From Thermanaerosceptrum fracticalcis (GTDB lineage: Bacteria > Bacillota > Peptococcia > DRI-13): a stretch of DNA of 64,000 bases. The notes beneath the pieces are model-generated. The model made no database searches. It worked only from the letters and a program-made list of their open reading frames with translations, and was not told where the DNA came from. Position numbers and translations under genes: made by a program. This document shows positions 1-64,000 of the stretch, in pieces. The stretch is taken from positions 2,799,001-2,863,000 of the forward strand of contig NZ_CP045798.1 in NCBI RefSeq assembly GCF_000746025.2, written 5' to 3'. Numbering within the stretch: the stretch's first letter is position 1; the number at the start of each line of letters is the position of its first letter.

Positions 1-689
1 TTGATTTCCCCTTCCTCTTTCCTAACACTGCCGTTGCCGATAAAGTTTTAGACGGGCCTATCGGTAAAGAACTGTTGGATAAACTGCCCAAGCAAAATAT
101 GATAGGTCTTGCTTATTGGGAAAACGGCTTCCGTGATCTAACAAACAGCAAGAAAGAAATTAAAACCGTGGCCGATCTGAAAGGCCTTAAGATACGGACC
201 ATGGAAAACAAGCTCCACCTGGATGCCTTCCGACTCCTGGGAGCCAATCCTACCCCCATGCCTTTCCCCGAGCTTTTCACCGCTATGCAGCAAAAAACTG
301 TAGATGGGCAAGAGAACCCGGTCGCTACCATTTACCTGCAGAAATTTTATGAAGTTCAGAAATATGTAACAGATACAAGCCACATCTATAGCCCCTTCGT
401 TCTTCTGATGAGCAAGAAATTCTGGGATGCTTCCACTCCCGAAGAACAGGCCATCTTTAAGAAAGCTGCCGAAGAAGCCCGTGACTATGAGAGAAAACTC
501 AACCGTGAAGCTAACGCCAAGTATTTTGACGAACTGGCTAAGGCGGGCATGACTGTAACAAAGCTTACCCCGGAAGCCAGAGCGGAGTTTGTGAAAACTG
601 TTAAACCAGTTTATGATACCTACAAGGAAAAAGTCGGTGCTGACCTCCTTGCCAGAGTTTTAGCCGAGATTGAAAAAGCTGGTAAGTAA
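1..689 (+). CDS. dctP: TRAP transporter solute-binding protein DctP, 5'-truncated
   Basis: The reading frame is open from base 3 at the window edge to the TAA at 687-689, so the N-terminus, including the signal peptide, lies outside the window. The visible 228 residues begin with the FPFLFPN stretch and continue with GLAYWENGFRDLTNSK and KGLKIRTMENKLHLDAFRLL, all typical of the DctP family of extracytoplasmic binding proteins. The family binds organic acids or similar anions outside the membrane and hands them to the DctQM permease encoded directly downstream. The C-terminus is complete. The substrate cannot be read from the sequence. Confidence 0.95.
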   Translation, partial: DFPFLFPNTAVADKVLDGPIGKELLDKLPKQNMIGLAYWENGFRDLTNSKKEIKTVADLKGLKIRTMENKLHLDAFRLLGANPTPMPFPELFTAMQQKTVDGQENPVATIYLQKFYEVQKYVTDTSHIYSPFVLLMSKKFWDASTPEEQAIFKKAAEEARDYERKLNREANAKYFDELAKAGMTVTKLTPEARAEFVKTVKPVYDTYKEKVGADLLARVLAEIEKAGK

Positions 690-731
690 GAATACAGTAA
701 ACTTCATAAATCAACTATATAATTAAGGGAG

Positions 732-756
732 GGAGATGGGCTAAAAGCCCGTCTCC
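732..756 (+). promoter_or_regulatory. Intercistronic hairpin between dctP and dctQ
   Basis: GGAGATGGGC and GCCCGTCTCC form a 10-bp stem (one G-T pair) around a TAAAA loop, 43 bases after the dctP stop and 20 bases before dctQ. Only a weak T-run follows. Hairpins at this place in binding-protein operons commonly stabilise the upstream mRNA or partly terminate, giving more binding protein than permease. That role is inferred here. Confidence 0.55.
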
Positions 757-776
757 TTATCCTATGGGAGGTATTT

Positions 777-1277
777 ATGAACTTCCTTAGAAAACTCAAC
801 GAGAACTTTGAAGAATATGTGTGTGTAATTTTATTTTCTTTAATGACTTTTTTTACTTTTTCCCAGGTTCTGGCCCGGTTTGTCTTTAACTTTTCCCTGG
901 CCTGGACTGAAGAACTGGGAAGGTATGCTTTTGTCTGGTTGGTATATATGGCGGCGGCGGCAGCCATAAAACATGCGCGTCATATCAGGGTTGAAATACT
1001 TATTGTACTGTTTAAAGGAAAACTGCGTTCTCTGATGTTTATTGTGGCAGACACTATTTGGCTGATTTTTTCTTTATACCTGGTGCGGGACGGCATTACG
1101 GTGGTTTCCATGGTTATGGGGCACGGTCAAACTTCTCCCGCGGTAGGCGTTCCTATGGGCTGGATATATACAATTATTCCCTTCGGCTTTGCCATCATGT
1201 CCCTGCGTCTTATCCAGCGTTTATTCACAGATATTAAATCACTATTCCGGGCTCCTTCATCGCAGCCGGAAGTATAA
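777..1277 (+). CDS. dctQ: TRAP transporter small permease subunit DctQ
   Basis: This 166-residue membrane protein has four predicted hydrophobic segments (about residues 13-35, 47-65, 85-105 and 125-148) and the family motif WTEELGRYAFVWLVYMAA around residues 42-60. DctQ is the small membrane subunit that links the binding protein to the large DctM permease. ATG 777 follows GGGAGG. It lies between dctP and dctM on the same strand, 20 bases before dctM, so the three form one operon. Confidence 0.95.
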   Translation: MNFLRKLNENFEEYVCVILFSLMTFFTFSQVLARFVFNFSLAWTEELGRYAFVWLVYMAAAAAIKHARHIRVEILIVLFKGKLRSLMFIVADTIWLIFSLYLVRDGITVVSMVMGHGQTSPAVGVPMGWIYTIIPFGFAIMSLRLIQRLFTDIKSLFRAPSSQPEV

Positions 1278-1297
1278 AGGCAAAGGAGGGAAGCATC

Positions 1298-2581
1298 ATG
1301 TCTATACCGGCAATATTAGGAATTGCCTTAGTGGTAACTATGCTCCTGGGGGTTCCCATTGCCATTGCCATCGGGGTATCCACGATGGCGGCACTGATGG
1401 CTGGGGGTATTCCCACTACTTTTTTAGCCCAGGGGGCCTTTACTTCAGTAGATAATTTTCCTTTAATGGCCGTACCTTTCTTTATCCTGGCCGGAACATT
1501 AATGGAAACAGGCGGATTATCCCAGCGCATTGTCAACGTGGCTTCCCGGCTTATGGGTAATGTGACGGGGGGATTAGCCATTGTCACAGTAATGGCCTGT
1601 ATGTTTTTCGCCGCTATTTCCGGGTCCGGCCCGGCTACGGTGGCCGCCATCGGGGGCATTATCATCCCGTCAATGATCAAACGTGGCTATGGGCGGGATT
1701 ATGCCGGGGCTGTGGCTTCTTCCGGCGGGTCCCTTGGTATTCTTATTCCCCCCTCCATTCCCATGATCGTTTATGGTATTGTTGGCAATGTCTCCATAAG
1801 CAGTATGTTTATTGCCGGGATCATACCCGGAATTTTAGTAGGTCTGGCCCTCATGCTTGTCTCCTACATTATTGCCAGGAAGAGAGGCTACACAGGGTCT
1901 GGAGAAAAGTTTAGCCTGGCTGAACTGGGAAAAGCTGTCTGGGAAGCAAAGTGGGCCTTGTTTGCTCCCATTCTCATCTTAGGTGGGATTTATGGGGGTA
2001 TTTTTACTCCCACGGAATCTGCAGTAGTCGCTGTGGTTTATGGTATGATTGTGGGACTCTTTATTTATAAAGAACTTACCTGGAAAGACCTGCCTAAGTG
2101 CTTTATTAATGCAGCCCTCACCGTAGGCGCAGTCATGATCATCCTGGGCACCTCCACGGCTTTTGGCCGGCTGATTACCATGTACCAGGTACCGCAGGCT
2201 GTGGCCAGTCTCATAGGTGGGATTTCTCAAAATAAATATGTCGTCCTGATGTTAGTCAACTTTCTTTTTCTAATCACGGGAACCTTTATGGAAACCCTTT
2301 CTCAGGTAATCATTTTTACTCCATTGTTGCTGCCTGTTGTAACCTCCCTGGGCGTTGACCCCATTCATTTTGGCATCCTCCTGGTGATGGGAGCGGAGAT
2401 TGGTTTTCTCACACCGCCTTTAGGTGTTAACCTTTTTGTGGCTACCGGCATTGCCAAGGTTTCCCTGGAAGAGGTATCCAAAGCTGTGATACCCTTTATT
2501 ATAGCTCTTTTTGCCGTAATAGTGCTCATTACCTTTGTTCCTCAGATCGCCCTGTTTTTACCCCAGGTGTTGGCAAAATAA
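1298..2581 (+). CDS. dctM: TRAP transporter large permease DctM
   Basis: This 427-residue protein is almost wholly hydrophobic, with 11-12 segments. It carries DctM signatures such as ISGSGPATVAAIGGIIIPSM near residue 108, SSGGSLGILIPPSIPMIVYG near 140 and EIGFLTPPLGVNLFVATG near 367. DctM is the sodium-coupled channel subunit of tripartite ATP-independent transporters. The start ATG 1298 follows AAAGGAGGG. Length is normal for the family. It ends the operon, and a 229-base gap separates it from the convergent gene downstream. Confidence 0.96.
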   Translation: MSIPAILGIALVVTMLLGVPIAIAIGVSTMAALMAGGIPTTFLAQGAFTSVDNFPLMAVPFFILAGTLMETGGLSQRIVNVASRLMGNVTGGLAIVTVMACMFFAAISGSGPATVAAIGGIIIPSMIKRGYGRDYAGAVASSGGSLGILIPPSIPMIVYGIVGNVSISSMFIAGIIPGILVGLALMLVSYIIARKRGYTGSGEKFSLAELGKAVWEAKWALFAPILILGGIYGGIFTPTESAVVAVVYGMIVGLFIYKELTWKDLPKCFINAALTVGAVMIILGTSTAFGRLITMYQVPQAVASLIGGISQNKYVVLMLVNFLFLITGTFMETLSQVIIFTPLLLPVVTSLGVDPIHFGILLVMGAEIGFLTPPLGVNLFVATGIAKVSLEEVSKAVIPFIIALFAVIVLITFVPQIALFLPQVLAK

Positions 2582-2759
2582 TATACTATAGTTTAGATTA
2601 GAAAGAAAAAGTCAATGGTTTTGAAGGAGAATCGCTATACAAAAACTTGAGCTATTAAAGAAAATACTGGAGTGCGGCAAGTTTTGCGCTTATAGGCTGA
2701 TCAGTGAATACCTTGGCACCACTTTTACGGGTTGTAAACATATGAACATATAAACAATT

Positions 2760-2782
2760 AGAGGAGCAGAAGATGCTCCTCT
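2760..2782. terminator. Hairpin between the convergent dctM and activase genes
   Basis: AGAGGAGC and GCTCCTCT form a perfect 8-bp stem around AGAAGAT, in the gap between two convergent genes. No strong T-run follows on either strand, so it may be a weak or factor-assisted bidirectional terminator. The rest of the gap (2582-2759) shows no gene. Confidence 0.5.
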
Positions 2783-2810
2783 TAAACAATAACAACAATA
2801 ACTTAGTAAC

Positions 2811-3479
2811 TTAGGTGCCAGGCACCGCTTTGGATTTACCTATTTCTACCAGACCCCTTAAGAGGATGTCCCTCCCCAAAGGCCTGACCTCACAATACTG
2901 GTTCAGTGTCTGCACAAAACAAGAGTTTTCTGCTAAGCCTCCGGAGAGATACAACAGGCTGGGAGACTGGCAAAATTGATAGGTATGAAAGGCCATGCCG
3001 TTTAAGAATTTGGCCACACTTTCTGCAGGCGAACAGCCTTTATTGATTTCGTCGAAAATCTTTTCCATTCCCAGCAACCCACAGGTAACCTGAATTTTTT
3101 CCCTGCTGGGACTTAACTCGCTATAGTCCAGACCGTAGTAACGGCCCAGGAGTTCTACCGTGAACCCCAGATTACCCCCGCAGCTGGTATTCCAGTCAAG
3201 GCTGATAACCTTGCGGTCCCTGATGACAATGTATTTAGTATCTCTACTGCCGATGTCCACAACGGTAAAGTTGTCTTCCTTTACCAGGCTAAGGGTTCCG
3301 TGGGCCAGGGCCATCAGTTCATTGACGTATAGGCCACAGCGGTTTTTGGCGGCATGGCCTGTAGCGATATCAAACCTTCTGGTCTTATCCCGCAGCATTT
3401 CCTGGGTGGGAATAATTTCCAGCTTCCCGTGGGGATAAAGAATCTTTGTATAGGTGGAGCCGCCGTCACAATAGATCAT
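2811..3479 (-). CDS. BadF/BadG/BcrA/BcrD-type ATPase (acyl-CoA dehydratase activase-like)
   Basis: This 222-residue ASKHA-fold ATPase shows phosphate-binding loop 1 at CDGGSTYTK (residues 4-12), loop 2 at VVDIGSRDTK (73-82), and the cluster-binding element SCGG with Cys100 plus a second Cys133 (VTCGLLGM). In the 2-hydroxyacyl-CoA dehydratase activases the equivalent cysteines bind one 4Fe-4S cluster across a dimer, and ATP drives electron transfer to a partner enzyme. It is shorter than classical activators (about 260). The second-cysteine region departs from the usual AVFAESE pattern. It overlaps the upstream gene by ATGA, so translation is coupled. No classical dehydratase subunits are nearby, so the partner is unknown. 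Confidence 0.82.
   Translation of the reverse strand: MIYCDGGSTYTKILYPHGKLEIIPTQEMLRDKTRRFDIATGHAAKNRCGLYVNELMALAHGTLSLVKEDNFTVVDIGSRDTKYIVIRDRKVISLDWNTSCGGNLGFTVELLGRYYGLDYSELSPSREKIQVTCGLLGMEKIFDEINKGCSPAESVAKFLNGMAFHTYQFCQSPSLLYLSGGLAENSCFVQTLNQYCEVRPLGRDILLRGLVEIGKSKAVPGT
2814..2826. repeat. GGTGCCAGGCACC palindrome at the 3' end of the activase gene
   Basis: A perfect 6-bp inverted repeat around one base (GGTGCC, A, GGCACC) lies directly before the TAA of the minus-strand activase gene and encodes its last residues (VPGT). Palindromes of this sequence are dispersed in many clostridial genomes as REP-like repeats. I see one copy in this window. Confidence 0.5.
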
Positions 3480-4321
3480 TTTATGTCTACCTCCCTTAGG
3501 AAGGGCTTGCCGGCCAGACCAAGAAAGGCCTGGAGTTTTGCTTCTGTGGAACTGGTAATGGAAGCATGGGCTTCAATATGGAGTCCCCCTATCCTTTTAG
3601 CCCAGTAAGCGGCCAGGAATTCTTTGTGGCAAAAGCTCTGGGTAAAGAAAACCGTGGGTATGGAGGGGAAAACTTGCCACTCCAGATCAACCCGGCCTGG
3701 TATACCCAGTTCCACCAGTTTGGTCCAGCCCTCAATGCGCGTATGGGGAGGAAAATGATCCAGGAGGCTTAAATCACGGGGCGGGACACCATGAAAGATA
3801 AATTGGGGGTCTTTCATCTGCCGTTCTTGATAGTAAGCTTCTTCCTCTCTGGTGAGGGGTTTATAAACCAGTTCCATTATGCGGTTGACCCGTGGTCCTA
3901 AAGGGCCGGCGGCATTGGAAATCAAGGCTGGTCTTAAGGGAGACGTATTGGTGTTGGTGGCATTGATCACCGGGAACCCTTCACTGGCTAAAATGGCTGC
4001 CACATTGCGTCCCTGTTCACACTTATCCGGCCCCGTGGTGGCGATGAGAAAATCCAGACAGTCCTTTAAATCCCAGGCATTAGCCACGATATCCTGTATG
4101 ATATAACACGTTGTTTGAGGGAGAAAAATGGAGGGGGTCTGGCTATCCCGGGGTATATCTAAATCAATAAAGGTAAAATGATTAGCGGCTAGGATATCCA
4201 TGGTTCTCTGGTCAGGCTGTCCCCAGAAACCAACACAGTAATGCCGGCCTTTTTTTTGTACCAGTGATTTTAATTGGGTGTAATATGCTGTTTTGTCTAC
4301 AAGGGTAATATCCAGGAGCAT
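3476..4321 (-). CDS. Protein of unknown function, coupled to an activase
   Basis: I do not recognise this 281-residue soluble protein. It has no signal peptide or membrane segment. It contains five scattered cysteines (for example in RHYCVGFWG, TTCYIIQD and DKCEQGRN) and a central glycine/proline-rich stretch (SNAAGPLGPRVNRIMELVYK) that suggests a nucleotide or cofactor site. Its stop overlaps the activase start by four bases and it follows the VUT transporter gene by only three bases. The coupling suggests that it is the electron-accepting or regulatory partner of the activase, but no sequence feature proves it. Confidence 0.7.
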   Translation of the reverse strand: MLLDITLVDKTAYYTQLKSLVQKKGRHYCVGFWGQPDQRTMDILAANHFTFIDLDIPRDSQTPSIFLPQTTCYIIQDIVANAWDLKDCLDFLIATTGPDKCEQGRNVAAILASEGFPVINATNTNTSPLRPALISNAAGPLGPRVNRIMELVYKPLTREEEAYYQERQMKDPQFIFHGVPPRDLSLLDHFPPHTRIEGWTKLVELGIPGRVDLEWQVFPSIPTVFFTQSFCHKEFLAAYWAKRIGGLHIEAHASITSSTEAKLQAFLGLAGKPFLREVDIK

Positions 4322-4324
4322 ATC

Positions 4325-4948
4325 TTATGCTTCTCCTTTACTGGCCGGGGCGCAGCATTCTTCTCTCTCACCCAGGAAGCGAGTCAGATAAATTAAGGGT
4401 ATGGTGAAGATGGTGGTTCCCAGTTTTACCAGGTACTGTCCTTTGATTAAGGGAAGTAAAGGCATTAACCCGGCGAAGGCGATGGTAATAAAGACCAGGG
4501 TATCCACGAAAAGGCTTACACTGTTAGAAGCTAAAACCCTGAGCCAGGGGGCAGCCTTATCTTTCAAGAGATGGTAAAAAATAATATCGATGTTACTGGA
4601 GAGATAATAAGCCGTCAGGGAGGCCAGCGTAATGCGGGGAGTATTGGCCAGGGTTGTTACGAAAGCCTCTTGTCCTTGCCAAAAGACTGGAAAAGGAAGA
4701 CGAATGGCAAAGGTGACATAGAAAGCCAGGAGCAGGTTGGCCAGAAAAGCGCCCTTGACGATGCGCCGGGCTTCCTCTTTGCCCAAGACCCTGTTGATCA
4801 GGTCCAGCAGGGTATAGTTTACGGTAAAGATATAGACGGCGGCGGGAACCACAAGCCCCCCTACTGTTGTCAGCTTGCCGGCAGTGATATTGGCAATCAG
4901 TTCACAGGCCACATACAGGATCACCAGGATAACGGGGTATTTTTTCAC
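4325..4948 (-). CDS. VUT-family transporter (queuosine precursor transporter type)
   Basis: This 207-residue protein has six hydrophobic segments and the hallmarks of the YhhQ/VUT family: CELIANITAGKLTTVGG near residue 15, a D in the LLDLINRVLGKEEARR loop, and ASNSVSLFVDTLVFITIAF near residue 140. Family members import queuosine precursors such as preQ0 or preQ1. The start is GTG 4948 after AAGGAGGAG. It is the first gene of a tight minus-strand group with the unknown protein and the activase (gap of 3 bases). Two hairpins lie in its 5' leader. Confidence 0.85.
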   Translation of the reverse strand: MKKYPVILVILYVACELIANITAGKLTTVGGLVVPAAVYIFTVNYTLLDLINRVLGKEEARRIVKGAFLANLLLAFYVTFAIRLPFPVFWQGQEAFVTTLANTPRITLASLTAYYLSSNIDIIFYHLLKDKAAPWLRVLASNSVSLFVDTLVFITIAFAGLMPLLPLIKGQYLVKLGTTIFTIPLIYLTRFLGEREECCAPASKGEA

Positions 4949-4992
4949 GAGTTTCTCCTCCTTAAAGTGGAATAAAAGAAAAAATAAGCGCC

Positions 4993-5062
4993 GGGCAGAA
5001 AAAACCGGCGCTACATGACTTGCTCAATGCAGTTTTGGTAACGCAGGTGGCTGCCACTGCGT
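4993..5062 (-). promoter_or_regulatory. Two hairpins in the 5' leader of the VUT gene
   Basis: Reading toward the gene, a stem pairs ACGCAGTGG with CCACCTGCGT (about 5041-5062, one bulged base) and a second pairs GCGCCGG with CCGGCGC around a T-rich loop (about 4988-5013). They lie within the 172-base gap after the ECF S-component gene. They do not match the preQ1-I consensus I know. They could be a terminator plus a leader structure. Confidence 0.35.
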
Positions 5063-5120
5063 ATGAAATTGTGTACTAATCTAAAATAGCACGGAAATTG
5101 TGATTAGGCAATAGCCTGGT

Positions 5121-5660
5121 TTATTTTATTAGAGCTTCTTTCATTTTTTGGGGAACATTCATTTTTTCCAGGGCTGCCAGCAAGGGGAAAGCCAGGATAC
5201 CGCCCCCAGCCGCCTGGGTAATATTACCAACAATGCCTAATACGGCAGTGGCAAACCCATACAGTAAAGTTTCGTAGACCAGATAGCCCCCTACCATGAT
5301 GGCTCCTCCTAAAGCGACCCCCAGGACATAACCAAAAGTTTTTCTTGTTAGGGTACTGCTGCTTCTTGCGATAATGTGATAACAATAACCGACAACAAGA
5401 GCATCAAGGCCTTTAATCACAAAAGTAGCCGGAGCGTAAATCCCGTAACCGGAAGCAACATCCGCCAGCAGCGATCCTAAGGCAGCGGCCAGACCACCTG
5501 CTACAGGCCCCAACAAAATTCCGCTGAGATAAACCATGCTATCGCCGATATGAATGTAACCTTTGGTGGGCGTTGGCACCTGGATTAACATGGTGCCCAC
5601 CATTACCAGGGCAGCCATTAAGCCTGAGAGAGCCAGTTGTTTTGTCTTGAACCGTTGCAT
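5121..5660 (-). CDS. ECF transporter S component (vitamin-specific substrate-binding subunit)
   Basis: This 179-residue protein has six hydrophobic segments and the family pattern GYIHIGDSMVYLSGILLGP near residue 32, followed by GSLLADVASGYGIYAPATF. S components bind one vitamin and work with the shared EcfAAT energizing module encoded elsewhere. The start ATG 5660 is chosen because AGGAGG lies nine bases upstream, although the frame stays open for 20 more codons. It is divergent from the MocR regulator. PdxR-type MocR proteins control vitamin B6 genes, so pyridoxal or a related compound is a reasonable guess. The substrate is not proven. Confidence 0.82.
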   Translation of the reverse strand: MQRFKTKQLALSGLMAALVMVGTMLIQVPTPTKGYIHIGDSMVYLSGILLGPVAGGLAAALGSLLADVASGYGIYAPATFVIKGLDALVVGYCYHIIARSSSTLTRKTFGYVLGVALGGAIMVGGYLVYETLLYGFATAVLGIVGNITQAAGGGILAFPLLAALEKMNVPQKMKEALIK

Positions 5661-5779
5661 CTTCAAAAACCTCCTAAACATTGCACTGAAAAATTGTATT
5701 AGGTATAATGTAATAAACATCTGGCTATTTTAAAAGTGACAGTTTTATCTAGATTTAAAAGGACAGATAGGTGATTGCT

Positions 5780-7267
5780 ATGCTCCAGTTTGCTGTTAAC
5801 CTAAATTATCGAGGACATTCCTGTCCCCAAAGAATGACCCACACTTCAGCAGGTGTGTCCCCAAACCTAAACACAGAAAAAATCCCACTCTATATACAGT
5901 TGTATCATTATATAAAAAATGAAATAATTACCGGACGTATTGAACCCAACACCAAACTGCCTTCTATCAGACAGCTGGCTGCTGGGTTAAACATGAGCAG
6001 GACGACCATTGAGTCTACCTATCACCAGCTTTTAGTGGAGGGGTATATCAAAAGCGAACCCAAAGTTGGTTATTTTGTCAGTACTATTGCCATCAATGAG
6101 TTTGCGAAATTAAAACTCCCAAGTATTTCACCGGGCAACATGGAGCAAGAAAAGATGGAACACGCTACTTTCTATGATTTCCGCAGCGATTATGTTGACC
6201 GGGAAGGTTTTGATTTTTCCCTCTGGAAAAAATATATCAACAAGGCTCTAAAAAGCAGTGAACGTTTCCTGTCCTACGGTTCTTACCAGGGAGAATATGA
6301 ACTACGCAAAGAAATTGCTAAATACATTCACCAGTCAAGGGGTGTTATCTGCAGTCCCGAACAAATTGTGGTCGGAGCAGGGGTGCAAAGTTTACTGAAC
6401 ATCTTATGTGCTATTTTAAAACCCGGCTATGATTCTGTTGGCTTTGAAGAGCCCGGTTTTAAGAAGGGGCAGCGGGTCTTTAGAGACCATAATTTCAAGA
6501 TCATACCCATAAGACTGGAAAATGACGGGCTTGATGTAAAGTGTCTCTCGGAAAGCGGGACAAAAATTGTCTATGTAAGCCCCTCCCACCAGTTCCCCAT
6601 GGGCTCTACCATGTCTATCAACAAAAGAATCCAACTTTTAAATTGGGCTCATGTTAATCAGGGGATTATTATTGAGGATGATTATGACAGCGAATTGAGG
6701 TATTTCGGCAGGCCTATCCCCTCCCTGCAGGGCTTGAATAACGGGGCCAACGTTGTCTACCTGGGGACCTTTTCCAAGATTCTCTTGCCTTCTTTAAGAA
6801 TAAGCTATATGGTTTTGCCTCAGGACCTCTTAGAGCGGTTTAAAGGAGAAATCAGCCAGTATAACCAAACTTCTTCTAAAATAGAACAAATAGCCCTCTC
6901 CTTATTTATGAAAGACGGCCTTCTGGAAAAGCACATCCGTAAATTAAGAAAGATTTACGCTAAGAAGAATCAATTGTTAATTGATGTCATCAACAAGATA
7001 ATGGGTAACCGGGTAAATATCCTGGGTAAAGAAACGGGACTGCATATTTTGCTGGCCGTAAAAACTCACTTAAGTTCAGAGGAGATTGTGGGGCGGGCTG
7101 AGCAAGCAGGGGTGAAGGTAATTCCCATCTCCCATTACTTTATGAATAGTACAGATCTTCACTATCCTCTCATCTTGCTTTCCTATGGCGGGATTTCCAG
7201 GGAGCATATTGAACCGGCGATCAAACTTTTATGTAAAGTTTGGTTCGGGTGTGATACTACAAAATAA
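5780..7267 (+). CDS. MocR/PdxR-family GntR regulator with aminotransferase-like domain
   Basis: This 495-residue protein has a GntR winged helix (about residues 33-100, PLYIQLYHYIKNEIITGRI then LPSIRQLAAGLNMSRTTIE) fused to a fold-type I aminotransferase domain. The PLP lysine is in GTFSKILLPSLRISY (about residue 333), with DDYDSELRYFGRP before it. MocR proteins sense PLP or amino compounds. ATG 5780 follows AGGTGA by five bases, and a GTG at 5771 is an alternative. Residues 10-31 look like an in-frame insertion of a palindromic repeat: NLN at 7-9 is repeated at 29-31. It probably regulates the divergent ECF gene and itself. Confidence 0.93.
   Translation: MLQFAVNLNYRGHSCPQRMTHTSAGVSPNLNTEKIPLYIQLYHYIKNEIITGRIEPNTKLPSIRQLAAGLNMSRTTIESTYHQLLVEGYIKSEPKVGYFVSTIAINEFAKLKLPSISPGNMEQEKMEHATFYDFRSDYVDREGFDFSLWKKYINKALKSSERFLSYGSYQGEYELRKEIAKYIHQSRGVICSPEQIVVGAGVQSLLNILCAILKPGYDSVGFEEPGFKKGQRVFRDHNFKIIPIRLENDGLDVKCLSESGTKIVYVSPSHQFPMGSTMSINKRIQLLNWAHVNQGIIIEDDYDSELRYFGRPIPSLQGLNNGANVVYLGTFSKILLPSLRISYMVLPQDLLERFKGEISQYNQTSSKIEQIALSLFMKDGLLEKHIRKLRKIYAKKNQLLIDVINKIMGNRVNILGKETGLHILLAVKTHLSSEEIVGRAEQAGVKVIPISHYFMNSTDLHYPLILLSYGGISREHIEPAIKLLCKVWFGCDTTK
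5806..5863 (-). repeat. Short REP/MITE-like element inserted in frame in the MocR gene
   Basis: The segment holds GAGGACATTCCTGTCCCC (5811-5828) and AGGTGTGTCCCC (5851-5862), which are the two ends of the longer intergenic elements at 31158-31354 and 59170-59319, with only 22 bases between them. It is flanked by direct repeats AACCTAAA at 5798-5805 and 5864-5871. Repeat plus insert is 66 bp, so the host frame is kept and 22 codons are added. The direct repeats suggest a target-site duplication. Confidence 0.7.
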
Positions 7268-7273
7268 TGTAAG

Positions 7274-7302
7274 TTGCATTTTTCTTCTACATGTTATATA
7301 TT
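7274..7302 (+). promoter_or_regulatory. Probable sigma-A promoter of the riboflavin operon
   Basis: TTGCAT (7274-7279) and TATATT (7297-7302) are separated by 17 bases, and the riboswitch begins about 20 bases downstream of the -10 box. Spacing and position fit a housekeeping promoter for the rib leader. Confidence 0.6.
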
Positions 7303-7321
7303 TGAAATGACAAGTTCATAT

Positions 7322-7447
7322 TTCCTTCGGGGACAGGTGTAATTCCGTACCGGCGGTAATCCACAGCAAGGTGGCAGCCCGCGAGCCGCAAGGCAGGACT
7401 CCGGTGAGATTCCGGGGCCGACAGTTAAAGTCTGGATGGGAGAAGGG
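7322..7447 (+). ncRNA. FMN riboswitch (RFN element)
   Basis: The conserved RFN blocks appear in order: TTCGGGGACAGGTGTAATTC, ACCGGCGGTAATCCACAGC, AGCCCGCGAGC, AGGACTCCGGTGAGATTCC, GGGCCGACAGT and GTCTGGATGGGAGAAGG. The class binds FMN and switches off riboflavin genes. An intrinsic terminator follows 45 bases later, before ribD, so control is by premature termination. It governs the ribD-ribE-ribBA-ribH operon. Confidence 0.97.
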
Positions 7448-7491
7448 TAAAAGGGTCTATTTAGGCTTATTGTTTTGCGTGTTTATTCTAT

Positions 7492-7528
7492 TCCCGGGGG
7501 AAAACTATCCCTCGGGATTTATTTTTTC
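7492..7528 (+). terminator. Riboswitch expression-platform terminator
   Basis: TCCCGGGGGA and TCCCTCGGGA form a 10-bp stem around AAACTA, followed by TTTATTTTTT. It lies between the FMN aptamer and the ribD ribosome-binding site, which is the place for the regulated terminator. Confidence 0.9.
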
Positions 7529-7551
7529 TACATATGTACAGGAGGTCCGGT

Positions 7552-8649
7552 ATGGATGTTGGTTATATGAAAATGGCCCTGGAACTGGCCCGAAAGGCCC
7601 AGGGGCGTACAAGCCCCAACCCCATGGTAGGGGCTGTGGTAGTGAAAGATGGCAACATCGTGGGGACAGGCTATCACCAAAAAGCGGGTACACCCCATGC
7701 TGAAGTTCATGCCTTAAATGAAGCAGGGGAAAGAGCTTATGGGGCCGATCTTTATGTCACTTTAGAACCTTGCAACCACTTGGGACGGACCCCGCCGTGT
7801 ACAGAAGCCATTATCAGGGCGGGGATTAAACGGGTCTTTGTAGCCCTGCGGGACCCTAACCCCCTGGTCAGCGGTAAGGGTATTGCCAGGTTAAAGGCTC
7901 ATGGTATTGAGGTGCAGGAAGGGCTTCTGGAAGATGAAGCACGTAAGGTAAATGAGGTTTTCTTAAAGTATATCCGGACAAAATTGCCCTTTGTAGCCTT
8001 AAAAACCGCCACTTCCCTCGATGGCAAGATTGCTACAGAAAGGGGAGAATCCCGGTGGATTACGGGGCAAGAAGCCAGGCTGCGGGGGCACTGGCTCCGC
8101 AACATCTATGATGCCATTTTGGTGGGAATTGGTACGGTGATGGCTGATGACCCCAGTTTGACCTGCCGTCTCCCTGATCAGGAAGGGCGTGACCCTATCC
8201 GCATTATTGTGGATAGCAAGCTTTCCATTGATGAAGGGGCACGTGTCCTAAATCTACATTCGCCTGCCCCTACGATAATTGCCACAACAGCTCAGGCCAC
8301 TGCTGAGAAGATAAGCCGGATTGAGAAGAATGCACCTGTTTTAGTAGTAAATGAAGGGAAGGAGGTCCATTTACCTTCTTTACTTAAGATGCTTGGCGAT
8401 ATGGAAATAACCAGTGTCTTAGTAGAAGGGGGAGGCAGGCTCAACGGGAGTTTTCTGCGGGAAAACCTGGTGGACAAATTCTATTGTTTTCTCGCACCGA
8501 AAATAATAGGAGGGACAAAAGCTCCAGGCTCCTTTGGCGGAGAGGGCATTTCTTCTTTAAGAGATGTCACTGAACTTATTGATGTAGTGGTGGAGCACCT
8601 GGGAACAGATTTATTGGTAACAGGATACCCAAAAGGAAAGGAGGGATAG
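7552..8649 (+). CDS. ribD: Bifunctional diaminohydroxyphosphoribosylaminopyrimidine deaminase/reductase RibD
   Basis: RibD carries out the second and third steps of riboflavin synthesis: deamination of the pyrimidine and reduction of its ribosyl side chain. The 365-residue product has the zinc deaminase motif with His49 and Glu51 (HAEVHA) and Cys74/Cys83 (PCNHLGRTPPC). The NADPH reductase domain follows (ALKTATSLDGKIATERGESR, and VEGGGRLNGSFL near the end). ATG 7552 is preferred over ATG 7534 because AGGAGG lies between them. It is the first gene behind the FMN riboswitch and is followed by ribE after three bases. Confidence 0.98.
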   Translation: MDVGYMKMALELARKAQGRTSPNPMVGAVVVKDGNIVGTGYHQKAGTPHAEVHALNEAGERAYGADLYVTLEPCNHLGRTPPCTEAIIRAGIKRVFVALRDPNPLVSGKGIARLKAHGIEVQEGLLEDEARKVNEVFLKYIRTKLPFVALKTATSLDGKIATERGESRWITGQEARLRGHWLRNIYDAILVGIGTVMADDPSLTCRLPDQEGRDPIRIIVDSKLSIDEGARVLNLHSPAPTIIATTAQATAEKISRIEKNAPVLVVNEGKEVHLPSLLKMLGDMEITSVLVEGGGRLNGSFLRENLVDKFYCFLAPKIIGGTKAPGSFGGEGISSLRDVTELIDVVVEHLGTDLLVTGYPKGKEG

Positions 8650-8652
8650 AGT

Positions 8653-9309
8653 GTGTTTACAGGAATTATCGAAGAATTGGGTACAGTCCAGTCTATTGTC
8701 AAGGGAGCAAATTCGGCCAAAATCCGTTTCCATGCTCCATTCATTGTATCTGATGTGAAACTGGGCGACAGCATTGCCGTGAATGGGATTTGTCTTACTG
8801 TGGTTGCTTTTGATTCAGCCACTTTCACCGCGGAAGCCATGGCTGAAACACTGGCGAAGACGAACCTGGGGGATTTAGAACCCGGGGAAAAAGTCAACCT
8901 GGAACGGGCCCTCCGCTTAAGTGATCGTTTGGGGGGTCACCTGGTCAGCGGCCATGTGGATGGGGTGGGCACCATTACTCGGCAAAGCAAACATGATATT
9001 GCCATTGTTACCGAAATAAACTATCCTTCCCCTCTTGGGAAATACATGGTGCCCAAAGGGTCTATAGCCATTGACGGTATCAGTCTGACTATTGTGGAGG
9101 TAAATACTAAAGCCTTCACAGTTTCCTTGATTCCCCATACCAGAGGCATTACGACCCTGGGTTTTAAAAAGGTGGGGGACAAGGTTAATTTAGAGGTGGA
9201 TATCATTGCTAAGTACCTGGAAAAGCTGACGATGAAAGAAAAAGAGGAACAGAATAGTCACCCAGGGGGCATCAGTCTCTCTTTCCTGGCGGAACAAGGG
9301 TTCATATAA
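8653..9309 (+). CDS. ribE: Riboflavin synthase alpha subunit RibE
   Basis: Riboflavin synthase dismutates two 6,7-dimethyl-8-ribityllumazine molecules to riboflavin. The 218-residue protein begins with the family signature MFTGIIEELGTV (GTG start) and shows the two lumazine-binding repeats: one with GDSIAVNGICLTVV and GHLVSGHVDGVG, the other with GSIAIDGISLTIV and GDKVNLEVDIIAKYLEKL. A 25-residue tail after YLEKL is a little longer than usual. It follows ribD by three bases and precedes ribBA, as in many Firmicutes. Confidence 0.97.
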   Translation: MFTGIIEELGTVQSIVKGANSAKIRFHAPFIVSDVKLGDSIAVNGICLTVVAFDSATFTAEAMAETLAKTNLGDLEPGEKVNLERALRLSDRLGGHLVSGHVDGVGTITRQSKHDIAIVTEINYPSPLGKYMVPKGSIAIDGISLTIVEVNTKAFTVSLIPHTRGITTLGFKKVGDKVNLEVDIIAKYLEKLTMKEKEEQNSHPGGISLSFLAEQGFI

Positions 9310-9327
9310 CACTATGAGGTGATAAAT

Positions 9328-10539
9328 ATGGAGAAAGAGGTCATCTTTAATACCATTGAAGAAGCTCTTCTTGACATTAAAGCAGGCAAAATGATTATTG
9401 TCGTGGATGATGAGGACAGGGAAAACGAGGGTGACCTGGTCATGGCTGCCCAGTGGGCTACGCCGGAAGCTGTTAATTTTATGGCCACCTATGGGCGGGG
9501 ACTCATTTGCCTGCCCATCATCGGGGAGCGCCTGGACGAACTGGAAATTACCCCAATGGTGAGGAATAACAGTGACAATTTGGGCACCGCCTTTACCGTG
9601 TCCATTGATGCTATTGATACTACTACGGGGATTTCCGCTTTTGAAAGGGCTCATACCATTAAAAAAGTCCTGGATCCATCCTGTAAGCCCCAGGACTTGC
9701 GCCGGCCCGGTCATATTTTCCCCCTTCGTTATAAAGAGGGAGGGGTGCTGAAACGGGCAGGACATACGGAAGCCTCCGTTGATTTGGCTAAACTGGCAGG
9801 GCTTTATCCGGCAGGGGTGATCTGTGAGATTATGAATGAGGACGGGACCATGGCCCGTGTTCCCCAGTTGATGAGTTTTGCCCGTACCCACAATTTAAAG
9901 GTTATCACCATAGCAGATCTTATCCAGTACAGGAGACGGAAGGAAAAGTTAATTGAAAAGATTACGGTAGTAAACATGCCCACCAAATATGGCCAGTTTA
10001 AAGCCCATGCCTATATAAGTACTCTGGACGGAGAGGCTCACCTGGCCCTGGTGAAGGGGGAAGTAGCGGGGGAGGAGCCGGTTTTGGTCCGAGTCCATTC
10101 TGAATGTCTCACAGGAGATGCATTGGGTTCCCTGCGCTGCGATTGCGGTGATCAGTTGGGTGCAGCCCTGTCAGCCATTGAAAAGGCAGGTCAAGGGGTG
10201 CTCTTATACATGAGGCAGGAAGGCAGGGGGATAGGACTGATCAATAAACTGAGAGCCTATCAACTCCAGGATGAAGGGATGGATACGGTACAGGCTAACG
10301 AAGTCCTGGGTTTCCCAGCGGACCTCAGGGACTATGGAACGGGAGCCCAGATCCTGGCTGACCTGGGCATCAAGAATATTCGTCTTTTGACCAATAATCC
10401 CCGGAAGATTGCGGGACTGGAGGGCTATGGCTTAAAAGTGGTGGAACGTGTCCCCTTGGAAATTACCCCGGGGGCCTGTAATAAAAGATATCTAATTACC
10501 AAGAAGGAACGCCTGGGACACATGCTTAATCTGAAGTAG
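9328..10539 (+). CDS. ribBA: Bifunctional DHBP synthase / GTP cyclohydrolase II RibBA
   Basis: The 403-residue fusion supplies both precursors of riboflavin. The N-terminal half is 3,4-dihydroxy-2-butanone 4-phosphate synthase ([38 protein letters not shown]). The C-terminal half is GTP cyclohydrolase II with the zinc site [18 protein letters not shown] and [12 protein letters not shown] 9328 follows GAGGTG by six bases, and a GTG nine bases upstream is less likely. The next gene, ribH, is separated by 265 bases of heptamer repeats, an unusual interruption of a rib operon. Confidence 0.98.
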
Positions 10540-10545
10540 TACGAT

Positions 10546-10784
10546 CACCGTGCCCCGTGCCCAGTGATGGGTTGACGATATCCGCTATCCGACGTCCGAC
10601 ATTTTTTTGGCGAATACGGCTTCGCCTCCCGATATCCGATTTCCGCTTTCCGCGTTTAATTGCTTCCTGATCCATGTTCTAGCACAGCTTTGTCGGTAGT
10701 CGGTGGTCGGTTCGCGGTTAACTGTTAACTGTTAACGGTTCACGTTAAATACTACTGCCAACTATCAACTAACAACTAACAACT
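10546..10784. repeat. Degenerate seven-base repeats between ribBA and ribH
   Basis: Most of the ribBA-ribH gap is built of heptamers that drift in sequence. From 10694 to 10784 thirteen units keep one register, beginning CGGTAGT, CGGTGGT and ending AACAACT, AACAACT. Shorter blocks lie at 10546-10566 (CCCCGTG type), 10577-10604 (GATATCC, GCTATCC) and 10631-10658 (GATATCC, GATTTCC). A GGCGAA/TTCGCC hairpin lies between the last two. No gene is seen. Confidence 0.85.
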
Positions 10785-10804
10785 AAAATTAAGGGAGGAT
10801 TAAG

Positions 10805-11275
10805 ATGACAAAAATCTATGAAGGTAAACTTACCGGGGAAAATCTAAAAATTGGCATTGTGGTAAGCCGGTTCAATGAATTTATTACCAATAAACTACTG
10901 GGCGGAGCTATGGATGCCCTGATCCGTCACGGGGTGAAGGAAACCGATATAGAAGTAGCCTGGACACCCGGGGCCTTTGAAATCCCCTTGGTGGCTAAAC
11001 GTATGACTGCCAAAGGGTATGATGCCGTCATTTGTTTAGGCGCCGTGATTCGCGGGGCCACTCCTCACTTCGAGTATGTTTCTGCGGAAGTAGCCAAAGG
11101 AGTAGCCCAGGTCAGTCTTACCTCGGGAATTCCCGTAATTTTTGGGGTATTGACCACGGACAATATAGAACAGGCTGTGGAGAGGGCTGGAACAAAAGCA
11201 GGCAATAAGGGCTTTGAAGCAGCGGTTTCCGCTATAGAAATGGCCAATCTTTTAAAAAGTATAGGTACTGAATAA
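10805..11275 (+). CDS. ribH: 6,7-dimethyl-8-ribityllumazine synthase RibH
   Basis: RibH condenses the RibD and RibBA products to lumazine, and family members assemble as icosahedral or pentameric shells. The 156-residue product has the usual length and motifs: [43 protein letters not shown] with the catalytic His, and [20 protein letters not shown]. The start ATG follows AAGGGAGG, which itself directly follows the heptamer tract. A strong terminator closes the operon. Confidence 0.98.
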
Positions 11276-11315
11276 AGATTAAAGGCTTCGCGTAAAAGCG
11301 AAGCCTTTAATCTTT
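11274..11315 (+). terminator. Terminator after ribH
   Basis: An 18-bp perfect inverted repeat (AAAGATTAAAGGCTTCGC and its complement) surrounds a six-base loop, starting at the ribH stop. The A-rich left arm and the TTTAATCTTT right arm make it usable in both directions. Confidence 0.85.
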
Positions 11316-11414
11316 ATCTAGATGTATGGAGATTTTTGGCTTGAGACATAATACTATATGGTCCCGTTTCCGGTTCCCCGGGTTGTTGACCACGATGAAG
11401 CGGAGGTATTATGT

Positions 11415-12170
11415 ATGGATTTTAAAGTGATCATCGGACTGCCGGCTTATAATGAAGAAGCAGTGCTGGGCAAGGTATTAGATAGTATGAAACAGCTTAA
11501 GGAGTTACTGGGGGAATCGTTACACATCCTAGTTGTTAACGATGGCAGTACGGATAGCACGGAAGCAATTCTCAAGAAATATGTGCGGTCATATCCCTAT
11601 ATCAATTACATTTCTCATTTAAAAAACCAGGGCCTGGGTATGGCCATGAAGACGCTGTTCTTTCATACTGTCAACCAGTACGGCGAGAAGGATGTTTTAA
11701 TTACCCTGGATGCAGATAATACCCATAGCCCACAAATTATTCCTGCCATTATCCATAAATTAAAAAATGAAAATCTTGATTTAGTCATAGCCTCTCGCTT
11801 TGTCCCCGGCGGTAAAGAAATCGGCCTTTCCTGGAACCGTAAAGTCTACAGCCGGGGGGCCAAGCTTTTTCTGAAACTGTTTTTTCCCATTCGTAATGTT
11901 AGTGATTACTCCTGCGGTTTTCGGGCTTACAACTTAGGCTACTTGAAGAAGGCTATGAAATTATATAATGGTGAACTCATTACTACAAGCGGCTTTGAAT
12001 GTATGGCGGAAATCCTGGCCCGGTTTAGTAAAATAGGCGTTAAAGCGGGGGAATATCCTTTAGTGCTTCACTATGAACAGAAAGAAGGCGCCAGTAAGAT
12101 GAAAGTACAAAGAACCATCATGGGCTATTTCAGTTTGCTAAAAAAAGTAAAAAAACCTGTAGTCTATTAG
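11415..12170 (+). CDS. Family 2 glycosyltransferase, dolichyl-phosphate mannose synthase-like
   Basis: The 251-residue protein has a GT-A fold start (VIIGLPAYNEEAVLGKVLDS), the DGSTD motif, and the metal-binding LDADNTHSP (DXD type). It has no C-terminal membrane pair, as in short DPM1-type enzymes that load a sugar on a polyprenyl phosphate at the inner membrane face. ATG 11415 is chosen because GGAGG lies eight bases upstream. It starts a tight three-gene set with a small flippase-like protein (7-base gap) and a GT-C enzyme. Confidence 0.88.
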   Translation: MDFKVIIGLPAYNEEAVLGKVLDSMKQLKELLGESLHILVVNDGSTDSTEAILKKYVRSYPYINYISHLKNQGLGMAMKTLFFHTVNQYGEKDVLITLDADNTHSPQIIPAIIHKLKNENLDLVIASRFVPGGKEIGLSWNRKVYSRGAKLFLKLFFPIRNVSDYSCGFRAYNLGYLKKAMKLYNGELITTSGFECMAEILARFSKIGVKAGEYPLVLHYEQKEGASKMKVQRTIMGYFSLLKKVKKPVVY

Positions 12171-12177
12171 GTGGAAT

Positions 12178-12540
12178 ATGAAGAATGTTACTCTTATGTT
12201 GATATCGGTTTTTTTGGGGGCCCTGGGGCAGGTTATCTTAAAAATTGGCGCTAATAAACTGGGTAATCTCTCCCTATCCTTGCCGACTTTAAGCCATGAT
12301 GTTATTCGGGTTGCTAAGATTCCCGAAATCGTTCTCGGGTTTTTCTTTTTTGGCTTGAGCTCCTTATTATGGATTAAGGTTCTCACCAAAGCTGAATTGA
12401 GTTACGCCTATCCCATGGTCAGCCTGGGTTATATTATTGTGGCCCTTATCTCCTACTTTCTCTTTAATGAAAGATTCACTTTCTCCAAAATCATAGGTAT
12501 GGCCATGGTAATTACAGGTGTTATTGTACTGAATAAATAG
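12178..12540 (+). CDS. Small EamA/SMR-like membrane protein, probable lipid-linked sugar flippase
   Basis: The 120-residue protein has four predicted membrane segments and a DMT/SMR pattern, with GALGQVILKIGANKLG at the N-terminus and ELSYAYPMVSLGYIIVALISY in the middle. The ArnE/ArnF subunits that flip undecaprenyl-phosphate aminoarabinose have this size and fold. The gene lies between a polyprenyl-phosphate sugar synthase and a GT-C transferase, which supports a flippase role. A multidrug SMR function is possible but less likely here. Confidence 0.75.
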   Translation: MKNVTLMLISVFLGALGQVILKIGANKLGNLSLSLPTLSHDVIRVAKIPEIVLGFFFFGLSSLLWIKVLTKAELSYAYPMVSLGYIIVALISYFLFNERFTFSKIIGMAMVITGVIVLNK

Positions 12541-12545
12541 GTGGT

Positions 12546-13976
12546 ATGATGTTTAAGTTACATAAATATAATCAGAGCCTGATCGCGATACTTATCTTTT
12601 TCTTTATCTTAACTCTGAGGTTGCCCCATCTAACCAGTTCCCCCGCCGAATATCATGCCTGGCGTCAATCGGATACGGATACTATCGCGCGCAACTTCCT
12701 GGAACAGAGATTTAATATTTTCTATCCCCAGTTAAACTACGATGGCCCCATGCCCAATTATGTCCAGTTGGAATTTCAAATTACTACCTTTTTGATAGCC
12801 ATTTTATATAAAATGTTTGGCTATCATTATGTTTTGGCCCGTCTGGTTCCTCTGGCTTTTTTTCTCGCTTCCGCCTGGTTTCTCTATTGCCTGGCCAGAA
12901 AGCTGTATTCAGTGGCCACAGCCTGGTACACAGTAATCCTATATGGGACATTTCCTTTTAACATTTACTTTTCCCGGGCAATTATGCCGGAGTCGGCGGC
13001 CTTATTTTTTTTTATAGGTTCCTTTTATTATTTTCTCCGGTGGATAGAGGAAGAAAGGGTGGGATTCCTTTATCTTTCCGGGATTTTTACAGCCCTGGCT
13101 GTCTCCCAGAAAATACCTGCTATTTTTGTAGGAATTCCCATGATTGTTATGGCTTTAAAAAAATATAAAGAAAAGTTACTCACCCAATGGCAGCTCTGGG
13201 TATTTGCCTTCATTTCTCTGGGCACACCCTTTCTTTATTATAGCTGGCTGCAGGCGGTAGCTGAAACCGACTATGTGAGCGGTATCGCTATGCACCAGGT
13301 GGGGATGAAGTTTATGACGGCCATATTTACCCCTGAGGCCCAGAATTTTCTGGCTCAGGCCCTGCCCCGTGCTTTTACCCCCTATGCCCTGCGCTTATTT
13401 TTACTGGGCTTTTTCACTTTAAATATTTCCAGAGATCTGCCTCTTGTCAGTTGGGTTTTGGCCATGCTTTTAGAGGTGGTTACTGTGGTGGCTGTAATTA
13501 AACTGGATTATTATCTACTGCTCCTGGCTCCTGTGTTGTCCCTGGTAGGTGGCAAGGCTTTGGCTTTCCTGGGCAAAATGAAATGGGGGACGGTCTGGGT
13601 GATATTGATTTTATTCTTTATTTTTAATCATAGCTGGGAGAAGTTGGAGTTTTACTACCAGCAGGATCTGGAACTGTTAGAACAGGCCCAAATAGTTCAA
13701 CAATACACAAAGGAAGATGACCTGATTGTGATCGGAACATTTCAGCCCCAGCTTTTAAATCTCGCCAGTCGTAAGGGCTGGCGGGCCAATGTCACCATTC
13801 CGGGAGACCCTGAGGCAGAAATGGAATACTATTTGCGAAACGGGGCTAGATTCTTTGTCCGGTTAAAAGAGCAGATCGAAGGAGATGAGGAGGGGGTTTA
13901 CAGTAAATACATACAGACTCGTTTTCCCGCGGTATTGGTAAAAAACAATTTAGTAATCTATAAGCTGGGTGATTGA
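12546..13976 (+). CDS. GT-C glycosyltransferase (family 39/ArnT-like)
   Basis: This 476-residue membrane protein has about ten hydrophobic segments. The first external loop carries an acidic motif (AWRQSDTDTIARNF, residues 38-51) where GT39/GT83 enzymes keep the catalytic Asp, and FSRAIMPESAALFFF follows near residue 140. Such enzymes transfer a sugar from a polyprenyl-phosphate donor to protein, lipid or polymer outside the membrane. ATG 12546 and 12549 are both possible. It closes the three-gene cassette and a terminator follows. Confidence 0.82.
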   Translation: MMFKLHKYNQSLIAILIFFFILTLRLPHLTSSPAEYHAWRQSDTDTIARNFLEQRFNIFYPQLNYDGPMPNYVQLEFQITTFLIAILYKMFGYHYVLARLVPLAFFLASAWFLYCLARKLYSVATAWYTVILYGTFPFNIYFSRAIMPESAALFFFIGSFYYFLRWIEEERVGFLYLSGIFTALAVSQKIPAIFVGIPMIVMALKKYKEKLLTQWQLWVFAFISLGTPFLYYSWLQAVAETDYVSGIAMHQVGMKFMTAIFTPEAQNFLAQALPRAFTPYALRLFLLGFFTLNISRDLPLVSWVLAMLLEVVTVVAVIKLDYYLLLLAPVLSLVGGKALAFLGKMKWGTVWVILILFFIFNHSWEKLEFYYQQDLELLEQAQIVQQYTKEDDLIVIGTFQPQLLNLASRKGWRANVTIPGDPEAEMEYYLRNGARFFVRLKEQIEGDEEGVYSKYIQTRFPAVLVKNNLVIYKLGD

Positions 13977-14010
13977 TTAAATGGCATTCACCTACCCTGT
14001 CTTAAATGTA

Positions 14011-14036
14011 AAGCCCAGGCTGTTCCTGGGCTTTTG
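14011..14036. terminator. Terminator between the convergent GT-C and chrA genes
   Basis: AAGCCCAGG and CCTGGGCTT form a 9-bp stem around CTGTT, followed by TT. It lies between convergent genes and probably serves both. Confidence 0.75.
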
Positions 14037-14074
14037 AGCTTCACGTTTGCCTTGTATTTTGTATTTGCGTACTT

Positions 14075-15310
14075 TTATATCCATTGTATGAAAGCGCCTC
14101 CGGCGGCACAGAAAATAACGACCAGCCAGGGGGGCATTTTCCAGAACATTAAAAGACCAAAGGCCGCCAGGGCCAGGCTGAAATCAGCCGGTGTTTTAAT
14201 GGCCTTTACCCATACGGGGTTATAAAGGGCCGCCAGCAGAATCCCCACTACAGCGGCATTAATGCTGTTAAGGGCAGCCTGGAAGCTGGAATGACGTCGT
14301 ATGAAATCCCAAAAAGGCAGCCCGCCGATAATTAAAAGAAAAGAGGGCAGGAAGATGGCAATGGTGGTAAGCATTGCCCCAGTCAGGCCATTCATGACGG
14401 TGCCAAGATAGGCGGCAAAGGTAAAGAGGGGACCCGGCACGGCCTGGGCCGCTCCATAACCGGCGATGAACTGTGTATCTGTTACCCAGCCGGGGGTAAC
14501 CACTTCCGCCTGGAGAAGGGGCAGGACCACGTGGCCGCCGCCAAAGACCAGGGAGCCTACGCGGAAAAAGCTGTCGAAGACGGCGAGATTAGGGCTGTTA
14601 TTGACCTGACGGAGCAAGGGGAGTCCCAGGAGAAGTCCGAAAAAAAGGACCCAGGAGAAAATGGCTGTTTTGTGGCTGATGGGTACGCTGATTTTAGGGG
14701 TTTCCGGAACAGGGGCCTTGGGAAAAAATAACCAGCCGATCAGACCGGCCAGGGAGATGATCATGATTTGACCTAAGGCTTTAGGGAAGAGGAGCATGAT
14801 CATGGCGGTAAGAATAGCGATGGTGACCCTTGGGCGGTCAGGGGCGAGAGTTTTGGCCATGCCCCAAACGGCCTGAGCCACAACGGCCACAGCCACGATG
14901 GTGAGACCATGAAGCCAGCCGCTATTGGTAAAGTGATATCCCTCCAGAAAGGTAGCGAATAAAATAAGGGCCAGAGCCGAAGGCAAGGTAAAGCCCAGCC
15001 AGGAAGCAACACCTCCTAAGAGGCCTGCCCGCATGATGCCAATGGAAATACCCACCTGGCTGCTGGCCGGGCCGGGGAGGAACTGGCAAAGGGCAACTAA
15101 ATCGGCGTAGGTTTTCTCATCCAGCCATTTTCGTCTTAATACATACTCTTCACGAAAATAACCCAGGTGGGCAATGGGACCGCCGAAAGAAGTTAGGCCC
15201 AGGCGGAATGACACCTTAAGGACTTCCAAAATAGAGCCTCTACCTGGACTTTTCTCATAATCTAATATTTTGGTAGTTTCCACAGTGTAATTTACTTTAC
15301 CTTTTTCCAA
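14075..15310 (-). CDS. chrA: Chromate transporter ChrA (two-domain)
   Basis: The 411-residue protein has two homologous CHR halves. The first has SFGGPIAHLGYFREEYV and CQFLPGPASSQVGISIG; the second has LVFGGGHVVLPLLQAEVV and GYGAAQAVPGPLFTFAAYLG. Long-chain CHR proteins export chromate by proton antiport. The start is a TTG at 15310 behind AGGGGG. The padR gene lies 61 bases upstream on the same strand, so the two are probably one metal-stress operon. Confidence 0.93.
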   Translation of the reverse strand: MEKGKVNYTVETTKILDYEKSPGRGSILEVLKVSFRLGLTSFGGPIAHLGYFREEYVLRRKWLDEKTYADLVALCQFLPGPASSQVGISIGIMRAGLLGGVASWLGFTLPSALALILFATFLEGYHFTNSGWLHGLTIVAVAVVAQAVWGMAKTLAPDRPRVTIAILTAMIMLLFPKALGQIMIISLAGLIGWLFFPKAPVPETPKISVPISHKTAIFSWVLFFGLLLGLPLLRQVNNSPNLAVFDSFFRVGSLVFGGGHVVLPLLQAEVVTPGWVTDTQFIAGYGAAQAVPGPLFTFAAYLGTVMNGLTGAMLTTIAIFLPSFLLIIGGLPFWDFIRRHSSFQAALNSINAAVVGILLAALYNPVWVKAIKTPADFSLALAAFGLLMFWKMPPWLVVIFCAAGGAFIQWI

Positions 15311-15371
15311 TAAAACAACCCCCTAAAATTCCCCCACAACACAGTGGGATAGTTATACTTGCCCTTAGTTG

Positions 15372-15665
15372 TTATAACACCTCGCTCACGAGCTCTTTTA
15401 TTTTGAGACGTGCTTCGGCTAAGGCTTCTCTCCCTTTATCGGTAATGGAGTAATATTTCCGTACTTTACCGTCAACGACCCGGTCTTCCTTCACCAGGTA
15501 GCCGTTTTTTTCAAGGGAATGCAGTGTGGGATACAGTGTACCAGGACTTATTTCGTAGCCGTGGTGGGCTAACTCCTGGATTAGATAGGAGCCGTAAACC
15601 GGTTCTTGTTCTGCATGGTGCAGAATGTGAATTTTAATAAAACCTAAAAAGAAATCGCGGAACAT
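15372..15665 (-). CDS. PadR-family transcriptional regulator
   Basis: The 97-residue protein has the PadR winged helix: IHILHHAEQEPVYGSYLIQEL, then SPGTLYPTLHSLEKNGYL (recognition helix and wing), and DGKVRKYYSITDKGREAL. PadR proteins are repressors, often released by small aromatic or toxic compounds. The start ATG 15665 behind GGTGAT is preferred over upstream ATGs. It precedes chrA, so control of chrA is likely. The palindrome CGATATCG lies in its upstream region and might be part of an operator. Confidence 0.88.
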   Translation of the reverse strand: MFRDFFLGFIKIHILHHAEQEPVYGSYLIQELAHHGYEISPGTLYPTLHSLEKNGYLVKEDRVVDGKVRKYYSITDKGREALAEARLKIKELVSEVL

Positions 15666-15889
15666 TAATATCACCATCCGATATCGCATACCAATATTAA
15701 CACAAAAGAATAAGCTAAGGCAATGGTAAAATTACCCTTTAGCTAATATCTCCTTACAGCCTGCAAAGTATTTACAGAATGTAAAGTGTTAAACAAAAAA
15801 ATGAGGGAGTACTCTAACTCCTCTTTCCCTAACCAAATAGAATCTACTTTACAAAGCGACTGTCCAAGGTGTATCATTATTAACATAAA

Positions 15890-15912
15890 CATATGAAAAC
15901 ATGATCATATAT
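15890..15912 (+). promoter_or_regulatory. Probable ArsR/SmtB-type operator
   Basis: ATATGA (15891-15896) and TCATAT (15905-15910) form an inverted repeat with an eight-base centre, just upstream of the arsR coding region. ArsR/SmtB/CadC repressors bind such A/T-rich imperfect palindromes. It overlaps the ATG at 15901, which argues that translation starts at the GTG at 15925. Confidence 0.55.
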
Positions 15913-15924
15913 GGGGGTTATTTC

Positions 15925-16284
15925 GTGGAATTAAGGGAAGATTTTTGTGAAGTTTCATGTATTAACAGTGAAAATGTTTTAAGAGTAAAGAACAATAGTC
16001 TCTCCAGTGAGGAAGTTCTGGGGCTGGCAGAGACATTTAAAGCTATGGGCGATCCTACGCGGATTAAACTACTTCATGCCCTTTCCCGACAAGAACTATG
16101 TGTCTGTGATCTGTCGGAAATTTTGGAGATGTCCCAATCAGCTGTCTCTCATCAACTCAGGGTCTTAAGAAATCTTCGCCTGGTAAAACACAGAAAAGAA
16201 GGGAAAATGGTTTATTATTCACTGGATGATGAACACATCATTAATCTTTTTAAAGAGGGGCTTGCCCATATAAGACACAGGTAG
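15925..16284 (+). CDS. ArsR/SmtB-family metal-sensing repressor (CadC-like)
   Basis: The 119-residue protein has an ArsR winged helix: AMGDPTRIKLLHALSRQELCVCDLSEIL, then SQSAVSHQLRVLRNLRLVKHRKEGK. The alpha-3 metal site ELCVCD is present, and further Cys residues near the N-terminus (DFCEVSCIN) match the CadC pattern that binds Cd, Pb or Zn. The GTG start at 15925 follows GGGGG and clears the operator, while an ATG at 15901 is also in frame. It lies 24 bases before the P-type ATPase, so it represses its own operon. Confidence 0.92.
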   Translation: MELREDFCEVSCINSENVLRVKNNSLSSEEVLGLAETFKAMGDPTRIKLLHALSRQELCVCDLSEILEMSQSAVSHQLRVLRNLRLVKHRKEGKMVYYSLDDEHIINLFKEGLAHIRHR

Positions 16285-16308
16285 TTTAGGGCTTAGGAGG
16301 AATTTTAC

Positions 16309-18450
16309 ATGACTGGTAAGAGAGAGCTTATCTTAGAGGGTTTGGGCTCCCGTTCTCCTCAAAGAGTATACCTGCTCATGGGACTTGATTGTGCCCATTG
16401 TGCCGGCAAAATTGAAGGAGCCGTAAAAAACCTCCCGGGTGTAAGCAGTGTGTCACTGGACTTTATTGCACGGAAACTGCGCGTTGAAACGGAGTCCGCC
16501 AAACAGTTGGATGAACTGGAAGCGGAAATTAAACGAATAGTGAATAAAATGGAACCCCGCGTTATTGTTGCCGAGGAAAGAGACAAAAAAGACATCCCTG
16601 CTGAAGAACACCGTGAAGAGAAAAAAGAACTTATCCGGCTCTTCCTCGGCACTTTTATTTATTTTGCTGCTATTCTTGGTGATTTTAGTTTAAACGTGGA
16701 ATTAGTTCTCTTTGGGGCGAGCTATGTCTTAATCGGTGGGGAAATTGTCCTCAAAGCCCTCCGTAATATGGCGCGCGGGCAGGTTTTTAATGAAAATTTT
16801 CTCATGACCTTAGCCACGGTGGGTGCTTTCGCCATCAAAGAGCATCCCGAGGCCGTAGCTGTGATGCTGTTTTATCAGATTGGGGAGTTTTTCCAGGATA
16901 TGGCGGTCAACCGTTCCCGTCGTTCTATCCGGGCCTTGCTGGACATCAGGCCCGATTTTGCCAATTTACAAAAAGGAGACGAAACCTTACGGGTTTCTCC
17001 AGAGGAAGTAAACATTGGTGATATCATTCTCGTAAAGCCGGGGGAAAAGATTCCCCTGGACGGCAAAATTATTCGAGGCCAGGCCATGCTCAATACTGCT
17101 CTCCTTACTGGAGAATCAATCCCCCGTAATGTTAAGGAGGGGGATGAGGTCCTTAGTGGCGCCATTAATACCAACGGTATTCTCCTGGTGGAAGTCACCA
17201 AAGAATTTGGTGAATCCACAGTTGCCAAGATACTGGACCTGGTCCAGAATGCCAGCAGCAAAAAAGCGCCTACCGAAAACTTTATTACAAAATTTGCCCG
17301 TTATTATACGCCGGTCGTTGTTTTGACAGCCGCGGCGGTGGCAGTAATTCCTCCTCTGATTCTAAGGGATGCCTCCTTTGCCGACTGGTTTTACCGGGCC
17401 TTGATTTTTCTCGTTATCTCCTGTCCCTGTGCTTTAGTGGTTTCCATTCCTTTAGGTTTTTTCGGAGGAATAGGGGCTGCCTCTAAAAACGGTATCCTTG
17501 TTAAAGGCGGCAATTATTTAGAAGCCCTGAATCATGTGGATACTGTTGTCTTTGACAAGACGGGGACGTTAACAAAGGGTGTTTTCAGGGTTGCCTCACT
17601 TGTTCCGAAGAACGGTTTGAGCCAGGAACAGCTTTTACAATATGCAGCTTTCGCTTTAGTTTATTCCACTCATCCTATTGCCAAATCCATTCTGGAATAT
17701 TTTGGGGAAGAAATAGACAGGCAAAAGATCGATTCCTACGAAGAGATAGCGGGACAAGGAGTAAGAGCAGTGGTCGGAAAGAAAGTTATTTTAGCCGGAA
17801 ACAGTAAGCTTTTGGAAAGTAACGGTATCTTGTATAGACAAGAGAAGATCCCGGGGACTGTAGTCCATATTGCAGTGGATAGTAAATATGCGGGGTACAT
17901 TCTCATCTCTGACCGGCTTAAAGAGGATAGTGCCAGAGCCTTGCGGGAATTAAGAAATATAGGTGTCAAGAGACTGGTAATGTTAACGGGGGACACTGAG
18001 GCTGCGGCCCAGCAGGTGGCCGGGGAACTGAAAATAGATGAATTTTATGCCGGATTACTACCCCATGAAAAGGTTGAAAAGATGGAATTTATAATGGAGA
18101 GTAAAGGCCCTGGTAATATTATTTTTGTTGGTGACGGCATTAACGATACCCCCGTTTTGGCCCGAGCCGATGTGGGAGTGGCTATGGGGGGGCTGGGTGC
18201 TGATGCAGCCATCGAAGCCGCTGATGTGGTAATTATGACGGATGAGCCCTCCAAGTTAGTAACTGCCATGAAAATTGCCAAAAGAACGCGACAAATTGTC
18301 TGGCAGAATATCATCTTTTCCCTGGGGGTAAAGATTATTGTCCTCTTGTTAGGTGCGGGCGGAGTGGCCACCATGTGGGAAGCTGTTTTTGCTGATGTAG
18401 GCGTAGCCGTTATTGCTGTTTTAAATGCCATGCGTGTGATGAGAACCTAA
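16309..18450 (+). CDS. cadA: Cd/Zn/Pb-exporting P1B-type ATPase CadA
   Basis: The 713-residue pump has an N-terminal HMA domain with a CAHC metal site (residues 28-31). It also has the TGES actuator motif, the intramembrane CPC (372-374), the phosphorylation Asp416 in DKTGTLTKG, the HP motif in STHPIAKSILEYF, and GDGINDTPVLARADVGVAMG. This is the ZntA/CadA class that exports divalent soft metals at the cost of ATP. The ArsR-type repressor directly upstream supports metal resistance. Length and motifs are complete. Confidence 0.96.
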   Translation: MTGKRELILEGLGSRSPQRVYLLMGLDCAHCAGKIEGAVKNLPGVSSVSLDFIARKLRVETESAKQLDELEAEIKRIVNKMEPRVIVAEERDKKDIPAEEHREEKKELIRLFLGTFIYFAAILGDFSLNVELVLFGASYVLIGGEIVLKALRNMARGQVFNENFLMTLATVGAFAIKEHPEAVAVMLFYQIGEFFQDMAVNRSRRSIRALLDIRPDFANLQKGDETLRVSPEEVNIGDIILVKPGEKIPLDGKIIRGQAMLNTALLTGESIPRNVKEGDEVLSGAINTNGILLVEVTKEFGESTVAKILDLVQNASSKKAPTENFITKFARYYTPVVVLTAAAVAVIPPLILRDASFADWFYRALIFLVISCPCALVVSIPLGFFGGIGAASKNGILVKGGNYLEALNHVDTVVFDKTGTLTKGVFRVASLVPKNGLSQEQLLQYAAFALVYSTHPIAKSILEYFGEEIDRQKIDSYEEIAGQGVRAVVGKKVILAGNSKLLESNGILYRQEKIPGTVVHIAVDSKYAGYILISDRLKEDSARALRELRNIGVKRLVMLTGDTEAAAQQVAGELKIDEFYAGLLPHEKVEKMEFIMESKGPGNIIFVGDGINDTPVLARADVGVAMGGLGADAAIEAADVVIMTDEPSKLVTAMKIAKRTRQIVWQNIIFSLGVKIIVLLLGAGGVATMWEAVFADVGVAVIAVLNAMRVMRT

Positions 18451-18455
18451 ACAAC

Positions 18456-18698
18456 TTAATGCTTTTTCTGTATTTCCTCCTGCACCTGCCGTAAGATTAT
18501 GAGGCCTTTCATGGTTTTGGGAAAACCCGCAGTAGGTGCTACCAAAAGGATGGCGTGTTCAATTTCTTCCCGGGTGCAGCCGCTTTTTAAGGCCTTTAGG
18601 ATATGGGTTCTTAAGGCATATTCATATTGGCCTTCCGTGGACAAAGCAACTTTAATGAGCCAGCGGGTCAGGCTGGGAAATGATTCCCCAGCCGTCAT
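18456..18698 (-). CDS. Short carboxymuconolactone decarboxylase-family protein
   Basis: The 80-residue protein matches the core CMD/AhpD helix pair: YALRTHILKALKSGCTREEIEHAILLVAPTAGFPKTMKG. The redox CxxC of AhpD is absent, since the place holds YEYALRTH, so peroxidase activity is unlikely. The N-terminus is shorter than in typical members (about 110) and no good ribosome-binding site precedes ATG 18698. The frame continues only eight codons upstream to a stop. It may be truncated. It converges on cadA with a five-base gap. Confidence 0.6.
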   Translation of the reverse strand: MTAGESFPSLTRWLIKVALSTEGQYEYALRTHILKALKSGCTREEIEHAILLVAPTAGFPKTMKGLIILRQVQEEIQKKH

Positions 18699-18767
18699 TA
18701 CTAACAGGAAATTTATATTTTGTTATATCCTAAAAGCATAGCTATAAAAGGGAGATCATAATAATTC

Positions 18768-18796
18768 TTGTCTGGGAAAATACTTGTCATTATAAT
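18768..18796 (+). promoter_or_regulatory. Probable sigma-A promoter of asnS
   Basis: TTGTCT (18768-18773) and TATAAT (18791-18796) are 17 bases apart, about 87 bases before the asnS start. No T-box signature was seen in the leader. Confidence 0.6.
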
Positions 18797-18882
18797 GAGG
18801 AAAGATGAAACTAAAGTAGGAATCCCAATAGCTTGATTGTACCCAGAGATGGGAGATTTAAAATGCGGGGAGGAAGATAAAA

Positions 18883-20274
18883 ATGCAGGCAGTAACGATT
18901 AAGGATATTTTCAGGAATACTGAAGCTTATCTAAATAAAAATATCAGCATTTCCGGTTGGGTAAGAACTGTAAGAGTTTCTAAATCCTTTGGTTTTATTG
19001 AGGTTAACGACGGCAGTTTCTTTAAAAACCTGCAAGTCGTATTTGAGGAAAACCTGCCCAATTTTAAAGAAGTAGCCTCCCTTACACTGAGTTCCGCCAT
19101 CACCGTAGAGGGCATACTTTTGGCCTCGCCGGGGGCAAAACAGGCTTTTGAGCTGAAAGCTGCCAATATTGCCATAGCAGGTTTATCCCAGGCCGATTAT
19201 CCTTTGCAGAAAAAAAGACATACTTTTGAATACCTGAGGACTATTGCCCATTTGCGGCCCCGTACCAACACATTTTCCGCCGTATTCCGGGTAAGATCCG
19301 TGCTCAGCTATGCCATACATAAATTTTTCCAGGAGCGAGGATTTGTTTATGTTCATACACCCATCATTACCGGGAGTGATGCCGAGGGGGCCGGCGAAAT
19401 GTTTAGGGTAACCACTCTGGATTTTAACAACCTCCCTAGAGACGAAAAGGGTGATATAGACTTTTCCAAGGATTTCTTTGGTAAGGAAACAAATCTTACT
19501 GTCAGCGGCCAATTGGAAGTGGAAACCTACTGTATGGCTTTCAAGAAGGTCTACACCTTCGGGCCTACCTTCCGGGCGGAAAACTCCAACACACCCCGGC
19601 ATGCCGCTGAATTTTGGATGATTGAACCGGAGATTGCCTTTGCTGACCTTAATGACAATATGAACCTGGCCGAAGATATGCTCAAATATGTCATCAGCTA
19701 TGTCCTGGAAAATGCTCCGGAAGAAATGGAATTCTTTAATGCATTTATTGATAACACCCTCTTTGCCAAACTCGATAATGTAATAAACTCGCAATTTGAA
19801 CATATTACCTACACCAAGGCCATAGAAATACTGGAACAGGCCAAGGAAAAATTTGAATATCCGGTGGGGTGGGGGCTGGACCTGAAAACCGAGCATGAAC
19901 GCTATATCACCGAAAAATATTTCAAAAAGCCGGTTTTCATTATTAACTATCCCAAAGAAATCAAGGCTTTTTATATGCGTATGAATGATGATAATAAAAC
20001 CGTGGCGGCCATGGACCTGCTGGTTCCCGGGGTTGGCGAAATAATTGGCGGCAGCCAGCGAGAGGAAAGATTGGAAATTCTAGAACAGAGAATGCGGGAA
20101 CTTGGCTTAAAAGAAGAGGATTACTGGTGGTACCTGGACATTAGAAAATACGGGGGAACCAAGCATGCCGGCTTTGGTTTAGGCCTGGAGCGCCTGCTTA
20201 TGTATATAACGGGAATGTCTAATATCAGGGACGTTGTTGCTTTCCCCAGGACTGTCAAGTCTGCCGATTTTTAA
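18883..20274 (+). CDS. asnS: Asparaginyl-tRNA synthetase
   Basis: The 463-residue class II enzyme charges tRNA-Asn. The N-terminal OB-fold anticodon domain begins [22 protein letters not shown]. The catalytic core shows motif 1 in [18 protein letters not shown], motif 2 in [25 protein letters not shown], and motif 3 [15 protein letters not shown]. The length fits AsnRS rather than AspRS, and the Asn-specific RAENSNT is present. ATG 18883 follows GGGAGGAAG. Confidence 0.97.
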
Positions 20275-20298
20275 AATGAAATAAAGTGGGCATACTCA

Positions 20299-20339
20299 TA
20301 ATTAAGACTACCTGGTACTGGTCCAGGTGGTCTTAATTA
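20299..20339 (+). terminator. Hairpin after asnS
   Basis: A 17-bp stem (one G-T pair) pairs TAATTAAGACTACCTGG with its complement around TACTGGT. The right arm ends TCTTAATTA and continues TTAAAA, so the T-run is interrupted. It lies 25 bases after the asnS stop. Confidence 0.65.
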
Positions 20340-20517
20340 TTAAAAGGCATATTTATTGATATATGTTCGTCCATTTGCAATTTATATTTTTATCAGATTG
20401 TCGTTATAACTTTATGGGTAAGAGGGTTTTTTATACAAAAAGCGACAAATTGTTGGAAGGAAGTTAGAGAAGTTTTGTGGAATAGCCTTTAGTCATTTTT
20501 TTTTGTGAGGTGTCCTT

Positions 20518-22692
20518 ATGCTTTGCAGCAAAAAGCACAAAATTTATCCGTTACAATTGACCAAACGGATATATATCTGGATTATCCTGCTCATAACCCT
20601 TGCTGTAATCGCCTTAACCGTGCTGAATGAGAGAAACACGCTGAACGCACTTAACATTATCATGGTGGGTTTTATTGTGCTCGTTATGCTGATCTTTCTT
20701 ACCTGGCACTTACTAAAGAGGGTGGAAGAAGAGCTGGACACCTTTACCAAGGCAGTCCTCCAGGATGATGTCCAGTTCCGGACACATACCTTGCCCGAGC
20801 TGAGACCCTTACTTTATAATGTTCGTAAATATACCCGGGAACTGGAAGATATTAACCAAAGGCTTAATTCCGAAATAGCCAGGCGCCAGCTCACAGAGGA
20901 AGAGCTTGACCACTTTTTTAACCTTTCCCTGGATATCCTTTGTATTATAGGGTTTGACGGCTATATAAAACGGGTGAATCCAGCCTTTCAAAGGCTCCTT
21001 GGTTATGATAGGGATGGCCTCACAGGTAGACGGCTGAGAGATTTTGTATATCCTGAAGATGGAGATTCAACCTTCAGGCAAATCGAGAAACTCGGGAGCG
21101 GCAGTCACATCACGCATTTTGAGAACCGCCTGGTGTGTAAGGATGGGGCCTTAAAGTGGATTTCCTGGAATGCTGTACCGGTTACCGGTCGAGGTATATT
21201 TTATGCCGTAGGCCGTGACATCAGTGAACAGAAAAGGACTGAGCAGGTCCTGGCGGAGCAGACCCGGTTTTTAGAGCTGGTCTTTAAGCATACCCATACA
21301 GGCTTAGCTATTATGGACAGGAATTTTAATTTTATCAGGGTGAATGAAGTCTATGCCAGCTATGATAAACGTGATTCCTCTCAATTTCCCGGGCATAACC
21401 ATTTTGAATTTTATCCGGATGATGAAGTTAGAGCCATTTTTGAAAAAGTAGTTCTTTCCAAAGAACCTTTTCAAGTGAAAGCCCGGCCCTTTATCTATCC
21501 GCATCATCCTGAGCGGGGTGTTACCTACTGGGACTGGTTCCTGGTTCCTGTTCTTGACGCCGCAGGCGAAGTAGAGCTCTTAATTTTTTCTCTCAATAAT
21601 GTGACAGACCAGAAACGGGCTGAAGAGTCCCTGCGCCGCAGTGAAGACCAGCTGCGTCTCATTACTGACGCTCTGCCCGTGATGATTGCCTATGTGGATG
21701 CCGGGGAAACTTACCGCTATAATAATAAAATGTACGAGGAATGGTTTGGACAGGACCGGTCCGAGATGTATGGAAAACATATTAAGGAAGTCCTGGGTGA
21801 AACCTATGAAACCATCAGGGAACATGTGGCGAAAGCTCTCGCCGGGGAGCAGGTAACCTTTGAATACATCCTGCACCGAAAGGGGGAACCGTGTTATGTC
21901 AGAACAACATATATTCCCCACAGGGGTGAAGAGGGCAAGGTACAGGGTTTTTTTGCAAAGGTTACCGACATTACGGAACAAAAACAGCTGGAAAAGGATC
22001 TAGTACGGTATGAGAAAATGAACCTGGTAGGACAAATGGCGGCGGGTGTGGCCCACGAAATTAGAAATCCCATGACTACTGTTTACGGTTTTCTCCAGCT
22101 CTTCTGTCTCAAGCAGGAGTTCTCCTCTTACCGGCACTATTTTAAACTTATGCTGGAAGAATTGAACCGGGCCAATAACATTATTGGGGAGTTCCTTTCT
22201 TTAGCCAAGAGTAAACCCATCTATTTAAAAAAGGAGAACCTCAATGTCATTATTGAATCGCTCCTTCCTTTGCTCCAGGCCAGTGCCATGCATGCAGATA
22301 AATATATTGAGGTAGAACTGGGGGAAATTCCTGAGGTCTGCCTGAATGACAATGAAATACGCCAGTTAATTTTAAACCTGGTACGCAATGGCTTGGAAGC
22401 CATGGAACCAGGGGGAAGGCTCACAGTCACGACCTTTAGGGAAGGAGAGGAAATAGTACTTGCGGTAAAAGATGAAGGTAAAGGTATTGACTCTGAAATT
22501 CTGGAGCATATTGGTATGCCCTTTTTTACCACTAAGAAGAAGGGTACGGGGCTGGGTCTGGCCGTATGTTACAGCATTGCTCAACGCCACAAGGCAGTGA
22601 TTAAGATAGACACGGGACCTGCGGGGACAATCTTTTTCGTGCGGTTTAAATCAGACATAGCAGATCACGAAAAAAGTATGGGGATTGCCTGA
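20518..22692 (+). CDS. Membrane PAS-domain sensor histidine kinase (sporulation kinase-like)
   Basis: The 724-residue kinase has two N-terminal membrane segments (about 19-36 and 45-64) with almost no extracellular loop. Three PAS domains follow (about 130-240, 250-365 and 375-490), then a HisKA domain with His513 in VAHEIRNPMTTVYGFLQL, and an ATPase domain with N box LVRNGLEAM, DEGKGID and TTKKKGTGLGLA. No response regulator is adjacent. Orphan kinases of this type with the AHEIRNP-T-x-GF-Q H-box often feed the Spo0 phosphorelay in spore formers. That target is inferred. Confidence 0.9.
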   Translation: MLCSKKHKIYPLQLTKRIYIWIILLITLAVIALTVLNERNTLNALNIIMVGFIVLVMLIFLTWHLLKRVEEELDTFTKAVLQDDVQFRTHTLPELRPLLYNVRKYTRELEDINQRLNSEIARRQLTEEELDHFFNLSLDILCIIGFDGYIKRVNPAFQRLLGYDRDGLTGRRLRDFVYPEDGDSTFRQIEKLGSGSHITHFENRLVCKDGALKWISWNAVPVTGRGIFYAVGRDISEQKRTEQVLAEQTRFLELVFKHTHTGLAIMDRNFNFIRVNEVYASYDKRDSSQFPGHNHFEFYPDDEVRAIFEKVVLSKEPFQVKARPFIYPHHPERGVTYWDWFLVPVLDAAGEVELLIFSLNNVTDQKRAEESLRRSEDQLRLITDALPVMIAYVDAGETYRYNNKMYEEWFGQDRSEMYGKHIKEVLGETYETIREHVAKALAGEQVTFEYILHRKGEPCYVRTTYIPHRGEEGKVQGFFAKVTDITEQKQLEKDLVRYEKMNLVGQMAAGVAHEIRNPMTTVYGFLQLFCLKQEFSSYRHYFKLMLEELNRANNIIGEFLSLAKSKPIYLKKENLNVIIESLLPLLQASAMHADKYIEVELGEIPEVCLNDNEIRQLILNLVRNGLEAMEPGGRLTVTTFREGEEIVLAVKDEGKGIDSEILEHIGMPFFTTKKKGTGLGLAVCYSIAQRHKAVIKIDTGPAGTIFFVRFKSDIADHEKSMGIA

Positions 22693-22720
22693 GGCAGTTC
22701 CCATGCTTACTTTTATTTTT
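22672..22720 (+). terminator. Imperfect terminator hairpin at the end of the kinase gene
   Basis: AGTATGGGGATTGCC and GGCAGTTCCCATGCTT pair imperfectly across the TGA stop (22690-22692), followed by TTACTTTTATTTTTT. The mismatches lower the confidence. Confidence 0.5.
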
Positions 22721-22827
22721 TACGAAAAAATAATTTCCGGGTAAGCATTACCTCAACGGGGGCTCTTGTTTTTCTTAGCGGGACATAATAAAATACCATG
22801 GTAGGTTTTTAAAGGGAGGAAATTGGT

Positions 22828-24654
22828 GTGCGACGTGATAATATACGGAACATTGCCATCATTGCCCACGTAGACCATGGCAAAACCACATTGGTTGATA
22901 AAATGCTGGCCCAGTCCGGTGTCTTCAGGGCTAATGAGCAAGTAGTAGAAAGAGTAATGGATTCCCATGACCTGGAGCGGGAAAAAGGCATTACGATCCT
23001 GGCCAAAAATACGGCAGTAAACTATGAAGGGGTTACCATCAATATCATTGATACTCCTGGCCACGCTGATTTCGGCGGTGAGGTGGAGCGCATTATGAAA
23101 ATGGTCAATGGTGTGCTCCTGGTTGTCGATGCTTTTGAGGGCTGTATGCCCCAGACCAGGTTTGTCTTAAGAAAAGCGCTGGAGCAAAACCTGGTGCCCG
23201 TTGTCGTTGTAAATAAAATCGACCGGGAAAACGCCCGTCCTTTGGAAGTAGTGGACCAGGTGATCGATTTATTCATCGATCTGGGTGCTACAGAGGAGCA
23301 GTTGGAGTTTCCCGTTGTCTACGCATCCGGTTTAAAAGGGACAGCCAGTTTATCTCACCAGGAGCCGGGGGAAAATCTTGAGCCTCTCTTTAAGGCCATT
23401 ATCGAACATATCCCCGCACCTGAAGGTGAATTGGAAGAACCGCTGCAGATGCAGGTTACCCTCCTGGATTATAACGATTACCTGGGCCGTATCGGTATTG
23501 GCCGGATTCATAGGGGGGTTATCAAAAACGGCAGTCAGGTTTCCGCGGTAAGAAGGGATGGCCGTATTGAAACCTGCCGCATTAGTAAGCTTTTTGGTTT
23601 CCAGGGCTTAAACCGGGTGGAAATCAATGAGGCCAGCATGGGGGATATTGTGGCTGTAGCAGGGCTGGGGGAAATTAATGTGGGTGAGACGATTTGTAGT
23701 CCGGATGCTCCTCTCGCTTTGCCTCTTTTAAAGATTGATGAACCCACCATCCAGATGAGCTTTATTGTGAACAATTCACCTTTTGCCGGAAGAGAAGGGG
23801 AACCTGTCACTTCCCGGAAACTGGGGGCCCGTTTAATGAAAGAGATGGAGACCGATGTTTCCTTGCGGGTACAGGAGACAGACAGCCCGGAAATCTTTTC
23901 AGTGGCGGGCCGCGGTGAGCTGCACCTGGCTATTCTGGTAGAAACCATGCGCCGGGAAGGCCTGGAGTTTCAGGTATCAAAACCTGAGGTTATTTACCGC
24001 GAAATGGGAGGTATCCTGTGTGAGCCTTTTGAATACCTGGTTTTAGATATTCCCGAGGAGTATGTGGGGCCTGTGATGGAGAAATTGGGTGCGCGGAAGG
24101 GCGATCTTCTCAACATGGTCAATACCAACGGGCATGTCCGCCTGGAATATTCTATCCCGGCCAGGGGGCTGGTGGGGTTCCGTACTGAATTCCTCACGGA
24201 TACACGGGGCTACGGGATCATGAACCACAGCTTCGAGGAATATAAACCTTACCGGGGGGAGATAACCAGCCGTAAAAACGGGGTTCTCATTGCCTGGGAA
24301 ACGGGTACGGCTACCAATTATGGCTTGTTATCCATTGAGGATAGAGGGACACTCTTTATCATCCCGGGAACTGAAGTTTACGAAGGCATGATTGTGGGAG
24401 AAAACAGCCGGGAACAGGATATCGTGGTGAATGTCTGCAAAGAAAAAGCCCTTACCAACATGAGGTCTTCTACCAAAGAAGAGACAGTGAAGCTTAAGGC
24501 ACCCCGTCTTTTTACTCTGGAACAGGCCCTGGAGTACTTGGGAGATGACGAGTATTTGGAGGTAACGCCTAAATCCTTCCGCCTGCGGAAGAAATTTTTA
24601 AAGAAGGCAGACAGGGAGAAATACGAAAAGCAGAAGAAGTCACTAGTAGGTTGA
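22828..24654 (+). CDS. typA: Ribosome-associated GTPase TypA/BipA
   Basis: The 608-residue translational GTPase has G1 AHVDHGKTTLVDKM, the switch region HDLEREKGITILAKNTAV, G3 DTPGHADFGGEVERI and G4 NKIDRENARP. The EF-G-like domains and the BipA-specific C-terminal domain follow (EYSIPARGLVGFRTEFLTDT; NMRSSTKEE). BipA acts on ribosome assembly and stress adaptation, notably at low temperature. The GTG start at 22828 follows AAAGGGAGGAA. It is monocistronic, and the uraA leader follows. Confidence 0.97.
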   Translation: MRRDNIRNIAIIAHVDHGKTTLVDKMLAQSGVFRANEQVVERVMDSHDLEREKGITILAKNTAVNYEGVTINIIDTPGHADFGGEVERIMKMVNGVLLVVDAFEGCMPQTRFVLRKALEQNLVPVVVVNKIDRENARPLEVVDQVIDLFIDLGATEEQLEFPVVYASGLKGTASLSHQEPGENLEPLFKAIIEHIPAPEGELEEPLQMQVTLLDYNDYLGRIGIGRIHRGVIKNGSQVSAVRRDGRIETCRISKLFGFQGLNRVEINEASMGDIVAVAGLGEINVGETICSPDAPLALPLLKIDEPTIQMSFIVNNSPFAGREGEPVTSRKLGARLMKEMETDVSLRVQETDSPEIFSVAGRGELHLAILVETMRREGLEFQVSKPEVIYREMGGILCEPFEYLVLDIPEEYVGPVMEKLGARKGDLLNMVNTNGHVRLEYSIPARGLVGFRTEFLTDTRGYGIMNHSFEEYKPYRGEITSRKNGVLIAWETGTATNYGLLSIEDRGTLFIIPGTEVYEGMIVGENSREQDIVVNVCKEKALTNMRSSTKEETVKLKAPRLFTLEQALEYLGDDEYLEVTPKSFRLRKKFLKKADREKYEKQKKSLVG

Positions 24655-24708
24655 CAGGGAGACATACCCCTGCTATACTGTCTTCGGTACAGGAAAAATC
24701 TAAAAGCT

Positions 24709-24740
24709 CCTTTAAACTGTCCCTGTGAGGCCGGTAAGGA
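24709..24740 (+). promoter_or_regulatory. PyrR-binding loop 1 in the uraA leader
   Basis: The RNA folds CCTT against AAGG at the base and presents the hexaloop CTGTGA, fitting the CNGNGA consensus of PyrR sites, followed by GGCC. TAAGGA (24735-24740) can instead pair with TCCTTA (24767-24772) as an antiterminator. PyrR bound with UMP would block this and favour termination. Confidence 0.82.
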
Positions 24741-24764
24741 ATTAAAAACCCTCGAGTAGGTTAT

Positions 24765-24799
24765 ACTCCTTATTGCGCTTTGCAGTAAGGAGTCTTTTC
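24765..24799 (+). terminator. uraA attenuator terminator
   Basis: ACTCCTTATTGC and GCAGTAAGGAGT form a 12-bp stem (one G-T pair) around GCTTT, followed by CTTTTC. It lies after PyrR loop 1 and before the uraA start, so it is the regulated terminator of the leader. Confidence 0.85.
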
Positions 24800-24804
24800 A
24801 TTAT

Positions 24805-24838
24805 CCCTTTAAATTTTGCCCGGTGAGGCGATAAGGAG
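24805..24838 (+). promoter_or_regulatory. PyrR-binding loop 2 covering the uraA ribosome-binding site
   Basis: A second copy of the loop 1 layout: CCTTTAAA upstream, the hexaloop CGGTGA (CNGNGA) closed by GCC/GGC, then ATAAGGAG. The AAGGAG (24833-24838) is the Shine-Dalgarno sequence of uraA, nine bases before ATG 24848. Binding of PyrR here would hide the ribosome-binding site. No terminator follows this second loop. Confidence 0.75.
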
Positions 24839-24847
24839 TTGTTGTTT

Positions 24848-26113
24848 ATGGCGAAAAAAGTAATTCAAGTAGACGAAAAAGTTCCCTTTCTGGAAGCTTT
24901 GCCTTTAAGCTTTCAGCACTTGTTTGCCATGTTTGGCGCTTCCGTCCTGGTCCCCATTCTCTTTAAGGTAGACCCTGCCACCGTTCTCTTGATGAATGGT
25001 ATAGGTACACTGATTTATTTGGTCTTGTGTAAAGGAAAGATTCCCGCTTTTTTAGGTTCCAGTTTTGCCTTTCTCTCCCCCGTTTTTGCTGTGATGAGCA
25101 AATATAATTATGAAGCAGCCCTGGGAGGTTTTATCGCTTCGGGGATTATCTTTATGGCTACGGCCACGATCATTAAATTCGCCGGTACCGCATGGATTCA
25201 TAAAGTATTTCCTCCTGCAGCCATGGGTGCCATCGTCGCCATCATTGGATTGGAACTGGCTCCCGTCGCCGCGGATATGGCCGGGCTAACGGCCAAAACC
25301 CTGGATCCTAAAGCTGTACTAGTTTCCATGGTAACCTTAATTGTGGTGATTCTCGGTTCTGTTCTTTTCCGCGGATTCCTGGCGGTCATTCCCATACTGA
25401 TTGGTATTGTGGCCGGCTATGTATTATCCCTGGCTCTAGGCATGGTTTCTTTCGCTCCTGTTGCTCAAGCCAGTTTAATTAAAATGCCCACAATGTATAC
25501 CCCTACCTTCAACATCGGCGCCATCATCACCATTATTCCTGCGGCGCTGGTCGTCATTGCCGAGCATATCGGTCACCTCATCGTTACCGCAAATATCGTA
25601 GGCAGAGACTTAACAAGAGACCCCGGGTTGCACCGCTCATTAATGGGGGATGGCATTTCCACAACACTCTCCGGTTTTGTAGGCTCAGTGCCTACTACCA
25701 CCTACGGGGAAAACATCGGTGTCATGGCCATTACTAAAGTGTTCAGCGTCTGGGTCATTGGCGGTGCTGCTGTCATCTCCATTATCCTGGCTTTCTCCGG
25801 CAAACTGGCGGCCCTGATTCAGAGTATTCCTACTCCTGTGATGGGTGGTGTGTCCCTCTTACTCTTCGGTGTCATCGCTGCCTCCGGTATTCGTATGCTG
25901 GTAGAACAAAAAGTAGATTACAGCAAACCCAAAAATCTCATTCTTACCTCGGTGGTGTTAATAATCGGTTTAAGCGGGGCCCATGTAGAACTGGGTACAG
26001 TTTCCCTGAAAGGGATGGCCTTGGCTACCATTGTTTCCATTGTCATCAGCCTGCTCTTCAATATGTTTGAAAACGCAGGTTTAATGAACGACAAAGAAGA
26101 AGGAGTCCACTAA
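24848..26113 (+). CDS. uraA: Uracil permease UraA
   Basis: The 421-residue NCS2-family symporter has 12-14 membrane segments and the family signatures LSFQHLFAMFGASVLVPILF near residue 20, AALVVIAEHIGHL near 235 and GGVSLLLFGVIAASGIRML near 333. The Glu of AEHIGHL binds the uracil ring in UraA. ATG 24848 is preferred because AAGGAG lies nine bases before it. The pyrimidine-type leader with PyrR sites supports uracil as substrate over xanthine. Confidence 0.95.
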   Translation: MAKKVIQVDEKVPFLEALPLSFQHLFAMFGASVLVPILFKVDPATVLLMNGIGTLIYLVLCKGKIPAFLGSSFAFLSPVFAVMSKYNYEAALGGFIASGIIFMATATIIKFAGTAWIHKVFPPAAMGAIVAIIGLELAPVAADMAGLTAKTLDPKAVLVSMVTLIVVILGSVLFRGFLAVIPILIGIVAGYVLSLALGMVSFAPVAQASLIKMPTMYTPTFNIGAIITIIPAALVVIAEHIGHLIVTANIVGRDLTRDPGLHRSLMGDGISTTLSGFVGSVPTTTYGENIGVMAITKVFSVWVIGGAAVISIILAFSGKLAALIQSIPTPVMGGVSLLLFGVIAASGIRMLVEQKVDYSKPKNLILTSVVLIIGLSGAHVELGTVSLKGMALATIVSIVISLLFNMFENAGLMNDKEEGVH

Positions 26114-26120
26114 AGAACGA

Positions 26121-26148
26121 AAGCGTGACCGGTTAGGTCACGCTTTTT
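26121..26148 (+). terminator. Terminator after uraA
   Basis: AAGCGTGACC and GGTCACGCTT form a perfect 10-bp stem around GGTTA, followed by TTT, eight bases after the uraA stop. Confidence 0.9.
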
Positions 26149-26240
26149 AAGTTTGGTTCACCGGGAAACCTGTCTCTGGCCTCCGCTTTTTACACGTGAT
26201 AAACTGAAAATTAATGAAAGGGTTCTAGAAAAGGAGAAGG

Positions 26241-28256
26241 ATGATGAAGTCTATCACCCTCATTGCCAAAGGAAAAACAACCTGCCAAGCTCTGCTCCAC
26301 CAGCTCCAAGAACTACTGGGGGATCGGGTCAAGTTGCATGGGTACTATGTAGATGGTACGCTAAAAACTACTGTTACCGGTGACCTTGTGGTTTTTTCCA
26401 GTCAGATTGTCTATGAACAAACTAAAGAGTATTTGCCTTTGAACTGCCCTGTGATTATAGCGCGGCGTTCCATAAATTATCACGACATCGATAAGCTGTT
26501 GGATATTCCTGCCGGTACCGGTGTCTTGTTAGTGAACGATTTGAAGTCGTCAACCTTGGAGACTATCTCTTTGTTGCAGGCTTTGGGTTTGCACCACCTT
26601 GATTATTTTCCTTTTTATCCGGGTGTTGAAGATTTCCCTAGGGTTAAGGTGGCTGTAACGCCCGGTGAACTGGACCTGGTGCCTGATTTTGTGGAAAAAG
26701 TTATTGACATCAAAACAAGAAATATTGATATGACCACGCTGGTGGAAATCTTAAGGTTTTTGGAGCTCCTGGACGAAAAGGCTAACCTGCTTTCGGCCAG
26801 GTATATCAAAGATATTTTAAACTTGATCAAAAAAGCCAAACAGATGGCCGATACCAACAACCAGATGAAACACCAGCTCCAGACCATTATCAACACAGTT
26901 CACGACGGGATTATCGCCCTGGACCAGCAGGATAAAATATCTGTCTTTAATGCCAGGGCGGAAGAGATTTTTGGTTTGAATGGTGCGGAACTCCTGGGAA
27001 AGAGTCTTCAGGACGAAGCGTTAGACAAGGAGGTCGTTTCCATCCTCCGGGGGGAAAAGGTGGAGGGAGAAAATTTTGTAAAAATCAAAGAGAGACAAGT
27101 GGTCATTAATAATTCCCTTATCAAGGAAAATGATAGTACCATGGGACGGGTATATACCCTTAAAGATGTGACGGAAATCCAGAGATTAGAAGAAGAGTTA
27201 AGAAGGAAACTCCTGGGCCGGGAGTATTATGCCCGCTATACCTTTGCCGATATTGTGGGAAAGAGTGAACCGTTAGTGTATACCAAAGAGCTGGCGGCAA
27301 AAATAGCCCGCTCTCATTCACCCATTTTAATCCAGGGTGAAAATGGAACGGGTAAGGAACTTTTTGCCCAGGCCATTCACAATGCCTCGCCGCGTAAAAA
27401 GGGGCCCTTTATTGCCGTTAACTTTGCCGCTTTACCGGAGAGTCTTCTGGAAAGTGAACTCTTCGGCTATAACGAAGGAGCTTTTACCGGGGCCAAGAAA
27501 GGCGGAATGCCCGGTCTCTTTGAACAGGCCCACGGTGGTACCATCTTTTTAGATGAAATTGGTGATGCCCCCCTTTCTTTTCAAATCCGGCTGCTCAGGG
27601 TCCTGGAAGAAAAAGAGGTACGTCGCATCGGCGGATCACGGGTTATTCCTGTCGATGTCAGGGTGATTGCGGCCACCAATAAAGATTTAAAGGGACTGAT
27701 CGAAAAGGGTCTTTTCCGGCAAGACCTCTATTACCGCTTAAATGTGCTTCCCCTTAAGCTGCCGTCCCTCAGAGAAAGAAAAGAGGACATCATGACGCTG
27801 GTGGAAATATTTTATAAACGATTTTTTAAAGGGCGTCCCAGCTTAAAGGCGGAAGAGTACTTTAAAGCTGTGCGGGATCCCTTTTTGGCCTATTCCTGGC
27901 CCGGCAATATCCGGCAGCTTCATAACGTGGTGGAATACCTGGTCAACATTTGCCCTGATCGCGCACCTGAGCCTCAGTTATTACCTGAGGAAATAAAGGA
28001 TTTTGCACCTGAGGAGAGCCTCAACACAGAAAAAGATGTGTTTATAAGGAATCTTTTCACGGAAATTGCTGAAGCCAATAAAAGAGGAGAACCTATAGGA
28101 CGGAGATCCCTGGCCGAAAAAGTAGGGATATCCGAAGGACAGGCGCGCCAGCTCATTGAAAAATTGCGTAAAAAAGGCCTGCTCAAGGTAAGAAGAGGAG
28201 TAAAAGGGCTGGAATTAAGTATGGAAGGTCATCGTTGGCTGGGAGCTTTGTCCTGA
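26241..28256 (+). CDS. Sigma-54-dependent enhancer-binding regulator with PAS domain
   Basis: The 671-residue activator has a novel-looking N-terminal sensor region (about 1-205), a PAS domain (about 215-320, TIINTVHDGIIALDQQDKIS), and an AAA+ domain with Walker A GENGTGKE, the sigma-54 contact motif GAFTGA, Walker B GGTIFLDEIGD and the WPGNIRQL element. The C-terminus is not a Fis helix but a winged-helix-like region (RRSLAEKVGISEGQARQLIEK). It lies just upstream of a consensus -24/-12 promoter, so it very probably activates nhaC-iadA. ATG 26241 and 26244 are both possible. Confidence 0.93.
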   Translation: MMKSITLIAKGKTTCQALLHQLQELLGDRVKLHGYYVDGTLKTTVTGDLVVFSSQIVYEQTKEYLPLNCPVIIARRSINYHDIDKLLDIPAGTGVLLVNDLKSSTLETISLLQALGLHHLDYFPFYPGVEDFPRVKVAVTPGELDLVPDFVEKVIDIKTRNIDMTTLVEILRFLELLDEKANLLSARYIKDILNLIKKAKQMADTNNQMKHQLQTIINTVHDGIIALDQQDKISVFNARAEEIFGLNGAELLGKSLQDEALDKEVVSILRGEKVEGENFVKIKERQVVINNSLIKENDSTMGRVYTLKDVTEIQRLEEELRRKLLGREYYARYTFADIVGKSEPLVYTKELAAKIARSHSPILIQGENGTGKELFAQAIHNASPRKKGPFIAVNFAALPESLLESELFGYNEGAFTGAKKGGMPGLFEQAHGGTIFLDEIGDAPLSFQIRLLRVLEEKEVRRIGGSRVIPVDVRVIAATNKDLKGLIEKGLFRQDLYYRLNVLPLKLPSLRERKEDIMTLVEIFYKRFFKGRPSLKAEEYFKAVRDPFLAYSWPGNIRQLHNVVEYLVNICPDRAPEPQLLPEEIKDFAPEESLNTEKDVFIRNLFTEIAEANKRGEPIGRRSLAEKVGISEGQARQLIEKLRKKGLLKVRRGVKGLELSMEGHRWLGALS

Positions 28257-28361
28257 TTGAACTGGAAAAGGGAAGAAAAGGGATGGAAAAGGGAAGGTAA
28301 TGGCCTTCCCTTTTTTGTCGGGAAAAACGTGTAAAATTGGCAAAAGGGCGTAAATGACTGC

Positions 28362-28382
28362 CGTTCTGGGTTATTAAGAACG
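28362..28382 (+). promoter_or_regulatory. Inverted repeat upstream of the sigma-54 promoter
   Basis: CGTTCT (28362-28367) and AGAACG (28377-28382) flank nine bases and end ten bases before the -24 element. It is a candidate binding site for the neighbouring enhancer-binding protein, though closer to the promoter than most enhancers. Confidence 0.45.
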
Positions 28383-28392
28383 CTTTTAAAAC

Positions 28393-28408
28393 TGGCACGA
28401 ATATTGCA
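28393..28408 (+). promoter_or_regulatory. Sigma-54 (-24/-12) promoter of nhaC-iadA
   Basis: TGGCACGAATATTGCA matches the consensus TGGCACG-N4-TTGCA exactly, with the GG and GC dinucleotides correctly spaced. It lies 38 bases before the nhaC start and just after the gene for a sigma-54 activator. Transcription would begin near 28420. Confidence 0.93.
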
Positions 28409-28445
28409 TTTAGAAAAAGAAACTAATACCAAGGAGGGGTCAAAT

Positions 28446-29867
28446 GTGCAAGAAAAAGCAAAAAAACAGCCGTCTTTAGGAATTTCACTGCTGCCCATTA
28501 TTTTTGCCGTCGCTTTATTGTTTTACGGAGTAGGTATTCTCCGGGCCAATGCCGCCATCATGCTTCTCATTATTTCCATGTTTGTTACTTTTCTGAGTGT
28601 GTTTCACCTGGGCTTTACCTGGGAAGAATTGTTGGAGAAGGGGATCAGGCCTACCATTGACAGGGCCATGGGTGCCATCTTAATCCTTATCATGGTTGGT
28701 CCTCTGGTAGGAGCCTGGCTCATTTCCGGGACCATTCCCTATTTTATCTACCTGGGCATGAAGATCTTAACGCCCAAAACCTTCCTGGTATCTGCCACCG
28801 TGTTATGTGCCATCTCTTCCATTATGACGGGTACCTCCTGGGGAACAGCCGCCACTCTGGGCGTAGCCCTTATGGGTGTGGCCTATGGCCTAGGCGTTCC
28901 CTTGCCCGTGGCAGCCGGAGCCATTGTGGTCGGTTCTTACCTGGGAGATAAAATGAGCCCTATTTCCGACACCACCATTTTAGCCGCTGCCACTGCGGAA
29001 GTGGACATCTTTGATCACATCAGGTCCATGCTCTGGACCACCCTGCCCGCCTTTTTAATCTCTTTAGTGGTCTATCAGGTGTTCAGTTTCAAAATATCCG
29101 GCGAAATTGATTACAGCCGCATTAACCAGTTATTAAACGGGATAGACGCCACCTTTAACCTGAACCCCTTACTGCTTTTACCGCCTGTAGTTGTCTTTTA
29201 CCTATCTTACAAAAAAGTACCCAGTATTCCTGCCCTCTGGATCGGTACGGTTATCGCCATGATTTTGGCCTGGACTGTCCAGGGTGCCGGTTTTAAGGAA
29301 GTTATTACAGCCATGTACAGCGGTGGCAATTTCAAAACGTCTATTCCCGAACTAAATAACCTCCTGAACCGCGGCGGCATAACCAGTATGGTTTCTTCCA
29401 TTGCTACCGTTTTTATGGCCTATATCTTTGCCGGTGAGATGGAGTATACCGGAATGTTGGGTAAAATACTGGATTCTATCAAGGAATCCTTTATTAAAGG
29501 AAAAGTTGGTAACCTCATCTTCTCCACCTCATTAACGGGTATTTTAACAGGTCTGGTTACAGGCAACTCTTACTTGAGCATTATCGTGCCGGGAAGAATT
29601 TATCATCCGGTCTTCAAAGAATTTGGTATTAAACTGAATGTTTTATCCAGGACCACAGAAGATTCGGGTACCGTGGTGGTACCTCTCATTCCCTGGAGTG
29701 CCGCGGGCGTTTACATGGCGGCCACCCTGGGCGTACCCACCCAAGCCTATGCCCCCTGGGCCGTCATGTGCTACCTGGGCTTTATCATTGCCTGGCTTTA
29801 CGGTTACACCGGTAAGGCCATCTGGAAACAACGAGAAACCAAGAGAGAGAATTCTGTCGCCATGTAA
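28446..29867 (+). CDS. nhaC: NhaC-family Na+/H+ antiporter
   Basis: The 473-residue membrane protein has about 12 hydrophobic segments and NhaC signatures: AGAIVVGSYLGDKMSPISDTT near residue 155, TSWGTAATLGVALMGVAYGL before it, and LTGILTGLVTGNSYLSIIVP near 360. NhaC proteins exchange Na+ for H+, and some relatives exchange organic substrates such as amino acids. The GTG start at 28446 follows AAGGAGGGG, and any earlier start would lie inside the sigma-54 promoter. It forms an operon with iadA. A role in moving a cyanophycin breakdown product is possible but unproven. Confidence 0.9.
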   Translation: MQEKAKKQPSLGISLLPIIFAVALLFYGVGILRANAAIMLLIISMFVTFLSVFHLGFTWEELLEKGIRPTIDRAMGAILILIMVGPLVGAWLISGTIPYFIYLGMKILTPKTFLVSATVLCAISSIMTGTSWGTAATLGVALMGVAYGLGVPLPVAAGAIVVGSYLGDKMSPISDTTILAAATAEVDIFDHIRSMLWTTLPAFLISLVVYQVFSFKISGEIDYSRINQLLNGIDATFNLNPLLLLPPVVVFYLSYKKVPSIPALWIGTVIAMILAWTVQGAGFKEVITAMYSGGNFKTSIPELNNLLNRGGITSMVSSIATVFMAYIFAGEMEYTGMLGKILDSIKESFIKGKVGNLIFSTSLTGILTGLVTGNSYLSIIVPGRIYHPVFKEFGIKLNVLSRTTEDSGTVVVPLIPWSAAGVYMAATLGVPTQAYAPWAVMCYLGFIIAWLYGYTGKAIWKQRETKRENSVAM

Positions 29868-29897
29868 TAACCTTTCAGCCCATTGGAGGTGTCAGCA

Positions 29898-31073
29898 TTG
29901 TTTAAAATTCTAAAAGGGGGCCGGGTCTTTTCTCCCGAGGACACAGGGGAGAAAGACTTGCTCCTGGCGGGAAATTCCATTGCCTATATAGCGGAAAAGA
30001 TTGATCCCTCACCGGTTTACGGAGAGGTAGAGGTCATCGATGTTAAGGGAAAATACGTGGTTCCTGGGTTCATCGACCAGCACGTTCATTTGATCGGGGG
30101 AGGCGGGGAAGCAGGTTTTGCCTCCCGTACCCCCGAGGTGATGCTGAGCAGGGTAACCAGAGCAGGCATTACCACGGTGGTTGGCTGCCTGGGAACTGAC
30201 GGTACCACACGCCATATGGCCTCATTACTGGCCAAAGCCCGGGGACTGGAGGCAGAAGGACTCTCTACGTATATTTATACAGGGGCTTATGAAGTTCCAA
30301 CCCGTACCATTACGGATAATGTGAGGAATGACATTATTCTTATTGATAAAGTCCTAGGCTGTGGAGAAATCGCCATCTCAGATCACCGCTCGGCTCAGCC
30401 CAGCAAGGAGGATATCGCTAAACTGGCGGCGGAGGCCAGGGTAGGAGGAATCTTAAGCGGAAAAGCCGGCGTCTTACACCTCCACGTAGGGGACGGCCGG
30501 CACAAGCTGGGAATGTTGTTTGAGATCCTGGAGGAAACGGAGATTCCCATCAGCCAGTTTACTCCAACCCATATCAATCGTAACCCGTATCTTTTGGAAG
30601 ATGGTATCAGATTTGCCAAAATGGGTGGGATGATTGACATGACCTCGGGGGTAAGTCCTGGGGCCGGGGCCGATAAATCGGTAAAAGCCTCCCGGGCTAT
30701 AAAATATTGCCTGGAGCAAGGGGTGGCTATAGACCGGATCACTATGAGTTCTGATGGGAACGGAAGTATGCCCCTTTTTGATGAAAAGGGAGGAATCCAG
30801 AGACTCCTGGTAGCAGAACTGGATTCTCTCTATACGGAATTTAAAAGTCTTATTTTAGAAGAGAAAGTAAACTTGAGTGATGCCCTTAAAGTGATTACCC
30901 AAAATCCCGCTCAATCTTTAAAACTCTATCCTCGCAAAGGTTCCCTGCAGGTTGGTGGTGATGCCGATATTGTCGTTCTGGATCAAGACTTAAATATTGA
31001 ATACGTCTTTGCCCGGGGCCAGTGCATGGTAAAACAGGGACAGGCAGTAGTAAAAGGGAACTTTGAGAAATGA
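29898..31073 (+). CDS. iadA: Isoaspartyl dipeptidase IadA
   Basis: The 391-residue amidohydrolase cleaves beta-aspartyl dipeptides. The binuclear zinc site is visible: FIDQHVHLIGGGGEAGF, a tyrosine-containing TGAYEVPTRT loop, the bridging Glu in GCGEIAISDHRS, then HLHVGDG and TPTHINRNP, and the Asp in SSDGNGSMP. The TTG start at 29898 follows GGAGGT, 30 bases after nhaC. Since CphB produces beta-Asp-Arg from cyanophycin, IadA is the likely final enzyme of polymer breakdown. The plant-type isoaspartyl peptidase is not seen in this window. Confidence 0.93.
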   Translation: MFKILKGGRVFSPEDTGEKDLLLAGNSIAYIAEKIDPSPVYGEVEVIDVKGKYVVPGFIDQHVHLIGGGGEAGFASRTPEVMLSRVTRAGITTVVGCLGTDGTTRHMASLLAKARGLEAEGLSTYIYTGAYEVPTRTITDNVRNDIILIDKVLGCGEIAISDHRSAQPSKEDIAKLAAEARVGGILSGKAGVLHLHVGDGRHKLGMLFEILEETEIPISQFTPTHINRNPYLLEDGIRFAKMGGMIDMTSGVSPGAGADKSVKASRAIKYCLEQGVAIDRITMSSDGNGSMPLFDEKGGIQRLLVAELDSLYTEFKSLILEEKVNLSDALKVITQNPAQSLKLYPRKGSLQVGGDADIVVLDQDLNIEYVFARGQCMVKQGQAVVKGNFEK

Positions 31074-31123
31074 GAAGTGGGAAGTAAAATATTAAAAGGG
31101 GTAAATACCACGTGTCAAACTTG

Positions 31124-31154
31124 AAGCTTGGCAGCAAAGCCAAGTTTCTTTTTT
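31124..31154 (+). terminator. Terminator after iadA
   Basis: AAGCTTGGC and GCCAAGTTT pair (one G-T pair) around AGCAAA, followed by CTTTTTT. It ends the sigma-54-driven nhaC-iadA operon. Confidence 0.8.
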
Positions 31155-31157
31155 ATT

Positions 31158-31354
31158 GGGGACATTCCTGTCTATTTCCCGACTTACGACTTCCGATTAC
31201 CGATATTGGATGTCTTAAAAAAAGATATCAGGTGTCGACAAGCTGAATAATTTCATTCTTCTGCTGGTGCTGTTAACAGCATGGAGGTATAGTAACTAAT
31301 AACTAATAACTAATAACTAGTAACTAGTAACTAAACAGGTGTGTCCCCTTTCCT
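31158..31354 (-). repeat. Composite element with conserved ends and heptamer interior
   Basis: One end is GGGGACATTCCTGTC (31158-31172), the other is AGGTGTGTCCCC followed by TTTCCT (to 31354). Next to the first end lie heptamers of CGACTTA type (31180-31214), and next to the second lie six units of TAACTAA or TAACTAG (31293-31334). The centre has the 14-bp palindrome TGCTGTTAACAGCA. The layout equals the element at 59170-59319 in reverse orientation. Together with the terminator it fills the gap of 342 bases between iadA and the next gene, where no gene is seen. Confidence 0.8.
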
Positions 31355-31415
31355 AAATTGTATATATTGTTTTCTCCTAACCAATACTACAGGTGAGAAA
31401 AAGGAGGAATAGCCA

Positions 31416-31637
31416 ATGGAGTACAACAATGCTCAAGTTACCGGGGGAGAGGGCAAGCCGCCCGTGGTAAAATGCAGTGTTATCAATTGCTTGTATAACA
31501 AGGCTCAAGAATGTCATGCCAAGGGTATAGAAGTGACCACGGACCATCCCTGGCCTACGGCTACTACCAGTGTAGCCACTGCATGCCAGACCTTCCGTCC
31601 CCAGGATGAGACCATATGGCACCCCGACACCGTCTAA
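31416..31637 (+). CDS. Small DUF1540-type cysteine protein
   Basis: The 73-residue protein carries the DUF1540 pattern of spaced cysteines: KCSVINCLYNKAQECHAKGIEV and a later TACQTF, likely a small metal-binding module. Such proteins are common in spore-forming Firmicutes, sometimes in spores, but their role is not established. The ATG follows AAAGGAGGAATAGCC. It stands alone, with its own terminator, before cphB. Confidence 0.8.
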   Translation: MEYNNAQVTGGEGKPPVVKCSVINCLYNKAQECHAKGIEVTTDHPWPTATTSVATACQTFRPQDETIWHPDTV

Positions 31638-31662
31638 GCGCCCTTGGAGGCGCTTTTGCTTT
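31636..31662 (+). terminator. Terminator after the DUF1540 gene
   Basis: AAGCGCC and GGCGCTT form a 7-bp stem around CTTGGA, followed by TTGCTTT, overlapping the stop codon. Confidence 0.75.
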
Positions 31663-31671
31663 ATCTTCTTC

Positions 31672-31699
31672 ACTACCAACTATCAACTACCAACTAATA
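31672..31699. repeat. Four heptamers abutting the cphB ribosome-binding site
   Basis: ACTACCA, ACTATCA, ACTACCA and ACTAATA follow each other without a gap and run directly into CAGGAGG, the ribosome-binding site of cphB. Confidence 0.75.
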
Positions 31700-31713
31700 C
31701 AGGAGGTCTTTTC

Positions 31714-32514
31714 GTGCAAGAAATCAACGGCAAACTGGTGATTATCGGCGGGGCTGAGGACAAAGAAGGGTCCTGCCTGATTTTGCGAAAGTTCCTGGAC
31801 CTGGCAGGTGGGGAGGAAGCCCGGGTGATTATTCTTACTGCGGCCACAGAAGCACCTGATGAAGTGGGAGCCATGTACCAGAAAGTGTTTACTAAACTGG
31901 GCTGTAAAAAGGTAGAGGTACTGGATGTACCCGACCGGACGGCGTCTAATTCGGAAAAGGTTAAACAGATGATTGCTTACGCCACGGGAGTATTTTTTAC
32001 AGGAGGTGACCAGTTACGGATTACCAGTGCTCTGGGCGGTACCGCGCTTCTTTCCGCCCTGGAAAAAGCCCGTCACCGGGGTTTGGTGGTGGCGGGAACA
32101 AGCGCCGGGGCCTCAGTGATGAGTTCTACCATGATTACGGAGGGAGACAGTGATGAATCACCTAAACTAAATACGGTGAAAATGTCTCCCGGAATCGGTT
32201 TGCTGTCCGGTATCGTCATAGACCAGCATTTTGCCCAGCGCGGTCGTATTGGCAGGCTTTTAACCGCCTTAGCCCAAAACCCAGCCGTGTTAGGTCTGGG
32301 CATTGACGAGGATACTGCTGTGATTATTGATGAGGATGAGTTACTGGTGTGGGGGAGCCAGACGGTGACCATTCTCGACGGAAGGGGTGTCACCCATACC
32401 AATGCTTCCCTGCTGGAGCCTAACCAGTATTTGGCCCTTACTCATGTCACAACCCATATCCTGCCCCATGGCTACAGATTTAACCTTAGTAAAAGAGAAC
32501 CCCTGCTTCCCTGA
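31714..32514 (+). CDS. cphB: Cyanophycinase CphB
   Basis: CphB is a serine exopeptidase of the S51 family that releases beta-Asp-Arg from the cyanophycin polymer. The 266-residue product has the nucleophile elbow GTSAGASVMSSTMI, the early GGAEDKEG motif, FTGGDQLRITSAL and DQHFAQRGRIGRL, all family hallmarks. The GTG start at 31714 follows AGGAGG by seven bases. It lies directly upstream of cphA, as in most cyanophycin loci. Confidence 0.96.
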   Translation: MQEINGKLVIIGGAEDKEGSCLILRKFLDLAGGEEARVIILTAATEAPDEVGAMYQKVFTKLGCKKVEVLDVPDRTASNSEKVKQMIAYATGVFFTGGDQLRITSALGGTALLSALEKARHRGLVVAGTSAGASVMSSTMITEGDSDESPKLNTVKMSPGIGLLSGIVIDQHFAQRGRIGRLLTALAQNPAVLGLGIDEDTAVIIDEDELLVWGSQTVTILDGRGVTHTNASLLEPNQYLALTHVTTHILPHGYRFNLSKREPLLP

Positions 32515-32591
32515 AATAAGTAAAGCAAGACTATACTTCCTGAATGTGGTAAATAATACATTTTGGGGATATTTTTTTAGGGGGTTCCGTG

Positions 32592-35279
32592 ATGAGGATA
32601 TTGGAAATACGGGAATACCGCGGTAGAAATATCTACAGTCATTATCCCGTAGTCAAGGCAATCATTGATTTGGAAGACCTGGCTAACATCTGGAGTGACC
32701 AGATTCCCGGTTTTGCGGAAAAACTGGCCCGTAATATTCCACAGTTGCAAGGGCATCATTGTTCCCGGGGGCGTGAAGGGGGATTTTTGGAAAGGGTTAA
32801 AGAAGGGACCATGTTTGGTCATATTGTTGAACACGTTGCCCTGGAACTCCAGTGCATGGCAGGATTCTCCGTAATTTACGGCAAGACGGTAGCGACCGAT
32901 AACCCGGGTATATATGAGGTAATTGTGGAGGCAGGGGTCATGGAAGCGGGGATCCAGGCTCTAAAGAGTGCCCTCCATCTTATTCAGGTACTAATAAATA
33001 ACAGGGAATGCAATGTACATGGGGAAATAGAGAAAATCCGCCAGGCTGGACGGGAATACGGATTTGGGCCCAGTACACAGGCTATCATCGAAGAGTGTAG
33101 GAAAAGGGATATCCCCGTGATGCCCCTGGGCAAGGGAAGCTTGCTTCAGCTGGGACACGGGATTAAGCAGCAGAGAGTTCAGGCCACCATTACAGGACTG
33201 ACTTCTTGCATTAGTGTGGATATTGCCGGTGATAAAAACCTCACCAAGCAGCTTTTGGCTGAAGGTGGGATACCTGTACCTTGGGGAGATGTGGCCTGCA
33301 CGGAAGATGAAGCTGTAAAAATAGCGGTCAAACTTGGAGATAGTGTGGTCGTAAAACCCTGTAACGGTAACCAGGGGAAAGGTGTGACCCTTAACCTGGA
33401 AAGTGAGGCGGAAATCAGGACAGCCTTTCGCATTGCTCAAGCCTACAGCGAGGACATTATTGTAGAGAAATATATCGTGGGCAAACACTACCGCCTTCTG
33501 GTCGTAGGGAACAAGATGGTGGCGGCGGCCGAAAGAATTCCCGCCCACGTGATCGGCGATGGGATACACAGTGTGGAACAGTTAATAGAGCTGGCAAACC
33601 AGGACCCCAGCCGCGGAGAAGAACATGAAAAGCCACTGACGAAAATAAAAATTGACCCTGCTGCTCTTCTCGTTTTAGCCAAGCAAAAAATGCATCCCTC
33701 CTCTGTACCCGAGTTTAAGCAAGTGGTCTACTTAAGAGAAAATGCCAACTTAAGTACGGGTGGTACAGCGGTAGATGTGACCGAGGAGGTTCATCCGGAA
33801 ATCAGTAAGCTTGCTGTACGTGCGGCCAGGATTATCGGGTTGGATGTGGCGGGAGTCGATTTAGTAACCCCGGATATAAAGAGGCCTTTGGACAAGGAGG
33901 GTGCAGTCATTGAGATCAATGCTGCGCCGGGTATTCGTATGCACCACTTCCCTAGCCGGGGAGTCAGCCGCAATGCAGCAGGAGCCATTGTGGATTATTT
34001 GTTTCCCCAAGGCCATTCGGGGAGGATTCCCGTGGTTTCCATAACAGGTACCAACGGGAAGACAACTACAGCTCGACTGGTAGGGCATATTGCGGGTCTG
34101 TGGGGGAAATGTGTCGGTTTAACGACAACAGGGGGAGTGTTTGTGGGGAGGGAGTGCCTGATAAAAGGTGATACAACAGGTCCCCGCAGTGCCCAGGCCG
34201 TATTAAGGGACTCCAGGGTGGAAATAGCCGTTCTGGAAACAGCCAGGGGCGGGATTCTCCGGTCCGGTCTTGGCTACGATAAAGCCACGGTGGGGGTGAT
34301 CACCAATATTAGTGAAGATCATCTTGGTTTAGACGGAATTAAGGATTTGAAACAATTAGCCCATGTGAAGTCTCTGGTAATTGAGGCTTTGGTGAAGAAC
34401 GGAACAGCAGTGTTAAATGCCGATGATCCCTGGAGCATGGTTATAGCTTCCCGTGTCAAAGAAAACCTCCTTTATTTTTCCCTGGCTGAAGATAACCTGA
34501 TTATCAAGAGACATCTTAGTACAGGACAAAAGGCGGTGTTTGTAAAAAAAGACCAGCTTGTTTATGCCGTAGGGGATGGGTATCACAGCATTGTTGCTGT
34601 GGAAGACATTCCCTTAACCGTGCACGGCCGTGCCACCTTTAATACCGCTAACGCCCTGGCGGCTGCAGCAGCATGTATCAGTTTGGGCATGCCTGTGTCC
34701 GTTATCAGGGAAGGCCTGCAAACCTTCAATCTTACCACATGGCATAATACGGGGCGTTGCCAGCTTTTTCAGCTGGGTGATATCAGGGTATTGCTTGACT
34801 ATGCCCATAACCCGGCAGCCATTCAAAATATTCTCCAGTACGCAAAGAAGCTGGAACCCCAGCGTTTATTAGGGGTCCTGGGGGTCCCGGGAGATAGAAG
34901 AGACCGGGACATCATGGAAGCGGGCCGGGTGGCAGGAAACTACCTGGACTATTGTGTTATCAAAGAAGATCAGGATTTGCGCGGCAGGAGAGCGGGTGAG
35001 GCAGCTTCCCTCTTGTGGGAAGGTTTTAAACTGGGGACCAATAAAAACAAGGCAGGTGAAATTATCCTGCCGGAGCTTACAGCCGTACTGGTAGCACTCA
35101 GTAAATGCAAACCGGGGGATTTGCTGGTCATCTTGTATGAGAAACTTGAGCCCTTGCAGGAGTTATTGCATAAATTGGAAAGCAGGACAGCGCAGGAAGA
35201 AAACTTAAGTAAGGAAACTCCTTGGGGGAATATAGTAGAAGAGACCTGTTTTATGCAAAAAACCCTCAACAACCGCTAG
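32592..35279 (+). CDS. cphA: Cyanophycin synthetase CphA
   Basis: CphA polymerises aspartate and arginine into cyanophycin with ATP. The 895-residue protein has the normal three-part layout: an N-terminal domain (FGHIVEHVALELQCMAG), an ATP-grasp domain that adds Asp (VVKPCNGNQGKGVTL; VIEINAAPGIRMHHFP), and a Mur ligase-like domain with P-loop ITGTNGKTTTARL and DYAHNPAA that adds Arg. ATG 32592 lies next to a GTG at 32589, and GGGGG precedes both. cphB is 77 bases upstream. Cyanophycin in a spore former would be a nitrogen and carbon store. Confidence 0.97.
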   Translation: MRILEIREYRGRNIYSHYPVVKAIIDLEDLANIWSDQIPGFAEKLARNIPQLQGHHCSRGREGGFLERVKEGTMFGHIVEHVALELQCMAGFSVIYGKTVATDNPGIYEVIVEAGVMEAGIQALKSALHLIQVLINNRECNVHGEIEKIRQAGREYGFGPSTQAIIEECRKRDIPVMPLGKGSLLQLGHGIKQQRVQATITGLTSCISVDIAGDKNLTKQLLAEGGIPVPWGDVACTEDEAVKIAVKLGDSVVVKPCNGNQGKGVTLNLESEAEIRTAFRIAQAYSEDIIVEKYIVGKHYRLLVVGNKMVAAAERIPAHVIGDGIHSVEQLIELANQDPSRGEEHEKPLTKIKIDPAALLVLAKQKMHPSSVPEFKQVVYLRENANLSTGGTAVDVTEEVHPEISKLAVRAARIIGLDVAGVDLVTPDIKRPLDKEGAVIEINAAPGIRMHHFPSRGVSRNAAGAIVDYLFPQGHSGRIPVVSITGTNGKTTTARLVGHIAGLWGKCVGLTTTGGVFVGRECLIKGDTTGPRSAQAVLRDSRVEIAVLETARGGILRSGLGYDKATVGVITNISEDHLGLDGIKDLKQLAHVKSLVIEALVKNGTAVLNADDPWSMVIASRVKENLLYFSLAEDNLIIKRHLSTGQKAVFVKKDQLVYAVGDGYHSIVAVEDIPLTVHGRATFNTANALAAAAACISLGMPVSVIREGLQTFNLTTWHNTGRCQLFQLGDIRVLLDYAHNPAAIQNILQYAKKLEPQRLLGVLGVPGDRRDRDIMEAGRVAGNYLDYCVIKEDQDLRGRRAGEAASLLWEGFKLGTNKNKAGEIILPELTAVLVALSKCKPGDLLVILYEKLEPLQELLHKLESRTAQEENLSKETPWGNIVEETCFMQKTLNNR

Positions 35280-35339
35280 GATTTCATGTTACAATAGGTT
35301 AAAATTAGAAATCCTCATACGATAAGGTTGGCGAATAGG

Positions 35340-36230
35340 ATGCAGCAGGTTTCCGTGAAGGGATATGCTAAAATAAATTTAACCCTGGATGTCCTGGGCA
35401 AGAGGGATGACGGCTATCATGAAGTGGCTATGATTATGCAGGGCATAGAACTTCATGATCTTATTACCCTGGAAAAGAGACAAACAGGGATTACACTGGA
35501 GATCAATGTGCCGGAACTAAGCTCGGGTCCCGATAATTTGGCTTATCGGGCGGCAACTTTACTCCAAAAGGATTTTCCGGACATAGCAGGGGTTCACATC
35601 AAGCTTACGAAGGAGATACCTGTGGCCGCGGGATTGGCCGGAGGCAGTACTGATGCCGCCGCCGTTTTACTGGGTCTTAATCGTTTGTATGACATGGGCT
35701 TATCCCTTGATGACTTAAGAACATATGGGGCCCGTCTGGGTTCGGACGTGCCCTTCTGTCTGCACCCCCTAACTGGCCTGGCTACAGGCAGGGGGGAAAT
35801 GATCAGAGAGCTTCCTCCTTGTCCTCCGCTTTGGCTCGTGCTGGTAAAGCCTCCTTTTGGAGTGTCTACGAAGGAGGTTTATGGGCACTTAAAGGAGGTA
35901 ATCATTAAAGAAAGACCCTCTCTTAAGAGAGCCTTGGCGGCTTTGGAGACAGGTGATTTGGGGCTTTTATATCAGTCCATGGCCAATGTCTTGGAATATG
36001 CCACCTTTGATTTGTATCCGGAATTACGGGATTGGCTGGAGGAATTAAGGGATCTGGGAGCGAAAAAAGCCATGATGTCGGGGAGCGGGCCGACCCTTAT
36101 CGCCTTTATGGAGAATGAATCGGAAGCAAAAGAATTAGCTTCCTGTTGGATAAAACCTGGCTGGCAGGTAGTGGTGACACGGTCCCTGGGTCCCCGGGAT
36201 TTGGATAGGAGGATAGTTGTCGATGAGTGA
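35340..36230 (+). CDS. ispE: 4-diphosphocytidyl-2-C-methyl-D-erythritol kinase IspE
   Basis: IspE is the GHMP kinase of the MEP isoprenoid pathway. The 296-residue product starts with KGYAKINLTLDVLGKRDDGYHE and has the GHMP ATP loop PVAAGLAGGSTDAAAVLLGL and the C-terminal MMSGSGPTLIAFM. ATG 35340 is chosen by homology. A TTG at 35328 is in frame, but the only Shine-Dalgarno-like bases touch it. It opens the block that is syntenic with the B. subtilis purR region, and its end overlaps the GntR gene. Confidence 0.96.
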   Translation: MQQVSVKGYAKINLTLDVLGKRDDGYHEVAMIMQGIELHDLITLEKRQTGITLEINVPELSSGPDNLAYRAATLLQKDFPDIAGVHIKLTKEIPVAAGLAGGSTDAAAVLLGLNRLYDMGLSLDDLRTYGARLGSDVPFCLHPLTGLATGRGEMIRELPPCPPLWLVLVKPPFGVSTKEVYGHLKEVIIKERPSLKRALAALETGDLGLLYQSMANVLEYATFDLYPELRDWLEELRDLGAKKAMMSGSGPTLIAFMENESEAKELASCWIKPGWQVVVTRSLGPRDLDRRIVVDE

Positions 36231-36903
36231 ACGGCGTTTAACCCCTGTGATACTGGATAATTATAAACCTTTACGTGATATTGTCTTTGAAGCTTTGAGA
36301 GATGCTATCATTAAGCAGGTGCTGAGGCCCGGGGAGCGTCTCATGGAAATCCAGTTAGCGGAAGAAATGGGCGTGAGCCGTACACCGGTGCGCGAGGCCA
36401 TTCGCAAACTGGAATTGGAAGGGTTTGTCATTATGATTCCCCGTAAAGGGGCTTATGTGGCTGATATTTCCCTGAAGGATATCTCCGATGTCTATGAAAT
36501 ACGGGGAGCTTTGGAGGCCCTGGCCTGTGGTCTCGCTGCGGAACGGGCAAGTCTTGCTGAGATCGAAGAAATGGAAAAACACTTAATCAAAGAAACCGAG
36601 TATTTAGAGACCACGGATATTCCGGCCACTATTGAAATAGATACAGGTTTTCATGACCTAATCTACAAAGCCGCGCGCAATGAAAGACTGGTGGTCATGT
36701 TAAACAACTTAAGGGAGCAGATTCATCGTCTTCGCGTTACTTCTATTAAATACCCGGGGCGGATGAAAAAGACCCTGGAGGAGCACCGGGCCATTGTGGA
36801 GGCCATCGGCAGCCGGGATGTGGACCTTGCCCAGAGGTTGGGAGAGGAACACATTGAGCGTGCGCAGCAGGCCTTGTTGGAGCTCTTAAAAAGTAAACAA
36901 TAA
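36223..36903 (+). CDS. GntR-family regulator, FadR/FCD type
   Basis: The 226-residue regulator has a GntR winged helix (PLRDIVFEALRDAIIKQVL; MEIQLAEEMGVSRTPVREAI; LEGFVIMIPRKGAYVADIS) and an all-helical FCD ligand domain. The latter has probable metal-binding residues in DTGFHDLIYKAARNERL, EEHRAIVEAI and GEEHIERA. FCD regulators sense carboxylic acids. ATG 36223 overlaps the ispE stop by 8 bases, with AGGAGG ten bases upstream. It is extra relative to the B. subtilis gene order. Its target is unknown. Confidence 0.93.
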   Translation: MSERRLTPVILDNYKPLRDIVFEALRDAIIKQVLRPGERLMEIQLAEEMGVSRTPVREAIRKLELEGFVIMIPRKGAYVADISLKDISDVYEIRGALEALACGLAAERASLAEIEEMEKHLIKETEYLETTDIPATIEIDTGFHDLIYKAARNERLVVMLNNLREQIHRLRVTSIKYPGRMKKTLEEHRAIVEAIGSRDVDLAQRLGEEHIERAQQALLELLKSKQ

Positions 36904-36928
36904 TAACCCCCTTGAAGGGAGTCTTGGT

Positions 36929-37693
36929 ATGACCTCAGGAATCATACTGGCAGGAGGAAAAAAAGAAAACCTCTTGAAAGGCGGGAATTTACCGGAGAAT
37001 GAAGCGCTGATACCCATCGGTAGTAGGGTAATGGTCGAGTATGTTGTGGATGCGGTCCTGGGTTCCCCATATATAGAGCGGATTATTATTGCCGGTCCCC
37101 GGCACGAACTAAAAAAATATTTTCCAAACCACCCAGGAATTGAACTGGTGGAAAGTGGCGAGTCACTTGTACATAGTTTATTAAAGGCTTTAGATTGCCT
37201 TTCCCCCGAGGAATATCAAGAAAAAGTACTTGTGACCACAGGAGATATTCCCCTCTTAACAACTGAGGCTGTGAACGGTTTCCTGGAGAGCTGCCGGGGG
37301 CTGGAGGGTGATCTGTTTTATCCTATTGTAAAGAAGGAAACCAATGAAAGTAAATACCCCGGTGTGCAAAGGACCTATGTGAACCTTAAAGAAGGTGTTT
37401 TCACAGGAGGGAACATGTTTCTCCTTAAGCCCGAAATTATGAAAAAGTGCAGCAGGTTTGCCGAGGAACTGGTACGTTTACGCAAGAAACCCTTATCCCT
37501 GGCTTCCTATATCGGGTGGTTTTTCTTGCTGCGTTATTTAATGGGACGGCTCTCCATTAAAGATGCTGAAGATAAAGCCTTAGAACTGTTAGGGATTAAA
37601 GGAGTGGGTATTATTTCCCCCTTTCCCGAAATTGGTATAGATGTGGATAAAACCAGCGATTTAGAGCTGGTACAAAAAGTATTATGCTCATAG
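36929..37693 (+). CDS. MobA-like nucleotidyltransferase family protein
   Basis: The 254-residue protein has an NTP-transferase fold: GIILAGGKKENLLKGG with the usual LAGG, a middle VTTGDIPLLTTEAVNGFLE that supplies the metal-binding Asp, and GVFTGGNMFLLKPEIMKKC. The signature RxG loop is degenerate, since the LAGG is followed by KKENLLKGG instead of G-S-R-M. The substrate cannot be told; molybdopterin-guanine, phosphosugar or lactyl-phosphate type transferases are all possible. It lies between gntR and purR and has its own terminator. Confidence 0.8.
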   Translation: MTSGIILAGGKKENLLKGGNLPENEALIPIGSRVMVEYVVDAVLGSPYIERIIIAGPRHELKKYFPNHPGIELVESGESLVHSLLKALDCLSPEEYQEKVLVTTGDIPLLTTEAVNGFLESCRGLEGDLFYPIVKKETNESKYPGVQRTYVNLKEGVFTGGNMFLLKPEIMKKCSRFAEELVRLRKKPLSLASYIGWFFLLRYLMGRLSIKDAEDKALELLGIKGVGIISPFPEIGIDVDKTSDLELVQKVLCS

Positions 37694-37717
37694 GGAGGGC
37701 AGCCTCCTTATTTTTTT
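37692..37717 (+). terminator. Terminator after the nucleotidyltransferase gene
   Basis: AGGGAGG and CCTCCTT pair around GCAG, followed by ATTTTTTT, starting at the stop codon. Confidence 0.8.
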
Positions 37718-37823
37718 CCTTAAAAAGGAATCCTGGTACTGGCTAAACCTGAATAAATAGGTTAAAATATTACTTAAATATTCGTGATTCTCCTTGGCTT
37801 ATTCTCCTAGCGGGGGTGATTTT

Positions 37824-38633
37824 TTGGAAAAATGGCGTAGAAGTGAACGAGTCGTGATTATCACCAAGTATCTCCTGGAAAAACCTAATACCCTTTTTTC
37901 CCTCAATTTTTTTGCTGAACTTTTCCAGTCCGCCAAATCCAGTATCAGCGAAGATATTAGTATTATCAGGGACGTTTTTCGGGAGTTTACTTTAGGTAAA
38001 GTGGAGACTTTGGCCGGGGCAGGAGGAGGCGTGATTTATTCTCCCCTCGTGGGGCCCCGGGAGAAAGATGAATTTTTACAGGAAATCGCCGAAAAGCTTT
38101 CTGATCCCAGCCGTATTTTACCCGGGGGATATCTTTACATGACAGACATCATTTTTGATGCGAGGTTAGCCCAAAAGGTCGGTGAGATATTTGCCCAGCA
38201 TTTTATAGAATTAGAGCCGGAGTTTGTCGTCACTATAGAAACCAAAGGTATTCCTTTAGCCCTCATGACCGCCAAGGCCCTCAATCTACCCTTGGTGATC
38301 ATCCGTGACGGGAGCCGCGTCACCGAAGGTTCGGCGGTAAGCCTCAACTATGTAACGGGCTCTTCCCGGAATATTCGTACCATGTCCCTGGCCAGAAGGG
38401 CCTTACCAACAGAAAGTCGTGTTGTAATCATTGATGATTTCATGAAAGCCGGGGGGACGGCGAAAGGTATGGTGGAACTCCTGGCGGAATTTAAAGCTGA
38501 GGTCCTGGGGATTGGCGTGTTAGTGGATACCGAGCTTCCGGAACAAAAACTGGTACCCAATTACTACTCTCTCTTGAAATTGAGTAAAGTCGATGAAATA
38601 GAAAGAAAAATTATGCTCCATCCTCATTGCTGA
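37824..38633 (+). CDS. purR: Pur operon repressor PurR
   Basis: The 269-residue protein is the Bacillus-type purine repressor: an N-terminal winged helix (KWRRSERVVIITKYLLEKP; SISEDISIIRD) fused to a phosphoribosyltransferase-like domain with the PRPP loop VVIIDDFMKAGGTA. PRPP binding releases DNA. The TTG start at 37824 follows GGGGGTG. The order ispE-purR-spoVG-glmU is that of B. subtilis except for two extra genes before purR and the lack of yabJ after it. Confidence 0.96.
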   Translation: MEKWRRSERVVIITKYLLEKPNTLFSLNFFAELFQSAKSSISEDISIIRDVFREFTLGKVETLAGAGGGVIYSPLVGPREKDEFLQEIAEKLSDPSRILPGGYLYMTDIIFDARLAQKVGEIFAQHFIELEPEFVVTIETKGIPLALMTAKALNLPLVIIRDGSRVTEGSAVSLNYVTGSSRNIRTMSLARRALPTESRVVIIDDFMKAGGTAKGMVELLAEFKAEVLGIGVLVDTELPEQKLVPNYYSLLKLSKVDEIERKIMLHPHC

Positions 38634-38700
38634 AATGGAAAATATATCCTAAATAAATGTATAAAATAGCTAAATAATGGGAAATTTCATAAAGAGAAGA

Positions 38701-38725
38701 AGGAAAATCCAAAAATGTGACGAAT
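38701..38725 (+). promoter_or_regulatory. Possible sigma-H promoter of spoVG
   Basis: AGGAAAAT (38701-38708) and CGAAT (38721-38725) are 12 bases apart, which resembles the sigma-H pattern AGGANNT-N12-15-HGAAT, about 40 bases before spoVG. In B. subtilis spoVG is a classical sigma-H gene. The match is partial. Confidence 0.4.
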
Positions 38726-38766
38726 AGGTATAAATCAGCAGGATGTGGGGAAGGTGGTGAACATTT

Positions 38767-39021
38767 ATGAATATTACAGATGTCCGGATTAGAAAGATAA
38801 ATCAGGAAGGTAGAATGAAGGCTATTGTCTCGGTTACTTTTGATAATGCTTTTGTTGTCCATGATGTTAAAGTTGTGGAAGGGACTAACGGTTTGTTCGT
38901 TGCAATGCCCAGTAGAAAAACACCCGAGGGGGAATTCAGGGATATAGCCCATCCTATTTCAGCTAATGCCCGGGAAATTATTCAGACAGCTGTCCTAAAG
39001 GCTTATCAGGAAGCCATATAA
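38767..39021 (+). CDS. spoVG: Regulatory protein SpoVG
   Basis: The 84-residue protein matches SpoVG along its length: [57 protein letters not shown]. SpoVG is a small nucleic-acid-binding regulator that affects septation in sporulation and many other processes. It is slightly shorter at the C-terminus than the 97-residue B. subtilis form. It lies between purR and glmU as usual, with its own terminator. Confidence 0.97.
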
Positions 39022-39045
39022 CGGTGAAAAAGGACAAGCAGAGAG

Positions 39046-39073
39046 AGGAGCTTTCGAGAGAGGCTCCTTTTTT
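39046..39073 (+). terminator. Terminator after spoVG
   Basis: AGGAGC and GCTCCT pair around an 11-base loop, followed by TTTTT. A second hairpin follows at once. Confidence 0.7.
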
Positions 39074-39228
39074 AATTTAAGAAAGTATAACTTTCTTAAA
39101 TTAGGGGTGTTAGGGGAGGTATCCCCTAAGTTTCAATGAGGAGGGTAACAGCGGAGCGTCATAGGGAACGCAGGGGTTCCCTTTGAAAGGACAAAAGCAC
39201 AACAATTAATTTAGTGCACGTACGTGCT
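39073..39228. repeat. Cluster of four inverted repeats between spoVG and glmU
   Basis: Four consecutive palindromes occupy this gap: a perfect 14-bp stem TAATTTAAGAAAGT with loop ATA (39073-39103), TTAGGGG/CCCCTAA (about 39110-39129), GGGAAC/GTTCCC (about 39163-39181), and AAGGACAAAAGCAC pairing with its full complement over a 23-base loop that includes the palindrome GCACGTACGTGC. The whole gap 39022-39338 is 317 bases and holds no gene. A structured RNA or a repeat element is possible. Confidence 0.55.
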
Positions 39229-39338
39229 TTTGTCCTTGTGCGGAAAGTATGGGGCAGTTACCATAATTAGTGATTACTTTTGGCTAAAATTTATGATATA
39301 AATATTTATGTACTAACAGGGACTAAGGAGGGGTTAGT

Positions 39339-40745
39339 TTGCCGCAGTCAGTTGCAGTTGTCTTGGCAGCTGGATTAGGGACCAGGATGAAGTCGAACAT
39401 GCCCAAAGTACTTCATCGCGTGGCGGGTAAGCCCATGATACAGCATGTCATAAATTCTTTAAGATTTGCGGATGTGGAAAACATTATTCTGGTTCTGGGC
39501 TATCAGGCGGAACGTGTGGAGTCCGTATTAGGGGCCGGCTTCCAAATAGTCTATCAAAAAGAGCAGTTGGGAACAGGACATGCAGTCCTGCAGGCTTTAC
39601 CCTTATTACAGCAATATTCCAGCGGGGACTGCCTGGTGGTCTGTGGTGATACCCCTCTTTTAAGAGGACAAACCTTAAAAAGACTTCGCGAAAAACATAA
39701 TGAGGCTGGAGCCAAAGCTACGATTCTTACGGCTCTGCTCTCCGACCCCACAGGATACGGTCGTATCATAAAAAATGCTCAAGGTGTAGAGAAAATTGTG
39801 GAAGAGAAGGATGCGGCAGAAGAAGAAAAGGCTGTCAGGGAGATTAATACAGGTGCCTATTGCTTCAGCATCGAAAGTCTTAAGGAGAAACTAGCCCTTT
39901 TAACTCCGGCTAATGCCCAGGGAGAATACTACTTAACGGATGTCATAAAGTACCTGGTGGAGGATGGGGAGAAGGTTGATACCCTGTTGCTTACTGATCC
40001 CAACGAAGCCATGGGCATCAACAACCGCCGGCAGCTGGCAGAAGCCGAAGTCCAGATGCGCCGCCGTATCTTAGAAAAGCTCATGGATCAAGGGGTAACA
40101 GTGATCAACCCCGACCACACCTATGTAGAAGAAGAGGTGGTCATTGGGAAAGATACCATACTCTATCCAGGTGTGATCCTGGAAGGGAAGACCAGGATCG
40201 GGGAGAACTGCGAAATCGGACCTAATACCCGTATCGTCGATTCCATCATTGAGGATGATGTGGTAATCAATTACTCTTATCTGTTTCAGGCCAAGGTGGC
40301 CAAAAGCTGTACCATCGGGCCTTACAGTTACCTGCGCCCCGGTACGGTTCTGGCTGAAGGTGTTAAAGTTGGAGATTTTGTGGAAGTTAAGAATTCCTAT
40401 ATTGGTCCTGGTTCCAAAGTGCCCCATTTGAGTTATGTAGGGGACAGTACCGTAGGTAAAGGCGTCAATATTGGGGCGGGTACCATAACCTGTAATTACG
40501 ATGGGGTGAATAAATACCCGACTTATATAGGTGACGGCGCCTTTATCGGCAGCAATACGAACCTGGTGGCACCTATCACCGTAGGCGAGGGTGCCTATAT
40601 TGGGGCTGGCTCCACAGTGAACAAAGATATACCGGCAGGAGCCCTTGCTGTTGCCCGGGGAAAACAGCGTAATATCGAGAATTGGAAAAGCAGGGCCCAA
40701 GGTACAGGAAAAGAAGAGGTTAGGGAGGACAAAAATCATGACTAA
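39339..40745 (+). CDS. glmU: Bifunctional UDP-GlcNAc pyrophosphorylase / GlcN-1-P acetyltransferase GlmU
   Basis: GlmU makes UDP-GlcNAc for the cell wall. The 468-residue enzyme has the uridylyltransferase start [15 protein letters not shown], then [13 protein letters not shown] and CGDTPLL. A left-handed beta-helix of hexapeptide repeats follows ([32 protein letters not shown] with the acetyltransferase residues). The TTG start follows AAGGAGGGG. Its stop overlaps the prs start by eight bases, so the two are translationally coupled, as in B. subtilis gcaD-prs. Confidence 0.97.
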
Positions 40746-41676
40746 AAAACTTAAAATATTCACAGGTAACGCTCACCCCCAATTAGCGGCTGAGATCGCC
40801 GAGTATTTAGGTGTTGAGGTCAGTGCCGCCCATGTAAAAAGATTCAGTGACGGAGAAATTAATGTAGCCATTGACGAAAGTGTGCGGGGAGCCGATACAT
40901 TTGTTATTCAACCTACCTCTTCGCCTGTTAATGAGAACATCATGGAGCTTCTCATTTTAATTGATGCTTTACGACGGGCCTCTGCCCGCAGGATAACTGC
41001 CGTATTACCCTATTACGGTTATGCCAGACAGGATAGAAAAGCCAAGGCCAGAGACCCTATTACGGCTAAACTGGTGGCCAATCTCCTAACCGCTGCAGGG
41101 ACACGGCGTGTTTTAGCCGTAGATTTGCATGCCGGGCAGATTCAGGGCTTTTTTGATATTCCTGTGGACCATTTACTGGGTGTGCCTATTTTAGCGGAGT
41201 ACTTCCTGAATAAACAGATGGACGACCTTGTCGTGGTTTCTCCGGACCTTGGCGGTGTAACCAGAGCCCGCGCTTTGGCCGACAGGGTACATGCACCTTT
41301 GGCCATTATCGACAAGAGGCGTCCCATGCCCAATGTGGCTGAGGTTATGCATATTATCGGCGATGTGAAAGGGAAAACAGTGGTCATGATTGATGACATC
41401 ATCGATACCGCCGGTACCATTACCCTGGGCGCCCAAGCCCTCATGGACAGGGGAGCCAAAGAAGTATATGCCTGCTGCATCCATCCCGTTTTATCAGGGC
41501 CTGCCATTGCGAGACTGGCCAAGTCACCCATCAAAGAAGTAGTAGTGACCAACACGATTCCCCTGGGACCGGAGAAGAAGCTGGATAAGATGAAGGTTCT
41601 TTCCGTGGCACCTCTAATAGGTGAAGCCATTATCCGGATTCATGAAGACCTTTCCGTCAGTAAATTATTCGACTAA
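40738..41676 (+). CDS. prs: Ribose-phosphate pyrophosphokinase Prs
   Basis: Prs makes PRPP for purines, pyrimidines, His, Trp and NAD. The 312-residue product shows [20 protein letters not shown], the flexible-loop [39 protein letters not shown] and the PRPP site [21 protein letters not shown] 40738 overlaps the end of glmU. A terminator follows. PRPP is also the signal for PurR and PyrR, whose gene or sites lie in this window. Confidence 0.98.
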
Positions 41677-41684
41677 GATAAACG

Positions 41685-41716
41685 GACAAACCCCAGGCTG
41701 CTGGGGTTTGTCTATT
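41685..41716 (+). terminator. Terminator after prs
   Basis: GACAAACCCCAG and its complement form a perfect 12-bp stem around GCTG, followed by TATT, eight bases after the stop. Confidence 0.85.
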
Positions 41717-41740
41717 ATAAATCACCTTTGGCAATAATAA

Positions 41741-41755
41741 AGATGTCCCCAATAT
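41741..41755. repeat. Probable remnant of the GGGGACA-type element
   Basis: ATGTCCCCAATATAC equals the right end of the element at 59311-59325 (ATGTCCCCAATATGA) for 13 bases. No partner end is seen nearby. It lies just before the ctc ribosome-binding site. Confidence 0.35.
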
Positions 41756-41776
41756 ACATGTCAGAGGTGATAAAAT

Positions 41777-42394
41777 ATGGGAAAGCATGTCCTAAGGGCG
41801 GACAAACGTCCTGTCAATACCAAACATACAGTAAGGGAACTAAGAAAAAAAGGATACGTTCCCGGCGTTCTTTACGGGAGCAAAATCGGTAATATTCCTA
41901 TTAAAATAGCGGAGAGAGACTTAAGCAGAGTGGGCGGCGCCCATGTCATCGAGGTTACCCTGCCCCAAGGGTCATATCCTGCTGTTATTAGAGAAATACA
42001 AAAACATCCGGTGAACGGAGAGATTCACCATGTGGACTTGCAGCAGGTGGACCTTAATAAGAAAATTCGTACGGAGATACCTATCCAGGTCACCGGTACG
42101 CCTGTGGGTATAAAAATGGGCGGTGTGCTCCAGTTGGGTGAAAGGTCTGTGGAAGTTGAGGCCTTACCGGCGGAAATTCCCGACTACCTGGAAGCGGACA
42201 TCACTGCTCTGGAAATTGGAGACAAGTATACCGTTTCCGACCTGCAAAAAACTACGCCCTTAAAGATTATAAGTGAGTTGGATTCTGTTATTGCTGTGGT
42301 GGTAGCGCCCAGAACGGCAGAGACTATAGAGGAGGAGCAAACTGCACCGGAGCTTCCTCACGGGGACCCTGTGGTAGAAAACGGGCAGGAGTAA
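41777..42394 (+). CDS. rplY: 50S ribosomal protein L25/general stress protein Ctc
   Basis: The 205-residue protein is the long (TL5/CTC) form of L25, which binds 5S rRNA. The N-terminal domain (LRKKGYVPGVLYGSKIGNIPI; HPVNGEIHHVDLQQVDLNKKI) is followed by the beta-rich C-terminal domain (GVLQLGERSVEVEALPAEIPDYLEADI). It keeps the B. subtilis position between prs and pth. Confidence 0.96.
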   Translation: MGKHVLRADKRPVNTKHTVRELRKKGYVPGVLYGSKIGNIPIKIAERDLSRVGGAHVIEVTLPQGSYPAVIREIQKHPVNGEIHHVDLQQVDLNKKIRTEIPIQVTGTPVGIKMGGVLQLGERSVEVEALPAEIPDYLEADITALEIGDKYTVSDLQKTTPLKIISELDSVIAVVVAPRTAETIEEEQTAPELPHGDPVVENGQE

Positions 42395-42433
42395 CTCGCC
42401 TCCTTTAGGGTATAGAGAGGTGGAGGAGATAAC

Positions 42434-43018
42434 GTGAAGCTGATTGTTGGTTTAGGCAATCCGGGGAAGAAGTACGAAAAAACCCGCCATAATATTGGTT
42501 TTATGGTTGTGGATGAACTGGCATCAATCCTGGAAGTTGCGATTGAAAAAAAACAGAACCAGGCTCTTTTAGGCCAGGGATTTCTGGACGGAGCAAAAGT
42601 GCTGTTGGCTAAACCCCAAACTTACATGAACAGGAGCGGTGAGGCCGTCTTGGAGCTGTTAAATTATTACCAGGACAGCATCGACGATCTCATTGTGATA
42701 CATGATGATCTGGATATGGAATTCGGCCGCATCCGCTTTAAGCCGGGAGGAGGGACGGGGGGCCACAATGGCCTCAAATCCATTACGCAAATGTTGAATT
42801 CTCCCGATTATGGCCGTCTAAAAATTGGCATTGGCCGTCCTCCCCAGTTCATGAAGGTAGAAAACTATGTTTTAAGTGAATTCACCGGAGCGGAAACAAA
42901 GGTTTTGCCTGAACTGATAAAAGTGGCAGTGACCGGGTTAAAGACCTGGTGCAGTGCCGGCATAGAAAAAGCCATGAATGATTTTAATGGGGTACATATT
43001 AAATCAGATATAGAATAA
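42434..43018 (+). CDS. pth: Peptidyl-tRNA hydrolase Pth
   Basis: Pth recycles peptidyl-tRNA dropped by ribosomes. The 194-residue enzyme has VGLGNPGKKYEKTRHNIGFM with the catalytic His, KPQTYMNRSGEAV, the catalytic Asp in VIHDDLDMEFGRIRFK, and GGTGGHNGLKSI. The GTG start follows GGAGGAG. In B. subtilis it is called spoVC and lies at the same place. Confidence 0.97.
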   Translation: MKLIVGLGNPGKKYEKTRHNIGFMVVDELASILEVAIEKKQNQALLGQGFLDGAKVLLAKPQTYMNRSGEAVLELLNYYQDSIDDLIVIHDDLDMEFGRIRFKPGGGTGGHNGLKSITQMLNSPDYGRLKIGIGRPPQFMKVENYVLSEFTGAETKVLPELIKVAVTGLKTWCSAGIEKAMNDFNGVHIKSDIE

Positions 43019-43034
43019 AGATGGTGAGATTATT

Positions 43035-43069
43035 GGGGAATGTTACCCGGAAGGTGGATAACGTTCCCC
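43035..43069. repeat. Hairpin with GGGGAA/TTCCCC ends after pth
   Basis: GGGGAATGTTA and TAACGTTCCCC pair (one G-T pair), with CC and GG pairs possible inside the 13-base centre. It lies 17 bases after pth, and only a weak T-rich tail follows. It may be a terminator or a REP-like palindrome. Confidence 0.5.
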
Positions 43070-43114
43070 TATTATGTTAATACTATTCACTAGCCTTGTG
43101 GAATGGAGGATGAC

Positions 43115-43516
43115 ATGACGTATTTGGGAGCAGGCCTGGTGGCTGCGCTTTTGGCCTGGGGGTTAAACGTGCTGATAGTCAAGGGCGGGGGAGAACGATG
43201 TATCATTTGGGTGATTCCCTGGCTGGAGGAGTTCATCAAAACGGGAACCGCCTTACTTTTAAGAACTTCCATCCCCCTTACCCACGGGGTCTTTGGTTTG
43301 GTGGAAGCGGTACACGACTACCTGTCCTCCCGCCGTTTGGGATTTTGGGCCGGGTTGGCCAGTGTCTTGAGTCACTGGTTCTTTGGACAAATTACCCAAT
43401 ATCTTTTCAGCCAAACCGGCTACTGGCTTTTAGGTGCAGGCGCGGCAGCTCTTGTCCATGTTTCATGGAACCTGGCTATTACCCGGCTCTTCGCCAGCCT
43501 GCAGCGGATAAAGTGA
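43115..43516 (+). CDS. Small membrane protein with PrsW/CPBP-like motifs
   Basis: The 133-residue membrane protein has three to four hydrophobic segments and glutamates and histidines in membrane-near positions: PWLEEFIKT (EExxK), FGLVEAVHD and HVSWNLA. These resemble the EE and H motifs of PrsW/CPBP intramembrane proteases, but the protein is shorter than most. ATG 43115 follows GGAGG by five bases. It lies between pth and fin, where B. subtilis has no gene. I assign no substrate. Confidence 0.65.
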   Translation: MTYLGAGLVAALLAWGLNVLIVKGGGERCIIWVIPWLEEFIKTGTALLLRTSIPLTHGVFGLVEAVHDYLSSRRLGFWAGLASVLSHWFFGQITQYLFSQTGYWLLGAGAAALVHVSWNLAITRLFASLQRIK

Positions 43517-43534
43517 AAGAAGGGGGTTTAGTCT

Positions 43535-43768
43535 TTGCGGCTTATCTATATTTGTGACCGTTGTGCTAATTATATTGATGAAATTGAAATGAACGCCCTG
43601 GATGAGGGACGGTTGGGTTTTGATATCTTAACCGAAGAGGAACGGGAGGATTTAGTGCACCTGGATTGGGAGCGACAGGTAGGAACGGTAAAAGCCATCT
43701 GTGATACCTGTATGGCTAAATTAAATGATGGCACTGTAAGCCTGTGGGTTCCCTATGGACCCCATTAA
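43535..43768 (+). CDS. fin: Anti-sigma-F factor Fin
   Basis: The 77-residue protein matches Fin (YabK): a first CxxC near the start (YICDRCANYIDEIE), LGFDILTEEEREDLVHLD, and a second CxxC in AICDTCMAKL, forming a zinc ribbon. In B. subtilis Fin blocks sigma-F in the forespore and helps the switch to sigma-G. The TTG start at 43535 follows GGGGG. The position between pth and mfd is the same as in B. subtilis and supports the call. Confidence 0.93.
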   Translation: MRLIYICDRCANYIDEIEMNALDEGRLGFDILTEEEREDLVHLDWERQVGTVKAICDTCMAKLNDGTVSLWVPYGPH

Positions 43769-43910
43769 GTATTCTTTACTCATTTAATTAACGAAGAAAC
43801 TCTAGTCTAAAAAATGCAATATATTATATAATGTAGTGGTAACTACAAAACATCATGAAGGTAGGTGGGGGTCAGCCGGACGCCCACTATTTGGCATTGG
43901 AGGAACATCA

Positions 43911-46900
43911 ATGGCTTTGCAATCCATCATTGCACATCTCAAAAAAATTAAAGAATTTAATTATCTTTTGGAGCAATTGAAAAAAGGCAGGGAAACTTTT
44001 GTTTACGGTGTTGCCGGTTCCCAGAAAACCCTGCTTACAGCTGCTTTACTGGTTGACCAGGAGAAGCCCCTGCTTTATATCGTAGAGAATCCCCAGCGGG
44101 GTAAAGAAGTGTTTGATGATTTGAACAATTTATTACCTGACTGGTTGATACAGTATTTCCCTGCCTTTGAGACTTTACCCTTTGAGGTCATAGCCCAGAG
44201 CCATGAGACCCAGCGCAAGCGGCTGGAAGTGCTGCAAAACCTGGTGACAAATGGCAAGAAACATGTGGTTATCTCTACCTGGGAGGCCCTCATTAAAACC
44301 TTGATGGCACCTGAAAATTTTAAAAGGGCTATAGTAAACCTTACAGTAGGGGAACGGGTGCAGATTGACCAGCTCTTACAGCACTTGATCAGTGTGGGTT
44401 ACCAAAGGGTAGATATGGTGGAGGACAAAGGGCAGGTCTCTTTGCGGGGGGGGATCCTGGATATTTTCTCCGTTACGGCGGAACAACCCTACCGGATTGA
44501 ATTTTTCGACGACGAAATAGATTCTATCCGGGTTTTCTCCATAGAAAGCCAGCGCTCTATTGACAAAATAAAAGAAGTGACGATTGCCCCCGCCGCTGAA
44601 TTCTTCCTTTGGGGACATGATACGGAAGAGGCGCTCATGCACTTACAGGCTGAAGCCCAGCAGCTCTTAAAATCCATGGAAAAGCGGGGGAACATAGACG
44701 GGTTTAACTATCTGACCGCCAGGATGAAGGAAATTCTGGAAAAAATCAGGGAGAACCAGTATTTCCCCGGTTTTGAACAGCTGCAGCCTTATTTCACCCA
44801 GGGCAAATACTCCCTTTTATCCTATTTCAGAGAGGATCCCTTTATCATTTTGGATGAGCCCAACCGGCAGAGGGAGGCTGCCTTAGCCCGGGAAAAAGAA
44901 CACCAGGAAACTTATGTGGCCTTATTGGAAAAAGGGAAAGTATTACCGGGTCAGGCCGCTAATTATTTCTCCTGGGATGAATTATGGGAAACTATGAAAA
45001 AGAGAAGACCCCTATTTTTTTCTTTACTCCCCAAAAAACCGGTGGGATCCGAAAGCGTCAACCTGGTAGGTGTTACCGCCAAGACCCCCAGTTTATTTAT
45101 GGGTAAGACTAAACTCCTGGCTGATGAATTAAAAGAGTGGAAGAGACAGAAATATGGTGTTTTAATCCTGGTAAACTCTGAAGAAAGGGCGGAGAGGTTA
45201 AAACAAAGCCTCTGGGATAGCGGTGTGGAAGTTTCTATCGCGAAAAGAGGATCCCCCTTATCCTTAGAAAATATCACCGTCAGTTTTGGTTATCTCACCA
45301 GCGGGTTTGAGTTTACCACCTGGAAAGTTGTTGTTCTCACAGAACATGAATTCTACCACCAGCCCAAGAAACGCCCACCTCGCAAGATGTTCCAGGAAGG
45401 TAAGAAGGTAACTGTCCTGGAGGACCTTAAACTTGGGGATTATGTGGTCCATATTAATCACGGTATTGGCCGCTACATGGGCATTGAAAAACTGGCTGTG
45501 GGCGACGCGGAAAGGGACTACCTCGTTATCAAATACCAGGGTGAAGATAAACTGTATGTTCCTACCGATCAGGTAGGGCTTTTGCAGAAGTACTTCAGCC
45601 AGGAGGGGCAGGTGCCCAAGCTTTCAAAGCTGGGGGGCAATGAATGGAATAAGGTTAAAAGCAAAGTTAAGGCTGCGGTAAAGGATTTGGCCGAAGAATT
45701 GTTAAATCTTTACGCTGTACGAGAGTCGGCCCGCGGTTTTGCTTTTAGTCCCGATACACCCTGGCAGATGGAATTTGAAGATGCCTTCCCTTACGAAGAG
45801 ACAGAGGACCAGCTGCGGGCCATCCGGGAAGTGAAACGCGACATGGAAAAGCCCCGTCCCATGGATAGACTCCTTTGCGGTGATGTAGGTTATGGGAAAA
45901 CAGAGGTCGCTATCCGGGCAGCCTTTAAAGCCGTGACCGATGGAAAACAAGTAGCCGTCTTAGTCCCCACTACGGTCTTAGCACAGCAGCACTACAATAC
46001 CTTTAAGGAAAGATTTGAGGGTTTTGGTGTAAATGTTGCCGTCCTAAGCCGCTTCCGTTCCGCCAAAGAACAGAAAGCTGCCCTGCAAGAACTGGCCCGG
46101 GGGCGTGTGGATATTATCATTGGTACGCACCGGCTTTTATCCACTGATGTTAAATTTAAAGACCTGGGGCTTCTGATTATCGATGAGGAACAACGTTTTG
46201 GGGTAGTGCATAAGGAGAAGTTGAAAAAAATCCGTAAAACGGTAGATGTTTTAACCTTAACGGCTACACCTATTCCCCGGACTTTACACATGTCTTTAGT
46301 AGGAGTAAGGGATATGAGCGTGATTGAAACACCTCCGGAAGACCGTTATCCTGTGCAAACCTTTGTGGTGGAATTCAGCCCTCAACTTGTACGGGAAGCA
46401 ATCCGCCGGGAGTTAGGCCGTGGTGGGCAGGTCTATTACGTGCACAACCATATAGAGGACATTGAAAAGGCTGCCCATTTTGTACAAGACATGGTGCCGG
46501 AGGCCCGTGTGGGGGTGGCCCACGGTAAGATGTCTGAAGACCAACTGGAGAATGTCATGCTGGATTTCATGGAAGGGGAACTGGATATTCTAGTCTGCAC
46601 AACCATTATTGAAACGGGCTTGGATATTTCTAATGTCAACACCTTAATTATTGATGACGCTGACAGATTAGGACTATCCCAGCTTTACCAGCTGCGGGGC
46701 AGGGTAGGACGCTCCAACCGGGTAGCCTATGCTTATTTAACTTACAATAAGGATAAGATTCTGTCGGAAGTAGCCGAGAAACGCCTCAACGCCATACGGG
46801 AGTTTACGGAATTAGGTTCAGGTTTTAAAATAGCCATGCGAGATTTGGAAATCAGGGGAGCAGGTAATATCCTGGGTGCCGAGCAACATGGGCATGTGGC

Positions 46901-47450
46901 CGCTGTAGGTTTTGATTTATACTGCCGCATGTTGGAAGATGCGGTCAAAGAAGCCCGGGGCGAGGAATTGCCCATAGAAAAAACCATAAGCATTGATATT
47001 CAGGTAAAAGCTTACATCCCTCAGGAATATATCCCTGATACCGGCGTCAAAATTGATTTTTATCAGAGAATTAATGCCATAAAAGAAGTGAAGGAAATAG
47101 ACCAGCTGGCCGAAGAACTGGAGGACCGTTTTGGTGACATGCCCGAGCCCCTCGTCAACTTGCTGCGCATTGCCGCCATTAAAATTTCCGCTGTCCCGGC
47201 AAAAATCCAGTCTATCACCCAGGAAAAAGATCTGATCAAAATTAAAATGGAGGATGACCACGGCCTTACCGGCAACCAGCTGATGAGCCTGGCCAGGCGT
47301 TACCGGCGGCAGGTCAGTTTCAGTGCTGCGGCCGGTTTAGAGATTGTGGTAAATATCCGGAACTTGGAAAGGAAACAGATGCTCTTATTCTTAGAAGAAA
47401 TTATTTTGGAAATATCCTCCCTTGCCCGGAAGGAAGCGGCTTTGGTATAA
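43911..47450 (+). CDS. mfd: Transcription-repair coupling factor Mfd
   Basis: Mfd removes stalled RNA polymerase and recruits UvrA. The 1179-residue protein has the UvrB-like N-terminal modules (FVYGVAGSQKTLLTAALL; LRGGILDIFSVTAEQPYRIEF) and the RNA-polymerase-interacting CarD-like domain (DYVVHINHGIGRYMGIEKL). A RecG-like translocase follows, with CGDVGYGKTEVAIRAAF, IIDEEQRFGV and TATPIPRTL, then the TRCF domain. ATG 43911 behind GGAGG is preferred over an in-frame GTG/ATG 75 bases upstream. A purine-rich hairpin region precedes it. Confidence 0.97.
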   Translation: MALQSIIAHLKKIKEFNYLLEQLKKGRETFVYGVAGSQKTLLTAALLVDQEKPLLYIVENPQRGKEVFDDLNNLLPDWLIQYFPAFETLPFEVIAQSHETQRKRLEVLQNLVTNGKKHVVISTWEALIKTLMAPENFKRAIVNLTVGERVQIDQLLQHLISVGYQRVDMVEDKGQVSLRGGILDIFSVTAEQPYRIEFFDDEIDSIRVFSIESQRSIDKIKEVTIAPAAEFFLWGHDTEEALMHLQAEAQQLLKSMEKRGNIDGFNYLTARMKEILEKIRENQYFPGFEQLQPYFTQGKYSLLSYFREDPFIILDEPNRQREAALAREKEHQETYVALLEKGKVLPGQAANYFSWDELWETMKKRRPLFFSLLPKKPVGSESVNLVGVTAKTPSLFMGKTKLLADELKEWKRQKYGVLILVNSEERAERLKQSLWDSGVEVSIAKRGSPLSLENITVSFGYLTSGFEFTTWKVVVLTEHEFYHQPKKRPPRKMFQEGKKVTVLEDLKLGDYVVHINHGIGRYMGIEKLAVGDAERDYLVIKYQGEDKLYVPTDQVGLLQKYFSQEGQVPKLSKLGGNEWNKVKSKVKAAVKDLAEELLNLYAVRESARGFAFSPDTPWQMEFEDAFPYEETEDQLRAIREVKRDMEKPRPMDRLLCGDVGYGKTEVAIRAAFKAVTDGKQVAVLVPTTVLAQQHYNTFKERFEGFGVNVAVLSRFRSAKEQKAALQELARGRVDIIIGTHRLLSTDVKFKDLGLLIIDEEQRFGVVHKEKLKKIRKTVDVLTLTATPIPRTLHMSLVGVRDMSVIETPPEDRYPVQTFVVEFSPQLVREAIRRELGRGGQVYYVHNHIEDIEKAAHFVQDMVPEARVGVAHGKMSEDQLENVMLDFMEGELDILVCTTIIETGLDISNVNTLIIDDADRLGLSQLYQLRGRVGRSNRVAYAYLTYNKDKILSEVAEKRLNAIREFTELGSGFKIAMRDLEIRGAGNILGAEQHGHVAAVGFDLYCRMLEDAVKEARGEELPIEKTISIDIQVKAYIPQEYIPDTGVKIDFYQRINAIKEVKEIDQLAEELEDRFGDMPEPLVNLLRIAAIKISAVPAKIQSITQEKDLIKIKMEDDHGLTGNQLMSLARRYRRQVSFSAAAGLEIVVNIRNLERKQMLLFLEEIILEISSLARKEAALV

Positions 47451-47488
47451 TGGGCTAGACTGGTGCATAGAGAAAGAGGGGAAAATAC

Positions 47489-48487
47489 ATGAAAAAACGT
47501 TTAGTTATTGCGACTTTGCTTATCCTTAGTTTACTTGTTTCCGCCTGTGGGTCCAAAGTTGTGGCTACAGTCAACGGGGAGAAGATTACGGAACCCGAGC
47601 TGAAGTCCCGCGTAGAGCAGGTGGCGGCTATGTACGGCTATAACCTGGATAGTGAGCAGGGTAAGGAAATACGCGGTTTTCTGGAAGAGCAGGTTCTGCA
47701 GAGTTTAATCGAAGAGAAGGTTGTACTGCAGGTTGCGAAGGAAAAGAAGATTTCCGTGAAAAAGGAAGACGTACAAGAGGAATTGAAGAAAATTAAAAGC
47801 CAGTTTCCCGGTGACAAAGAATTTCAGGATTTCCTGAAAGAACGGAAATTTGCGGAAAAAGACCTGACAGTATACCTGGAGCACCAGTTGATTCTGAACA
47901 AACTCTTTGATGAAGTCACCAAAGATATCACCACTACTTCCAAAGATATTAAACAATATTACGAGGAAAACAAGGAAGAATTTTTTGTACCCGAACAGGT
48001 CAAAGCCCGCAATATTGTGGTGAAAACGGAAGAGGAAGCAAAAGCGCTCATTGCCGAGCTGGACAAGGGGGCGGATTTTGCCAAGCTTGCTGTAGAAAAG
48101 TCTATTGACCCCACGGCGAAACAAAACCAGGGAGATATTGGCTACTTTGATAAAGATGCCGGTTTGGTTGAGGAATTCAAAACTGCCGCTTTTGCCCTTA
48201 AAGTTGGCGAATATACCAAGAAACCGGTACGAAGCATTTTTGGGTATCACATCATTAAGGTGGAAGATAGAACACCTGCCAAACAATCAACTTTTGAAGA
48301 AGTGAAAAAAGAGCTGGAGGAACGTTTTGTCTTTGAGGAGAAAAACGAAAAATTTGCCAATTATGTTGATGAAGTCATGGAAAAAGCAAAAATAGAGAAG
48401 AAAATTCCGGATAAAAAGGCTAATGAACAGAATCAAGACGGAACAAAAGGTAACGACCAGGCAAAAGAGCAAAATAAAGGAAACTAG
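47489..48487 (+). CDS. prsA: PrsA-like lipoprotein foldase (parvulin peptidyl-prolyl isomerase)
   Basis: The 332-residue protein has a lipoprotein signal (lipobox LVSACGS, Cys20), a SurA/PrsA N-terminal helical region, one parvulin domain (about 172-265: QVKARNIVVKTEEEAKALI, GDIGYFDKDAGLVEEF, FGYHIIKVEDRTP) and a charged C-terminal tail rich in K, N and Q. It folds secreted proteins outside the membrane. It lies after mfd and before spoVT, an insertion relative to B. subtilis but common in Clostridia. Confidence 0.95.
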   Translation: MKKRLVIATLLILSLLVSACGSKVVATVNGEKITEPELKSRVEQVAAMYGYNLDSEQGKEIRGFLEEQVLQSLIEEKVVLQVAKEKKISVKKEDVQEELKKIKSQFPGDKEFQDFLKERKFAEKDLTVYLEHQLILNKLFDEVTKDITTTSKDIKQYYEENKEEFFVPEQVKARNIVVKTEEEAKALIAELDKGADFAKLAVEKSIDPTAKQNQGDIGYFDKDAGLVEEFKTAAFALKVGEYTKKPVRSIFGYHIIKVEDRTPAKQSTFEEVKKELEERFVFEEKNEKFANYVDEVMEKAKIEKKIPDKKANEQNQDGTKGNDQAKEQNKGN

Positions 48488-48503
48488 AGAAAAATAAAGG
48501 GAA

Positions 48504-48540
48504 AAGAAGAGACGCGCAGAAAAGCGCGTCTCTTCTTTTG
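48504..48540 (+). terminator. Terminator after prsA
   Basis: A perfect 14-bp stem (AAGAAGAGACGCGC and complement) around AGAAAA, followed by TT. It lies 17 bases after the stop. Confidence 0.85.
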
Positions 48541-48635
48541 AGTATAAAAATGTCTTTTAAGACAAACATTAGAACTGGAAGGACTGGTAAAAGTGAGAGG
48601 AGGTTGACATTATTAGGCTATTTGGTGGAAAAAAA

Positions 48636-48666
48636 TGAATAATTAGCGATTAGAGGATATATACTA
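48636..48666 (+). promoter_or_regulatory. Possible sigma-G/F promoter of spoVT
   Basis: TGAATA (48636-48641) and TATACTA (48660-48666) are 18 bases apart, close to the forespore sigma-G pattern TGAATA-N17/18-CATACTA, 50 bases before spoVT. B. subtilis spoVT is sigma-G dependent. Confidence 0.5.
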
Positions 48667-48715
48667 TCACTGAAATAGTTTCCCTTAATAACCATAAGGA
48701 GGGACGGTGACCCGA

Positions 48716-49273
48716 ATGAAAGCAACGGGTATTGTTCGCAGAATTGATGATTTAGGTCGCGTTGTTATTCCGAAAGAGATCCGGAGAACCCTGCGTATTC
48801 GCGAAGGTGATCCTTTAGAAATTTTTGTAGATCGTGAAGGGGAAGTGATTCTGAAAAAGTATTCACCGATAGGTGAGCTTGGGGATTTTGCCAAGGAATA
48901 CGCTGATTCTCTTTATGAGGCTATTGGTCACATCGCTTGTATTGCAGACAGGGACCAGATCATAGCTGTAGCAGGCGGGCCCAAGAAAGAGTTCTTGAAT
49001 AAACGCATAGGACCGGCAGTAGAAAAAGTCATGGATGAACGCAAAGCCGTATTGATTAACCAGCCCGGCCAACATGCTTACTGCAGCATCTGTGCCGGTG
49101 AAGAAGGTGAATGTAAATATACGGCTGAGGTCATCGCCCCCATTATTGCCGAGGGTGACCCCATTGGTGCCGTTATTATTGCAAGCAAGGAACCTAACAC
49201 TAAGTTTGGTGACCTGGAGCTTAAACTGGCGGAAACAGCGGCATCTTTCCTGGCTAAGCAGATGGAACAATAA
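48716..49273 (+). CDS. spoVT: Stage V sporulation regulator SpoVT
   Basis: The 185-residue protein has an AbrB swapped-hairpin DNA-binding domain (MKATGIVRRIDDLGRVVIPK, then EIRRTLRIREGDPLEIFV) and a C-terminal GAF-like domain. It is the forespore regulator that adjusts sigma-G genes. ATG 48716 is taken from homology, since the B. subtilis protein also starts MKATG. A GTG at 48707 lies nearer the AAGGAGGG. The GAF domain has CSICAGEEGECKY, a cysteine cluster that the B. subtilis protein, as I recall it, lacks. Confidence 0.96.
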   Translation: MKATGIVRRIDDLGRVVIPKEIRRTLRIREGDPLEIFVDREGEVILKKYSPIGELGDFAKEYADSLYEAIGHIACIADRDQIIAVAGGPKKEFLNKRIGPAVEKVMDERKAVLINQPGQHAYCSICAGEEGECKYTAEVIAPIIAEGDPIGAVIIASKEPNTKFGDLELKLAETAASFLAKQMEQ

Positions 49274-49306
49274 AAAGAGGTGGTGTGATAAACACCACCT
49301 CTTTCA
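49274..49306 (+). terminator. Terminator after spoVT
   Basis: A perfect 13-bp stem (AAAGAGGTGGTGT and complement) around GATAA begins at the stop codon, ending CTCTTTC. Confidence 0.85.
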
Positions 49307-49314
49307 CGTAATAT

Positions 49315-49454
49315 AAGGAAAGGGGACACACCTGCTTAACTAGTTACTAGTCCTAGTGATTCTTGTCGGATGTCGGACGTCGGAAATCGAAATTCGTTTA
49401 CTGGACTCCGGTCACCGGTCACTGGTCACCAAATACGGTTAACGGTTAACGAAA
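49315..49454 (+). repeat. Twenty-unit drifting heptamer tract with the GGGGACACACCT end
   Basis: The tract begins AAGGAAA, GGGGACA, CACCTGC, identical to the left end of the element at 59170, and keeps a seven-base register to 49454. The unit changes step by step through ACTAGTT, TGTCGGA, CACCGGT and AACGGTT types. No right end (AGGAATGTCCCC) is found. No gene is seen in the 209-base gap between spoVT and yabM. Confidence 0.85.
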
Positions 49455-49482
49455 CTGGTATGATACGGGAGGAGAAAATTAC

Positions 49483-51063
49483 ATGGGAGGAGTCATCAAA
49501 AGTGCAGCAATATTGAGTCTTGCCGGAATTATAACAAAGATTATGGGAGCTGTCTACCGCATCCCCTTTGCCCGTATGGTAGGTGATGAAGGCTTAGGAC
49601 TTTACCAGATGGCCTATCCTTTTTATACTATCGTGCTGGCCATCAGTACCGCCGGCGTACCGGTTGCCATCTCCAAGCTGGTGGCGGAACATGAAGGCTT
49701 AGGCGACAAAGGCGGGGCTTTACGTATTTTCTGGGTGGCGTTAGGCTTTCTTTTTTTCACCGGCCTGATTTCCAGTTTTTGTCTCTATGTTTATGCCGAT
49801 GAACTGGCCCTGAAAGTTTTGGGAGAACCCCGGGCCTTGTTACCTATCCGTTCTATTGCCCCGGCTATCTTTTTTACTTCGATTATGTCCGCCTTCCGCG
49901 GTTTCTTCCAGGGTCAGCAGAACATGATTCCCACGGCCCTCTCTCAAATACTGGAACAAACAGTCCGTATAGTGACAGTATTTTGGGCGGCTCTTTTTCT
50001 ACTTCCCCTGGGGATAGAGATTACGGCAGCGGGAGCCACTTTTGGTGCGGCTACCGGAGGGTTAGCAGGTTTACTTGTACTGGTTATGATTTTCGCGCGT
50101 CAAACAGACGGTCGGCAAAGTGTGAGCCGCTGGAGTACTAAAAGTAGCTTGGCCCGCATTCTCTTTAAAGTCCTGGCCCTTTCCATCCCTATCTCCCTCG
50201 GGGGGTTAATTTTCCCCCTCATGCAGATGCTGGATATTTCCCTTGTGCCCATGGGCCTGCAAAAGGGAGGACATACGGTGGCGGAAGCTACCAGTCTTTA
50301 TGGACAGCTCTCCGGGATGGCTGGTTCCATTATTAATTTGCCCACCATTGTGACCATTGCCCTTTCAGCCAGTCTCGTTCCTGCTGTTTCCAGTTTAGTA
50401 AGAAAAAGAAAGCTGGAAGTGCTGGCTAACCTGACCTCGGCTGCCCTGAAATTAAATCTCATTATTACTTTGCCTGCCGCCATGGGGCTTATGATCTTGG
50501 CGGAACCTATTTCCGGCCTGTTATTTGCCTTACCTGAAGCGGGTGAGCCTTTAGCCTGGCTGGCAGGGGGAATCATCTTCGTTGGCTTATATCATGTCAG
50601 TACGGGAATACTACAGGGGCTGGGACAAACACTTCTCCCCGTTATAGCCCTCTTGACGGGGAGTGGGGTCAAAGTGATGATAACCTATTACTTAACCCCC
50701 CTTCCCCAGTGGGGGATTAAGGGGGCAGCTTTGGCTACAGTACTGGGCTTTATGGTGGCTGCTTTTATCAATCTGCTGTTTTTGAAGTACAATGTGGCTG
50801 TGCGTATCCAGTGGTGGAAGGATATCTTTTTCGCCGCTCTCAGTGTTTTTCTGATGGCCGTGTCGGTTGTAACCGGTTATGCAGTAATAGAGCAGTATTT
50901 TTCGGCTGATTTTACTACGCTTTTGACTATTCCCCTGGGAGCCTTTGTTTACCTTGTATTCATCTTCCTCTTCGGTCTTCTCAAGAAAAGAGAGATAGCC
51001 ATTCTCCTGGGTGATGATAACCACTGGAACAACGTTCTGGACAAAATTCCTTTTTTGCGTTGA
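49483..51063 (+). CDS. Polysaccharide biosynthesis/SpoVB-family flippase (YabM-like)
   Basis: The 526-residue membrane protein has 14 predicted segments of the MOP superfamily and opens with GGVIKSAAILSLAGIITKIM, then RIPFARMVGDEGLGLYQMAYPFYTI, as in SpoVB/YabM. Members flip lipid-linked oligosaccharides, including lipid II precursors in sporulation. The position between spoVT and mazG is that of yabM in B. subtilis. Its exact substrate is not known. ATG 49483 follows GGGAGGAG. Confidence 0.93.
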   Translation: MGGVIKSAAILSLAGIITKIMGAVYRIPFARMVGDEGLGLYQMAYPFYTIVLAISTAGVPVAISKLVAEHEGLGDKGGALRIFWVALGFLFFTGLISSFCLYVYADELALKVLGEPRALLPIRSIAPAIFFTSIMSAFRGFFQGQQNMIPTALSQILEQTVRIVTVFWAALFLLPLGIEITAAGATFGAATGGLAGLLVLVMIFARQTDGRQSVSRWSTKSSLARILFKVLALSIPISLGGLIFPLMQMLDISLVPMGLQKGGHTVAEATSLYGQLSGMAGSIINLPTIVTIALSASLVPAVSSLVRKRKLEVLANLTSAALKLNLIITLPAAMGLMILAEPISGLLFALPEAGEPLAWLAGGIIFVGLYHVSTGILQGLGQTLLPVIALLTGSGVKVMITYYLTPLPQWGIKGAALATVLGFMVAAFINLLFLKYNVAVRIQWWKDIFFAALSVFLMAVSVVTGYAVIEQYFSADFTTLLTIPLGAFVYLVFIFLFGLLKKREIAILLGDDNHWNNVLDKIPFLR

Positions 51064-51090
51064 AAGTGTAAATGATTAAGAATACTATAT

Positions 51091-51111
51091 AGTTGTTAGT
51101 TGGTAGTTGGA
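51091..51111. repeat. Three heptamers abutting the mazG ribosome-binding site
   Basis: AGTTGTT, AGTTGGT and AGTTGGA follow each other and run into AAAAGGAG, the ribosome-binding site of mazG. Relative to the cphB and ribH tracts the motif is on the opposite strand (CAACT). Confidence 0.65.
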
Positions 51112-51124
51112 AAAAGGAGATGAA

Positions 51125-52612
51125 ATGGTGAAAGAAATTGTTGTTGCCGGTTTAGGGCCGGGGAGTCTGGACCATCTCTCTTTTGGGGTCTGGCAGCTCC
51201 TCCAAAAAGGTGATAGGAGAATTATCCTAAGGACAGCGAAACACCCGGTGGTGGCAGAAATGGATCGCTACAATATCAACTATGAATCCTGTGACCGCTT
51301 CTATGAGGAGAAAGATACTTTTTACGATGTTTATCAGGCCATAGTGGGATATCTTATAGAAACGGTAAAAAGGGACTCCTCCCTTCAGCAGTTGATCTAC
51401 TGTGTACCCGGGCATCCCACTGTTGCTGAGGAGACAGTTAGGATGCTCTTGGCCAGGGGCAAGGAGGAGGGTGTGACTATTCGGTTAATCCCCAGCATGA
51501 GTTTCCTGGATAGCCTCTATGCTGCGTTAACAATTGATCCCACTGAGGGGTTACTGGTCCTTGATGCCTTAAGAGTGGAGGAGTCCCAGTTAAATACCGG
51601 ACAGCATACCATCTTTACCCAGGTCTACAACCGCCTGGTCTCCTCTGATCTAAAACTCATCCTGTTGGAACGATATCCTCCCGAACATCCTGTGAAAGTC
51701 ATTTCAAGTGCAGGTATTCCCGGGATAGAAAGAATCAGTGAAGTTCCCCTTTACCAGTTGGATCATATCAACTGGTTTGATCATTTGACCTCGGTTTACG
51801 TTCCCCCCTTACCGGGAGAGGTTAAGGAGCATGGGTGCAAATATCCCCTGGACCCTCTGGTTGAGGTCATGGAAACCCTTCTTTCGCCCCGGGGATGTCC
51901 CTGGGACAGGGAGCAAAATCATTTCACCTTGAAACCCTATCTTCTGGAGGAAGCTTATGAGGTCATTGAGGCCATTGACAGCGGTGATATGCATAAATTG
52001 CGGGAAGAATTGGGAGACTTACTGCTGCAGATAGTGTTTCATACGGCTCTGGCCCAAAGCCGGAACGAATTTGACCACAATGACGTCATCGAGGAGATCA
52101 CCCTCAAGATGATTAGGCGCCATCCCCATGTCTTTAGTAACGTGCAGGTGAAAAATTCCCAAGAGGTTTTGCAAAACTGGGAAGAAATCAAGGCAAAAGA
52201 ATTAGGTAAACCCTTGAAAAAAGGCAGGGTCATGGATAAACTGAATAAGTCCTTACCCGCCTTACTCCTGGCTGAAGAAGTGCAGAAAATGGTTAAAAAA
52301 GTTGGTTTCGACTGGGATGATATCCAGGGAGCCTGGGACAAGCTTACAGAGGAAATGGAGGAAGCAAAACAGGCCTGGCAGGAGAAAGGGGATCTGGAAG
52401 GTGAATTAGGGGACCTTTTATTTGCCGTAGTCAATGTAGCCAGGTTTGGCAAAATCTCACCGGAAGCGGCTCTTCTTAAAACCATTCAAAAGTTTATCAG
52501 GCGGTTCAATTACATGGAGGAGAAGGTTATGCAGCAAAACTTAAAATGGGAGGAATTGGATTTGCAAAAAATGGATACAATGTGGGAAGAGGCCAAAAAA
52601 TCAGGTTTTTAG
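51125..52612 (+). CDS. mazG: MazG-family nucleotide pyrophosphohydrolase fused to SAM-methylase-like domain (YabN)
   Basis: The 495-residue protein has an N-terminal tetrapyrrole-methylase-like domain (VVAGLGPGSLDHLSFGVWQL; CVPGHPTVAEETV) of unknown activity and a C-terminal MazG region. MazG hydrolyses non-canonical NTPs: GCPWDREQNHFTLKPYLLEEAYEV and EELGDLLLQIVFHTALAQ mark the first domain, and GELGDLLFAVVNVARF the second. ATG 51125 follows AAAAGGAGA. It corresponds to B. subtilis yabN and follows yabM. Confidence 0.95.
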   Translation: MVKEIVVAGLGPGSLDHLSFGVWQLLQKGDRRIILRTAKHPVVAEMDRYNINYESCDRFYEEKDTFYDVYQAIVGYLIETVKRDSSLQQLIYCVPGHPTVAEETVRMLLARGKEEGVTIRLIPSMSFLDSLYAALTIDPTEGLLVLDALRVEESQLNTGQHTIFTQVYNRLVSSDLKLILLERYPPEHPVKVISSAGIPGIERISEVPLYQLDHINWFDHLTSVYVPPLPGEVKEHGCKYPLDPLVEVMETLLSPRGCPWDREQNHFTLKPYLLEEAYEVIEAIDSGDMHKLREELGDLLLQIVFHTALAQSRNEFDHNDVIEEITLKMIRRHPHVFSNVQVKNSQEVLQNWEEIKAKELGKPLKKGRVMDKLNKSLPALLLAEEVQKMVKKVGFDWDDIQGAWDKLTEEMEEAKQAWQEKGDLEGELGDLLFAVVNVARFGKISPEAALLKTIQKFIRRFNYMEEKVMQQNLKWEELDLQKMDTMWEEAKKSGF

Positions 52613-52714
52613 CCTATTAAATGCAAAGAAAAACTTCACGGCAGGCAGGAGTTTGGTAGGTTTTGACGAATCTAGGTTATGGACAAACATATTTATTAAT
52701 TAGGAGGGATAAAC

Positions 52715-52990
52715 TTGAATAAGACCGAATTAATTAGTGCGGTAGCTGAAAAAACTGAGTTTACCAAAAAGGATGCAGAAAAAGCCATCAATGCAGTATT
52801 AGAGGCTGTAGAGGAAGCCTTAGCCAAAGGCGACAAAGTCCAGCTGGTGGGCTTCGGTACTTTCGAAGTAAGAGAACGGGCGGCCCGTACCGGACGCAAT
52901 CCTCAAACTGGTGAGGAAATCAAAATCGCTGCCGCCAAAGTTCCTGGCTTTAAGCCCGGCAAAGCACTGAAAGACGCAGTAAGCAAGTAA
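52715..52990 (+). CDS. hup: HU family DNA-binding protein
   Basis: The 91-residue protein is a normal [73 protein letters not shown] dimers bend and compact DNA. The TTG start follows GGAGGGATAAAC. Between mazG and rqcP it is an addition relative to B. subtilis, but this order occurs in other Firmicutes. Confidence 0.98.
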
Positions 52991-53037
52991 TTTTAATTCA
53001 TATTTTTTAATACATAATTTTAATACGTAATAAATAA

Positions 53038-53074
53038 AAATCAGGTTCATTTAGATTAGAACCTGATTTTTTGT
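53038..53074. terminator. Bidirectional terminator between hup and the chemoreceptor gene
   Basis: AATCAGGTTC and GAACCTGATT form a 10-bp stem around a ten-base loop, with T-runs on both strands (TTTT after the right arm, and TTTTATTTATT on the minus strand). It serves both convergent genes. Confidence 0.88.
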
Positions 53075-53082
53075 TGAATAAA

Positions 53083-54891
53083 TTAAATTTTATATTTATC
53101 CAGCTCTTCTTTGAAGCCAACGGTAAGCTGTTCCAACTGGCTGATATAGCCTGTCAATTCTTTGATCTTTTCCGAGTATTCCATGACATTGGCGCTCATC
53201 TCTTCGCTGGAGGCCGAGTTTTCCTGGGCGATGGCGGCCAGGGCATGGAGATTCTGGAACACTTCGGCAATATGTTTGGTTTCCCGGGATAGTTCTTCCA
53301 CCAGTCTAACAATCTGATTGGCTACGCCTGCGATTTTTTGGGTGGCGGACATATTATCCTGTACTGCCCCGTTTAAACTCTTGTTGCTTTCCTCCAGTCG
53401 CTGGTATTGATCCTGGATGTGATTGACCAGAGACCCAACTTCTTTAATGAAAAAGCCCAAATTTTCATTGATTGTCTTTACCGCTTGTTTTACGTCATCG
53501 GCCAGTCCCCTGATCTCCTGGGCCACTACAGTAAACCCTCTGCCCATTTCCCCGGCACGGGCCGCTTCAATAGAGGCGTTTAGCGACAGGAGGTTGGTTT
53601 GATCCGCGATTTGCTCAACGGTGGTGGCAATCTCCATAATCCCTTTGACTCTTTCCTTGATTTCCTGTCCCTGCTGGTTTACTTTAGCGAAACTGTCTTT
53701 GGTTTGGGTCAGGTGGTCAGAGACGCCTTGGACTTGCTGGTAAGACCTTTGAATATTCATGACGGCCTCTTCCAGTTGGGATTTGGTTTGCAGTTCCTGG
53801 CCCGCCAGCTCTTCCAGCTTTTGGATGTTTGCAGTGAGGATACCTACTGACTTTTCCGTTTCCTGGGCCTGGTACACAGCCCCTTTCGCCACTTCATGAA
53901 CTACAGAGGAGATGACATCGGAAACTCCGGCCATTTGAGAGGCAATATCACTAAATTTCTTGGTAAAGGTGTGTAAATCGTCTGTCCCGCCTTTGATAAA
54001 GAGAAAATCTTTTTTAATATTTTCCTGGATAGAGAGAAGTTGATTTCCTAATTCCTCAAGGGTATCGCCTGTAGTGATATTGGTATTCTTCGTAAAATCG
54101 CCCTTAGCCATCTCTCCAAGGTTTTCCTTTAAAACCAGGAGGGGACGGAAAAGGAGATGATTTACTCCCCAGGAGATGAAGAAAATACTGATGATGAGAA
54201 AAAGAAGAGGATTAAGGGGAAGAGTTTTAGTGAGGAAATAGATGGGGGCGGCAGCTATGGCCGTAAGCAGGGCACCTTTAAGGGCCAGGTTTTTGACGAA
54301 CCCAAAAGAAAGCACATGATTAAGGGTGAATTTCTGGTGTTTGGTTTCGCTTTTCTCAAACTGGAGAGAGACATTAAGGAAATCTTTTTCCCCGTCTTTA
54401 CCTTTATCCAATATTTTAATGACGAGATGTTCGTTAAAGAATTTGGCAGAACCCTCCAAAAGACCTAAAAAATAATCCTGCATTCCTCTTTTAGAGGAAT
54501 AGGTCATTTCGATCTCCCGGGGGGATATTTCCCTGGCCACCAGGCGGGGAGGATGAGCCCCGGGGATACGCTTAGTGAGCTGCAGGTGGACCTCATCCAT
54601 CATGAGGAGAAAATCTTTCAGGTTGCTGCGTTGAAAATAAGAAGGAAACCACTGGGAGAAGGTGGCGATGTTATGGCGTCCCACTTCCCGCCATACTTCA
54701 CCGGGGGTTTTATTGATATTGGCGGCAATAAAGGATACAATTTCTTTAGGTTCTTTATCGGGTATATCCTCGACGGGCGAGATAATCCGGTCAGCGGGCC
54801 AGTTTATCTCTAAAAGGGCTTTTTGTACAAGGTCTTTGCCATAAAGCTGTTCTAAACTTTTCAGCCAAGTACCAACCACTGATCCTTTCAT
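53083..54891 (-). CDS. Methyl-accepting chemotaxis protein with N-terminal H-NOX heme domain
   Basis: The 602-residue receptor starts with a heme H-NOX domain (residues 1 to about 185) and then two close membrane segments (about 203-245), a HAMP region and a cytoplasmic signalling domain (IEAARAGEMGRGFTVVAQEIR hairpin tip). The proximal heme ligand His102 (MMDEVHLQLT) and the porphyrin-binding Tyr131-x-Ser133-x-Arg135 are present. So are Trp9, Asn74 and Tyr140, the distal hydrogen-bond set that gives stable O2 binding in the Thermoanaerobacter (Caldanaerobacter) H-NOX. Pro115 is also kept. ATG 54891 follows GGGAGGTG. It is inserted in the yab block on the opposite strand. Confidence 0.95.
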   Translation of the reverse strand: MKGSVVGTWLKSLEQLYGKDLVQKALLEINWPADRIISPVEDIPDKEPKEIVSFIAANINKTPGEVWREVGRHNIATFSQWFPSYFQRSNLKDFLLMMDEVHLQLTKRIPGAHPPRLVAREISPREIEMTYSSKRGMQDYFLGLLEGSAKFFNEHLVIKILDKGKDGEKDFLNVSLQFEKSETKHQKFTLNHVLSFGFVKNLALKGALLTAIAAAPIYFLTKTLPLNPLLFLIISIFFISWGVNHLLFRPLLVLKENLGEMAKGDFTKNTNITTGDTLEELGNQLLSIQENIKKDFLFIKGGTDDLHTFTKKFSDIASQMAGVSDVISSVVHEVAKGAVYQAQETEKSVGILTANIQKLEELAGQELQTKSQLEEAVMNIQRSYQQVQGVSDHLTQTKDSFAKVNQQGQEIKERVKGIMEIATTVEQIADQTNLLSLNASIEAARAGEMGRGFTVVAQEIRGLADDVKQAVKTINENLGFFIKEVGSLVNHIQDQYQRLEESNKSLNGAVQDNMSATQKIAGVANQIVRLVEELSRETKHIAEVFQNLHALAAIAQENSASSEEMSANVMEYSEKIKELTGYISQLEQLTVGFKEELDKYKI

Positions 54892-55007
54892 ATAACACCT
54901 CCCGTTTTACAATTAGTATTAGTTGCTATTAAATTCCACAGAAACATTGATTTTCCTCCTGTGTTTATATTAAACTTTGCCAAAAAATGACGAAAGAAGG
55001 GTTAAAG

Positions 55008-55250
55008 ATGCGCCTTGATAAATTCCTTAAAGTCTCAAGATTAATAAAGCGACGGACCTTGGCCAAAGAAGTGAGTGATGCGGGAAGAGTTACGATTAAT
55101 GGCCGTGTGGCCAAACCCAGTTCGGAAGTGAAAGTGGGGGATATTTTGGAAATAGGCTTTGGAGCTAAAATGCTGCGGGCAGAAATCCTGGAGCTAAAGG
55201 AAACGGTGAAAGCGGAAGAAGCCAAAAACCTTTACCGGATAGTAGAATAA
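55008..55250 (+). CDS. rqcP: S4-domain ribosome quality-control factor RqcP (YabO)
   Basis: The 80-residue protein is almost only an S4 RNA-binding domain: MRLDKFLKVSRLIKRRTLAK, DAGRVTINGRVAKPSSEVKVGD. RqcP works with RqcH to add alanine tails to nascent chains on stalled 50S subunits. ATG 55008 behind GAAGGG is preferred over ATG 54987. It takes the B. subtilis yabO place before yabP and yabQ, here with two further genes between. Confidence 0.94.
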   Translation: MRLDKFLKVSRLIKRRTLAKEVSDAGRVTINGRVAKPSSEVKVGDILEIGFGAKMLRAEILELKETVKAEEAKNLYRIVE

Positions 55251-55319
55251 ATTGCCATTCATATAAACCTCCCTAAAGGCCAAACTAGAACTAGTTAAAT
55301 ATGGTAGGGAGGATTTTTT

Positions 55320-56267
55320 ATGCGTAAAAATACTATCGGTGTACTTCTCTTTTTATGTATCCTGTCTCTTTCCCTTGTCGTTACAGGCTGCCCCGGACCG
55401 CAGCGCAAGCCACCACAACAGCCAAGGGGAAAGGAACCGACCATCTCTTTATATATCAATGAAACCGGTGAGAAGAAACAAATCGCCATAGAAGAGTATC
55501 TTAAAGGCGTGGTGGCAGCGGAAATGGAGCCTACCTGGCCGGTGGAAGCCCTGGCCGCTCAGGCCATTCTCGCCAGGACATTTACTCTGGAGCGCATCAA
55601 AAAAATGGGTGGCGTACCGGCCAGAGGGACTGACGCCTCTACCAGTGTGGAGGAATTCCAGGCCTATGACCCTAAGCGTATCAATGACAATGTGAGTAGG
55701 GCTGTGGAGATGACCAGGGGAGAAGTGGCCAAATACCAGGGCAGGTATATCAAAGCATGGTTCTTTGCTGATGCCGGTGGGCAAACAGCTGCCTCTGCAG
55801 AAGAAGGCTTAGCTTATACCAAAGAACCCACCCCTTATGTACAAAGTGTTAAAGACCCCGGTTTTGCCATTACCAAGGAGGAAAACAAGGCTTGGAGAGC
55901 TGAATTTCCTCTCAGTGTTGTCCGGGATAGTGTAAAGCAAGCTGCGGGACAAGACCCCGGTCAGATTACCCGGGCCACCATAACAAAAAAAGGGCCCTCA
56001 GGTCGGGCTATGACTATACAGCTTGGTAACGTATCTGTAAGCGGGCCTGCTCTTCGCCTCGCTTTAGGCAGTGAAAAAATGCGCTCTACGCTGTTAACAG
56101 ATCTTAAAGTAACGGGTAACAAACTGATTGTATCCGGGAAAGGCTTTGGACATGGCGTGGGCATGAGCCAGTGGGGAGCGAAGGCCTTGGCTGAACAGGG
56201 CAAATCACCGGAAGATATCATCAGGTATTTTTTTAAGGATATTGAAATTGTAAAGGAATGGCAATGA
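55320..56267 (+). CDS. SpoIID/LytB-domain lipoprotein
   Basis: The 315-residue protein has a lipoprotein signal (lipobox LVVTGCPG, Cys24), a short proline/lysine-rich linker and a SpoIID/LytB domain. That domain shows IEEYLKGVVAAEMEPTWPVEALAAQA, then FFADAGGQTA, and the signature GKGFGHGVGMSQWGAKALAEQG. SpoIID is a lytic transglycosylase that acts on glycan strands with denuded muramic acid during engulfment. This copy is a paralogue-type lipoprotein that may act on the vegetative or spore wall. ATG 55320 follows GGGAGG. Confidence 0.93.
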   Translation: MRKNTIGVLLFLCILSLSLVVTGCPGPQRKPPQQPRGKEPTISLYINETGEKKQIAIEEYLKGVVAAEMEPTWPVEALAAQAILARTFTLERIKKMGGVPARGTDASTSVEEFQAYDPKRINDNVSRAVEMTRGEVAKYQGRYIKAWFFADAGGQTAASAEEGLAYTKEPTPYVQSVKDPGFAITKEENKAWRAEFPLSVVRDSVKQAAGQDPGQITRATITKKGPSGRAMTIQLGNVSVSGPALRLALGSEKMRSTLLTDLKVTGNKLIVSGKGFGHGVGMSQWGAKALAEQGKSPEDIIRYFFKDIEIVKEWQ

Positions 56268-56279
56268 TGGGAGACGAAG

Positions 56280-56987
56280 ATGAAGCAGGAACAGCTTAAC
56301 CGTTTAAAAAAACGTTTGGAAGAGATGAAGCAAGAGGAAACAGAGATAGCACAGCGCATAGAAGATGGTTTAAGAACAGCTTTAACGGATTCCATTGACG
56401 AACTTTCCCTTTATGACAATCACCCCGGCGATGTAGGTGATACCACCTTTGAGCGGGGGAAGGATTTAGGGCTAAAGCTTTTTACGGAAGACCGTTTGGC
56501 CATGATTGAAGAAGCCCTCCACAGTGTCGATGAAGGTACCTATGGTACCTGTGAATCGTGTGGAAAAGAAATTGATATAGAAAGATTAGAAGCTGTGCCC
56601 TATACTACCTTATGTATAGACTGTAAAAACAACCTGGAAGATTTAGAGCGTCATCCCCGGCCCATTGAAGAGGATGTGATCTCTCCTCCCTTCGGCGGTT
56701 TCAACCATGACCGGATGCTGGAAACAGCCGGCGATGCATCAGATAACAATGCCTTCGACGGGGAAGATGCCTGGCAGGCGGTGGCCCGCTATGGAAGCAG
56801 CGAATCTCCTTCCGATATAGGCAGTGTGGAAAACTATAACGATACCTTTGTTGATAACGATGAAAACATTGGTATAGTAGAAGATTATGAAGGGATTGCG
56901 GCCAAAAAGGCCAAAGACGGGCAGGTCTACCAGGATTTTAGCGGACAGAATGACGAGGATTCCCCTTATAATTGGGTTAATGAATAA
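56280..56987 (+). CDS. TraR/DksA-type zinc-finger protein, YteA family
   Basis: The 235-residue protein has an N-terminal coiled-coil (about 1-45), the segment DNHPGDVGDTTFERGKDLGLK, and a DksA-like zinc finger with CESCGKEI and CIDCKNN (C4). A long acidic C-terminal region follows (YNDTFVDNDENIGIVEDYEG). YteA proteins are common in spore formers and are linked to sporulation, but their mechanism is unclear. It follows the SpoIID gene by 12 bases, probably in one operon, and ends in a very strong terminator. Confidence 0.88.
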   Translation: MKQEQLNRLKKRLEEMKQEETEIAQRIEDGLRTALTDSIDELSLYDNHPGDVGDTTFERGKDLGLKLFTEDRLAMIEEALHSVDEGTYGTCESCGKEIDIERLEAVPYTTLCIDCKNNLEDLERHPRPIEEDVISPPFGGFNHDRMLETAGDASDNNAFDGEDAWQAVARYGSSESPSDIGSVENYNDTFVDNDENIGIVEDYEGIAAKKAKDGQVYQDFSGQNDEDSPYNWVNE

Positions 56988-57036
56988 ACAGCAAAAGAAG
57001 AGCCAAGCACAGGGTGCTTGGCTCTTCTTTTGCTGT
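56988..57036 (+). terminator. Very long terminator hairpin after the yteA-like gene
   Basis: A perfect 23-bp stem (positions 56988-57010 with 57014-57036) closes over the three-base loop AGG. The right arm contains CTTCTTTT. It ends with AATTATG and has no further T-run. Confidence 0.8.
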
Positions 57037-57112
57037 AATTATGCCCCAGAGTCATAATTACAGCACTGCTGCATATGGATATGGAAAAAGAACTATGGAG
57101 GAGGAAGGGGAA

Positions 57113-57400
57113 ATGGAAAACAAAGGTTCTCCTCTTTATCAATTAACACTAACCAATCGGGAGGTACTAAGCGCAACCGGTGTTCTCCAGGTAGAAAGTT
57201 TCGATGACAGTCAAATTGTTGCTGCAACTAAATTAGGACCCTTAGTGATTAAGGGTGAGGGTCTGCATATTACTCATTTAAACCTGGAGGAAGGGCAATT
57301 AACTTTAGAGGGTGTGGTTAGCGGTATCCAATACGTAGAGGACAGGAAGGCTAAACTTAAAACGAGGAGTAAGGGAATCATGGATAGGCTATTTAAATAA
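57113..57400 (+). CDS. yabP: Sporulation protein YabP
   Basis: The 95-residue protein matches YabP: LTLTNREVLSATGVLQVESFDD and GPLVIKGEGLHITHLNLEEGQLTLEGVVSGIQY. YabP and YabQ are made in the mother cell under sigma-E in B. subtilis, and YabQ is needed for cortex formation. ATG 57113 follows GGAGGAAGGGG. ATG 57095 is also in frame but lacks spacing. yabQ follows after 17 bases. Confidence 0.94.
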   Translation: MENKGSPLYQLTLTNREVLSATGVLQVESFDDSQIVAATKLGPLVIKGEGLHITHLNLEEGQLTLEGVVSGIQYVEDRKAKLKTRSKGIMDRLFK

Positions 57401-57417
57401 AGAAACGAGGTGACACA

Positions 57418-57939
57418 ATGCAGTCTGTGGTCGACCAGATGATTGCTTTTATACTGGTAATGATCCTGGGTTGTTTTGTGGGGGTGCTTTTTGATTGTTA
57501 TCGTACGTTAATAGTAATCTGGCGACCGGGGCCTTGGGGGACAATCATCGGTGATGTCTTATTCTGGATCGTGGTGACAAGTTTTGCTTATTTCTTCCTG
57601 TTATTAAGTACCTGGGGAGAAGTAAGACTTTATGTCTTTTTAGCGATGACCCTGGGGTTATTGTTGTATTTTAAATTTGTGAGCAAAAAAGTCCGTTGTG
57701 TTTTGGAATGTGTTTATCGATTTGTTACCCGTGTATTGAAGTGCATTGTTAAAATCATTTTAGTACCTTTTAAAATTTTTTATAGAATCGTCCTTTTCCC
57801 AGTAGGTTTGGTTGTTTCTTTTGGTTTAATTCTGGGTCGGGGTGGCAAAAAATTATTAAACATGATGAAAAAAGTTGTTCAACGTATGAAAATTCGTAGA
57901 GATCCTCCTGATGATCCACCCCCCGAAAATTTATCTTAA
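57418..57939 (+). CDS. yabQ: Spore cortex biosynthesis protein YabQ
   Basis: The 173-residue protein has three or four N-terminal membrane segments with the family start VVDQMIAFILVMILGCFVGVLFDCYR, then GDVLFWIVVTSFAYFFLLLSTWGEVRLYVF. A basic region and a proline-rich tail (RRDPPDDPPPENLS) end the protein. YabQ sits in the outer forespore membrane and is required for cortex synthesis. It is in an operon with yabP. Confidence 0.94.
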   Translation: MQSVVDQMIAFILVMILGCFVGVLFDCYRTLIVIWRPGPWGTIIGDVLFWIVVTSFAYFFLLLSTWGEVRLYVFLAMTLGLLLYFKFVSKKVRCVLECVYRFVTRVLKCIVKIILVPFKIFYRIVLFPVGLVVSFGLILGRGGKKLLNMMKKVVQRMKIRRDPPDDPPPENLS

Positions 57940-58055
57940 TACCAAGCAGGAAAACATAGAGCGGTGTTGAATCTAGAAAATGTAATTAATATGTAGTAAA
58001 TATGTCCACAGTTTGTGTATAATATGTGGATAATTCTTACAGTGGGCTGGTCATT

Positions 58056-58292
58056 ATGCATATCGAAATTCGCGGTGCGGAGAAACTTAGCTTCCGTGAA
58101 AGGCAGGTTGTGTCCTTAAAGGAAACGGGAAAGAGTCACGATTATATCAGCAAAGTTCTGGGGTTAAGCCCTGCTACTGTAAATACCCTCTATAACAGAG
58201 CAAAGGCCAAAGGCTACCAGGTTGTCGTCATTATTCCGGGGGAAGAATGGGGTGTAGGTCTCTTTGATACGGAAGGAGAAGAAACTGTATAG
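58056..58292 (+). CDS. Small helix-turn-helix protein of the yabQ-divIC interval
   Basis: The 78-residue protein has a sigma-70 region 4/LuxR-type helix-turn-helix: LSFRERQVVSLKETGKSHDY, ISKVLGLSPATVNTLYNRAKAKG. It lacks receiver or sigma-2 domains, so it may be a stand-alone DNA-binding protein or adaptor. ATG 58056 is chosen because TATAAT (58018-58023) would be the -10 of its promoter, which makes the GTG at 58026 too early. Its end overlaps the possible start of divIC by 29 bases. Confidence 0.72.
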   Translation: MHIEIRGAEKLSFRERQVVSLKETGKSHDYISKVLGLSPATVNTLYNRAKAKGYQVVVIIPGEEWGVGLFDTEGEETV

Positions 58293-58680
58293 CGAAGAAG
58301 TACCGCGCCTGTATGTCCTTAACAATGAAGAGCAGGCAGCAAAAACTATCCGTAAGCGAAGAAAAATCCCCAAATATTTCAAACTGCTTTCAAGCGCCTT
58401 AGGGGTGTACTTGCTCTTTGCCTTTTTAGCTGGAGGATATGAGATTTGGCAGTTAAAAAAACAACTGGAACAAATTGATTTGGAAAAGAAAGTACTCTTG
58501 GAGCAGCGAACCCGGCTGGAACAAGATATTAAAGCTTTACAGGAACCGGAAATTATCGAAAGGATTGCCCGGGAAAGCCTGGGACTGGTGAAGCCGGGAG
58601 AAACGGTGATTGTTCCGGCCATTCCGGGAAAAAATATACCTAAACCCAAAGAGGTGAACAGTGCTGAAATAGCTGACTAG
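58264..58680 (+). CDS. divIC: Septum formation initiator DivIC/FtsB family
   Basis: The 138-residue protein has a cytoplasmic basic N-terminus (KTIRKRRKIPKYFK), one membrane segment (about 44-60), and an extracytoplasmic coiled coil (YEIWQLKKQLEQIDLEKKVL) ending in ERIARESLGLVKPGETVIV, the DivIC/FtsB signature. It forms the divisome subcomplex with FtsL and DivIB. The start is uncertain: a TTG at 58264 is the first candidate. A CTG at 58285 has a much better Shine-Dalgarno (AAGGAG, six bases upstream), but CTG starts are rare. Confidence 0.9.
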   Translation: MIRKEKKLYSEEVPRLYVLNNEEQAAKTIRKRRKIPKYFKLLSSALGVYLLFAFLAGGYEIWQLKKQLEQIDLEKKVLLEQRTRLEQDIKALQEPEIIERIARESLGLVKPGETVIVPAIPGKNIPKPKEVNSAEIAD

Positions 58681-58717
58681 TGTCATATTGACACTGGCAA
58701 AACCCTTAAGCTATAAT
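58679..58717 (+). promoter_or_regulatory. Sigma-A promoter of yabR overlapped by a palindrome
   Basis: TTGACA (58688-58693) and TATAAT (58712-58717) are perfect -35 and -10 boxes 18 bases apart. The inverted repeat AGTGTCA-TAT-TGACACT (58679-58695) covers the -35 box and could be a repressor site. It overlaps the divIC stop. Confidence 0.75.
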
Positions 58718-58765
58718 GATTTTATGCTAATAAAAAATAAAAATTTAGGGAGGAAATCTTTTCGC

Positions 58766-59167
58766 ATGTCTATTGCTGTAGGGGCAATCATTGAGGGTGT
58801 TGTTACCGGAATCACTAGTTTTGGGGCCTTTGTAGAGTTACCGGGTGGGGTGACGGGATTGGTTCACATTTCCGAAGTCGCCGACGCTTATGTCAAAGAT
58901 GTAAAAGATTATCTAAAAGAACAGGATAAAATAAAGGTCAAGGTTATCAACATTGATCCCAAAGGAAAGATCGGTCTTTCCATTAAACAAGCCAATCCAA
59001 ACCCAAATTCTCCCGGAAAGGATAGACGCAGGGAAAAGCCCCGTGCGAACCAGATTTCCTTCGAAGATAAATTAGCCAAATTTATGAAAGATAGTGATGA
59101 AAGGCTTCAGGAATATAAAAGAAGCACCGATGCCAAAAGGGGCGGAAGGGGCTCCAGCCGGTATTAA
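58766..59167 (+). CDS. yabR: S1-domain RNA-binding protein, YabR-like
   Basis: The 133-residue protein has one S1 domain (IAVGAIIEGVVTGITSFGAF; GGVTGLVHISEVADAYVKDV; KVKVINIDPKGKIGLSIKQ) and a basic, Arg/Lys-rich C-terminal tail ending RGGRGSSRY. It resembles YabR and the polynucleotide phosphorylase-type S1 domains. The role is RNA binding of unknown target. ATG 58766 is used because a promoter lies at 58688-58717. It closes the syntenic block. A heptamer element starts three bases after its stop. Confidence 0.92.
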   Translation: MSIAVGAIIEGVVTGITSFGAFVELPGGVTGLVHISEVADAYVKDVKDYLKEQDKIKVKVINIDPKGKIGLSIKQANPNPNSPGKDRRREKPRANQISFEDKLAKFMKDSDERLQEYKRSTDAKRGGRGSSRY

Positions 59168-59169
59168 TT

Positions 59170-59319
59170 AAGGAAAGGGGACACACCTATTTAGTTACTA
59201 GTTACTAGTTATTAGTTATTAGTTATTAGTTATTAGTTATTAGGTACCGGTGGCTTTCAGTGCAATGCTGAAGTCGGGGATTGGAAGTTGGAAATCAGAA
59301 AATGGACAGGAATGTCCCC
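59170..59319 (+). repeat. Complete composite element, plus orientation
   Basis: The element runs from AAGGAAAGGGGACACACCT to GGACAGGAATGTCCCC. After the left end, eight heptamers follow in register, mostly TTAGTTA with two CTAGTTA (59191-59246). The right half has TGGAAGT and TGGAAAT units in the same register, and a TTCAG/CTGAA hairpin lies between. It is the same design as 31158-31354. With the terminator, it is all I see in the 336-base gap between yabR and the sigma factor gene. Confidence 0.82.
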
Positions 59320-59335
59320 AATATGAGAGATAATC

Positions 59336-59362
59336 AAGCACTCCTTAAGGAGTGCTTTTTAT
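59336..59362 (+). terminator. Terminator downstream of yabR and the element
   Basis: AAGCACTCC and GGAGTGCTT form a 9-bp stem around TTAA, followed by TTTATAT. Confidence 0.85.
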
Positions 59363-59503
59363 ATTAACCGATTTTCCATTGCTTGCACCACCTATCTCAA
59401 TAAATAATGTAAATGATAATAGAAAATCATATGGCAGGAAAAGGAATTTAGCTGACATATGAAGAAATATATAACAAAGGCATAAACAAAAGGGCGTGAT
59501 TTC

Positions 59504-60049
59504 ATGACTCCTGAGCTGGATTTTAATACATTATTTCGACAATACTATAGCAGGGCGTTTCGTCTCGCTTACTTTATGACTAATGATAAAACTCTTTCGG
59601 ATGACATTGTACAAGAAGCATTTCTAATTGTTTATAATAAAATAAACACATTAAGGGACAAGGGAAAGTTTCGATTTTGGTTAAATAAAATAGTAATCAA
59701 TTGTACTAATCAAATCCTCAGAACGAACTCAAAATATTACCTGACGGATAATATTGAAATTATTGCAAATAAATTTACAAATGAAGAGTGTTATGATCCC
59801 CTGAATATAATTGAAGAAAACGAACTGAACAATGAAATCTTAAAATTTATACAGCAACTCGGTAAATTAGAACGGGAAATATTTATCTTAAGATATTACG
59901 AAGAGTACTCTTATAAAGAGATTGCCGAGACACTGGGCATAAACGAAAGTACAGCACGTAGCATTATACATCGTGGCAAAAAGGTACTGGTTCACTATAT
60001 AAAAAATTATGAGAGCGGATATGCAGAGAAAGTTGGCGATGTATTATGA
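59504..60049 (+). CDS. ECF-type RNA polymerase sigma factor
   Basis: The 181-residue sigma factor has region 2 (FRQYYSRAFRLAYFMTNDKT; DIVQEAFLIVYNKINTL; FRFWLNKIVINCTNQIL) and region 4 (LEREIFILRYYEEYSYKEIA; LGINESTARSIIHRGKKVL), with no regions 1 or 3. Its stop overlaps the next gene by ATGA. The following gene encodes a membrane protein with an anti-sigma layout, so the pair is a sigma/anti-sigma module. Codon use is more A/T-rich than in the block before. Confidence 0.93.
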   Translation: MTPELDFNTLFRQYYSRAFRLAYFMTNDKTLSDDIVQEAFLIVYNKINTLRDKGKFRFWLNKIVINCTNQILRTNSKYYLTDNIEIIANKFTNEECYDPLNIIEENELNNEILKFIQQLGKLEREIFILRYYEEYSYKEIAETLGINESTARSIIHRGKKVLVHYIKNYESGYAEKVGDVL

Positions 60050-60780
60050 GTGATTTTTTAGACGATAAAATCAGAGAATCTTTTAAGGAATTGGATGAAA
60101 AGATTCATGTAGATACAGAAGAGGCTTATAATAGGTTCCTTGCTAAAATAAAAGAGAGAACCTCCCAGGTTCCAACCACCAATACTCCTCAAGAAAAGAG
60201 GTCCCGTGCAAATTACTCAAAACTACTGATTGCTGCAGGTTTAATAGGGGCCTTTATACTTGGTAACATATTTACTGGTAGTGTTACGGCCGCAGGTAAC
60301 GTAATAAAAACATATTGGATAAGAGGTAGCAATCTGCTACGCAGCACCATTAATATCAATGAGGGCAAACCAGTCCAGACACCCCTTGAAGAAGAATTCA
60401 AAAGTATAGAAGAAATAAAATCCCGGGCATCCTTTATGATAAGAGAAATCAGTGACTTGCCTGCTGGAGTAACAGTTGAGAAAATTACATTCCAAAAAGC
60501 GGATAACACTGAACGAATACTGTTTTATATGAGGGGAAACGGTAAGAGTCTCCGCTTTACCCAATGGTTGTTGACAGGTTCCAGTTCCTCGGTTAGTGTT
60601 GTGGACAGCAGTAACAGTGAGATCAAAAAATTTGTTTTTAACAACAAAGTATACGATATTGTGGTTTTCAAAAATGGCGACATTATATGTAAGTTTACAG
60701 ATGATCAGTTGTTAATTATGGTGGAGGCCAAAGGCTTTACATTCGATGAATTTACCAAAGCATTGACCAGCATCAAATAA
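60046..60780 (+). CDS. Probable membrane anti-sigma factor with DUF4367-like outer domain
   Basis: The 244-residue protein has a cytoplasmic N-terminus of about 60 residues (possible sigma-binding part), one membrane segment (LLIAAGLIGAFILGNIFTGS, about 60-79) and an outer domain of about 160 residues. The outer domain begins EIKSRASFMIREISDLPAGV and ends LLIMVEAKGFTFDEFTKALT, as in DUF4367 proteins. It overlaps the sigma factor gene by four bases. The signal sensed outside is unknown. Confidence 0.82.
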   Translation: MSDFLDDKIRESFKELDEKIHVDTEEAYNRFLAKIKERTSQVPTTNTPQEKRSRANYSKLLIAAGLIGAFILGNIFTGSVTAAGNVIKTYWIRGSNLLRSTININEGKPVQTPLEEEFKSIEEIKSRASFMIREISDLPAGVTVEKITFQKADNTERILFYMRGNGKSLRFTQWLLTGSSSSVSVVDSSNSEIKKFVFNNKVYDIVVFKNGDIICKFTDDQLLIMVEAKGFTFDEFTKALTSIK

Positions 60781-60782
60781 AA

Positions 60783-60824
60783 AGAAGGCGACTTCCGGAT
60801 AACCGGTTAGTCGCCTTCTATTTT
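60783..60824 (+). terminator. Terminator after the anti-sigma gene
   Basis: AGAAGGCGACT and AGTCGCCTTCT pair, with an inner CCGG/CCGG stem, followed by ATTTT. Confidence 0.85.
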
Positions 60825-60862
60825 AACGTATAGGAAAGTATAAAAATTTTTGTGGTTCTCAG

Positions 60863-60886
60863 CCCTTGCTAAGCAAGGGTTTTTTC
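60863..60886 (+). terminator. Strong terminator just upstream of the transposase
   Basis: CCCTTGC and GCAAGGG form a 7-bp stem around TAA, followed by TTTTTTC. It may shield the transposase from outside transcription. It is the likeliest part of the left end of the insertion sequence, though the boundary is not proven. Confidence 0.7.
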
Positions 60887-60932
60887 ATTTTTTAACGAAA
60901 GCAGGAAGTAGTCGTTAGAAAGGTGAGAACAT

Positions 60933-62192
60933 ATGGGCCAGGATAATATCTTAAGAGAGATATTTTTTGATGAGAACAAGCATTGGGAAAAGTTTGTTAA
61001 TAAATACGAAGACAGAATACGTCCTGTTGTGATAAAGGAAATCAATAAATTTAATCGATGTGGACAAAAAGAAGCAGGATTTACTCTGTTCGCATGTCCG
61101 GTATGTGGAGAAATGAAAATAGTTCCTCACACGTGTAAGGGACGTTTTTGTACATCGTGCGCAACCGGATACACCCAAGAATGGAGTCGAGAAACCAGTA
61201 AAAGAATGTATCCGGTTCCTCATCGCCACATCATGTTTACAGTGGACGAACGTTTGTGGGAAATATTTACCCGTCATAGAGAACTCTTGAAAGATCTAAT
61301 GGACCTGGCAGTAAAAATACTATTAGAATGGCTGAAGAAAAGAGGAAAAGTCAAATCCGGCGCCATGGTAGGAATACATACCTTTGGAGCAAGAATGAAC
61401 TTCAATCCCCATGTACATATCCTAGTAACTGAAGGTGGTTTTGACGGAGCGGGGAAATGGGTTGTTAAAGACTTTATCCCATATGTAATGCTGAGGAAAA
61501 GGTGGCAGGCGGCAGTAATGGAGATGTTGAAGAAAAAACTGCCGGAACAAGAAGTTAAACGATATAAGAAGTTGTTTCAAAAGATATGGGATGATAACCC
61601 TGAAGGATTTGTAATCTATGGTCCGCCCAATAAAAAAGGACAAGGGTCAGTAGAAGCCCAAGTAGGATATATAGGGCGGTACATGAGAAGACCTGCCATG
61701 GCGTTAAGCAGAATTGTAGACTATGACGGGGAAAATGTAACCTTTAAATACTTTGATAAAACAGAGCAAAAAGAAAAACAAGAAACCATCACCGTAGAAG
61801 AATTCATATCACGGATAATAAGGCATATACCGGATGAGCAATTTAAAACAATCCGGTATTATGGAATTTACTCCAGAAGGAGTAAAAGATTGGCTGACAA
61901 ATTAATGGAAGCATACCTGGGAAGGCAGAAAAGAAGGAAAAACGGCCAAAGAGGAAAGCAACGGATAGGCTGGAGAAATAAAATAGAAGAATTCACAGGA
62001 AAAGACCCGTTAGAATGTATGAGATGTAAAGAGATAATGGAATACAAGGGGAAAGTGTGTCTAAAATCAGGGATATTGAAAGTTGTTGATGCCGTAGATG
62101 ACTTTGCTAAAAAAAGACTAAAGGAGTTGGCAGGAATAGATGAGCCCAGTAAGCAGAAAAAGAAAGAAACACGCAAAGAAAAAGCCGCCTAA
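60933..62192 (+). CDS. IS91-family HUH transposase
   Basis: The 419-residue transposase has an N-terminal zinc domain (FACPVCGEMKIVPHTCKGRF, CTSCATGYTQEW), the HUH metal motif in FNPHVHILVTEGG, and two candidate catalytic tyrosines in VGYIGRYMRRPAMALSRI (Y-x3-Y), as in IS91 rolling-circle enzymes. A CMRCKEIMEYKGKVC cluster lies near the C-terminus. The element would move through single-strand transfer from an origin hairpin. It appears intact. A small zinc protein gene overlaps its 3' end. Confidence 0.9.
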   Translation: MGQDNILREIFFDENKHWEKFVNKYEDRIRPVVIKEINKFNRCGQKEAGFTLFACPVCGEMKIVPHTCKGRFCTSCATGYTQEWSRETSKRMYPVPHRHIMFTVDERLWEIFTRHRELLKDLMDLAVKILLEWLKKRGKVKSGAMVGIHTFGARMNFNPHVHILVTEGGFDGAGKWVVKDFIPYVMLRKRWQAAVMEMLKKKLPEQEVKRYKKLFQKIWDDNPEGFVIYGPPNKKGQGSVEAQVGYIGRYMRRPAMALSRIVDYDGENVTFKYFDKTEQKEKQETITVEEFISRIIRHIPDEQFKTIRYYGIYSRRSKRLADKLMEAYLGRQKRRKNGQRGKQRIGWRNKIEEFTGKDPLECMRCKEIMEYKGKVCLKSGILKVVDAVDDFAKKRLKELAGIDEPSKQKKKETRKEKAA

Positions 62193-62394
62193 AGTAGGCG
62201 GCAAGGCAACCATCAAATTTGTTTGTTTGCAGTGTAACATAGAAGAAGACATTCCGAAGGAAGTGGTGGATTACTGCGATATGATGGATGACGGAGATAT
62301 TTCAGTTCCACCAAGGTTTAGTTGTGAGGTTTGTGGCGGTGAGATGCGCCCAAAAGAATACTTAGGTGTGCATGGTATTAAATATGAGTTATAG
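62140..62394 (+). CDS. Small zinc-ribbon protein overlapping the transposase gene
   Basis: The 84-residue protein has a basic N-terminus (RKRKKHAKKKPPK) and two CxxC pairs (VCLQCNIEED and SCEVCGGEM) that would hold one zinc. It overlaps the transposase by 53 bases in another frame, and AAAGGAG lies 12 bases before ATG 62140. It may be an accessory protein of the insertion sequence. I do not recognise a named family. Confidence 0.65.
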   Translation: MSPVSRKRKKHAKKKPPKVGGKATIKFVCLQCNIEEDIPKEVVDYCDMMDDGDISVPPRFSCEVCGGEMRPKEYLGVHGIKYEL

Positions 62395-62403
62395 GAACCA
62401 AAG

Positions 62404-62431
62404 AGCGCGCGACCTTGGTCGCGCTTTTTTT
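62404..62431. terminator. Terminator hairpin at the right side of the IS91-like element
   Basis: GCGCGAC and GTCGCGC pair around CTTG and are followed by TTTTTTT. IS91 elements end in a similar hairpin at their replication origin, so it may be part of the right end. It also lies between convergent genes. Confidence 0.75.
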
Positions 62432-62867
62432 ACTGTATTGTAATGGGATCTGAGTATGCTTCCCTGGTATCATTAACTCCTGAAGTGGCCTTTGATACTA
62501 TTAACAGGCGATAGGTATAACCCGTTGATACAGAAGCCGTTCTAAAGTCACTTATGTAGTCTGTACTATAAACGGTTTTCTGAAAAGAGTTTACTGTTGA
62601 CCAGGAAGTTCCAGATTTTTTTTGTAGATACATTGTTTGTGTTATAGAACTTACAGTTGTACTACAGCTAGTATCCGCTGATAAAGCAACCAATTCCGGT
62701 CCGGCTTGAGTTATTGTCCCATCTACATAGTTTATTAGAGTTCCTGTAGAGCTAGTTAGTGGTTCGCTTTGCTCCAATTTGAGATTTGCTTGTGCGAATG
62801 AGACGTTACCTACCAGGGATAAAGTAAGAAAAACCATGAGCAGCAAGGGTACAAATTTTCTTTTCAC
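62430..62867 (-). CDS. Secreted protein of unknown function (DUF6147-like)
   Basis: The 145-residue protein has a clear signal peptide (VKRKFVPLLLMVFLTLSLVG, cleavage near SFAQA) and a Ser/Thr-rich beta-type mature part with TLINYVDGTITQAGPELVAL and YRLLIVSKATSGVNDTREAY. This resembles small DUF6147 exported proteins of Bacillus and Clostridia. The GTG start at 62867 follows GGAGGT by six bases. The function is unknown. Confidence 0.72.
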   Translation of the reverse strand: MKRKFVPLLLMVFLTLSLVGNVSFAQANLKLEQSEPLTSSTGTLINYVDGTITQAGPELVALSADTSCSTTVSSITQTMYLQKKSGTSWSTVNSFQKTVYSTDYISDFRTASVSTGYTYRLLIVSKATSGVNDTREAYSDPITIQ

Positions 62868-63082
62868 GTTACCACCTCCATAAGTTTTCACTATATAGAG
62901 GCGATCGATTACCGTTTCGTTGCATATATAAAAAAATAATTAGTTTATGCAACCTTTTTGAAAATATCACTCTCTTATTGATAGGAGGTAAATATTACCT
63001 CGCGGAAGGGGGTGATTCCATTGGGCTTGCTTGTCATTCCATTATAAATGTTAACTTATAATAGAAGGAGTGTGAAAGTGCT

Positions 63083-63769
63083 ATGATGAAAAAATTGTTA
63101 ACTCTAACACTTTGTTTAATACTGATATTTTCATTAACTGCACCAGCTTTTGCACAAGATCATTCAGTTACTATAATTGAGTCTAAGATTTATACTACCG
63201 AACAAGGTGTGCGCGAAGAAGGGTCCTATTCGTATAAAGGAAAAATTTATACTTATGTATTGGACAGAGGCAAAGATGGCTCCTTTAGAAACGTAGTAAC
63301 AGAAAAAGAAAGCAATACCACGGAGGTTTATACCTATGATAAAGAAAACAGGAAACTGTACCTAAACGGCAGCACCCTTGTCAGTGAAACAAAAGTCACA
63401 AAAATAAAAATAGATAAGCCAAGGAATAACGGTATTACTATAATGGGATACAGCAGCGCCAGCCACTTTATTGAGTACGGTAGTACTTACTTTGATATGA
63501 TAACTGTAGCAGCCGTAGCCTCAGCATTAGCCGCAGATATTCCTTCCCCTTACAACAAGGCATTAGCCATCGCTTCTGTTTATGTAGCTGGTTACGCTGG
63601 AATTAATACTACCTGGTGGAAGAAAGATTACTGGAGATATTATGACTATACCTCAGGCGGTTACTATTATCCCTACATGGATGATATTACTTGCTATGCT
63701 TACTGGGACAGTCAACGTACTAATTGCTATGACACTGAATACTGGCAAGAATATGCTCCACTGCCTTAG
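63083..63769 (+). CDS. Secreted aromatic-rich protein of unknown function
   Basis: The 228-residue protein has a signal peptide (MKKLLTLTLCLILIFSLTAP, cleavage near AFAQD). A beta-rich domain (about 27-115) is followed by a hydrophobic stretch (YFDMITVAAVASALAADIPS, then KALAIASVYVAGYAG). The C-terminus is full of Tyr and Trp (TTWWKKDYWRYYDYTSGGYYY). I do not recognise the family. Two cysteines lie in the C-terminal part. AAGGAG lies 13 bases before ATG 63083. It stands alone with a strong terminator. Confidence 0.8.
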   Translation: MMKKLLTLTLCLILIFSLTAPAFAQDHSVTIIESKIYTTEQGVREEGSYSYKGKIYTYVLDRGKDGSFRNVVTEKESNTTEVYTYDKENRKLYLNGSTLVSETKVTKIKIDKPRNNGITIMGYSSASHFIEYGSTYFDMITVAAVASALAADIPSPYNKALAIASVYVAGYAGINTTWWKKDYWRYYDYTSGGYYYPYMDDITCYAYWDSQRTNCYDTEYWQEYAPLP

Positions 63770-63773
63770 AATA

Positions 63774-63810
63774 AAAGGGGCTAACTGTTAAGTGGTTAGC
63801 CCCTTTTTTA
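63774..63810 (+). terminator. Terminator after the aromatic-rich secreted protein gene
   Basis: AAAGGGGCTAAC and GTTAGCCCCTTT form a 12-bp stem around TGTTAAGTG, followed by TTTA. Confidence 0.9.
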
Positions 63811-63828
63811 AGTTAAAACCTTTTCCTA

Positions 63829-63857
63829 TTACAACATTTGTGGGTTTATAATATAAT
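63829..63857 (+). promoter_or_regulatory. Probable sigma-A promoter of the last gene
   Basis: TTACAA (63829-63834) and TATAAT (63852-63857) are 17 bases apart, with a second overlapping TATAAT at 63847. It lies 33 bases before ATG 63891. Confidence 0.6.
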
Positions 63858-63890
63858 AACGGTAAAAAGAATGTAAGGAGTTCTTATTAT

Positions 63891-64000
63891 ATGGACGGCA
63901 AAATGTACATAATTAATATAACAAATAGGATAGAGAAAATCAGTAACTACTTAATAAAATTTATAGCTGTCTGTCTTCTTATTACTTCGTTTTTTACAAC
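63891..64000 (+). CDS. Start of a membrane or exported protein, 3'-truncated by the window
   Basis: ATG 63891 follows AAGGAG and the frame stays open to the window end (36 codons). The visible N-terminus has a short polar part (MDGKMYIINITNRIEKISNY) and then a hydrophobic segment (LIKFIAVCLLITSFFT), so a membrane anchor or signal sequence is likely. Nothing more can be said from this fragment. Confidence 0.6.
   Translation, partial: MDGKMYIINITNRIEKISNYLIKFIAVCLLITSFFT

Follow-up and report, generated by a model that had tools for sequence, protein, structure and literature searches.

Bacterial interspersed mosaic elements (BIMEs) occupy intergenic DNA and combine a small number of short inverted motifs in varying ways; they are built from REP (PU) palindromes of 35–40 bp, for which IHF and gyrase are known partner proteins. 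The repeats of Nostoc tRNALeu introns have units that we take to be heptanucleotides. In the P6b stem of these introns, repeats of classes I and II occur, one class repeatedly replacing the other, and the motif printed for them, AATCTTC, has seven bases (PMC4476775). Seven-nucleotide repeats, termed STRRs or long simple sequence repeats, are also known in filamentous cyanobacteria and Xanthomonas (PMC4692102, PMC4679880), and in Xanthomonas related species carry repeats at corresponding intergenic positions, where their length and sequence vary extensively (PMC4692102). Direct repeats of TAACTGA are found in Beggiatoaceae, cyanobacteria and Bacteroidetes (PMC4679880), and REPINs and REP elements have been described together with RAYT transposases (PMC3116915, PMC8266576). 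Here we analyse a tract with a seven-base period in a window of 64,000 nucleotides (the whole stretch of DNA under study), and argue that it is probably one of many dispersed mosaic inverted-repeat elements, of the BIME, REPIN or STRR kind, which change by discrete insertion, deletion and exchange together with 7-base slippage.

The tract (49313–49458, forward strand, 146 bp) lies between spoVT (48707–49273, forward strand; SpoVT_C, E 3e-52, with a MazE-type N terminus) and a gene for a yabM-type polysaccharide/lipid II flippase (49483–51063, forward strand), whose protein is 95% identical in the congener G001. It starts directly beyond a terminator-like hairpin of 14 pairs 3' of spoVT (49273–49305), which is conserved in the congener, and stops 8 bases upstream of the Shine-Dalgarno-like sequence of the downstream gene, GGGAGGAG (49467–49474, forward strand, assigned by eye). 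The original prediction described twenty heptamers from 49315 without a register slip, with neighbours mostly differing by zero to three bases and a unit that drifts. The seven-base period is real. Across 49315–49454, lag-7 identity reaches 0.50 and is echoed at lags 14 and 21, compared with 0.245 ± 0.038 in dinucleotide shuffles, none of 5,000 of which scored as high, and in a scan of the window stretches of 60 bp with at least 40 matches occur at lag 7 and its multiples only. The rest of the description needs revision. The first 19 bp (49315–49333, forward strand) are aperiodic, adjacent heptamers there differing by 3, 7 and 7 bases, and constitute a dispersed, REPIN-like left end, AAGGAAAGGGGACACACCT, which is found at 32 sites in the genome with at most two mismatches and elsewhere in the window at 59170 (+) and 31337 (−). 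The register does slip: lags 20 and 27 are also elevated in 49315–49454, and homologous copies of the tract show a one-base gap in module A and an 11-base gap preceding that module. Just 10 of the 19 adjacent heptamer pairs differ by 0–3 bases and, instead of drifting, the unit jumps among four families that recur genome-wide; elsewhere, pieces that keep the order of the tract are about 70–80% identical to it. The order is A-C-D-E, with four short modules represented by TAGTTAC, TCGGATG, CTGGTCA and ACGGTTA, all on the forward strand: module A, of the TAGTTAC family and with the one-base slip (49338–49359); module C, of the TCGGAAG/TCGGATG family (49364–49396); module D, of the CTGGTCA/CCGGTCA family (49400–49430); and module E, of the ACGGTTA family (49434–49451). 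Within modules the period of 7 is exact. The tract folds no better than its shuffles (z 0.3), no Rfam family reaches its own threshold there, and a promoter search in the tract found none.

Searched against its own genome, the tract finds 41 further matches; those covering its bases 2–80 (78–80%), 29–113 (77%) and 86–141 (82%) are the best. It is thus assembled, mosaic-like, from pieces present elsewhere. Module D has an ungapped homologue at L020:11345-11422 (78% over 78 bp), module E has a homologue at G000:C1:2470534-2470589 (82%), and the left part of the tract aligns with intact elements that have AGGGGACACACC and GGAATGTCCCC as their ends. Short 52–54-bp forms of these elements are free of arrays. 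Non-heptad cores are common to several composites. Modules are arranged by an inverted grammar, in which A+C+ outnumbers its reverse by 31 to 8 and D−D+, F−F+ and A+A− occur 13:0, 12:0 and 8:0, respectively; composites are therefore imperfect inverted repeats with fixed outer ends.

Other members lie within the window. One (59170–59319, forward strand) consists of the AAGGAAAGGGGACACACCT left end, module A and a right end, GGACAGGAATGTCCCC. Another (31155–31357, reverse strand) has both ends and folds at z −3.9. A composite of families B, E and C (10542–10807, reverse strand) surrounds a core, AGAACATGGAxxAGGAAGCAATTAAAC plus GGGAGGCGAAGCCGTATTCGCC, that is common to about eight sampled loci. 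Family B arrays stand directly 5' of a ribosome-binding site (31672–31697, reverse strand), where the congener has one extra 7-base unit, and, as a short TAGTTGG array, at 51088–51110 (forward strand). Elsewhere in the genome, a composite at L021:5848-6620 (G000:C1:2485848-2486620) has inverted C modules tandemly repeated about seven times with a period near 109 bp, and its site in a near relative holds a family B array. Inverted pairs are also formed by two AT-rich arrays of a further heptad family, AATTGAA, at L024:19061-19704 (G000:C1:3319061-3319704).

REPINs were rejected as a general carrier of the arrays because a REPIN-like end lies near just 13 of the 135 array clusters. The genome contains five Y1 transposase matches; in the loci fetched, no tract-type ends are visible in the flanks of these genes, which were accordingly set aside as an obvious source of arrays. 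Other REP-like palindromes are present, AAGGGGACGGTTCTCTTGACA at L002 near 1079, close to a Y1 transposase gene, and GAACCGTCCCCGTTGTCGC at L185 near 15650.

The periodicity is a property of the genome as well as of the tract. In a 1.26-Mb sample of the host genome (G000), one third of the whole and made up of evenly spaced and some chosen stretches, matching between intergenic bases peaks at lags 7, 14 and 21 (z 11.5, 7.5 and 6.5), and coding DNA is flat, with no lag-7 peak, as the original prediction had anticipated for a genome scan. An intergenic period-7 peak is present in the congener too (z 8.6), and 80 SpoVT-linked loci of other Bacillota show none (0.0). Strict period-7 arrays number 66.7 per Mb in the host and 52 per Mb in the congener, and those of other periods from 4 to 15 number at most 1.6 per Mb, save the harmonic 14 at 27.8 per Mb; some sampled stretches were picked for holding arrays, which somewhat inflates these densities and leaves the contrast between periods unaffected. 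Together with the shuffles, this contrast rules out chance or a compositional artefact as the source of period 7. The commonest exactly duplicated heptamers belong to the families TAGTTAC/T (A), TAGTTGG/T (B), TCGGAAG/TCGGATG (C), CTGGTCA (D), ACGGTTA (E) and GCGGGTA (F). In each family the core is constant and variation is limited to a few positions. Array members are present in hundreds, scattered between the genes of the host.

Comparison with the congener shows how these sites change. At the spoVT–yabM junction, blastn aligns the window up to 49312 with C110 up to 26162 and the window from 49459 with C110 from 26163, leaving 0 bp between. At 95% identity, the congener lacks both the whole 146-bp block and the composite at 31155–31357. 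The tract thus differs between congeners as a whole block, by gain here or loss in G001. A separate stretch of the window of about 4.5 kb (26415–30933) is also missing in the orthologous G001 contig.

Across 92 orthologous gaps, arrays are found in both species in 23, in one in 6 and in neither in 63. Ten of the 23 shared sites align cleanly, the rest have large gaps or are unalignable, and several of the latter hold arrays of other families. Array sites thus persist, with wholesale replacement of about half of their contents. Counting alignable arrays alone, retained arrays are 97.2% identical, compared with 96.0% for other intergenic DNA and 95.7% for coding DNA. Hypermutation by substitution is rejected on these figures, as retained arrays are no less identical than either. 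The split into conserved and unalignable arrays is the pattern predicted by discrete replacement, and this bimodality, with arrays either 97% identical or replaced wholesale, argues against gradual drift. Unit-sized indels between relatives do occur, as originally suggested, at other arrays: among indels of at least 4 bp, of the 24 in array context, 12 measure exactly 7 bp and 2 measure 14 bp, versus 5 and 3 of 55 outside it, a contrast that is partly circular because a 7-base duplication itself lifts the array-context score. A composite unlike that of the congener (L192) has dispersed homologues of 132–177 bp at 76–85% and shorter pieces at 90–94%, sizes and identities that fit exchange of pieces better than recent whole-element copying; a search for a long donor above 85% found none. 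Simple recent transposition of identical copies is not seen, near-identical dispersed copies being scarce (3 of 46 long arrays in the one-third genome sample).

We propose that the tract is probably an interspersed element of mosaic make-up, with A-C-D-E modules after a REPIN-like left end, inserted between the spoVT hairpin and the next ribosome-binding site, and that it is probably one of hundreds of composites built from a few recurrent 7-base families and confined to intergenic DNA. New composites could arise by insertion or by ectopic recombination or conversion among dispersed copies, and their repetitive foldback structure could aid such insertion and exchange. Slippage by 7 bases might then tune the number of units, and selection would purge elements that land in genes. 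For the replacement of contents at shared sites, we likewise infer insertion or ectopic recombination among copies. The elements at the spoVT–yabM site are most likely near-neutral or selfish DNA.

Of the alternatives, a regulatory function survives best, although we consider it unlikely. The arrays could be selected binding or structural elements of 5' untranslated regions that control translation initiation or mRNA stability, and a regulatory role at these same steps has been proposed for the TAACTGA repeats of Beggiatoaceae (PMC4679880). Placement speaks for this possibility, as arrays abut ribosome-binding sites and are polarised: within 60 nt of a start codon with a Shine-Dalgarno-like sequence, families A and B appear in the mRNA as their reverse complement in 55 versus 8 cases, family C as written in 22 versus 1 and family D in 11 versus 1, all counts resting on crude gene calling. 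Runs of A and B end mostly 12–25 nt before the start codon. In addition, site occupancy is kept between the congeners, and single cases of like placement occur in other genera (L207, L221). However, array polarity at starts may simply reflect the fixed inverted ends of the elements, and need not imply function. Moreover, about half of the shared sites have had their content swapped for unrelated families, the tract is missing upstream of yabM in the congener, and the tract resembles no Rfam family above threshold.

Less probable again is that heptad arrays are made or inserted at preferred sites by an enzyme specialised for the task, such as a templated polymerase or a fixed-step transposase. 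Such an enzyme would explain why length is fixed at 7 when sequence is free: the length is invariant, families vary within and between genomes, like families are patchy in unrelated Bacillota, and contents are replaced at fixed sites. Yet no enzyme or linked gene came to light, earlier work cited in PMC4679880 and PMC4692102 has proposed slippage that favours 7, and dispersed partial homologues account for much of the pattern without de novo synthesis. We are equally doubtful of the broader version, a candidate enzymatic process common to scattered Bacillota, cyanobacteria, Xanthomonas and Beggiatoaceae that would write or swap arrays in fixed 7-base steps at preferred intergenic sites beside ribosome-binding sites, keeping length and polarity but not sequence.

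Mismatch is nearly flat with unit separation (1.12, 1.17 and 1.12 for the first units of A; 1.04, 1.13 and 1.18 for those of B), and within-chain permutation found neighbours slightly more alike in families A, B and E, but in B alone after trimming of end units, in a test limited by its choice of chains at most two mismatches from consensus. Growth of the tract in place with drift, by error-prone copying of the last seven bases or by slippage and point mutation, is therefore very improbable and largely refuted already: 7- and 14-bp indels at other arrays, the exact period inside modules and the likeness of neighbours in untrimmed chains would fit it, but it is at odds with the flat mismatch profile, the loss of the neighbour effect outside B, the recurrence of families and partial orders at unlinked loci, the bimodal identity of arrays and the all-or-none difference between congeners.

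Heptad arrays also occur in other organisms. Of 398 Bacillota genomes, 16 show the A/B family pattern, strongly so in the unrelated G201 (123 matches); family C is found in 6 of 150 relatives, and additional heptad families, such as TCAGCTR and TATGGTC, are present in stretches of these Bacillota genomes, which were picked by their matches and give no estimate of frequency. In one unrelated member of the Bacillota, about seven TCAGCTR arrays lie within 7 kb (G154, L225:2059-8827), two of them nearly identical including their flanks. The spoVT gap of UBA3933 (L048:3558-3800) contains tandem copies of another, longer motif, approximately TTGGGTTAAGATTGTTGGTCAGAA. A contig filed under an unrelated family (G153:C31, L209) is 94–99% identical to the host genome in the stretch tested; it is probably a contaminant or a transfer from a near relative, and was set aside as evidence of spread to an unrelated family.

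More broadly, it is an open question why a unit of 7 bases is so frequent among bacterial tandem repeats, and slippage set by the footprint of the polymerase is one suggestion. In the host, at least six families in one genome have this period in common, and sites stay between congeners as contents are exchanged as blocks. Such block exchange makes the process measurable, as close strains would show donors, breakpoints and rates, and polar placement at ribosome-binding sites makes it easy to test for effects on translation.

Heptad repeats are already known in other bacteria, and their organised mosaic form seems, as far as could be found, to be undescribed; a full-text search of the open-access literature found no description of such repeats in Clostridia. 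The Nostoc introns offer class replacement at a fixed site and stem-loop organisation, but at a single intron site, whereas the arrays described here occupy many intergenic sites genome-wide. The TAACTGA unit resembles the reverse complement of family A (TAACTAG), and its arrays also lie just upstream of start codons. Those repeats, however, have one exact unit with related heptamers rare, whereas units here are variable and belong to several families; TAACTGA itself is not among the common host units, so that placement alone is alike. With REPINs, some copies and the left end of the tract share inverted GGGGACANNCCTG ends, and short array-free forms of 52–54 bp exist. By contrast, most host arrays are without such ends, we could link no cognate transposase to them, and the tract has a left end only, intact copies with left and right ends being found elsewhere. 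With respect to MITEs, which have terminal inverted repeats and a target-site duplication, intact copies carry inverted GGGGACANNCCTG ends, and inspection of two junctions by eye showed no clear duplication. Like BIMEs, the host elements lie dispersed in intergenic DNA and mix a small set of recurrent inverted motifs into mosaics, but they are built from period-7 modules, which makes this a resemblance only. Finally, the original comparison with cyanobacterial STRRs was apt, and such arrays occur in other Bacillota genomes too. STRRs and the host arrays both have heptanucleotide units that are mostly intergenic and abundant in few genomes, and the host shows the same intergenic excess of tandem 7-base units. 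STRR arrays, however, consist of near-identical units, whereas neighbours in the tract mostly differ and its units are degenerate heptads, and the host arrays, which belong to a member of the Bacillota, comprise at least six families set in inverted mosaics that are polar and have non-heptad cores in common.
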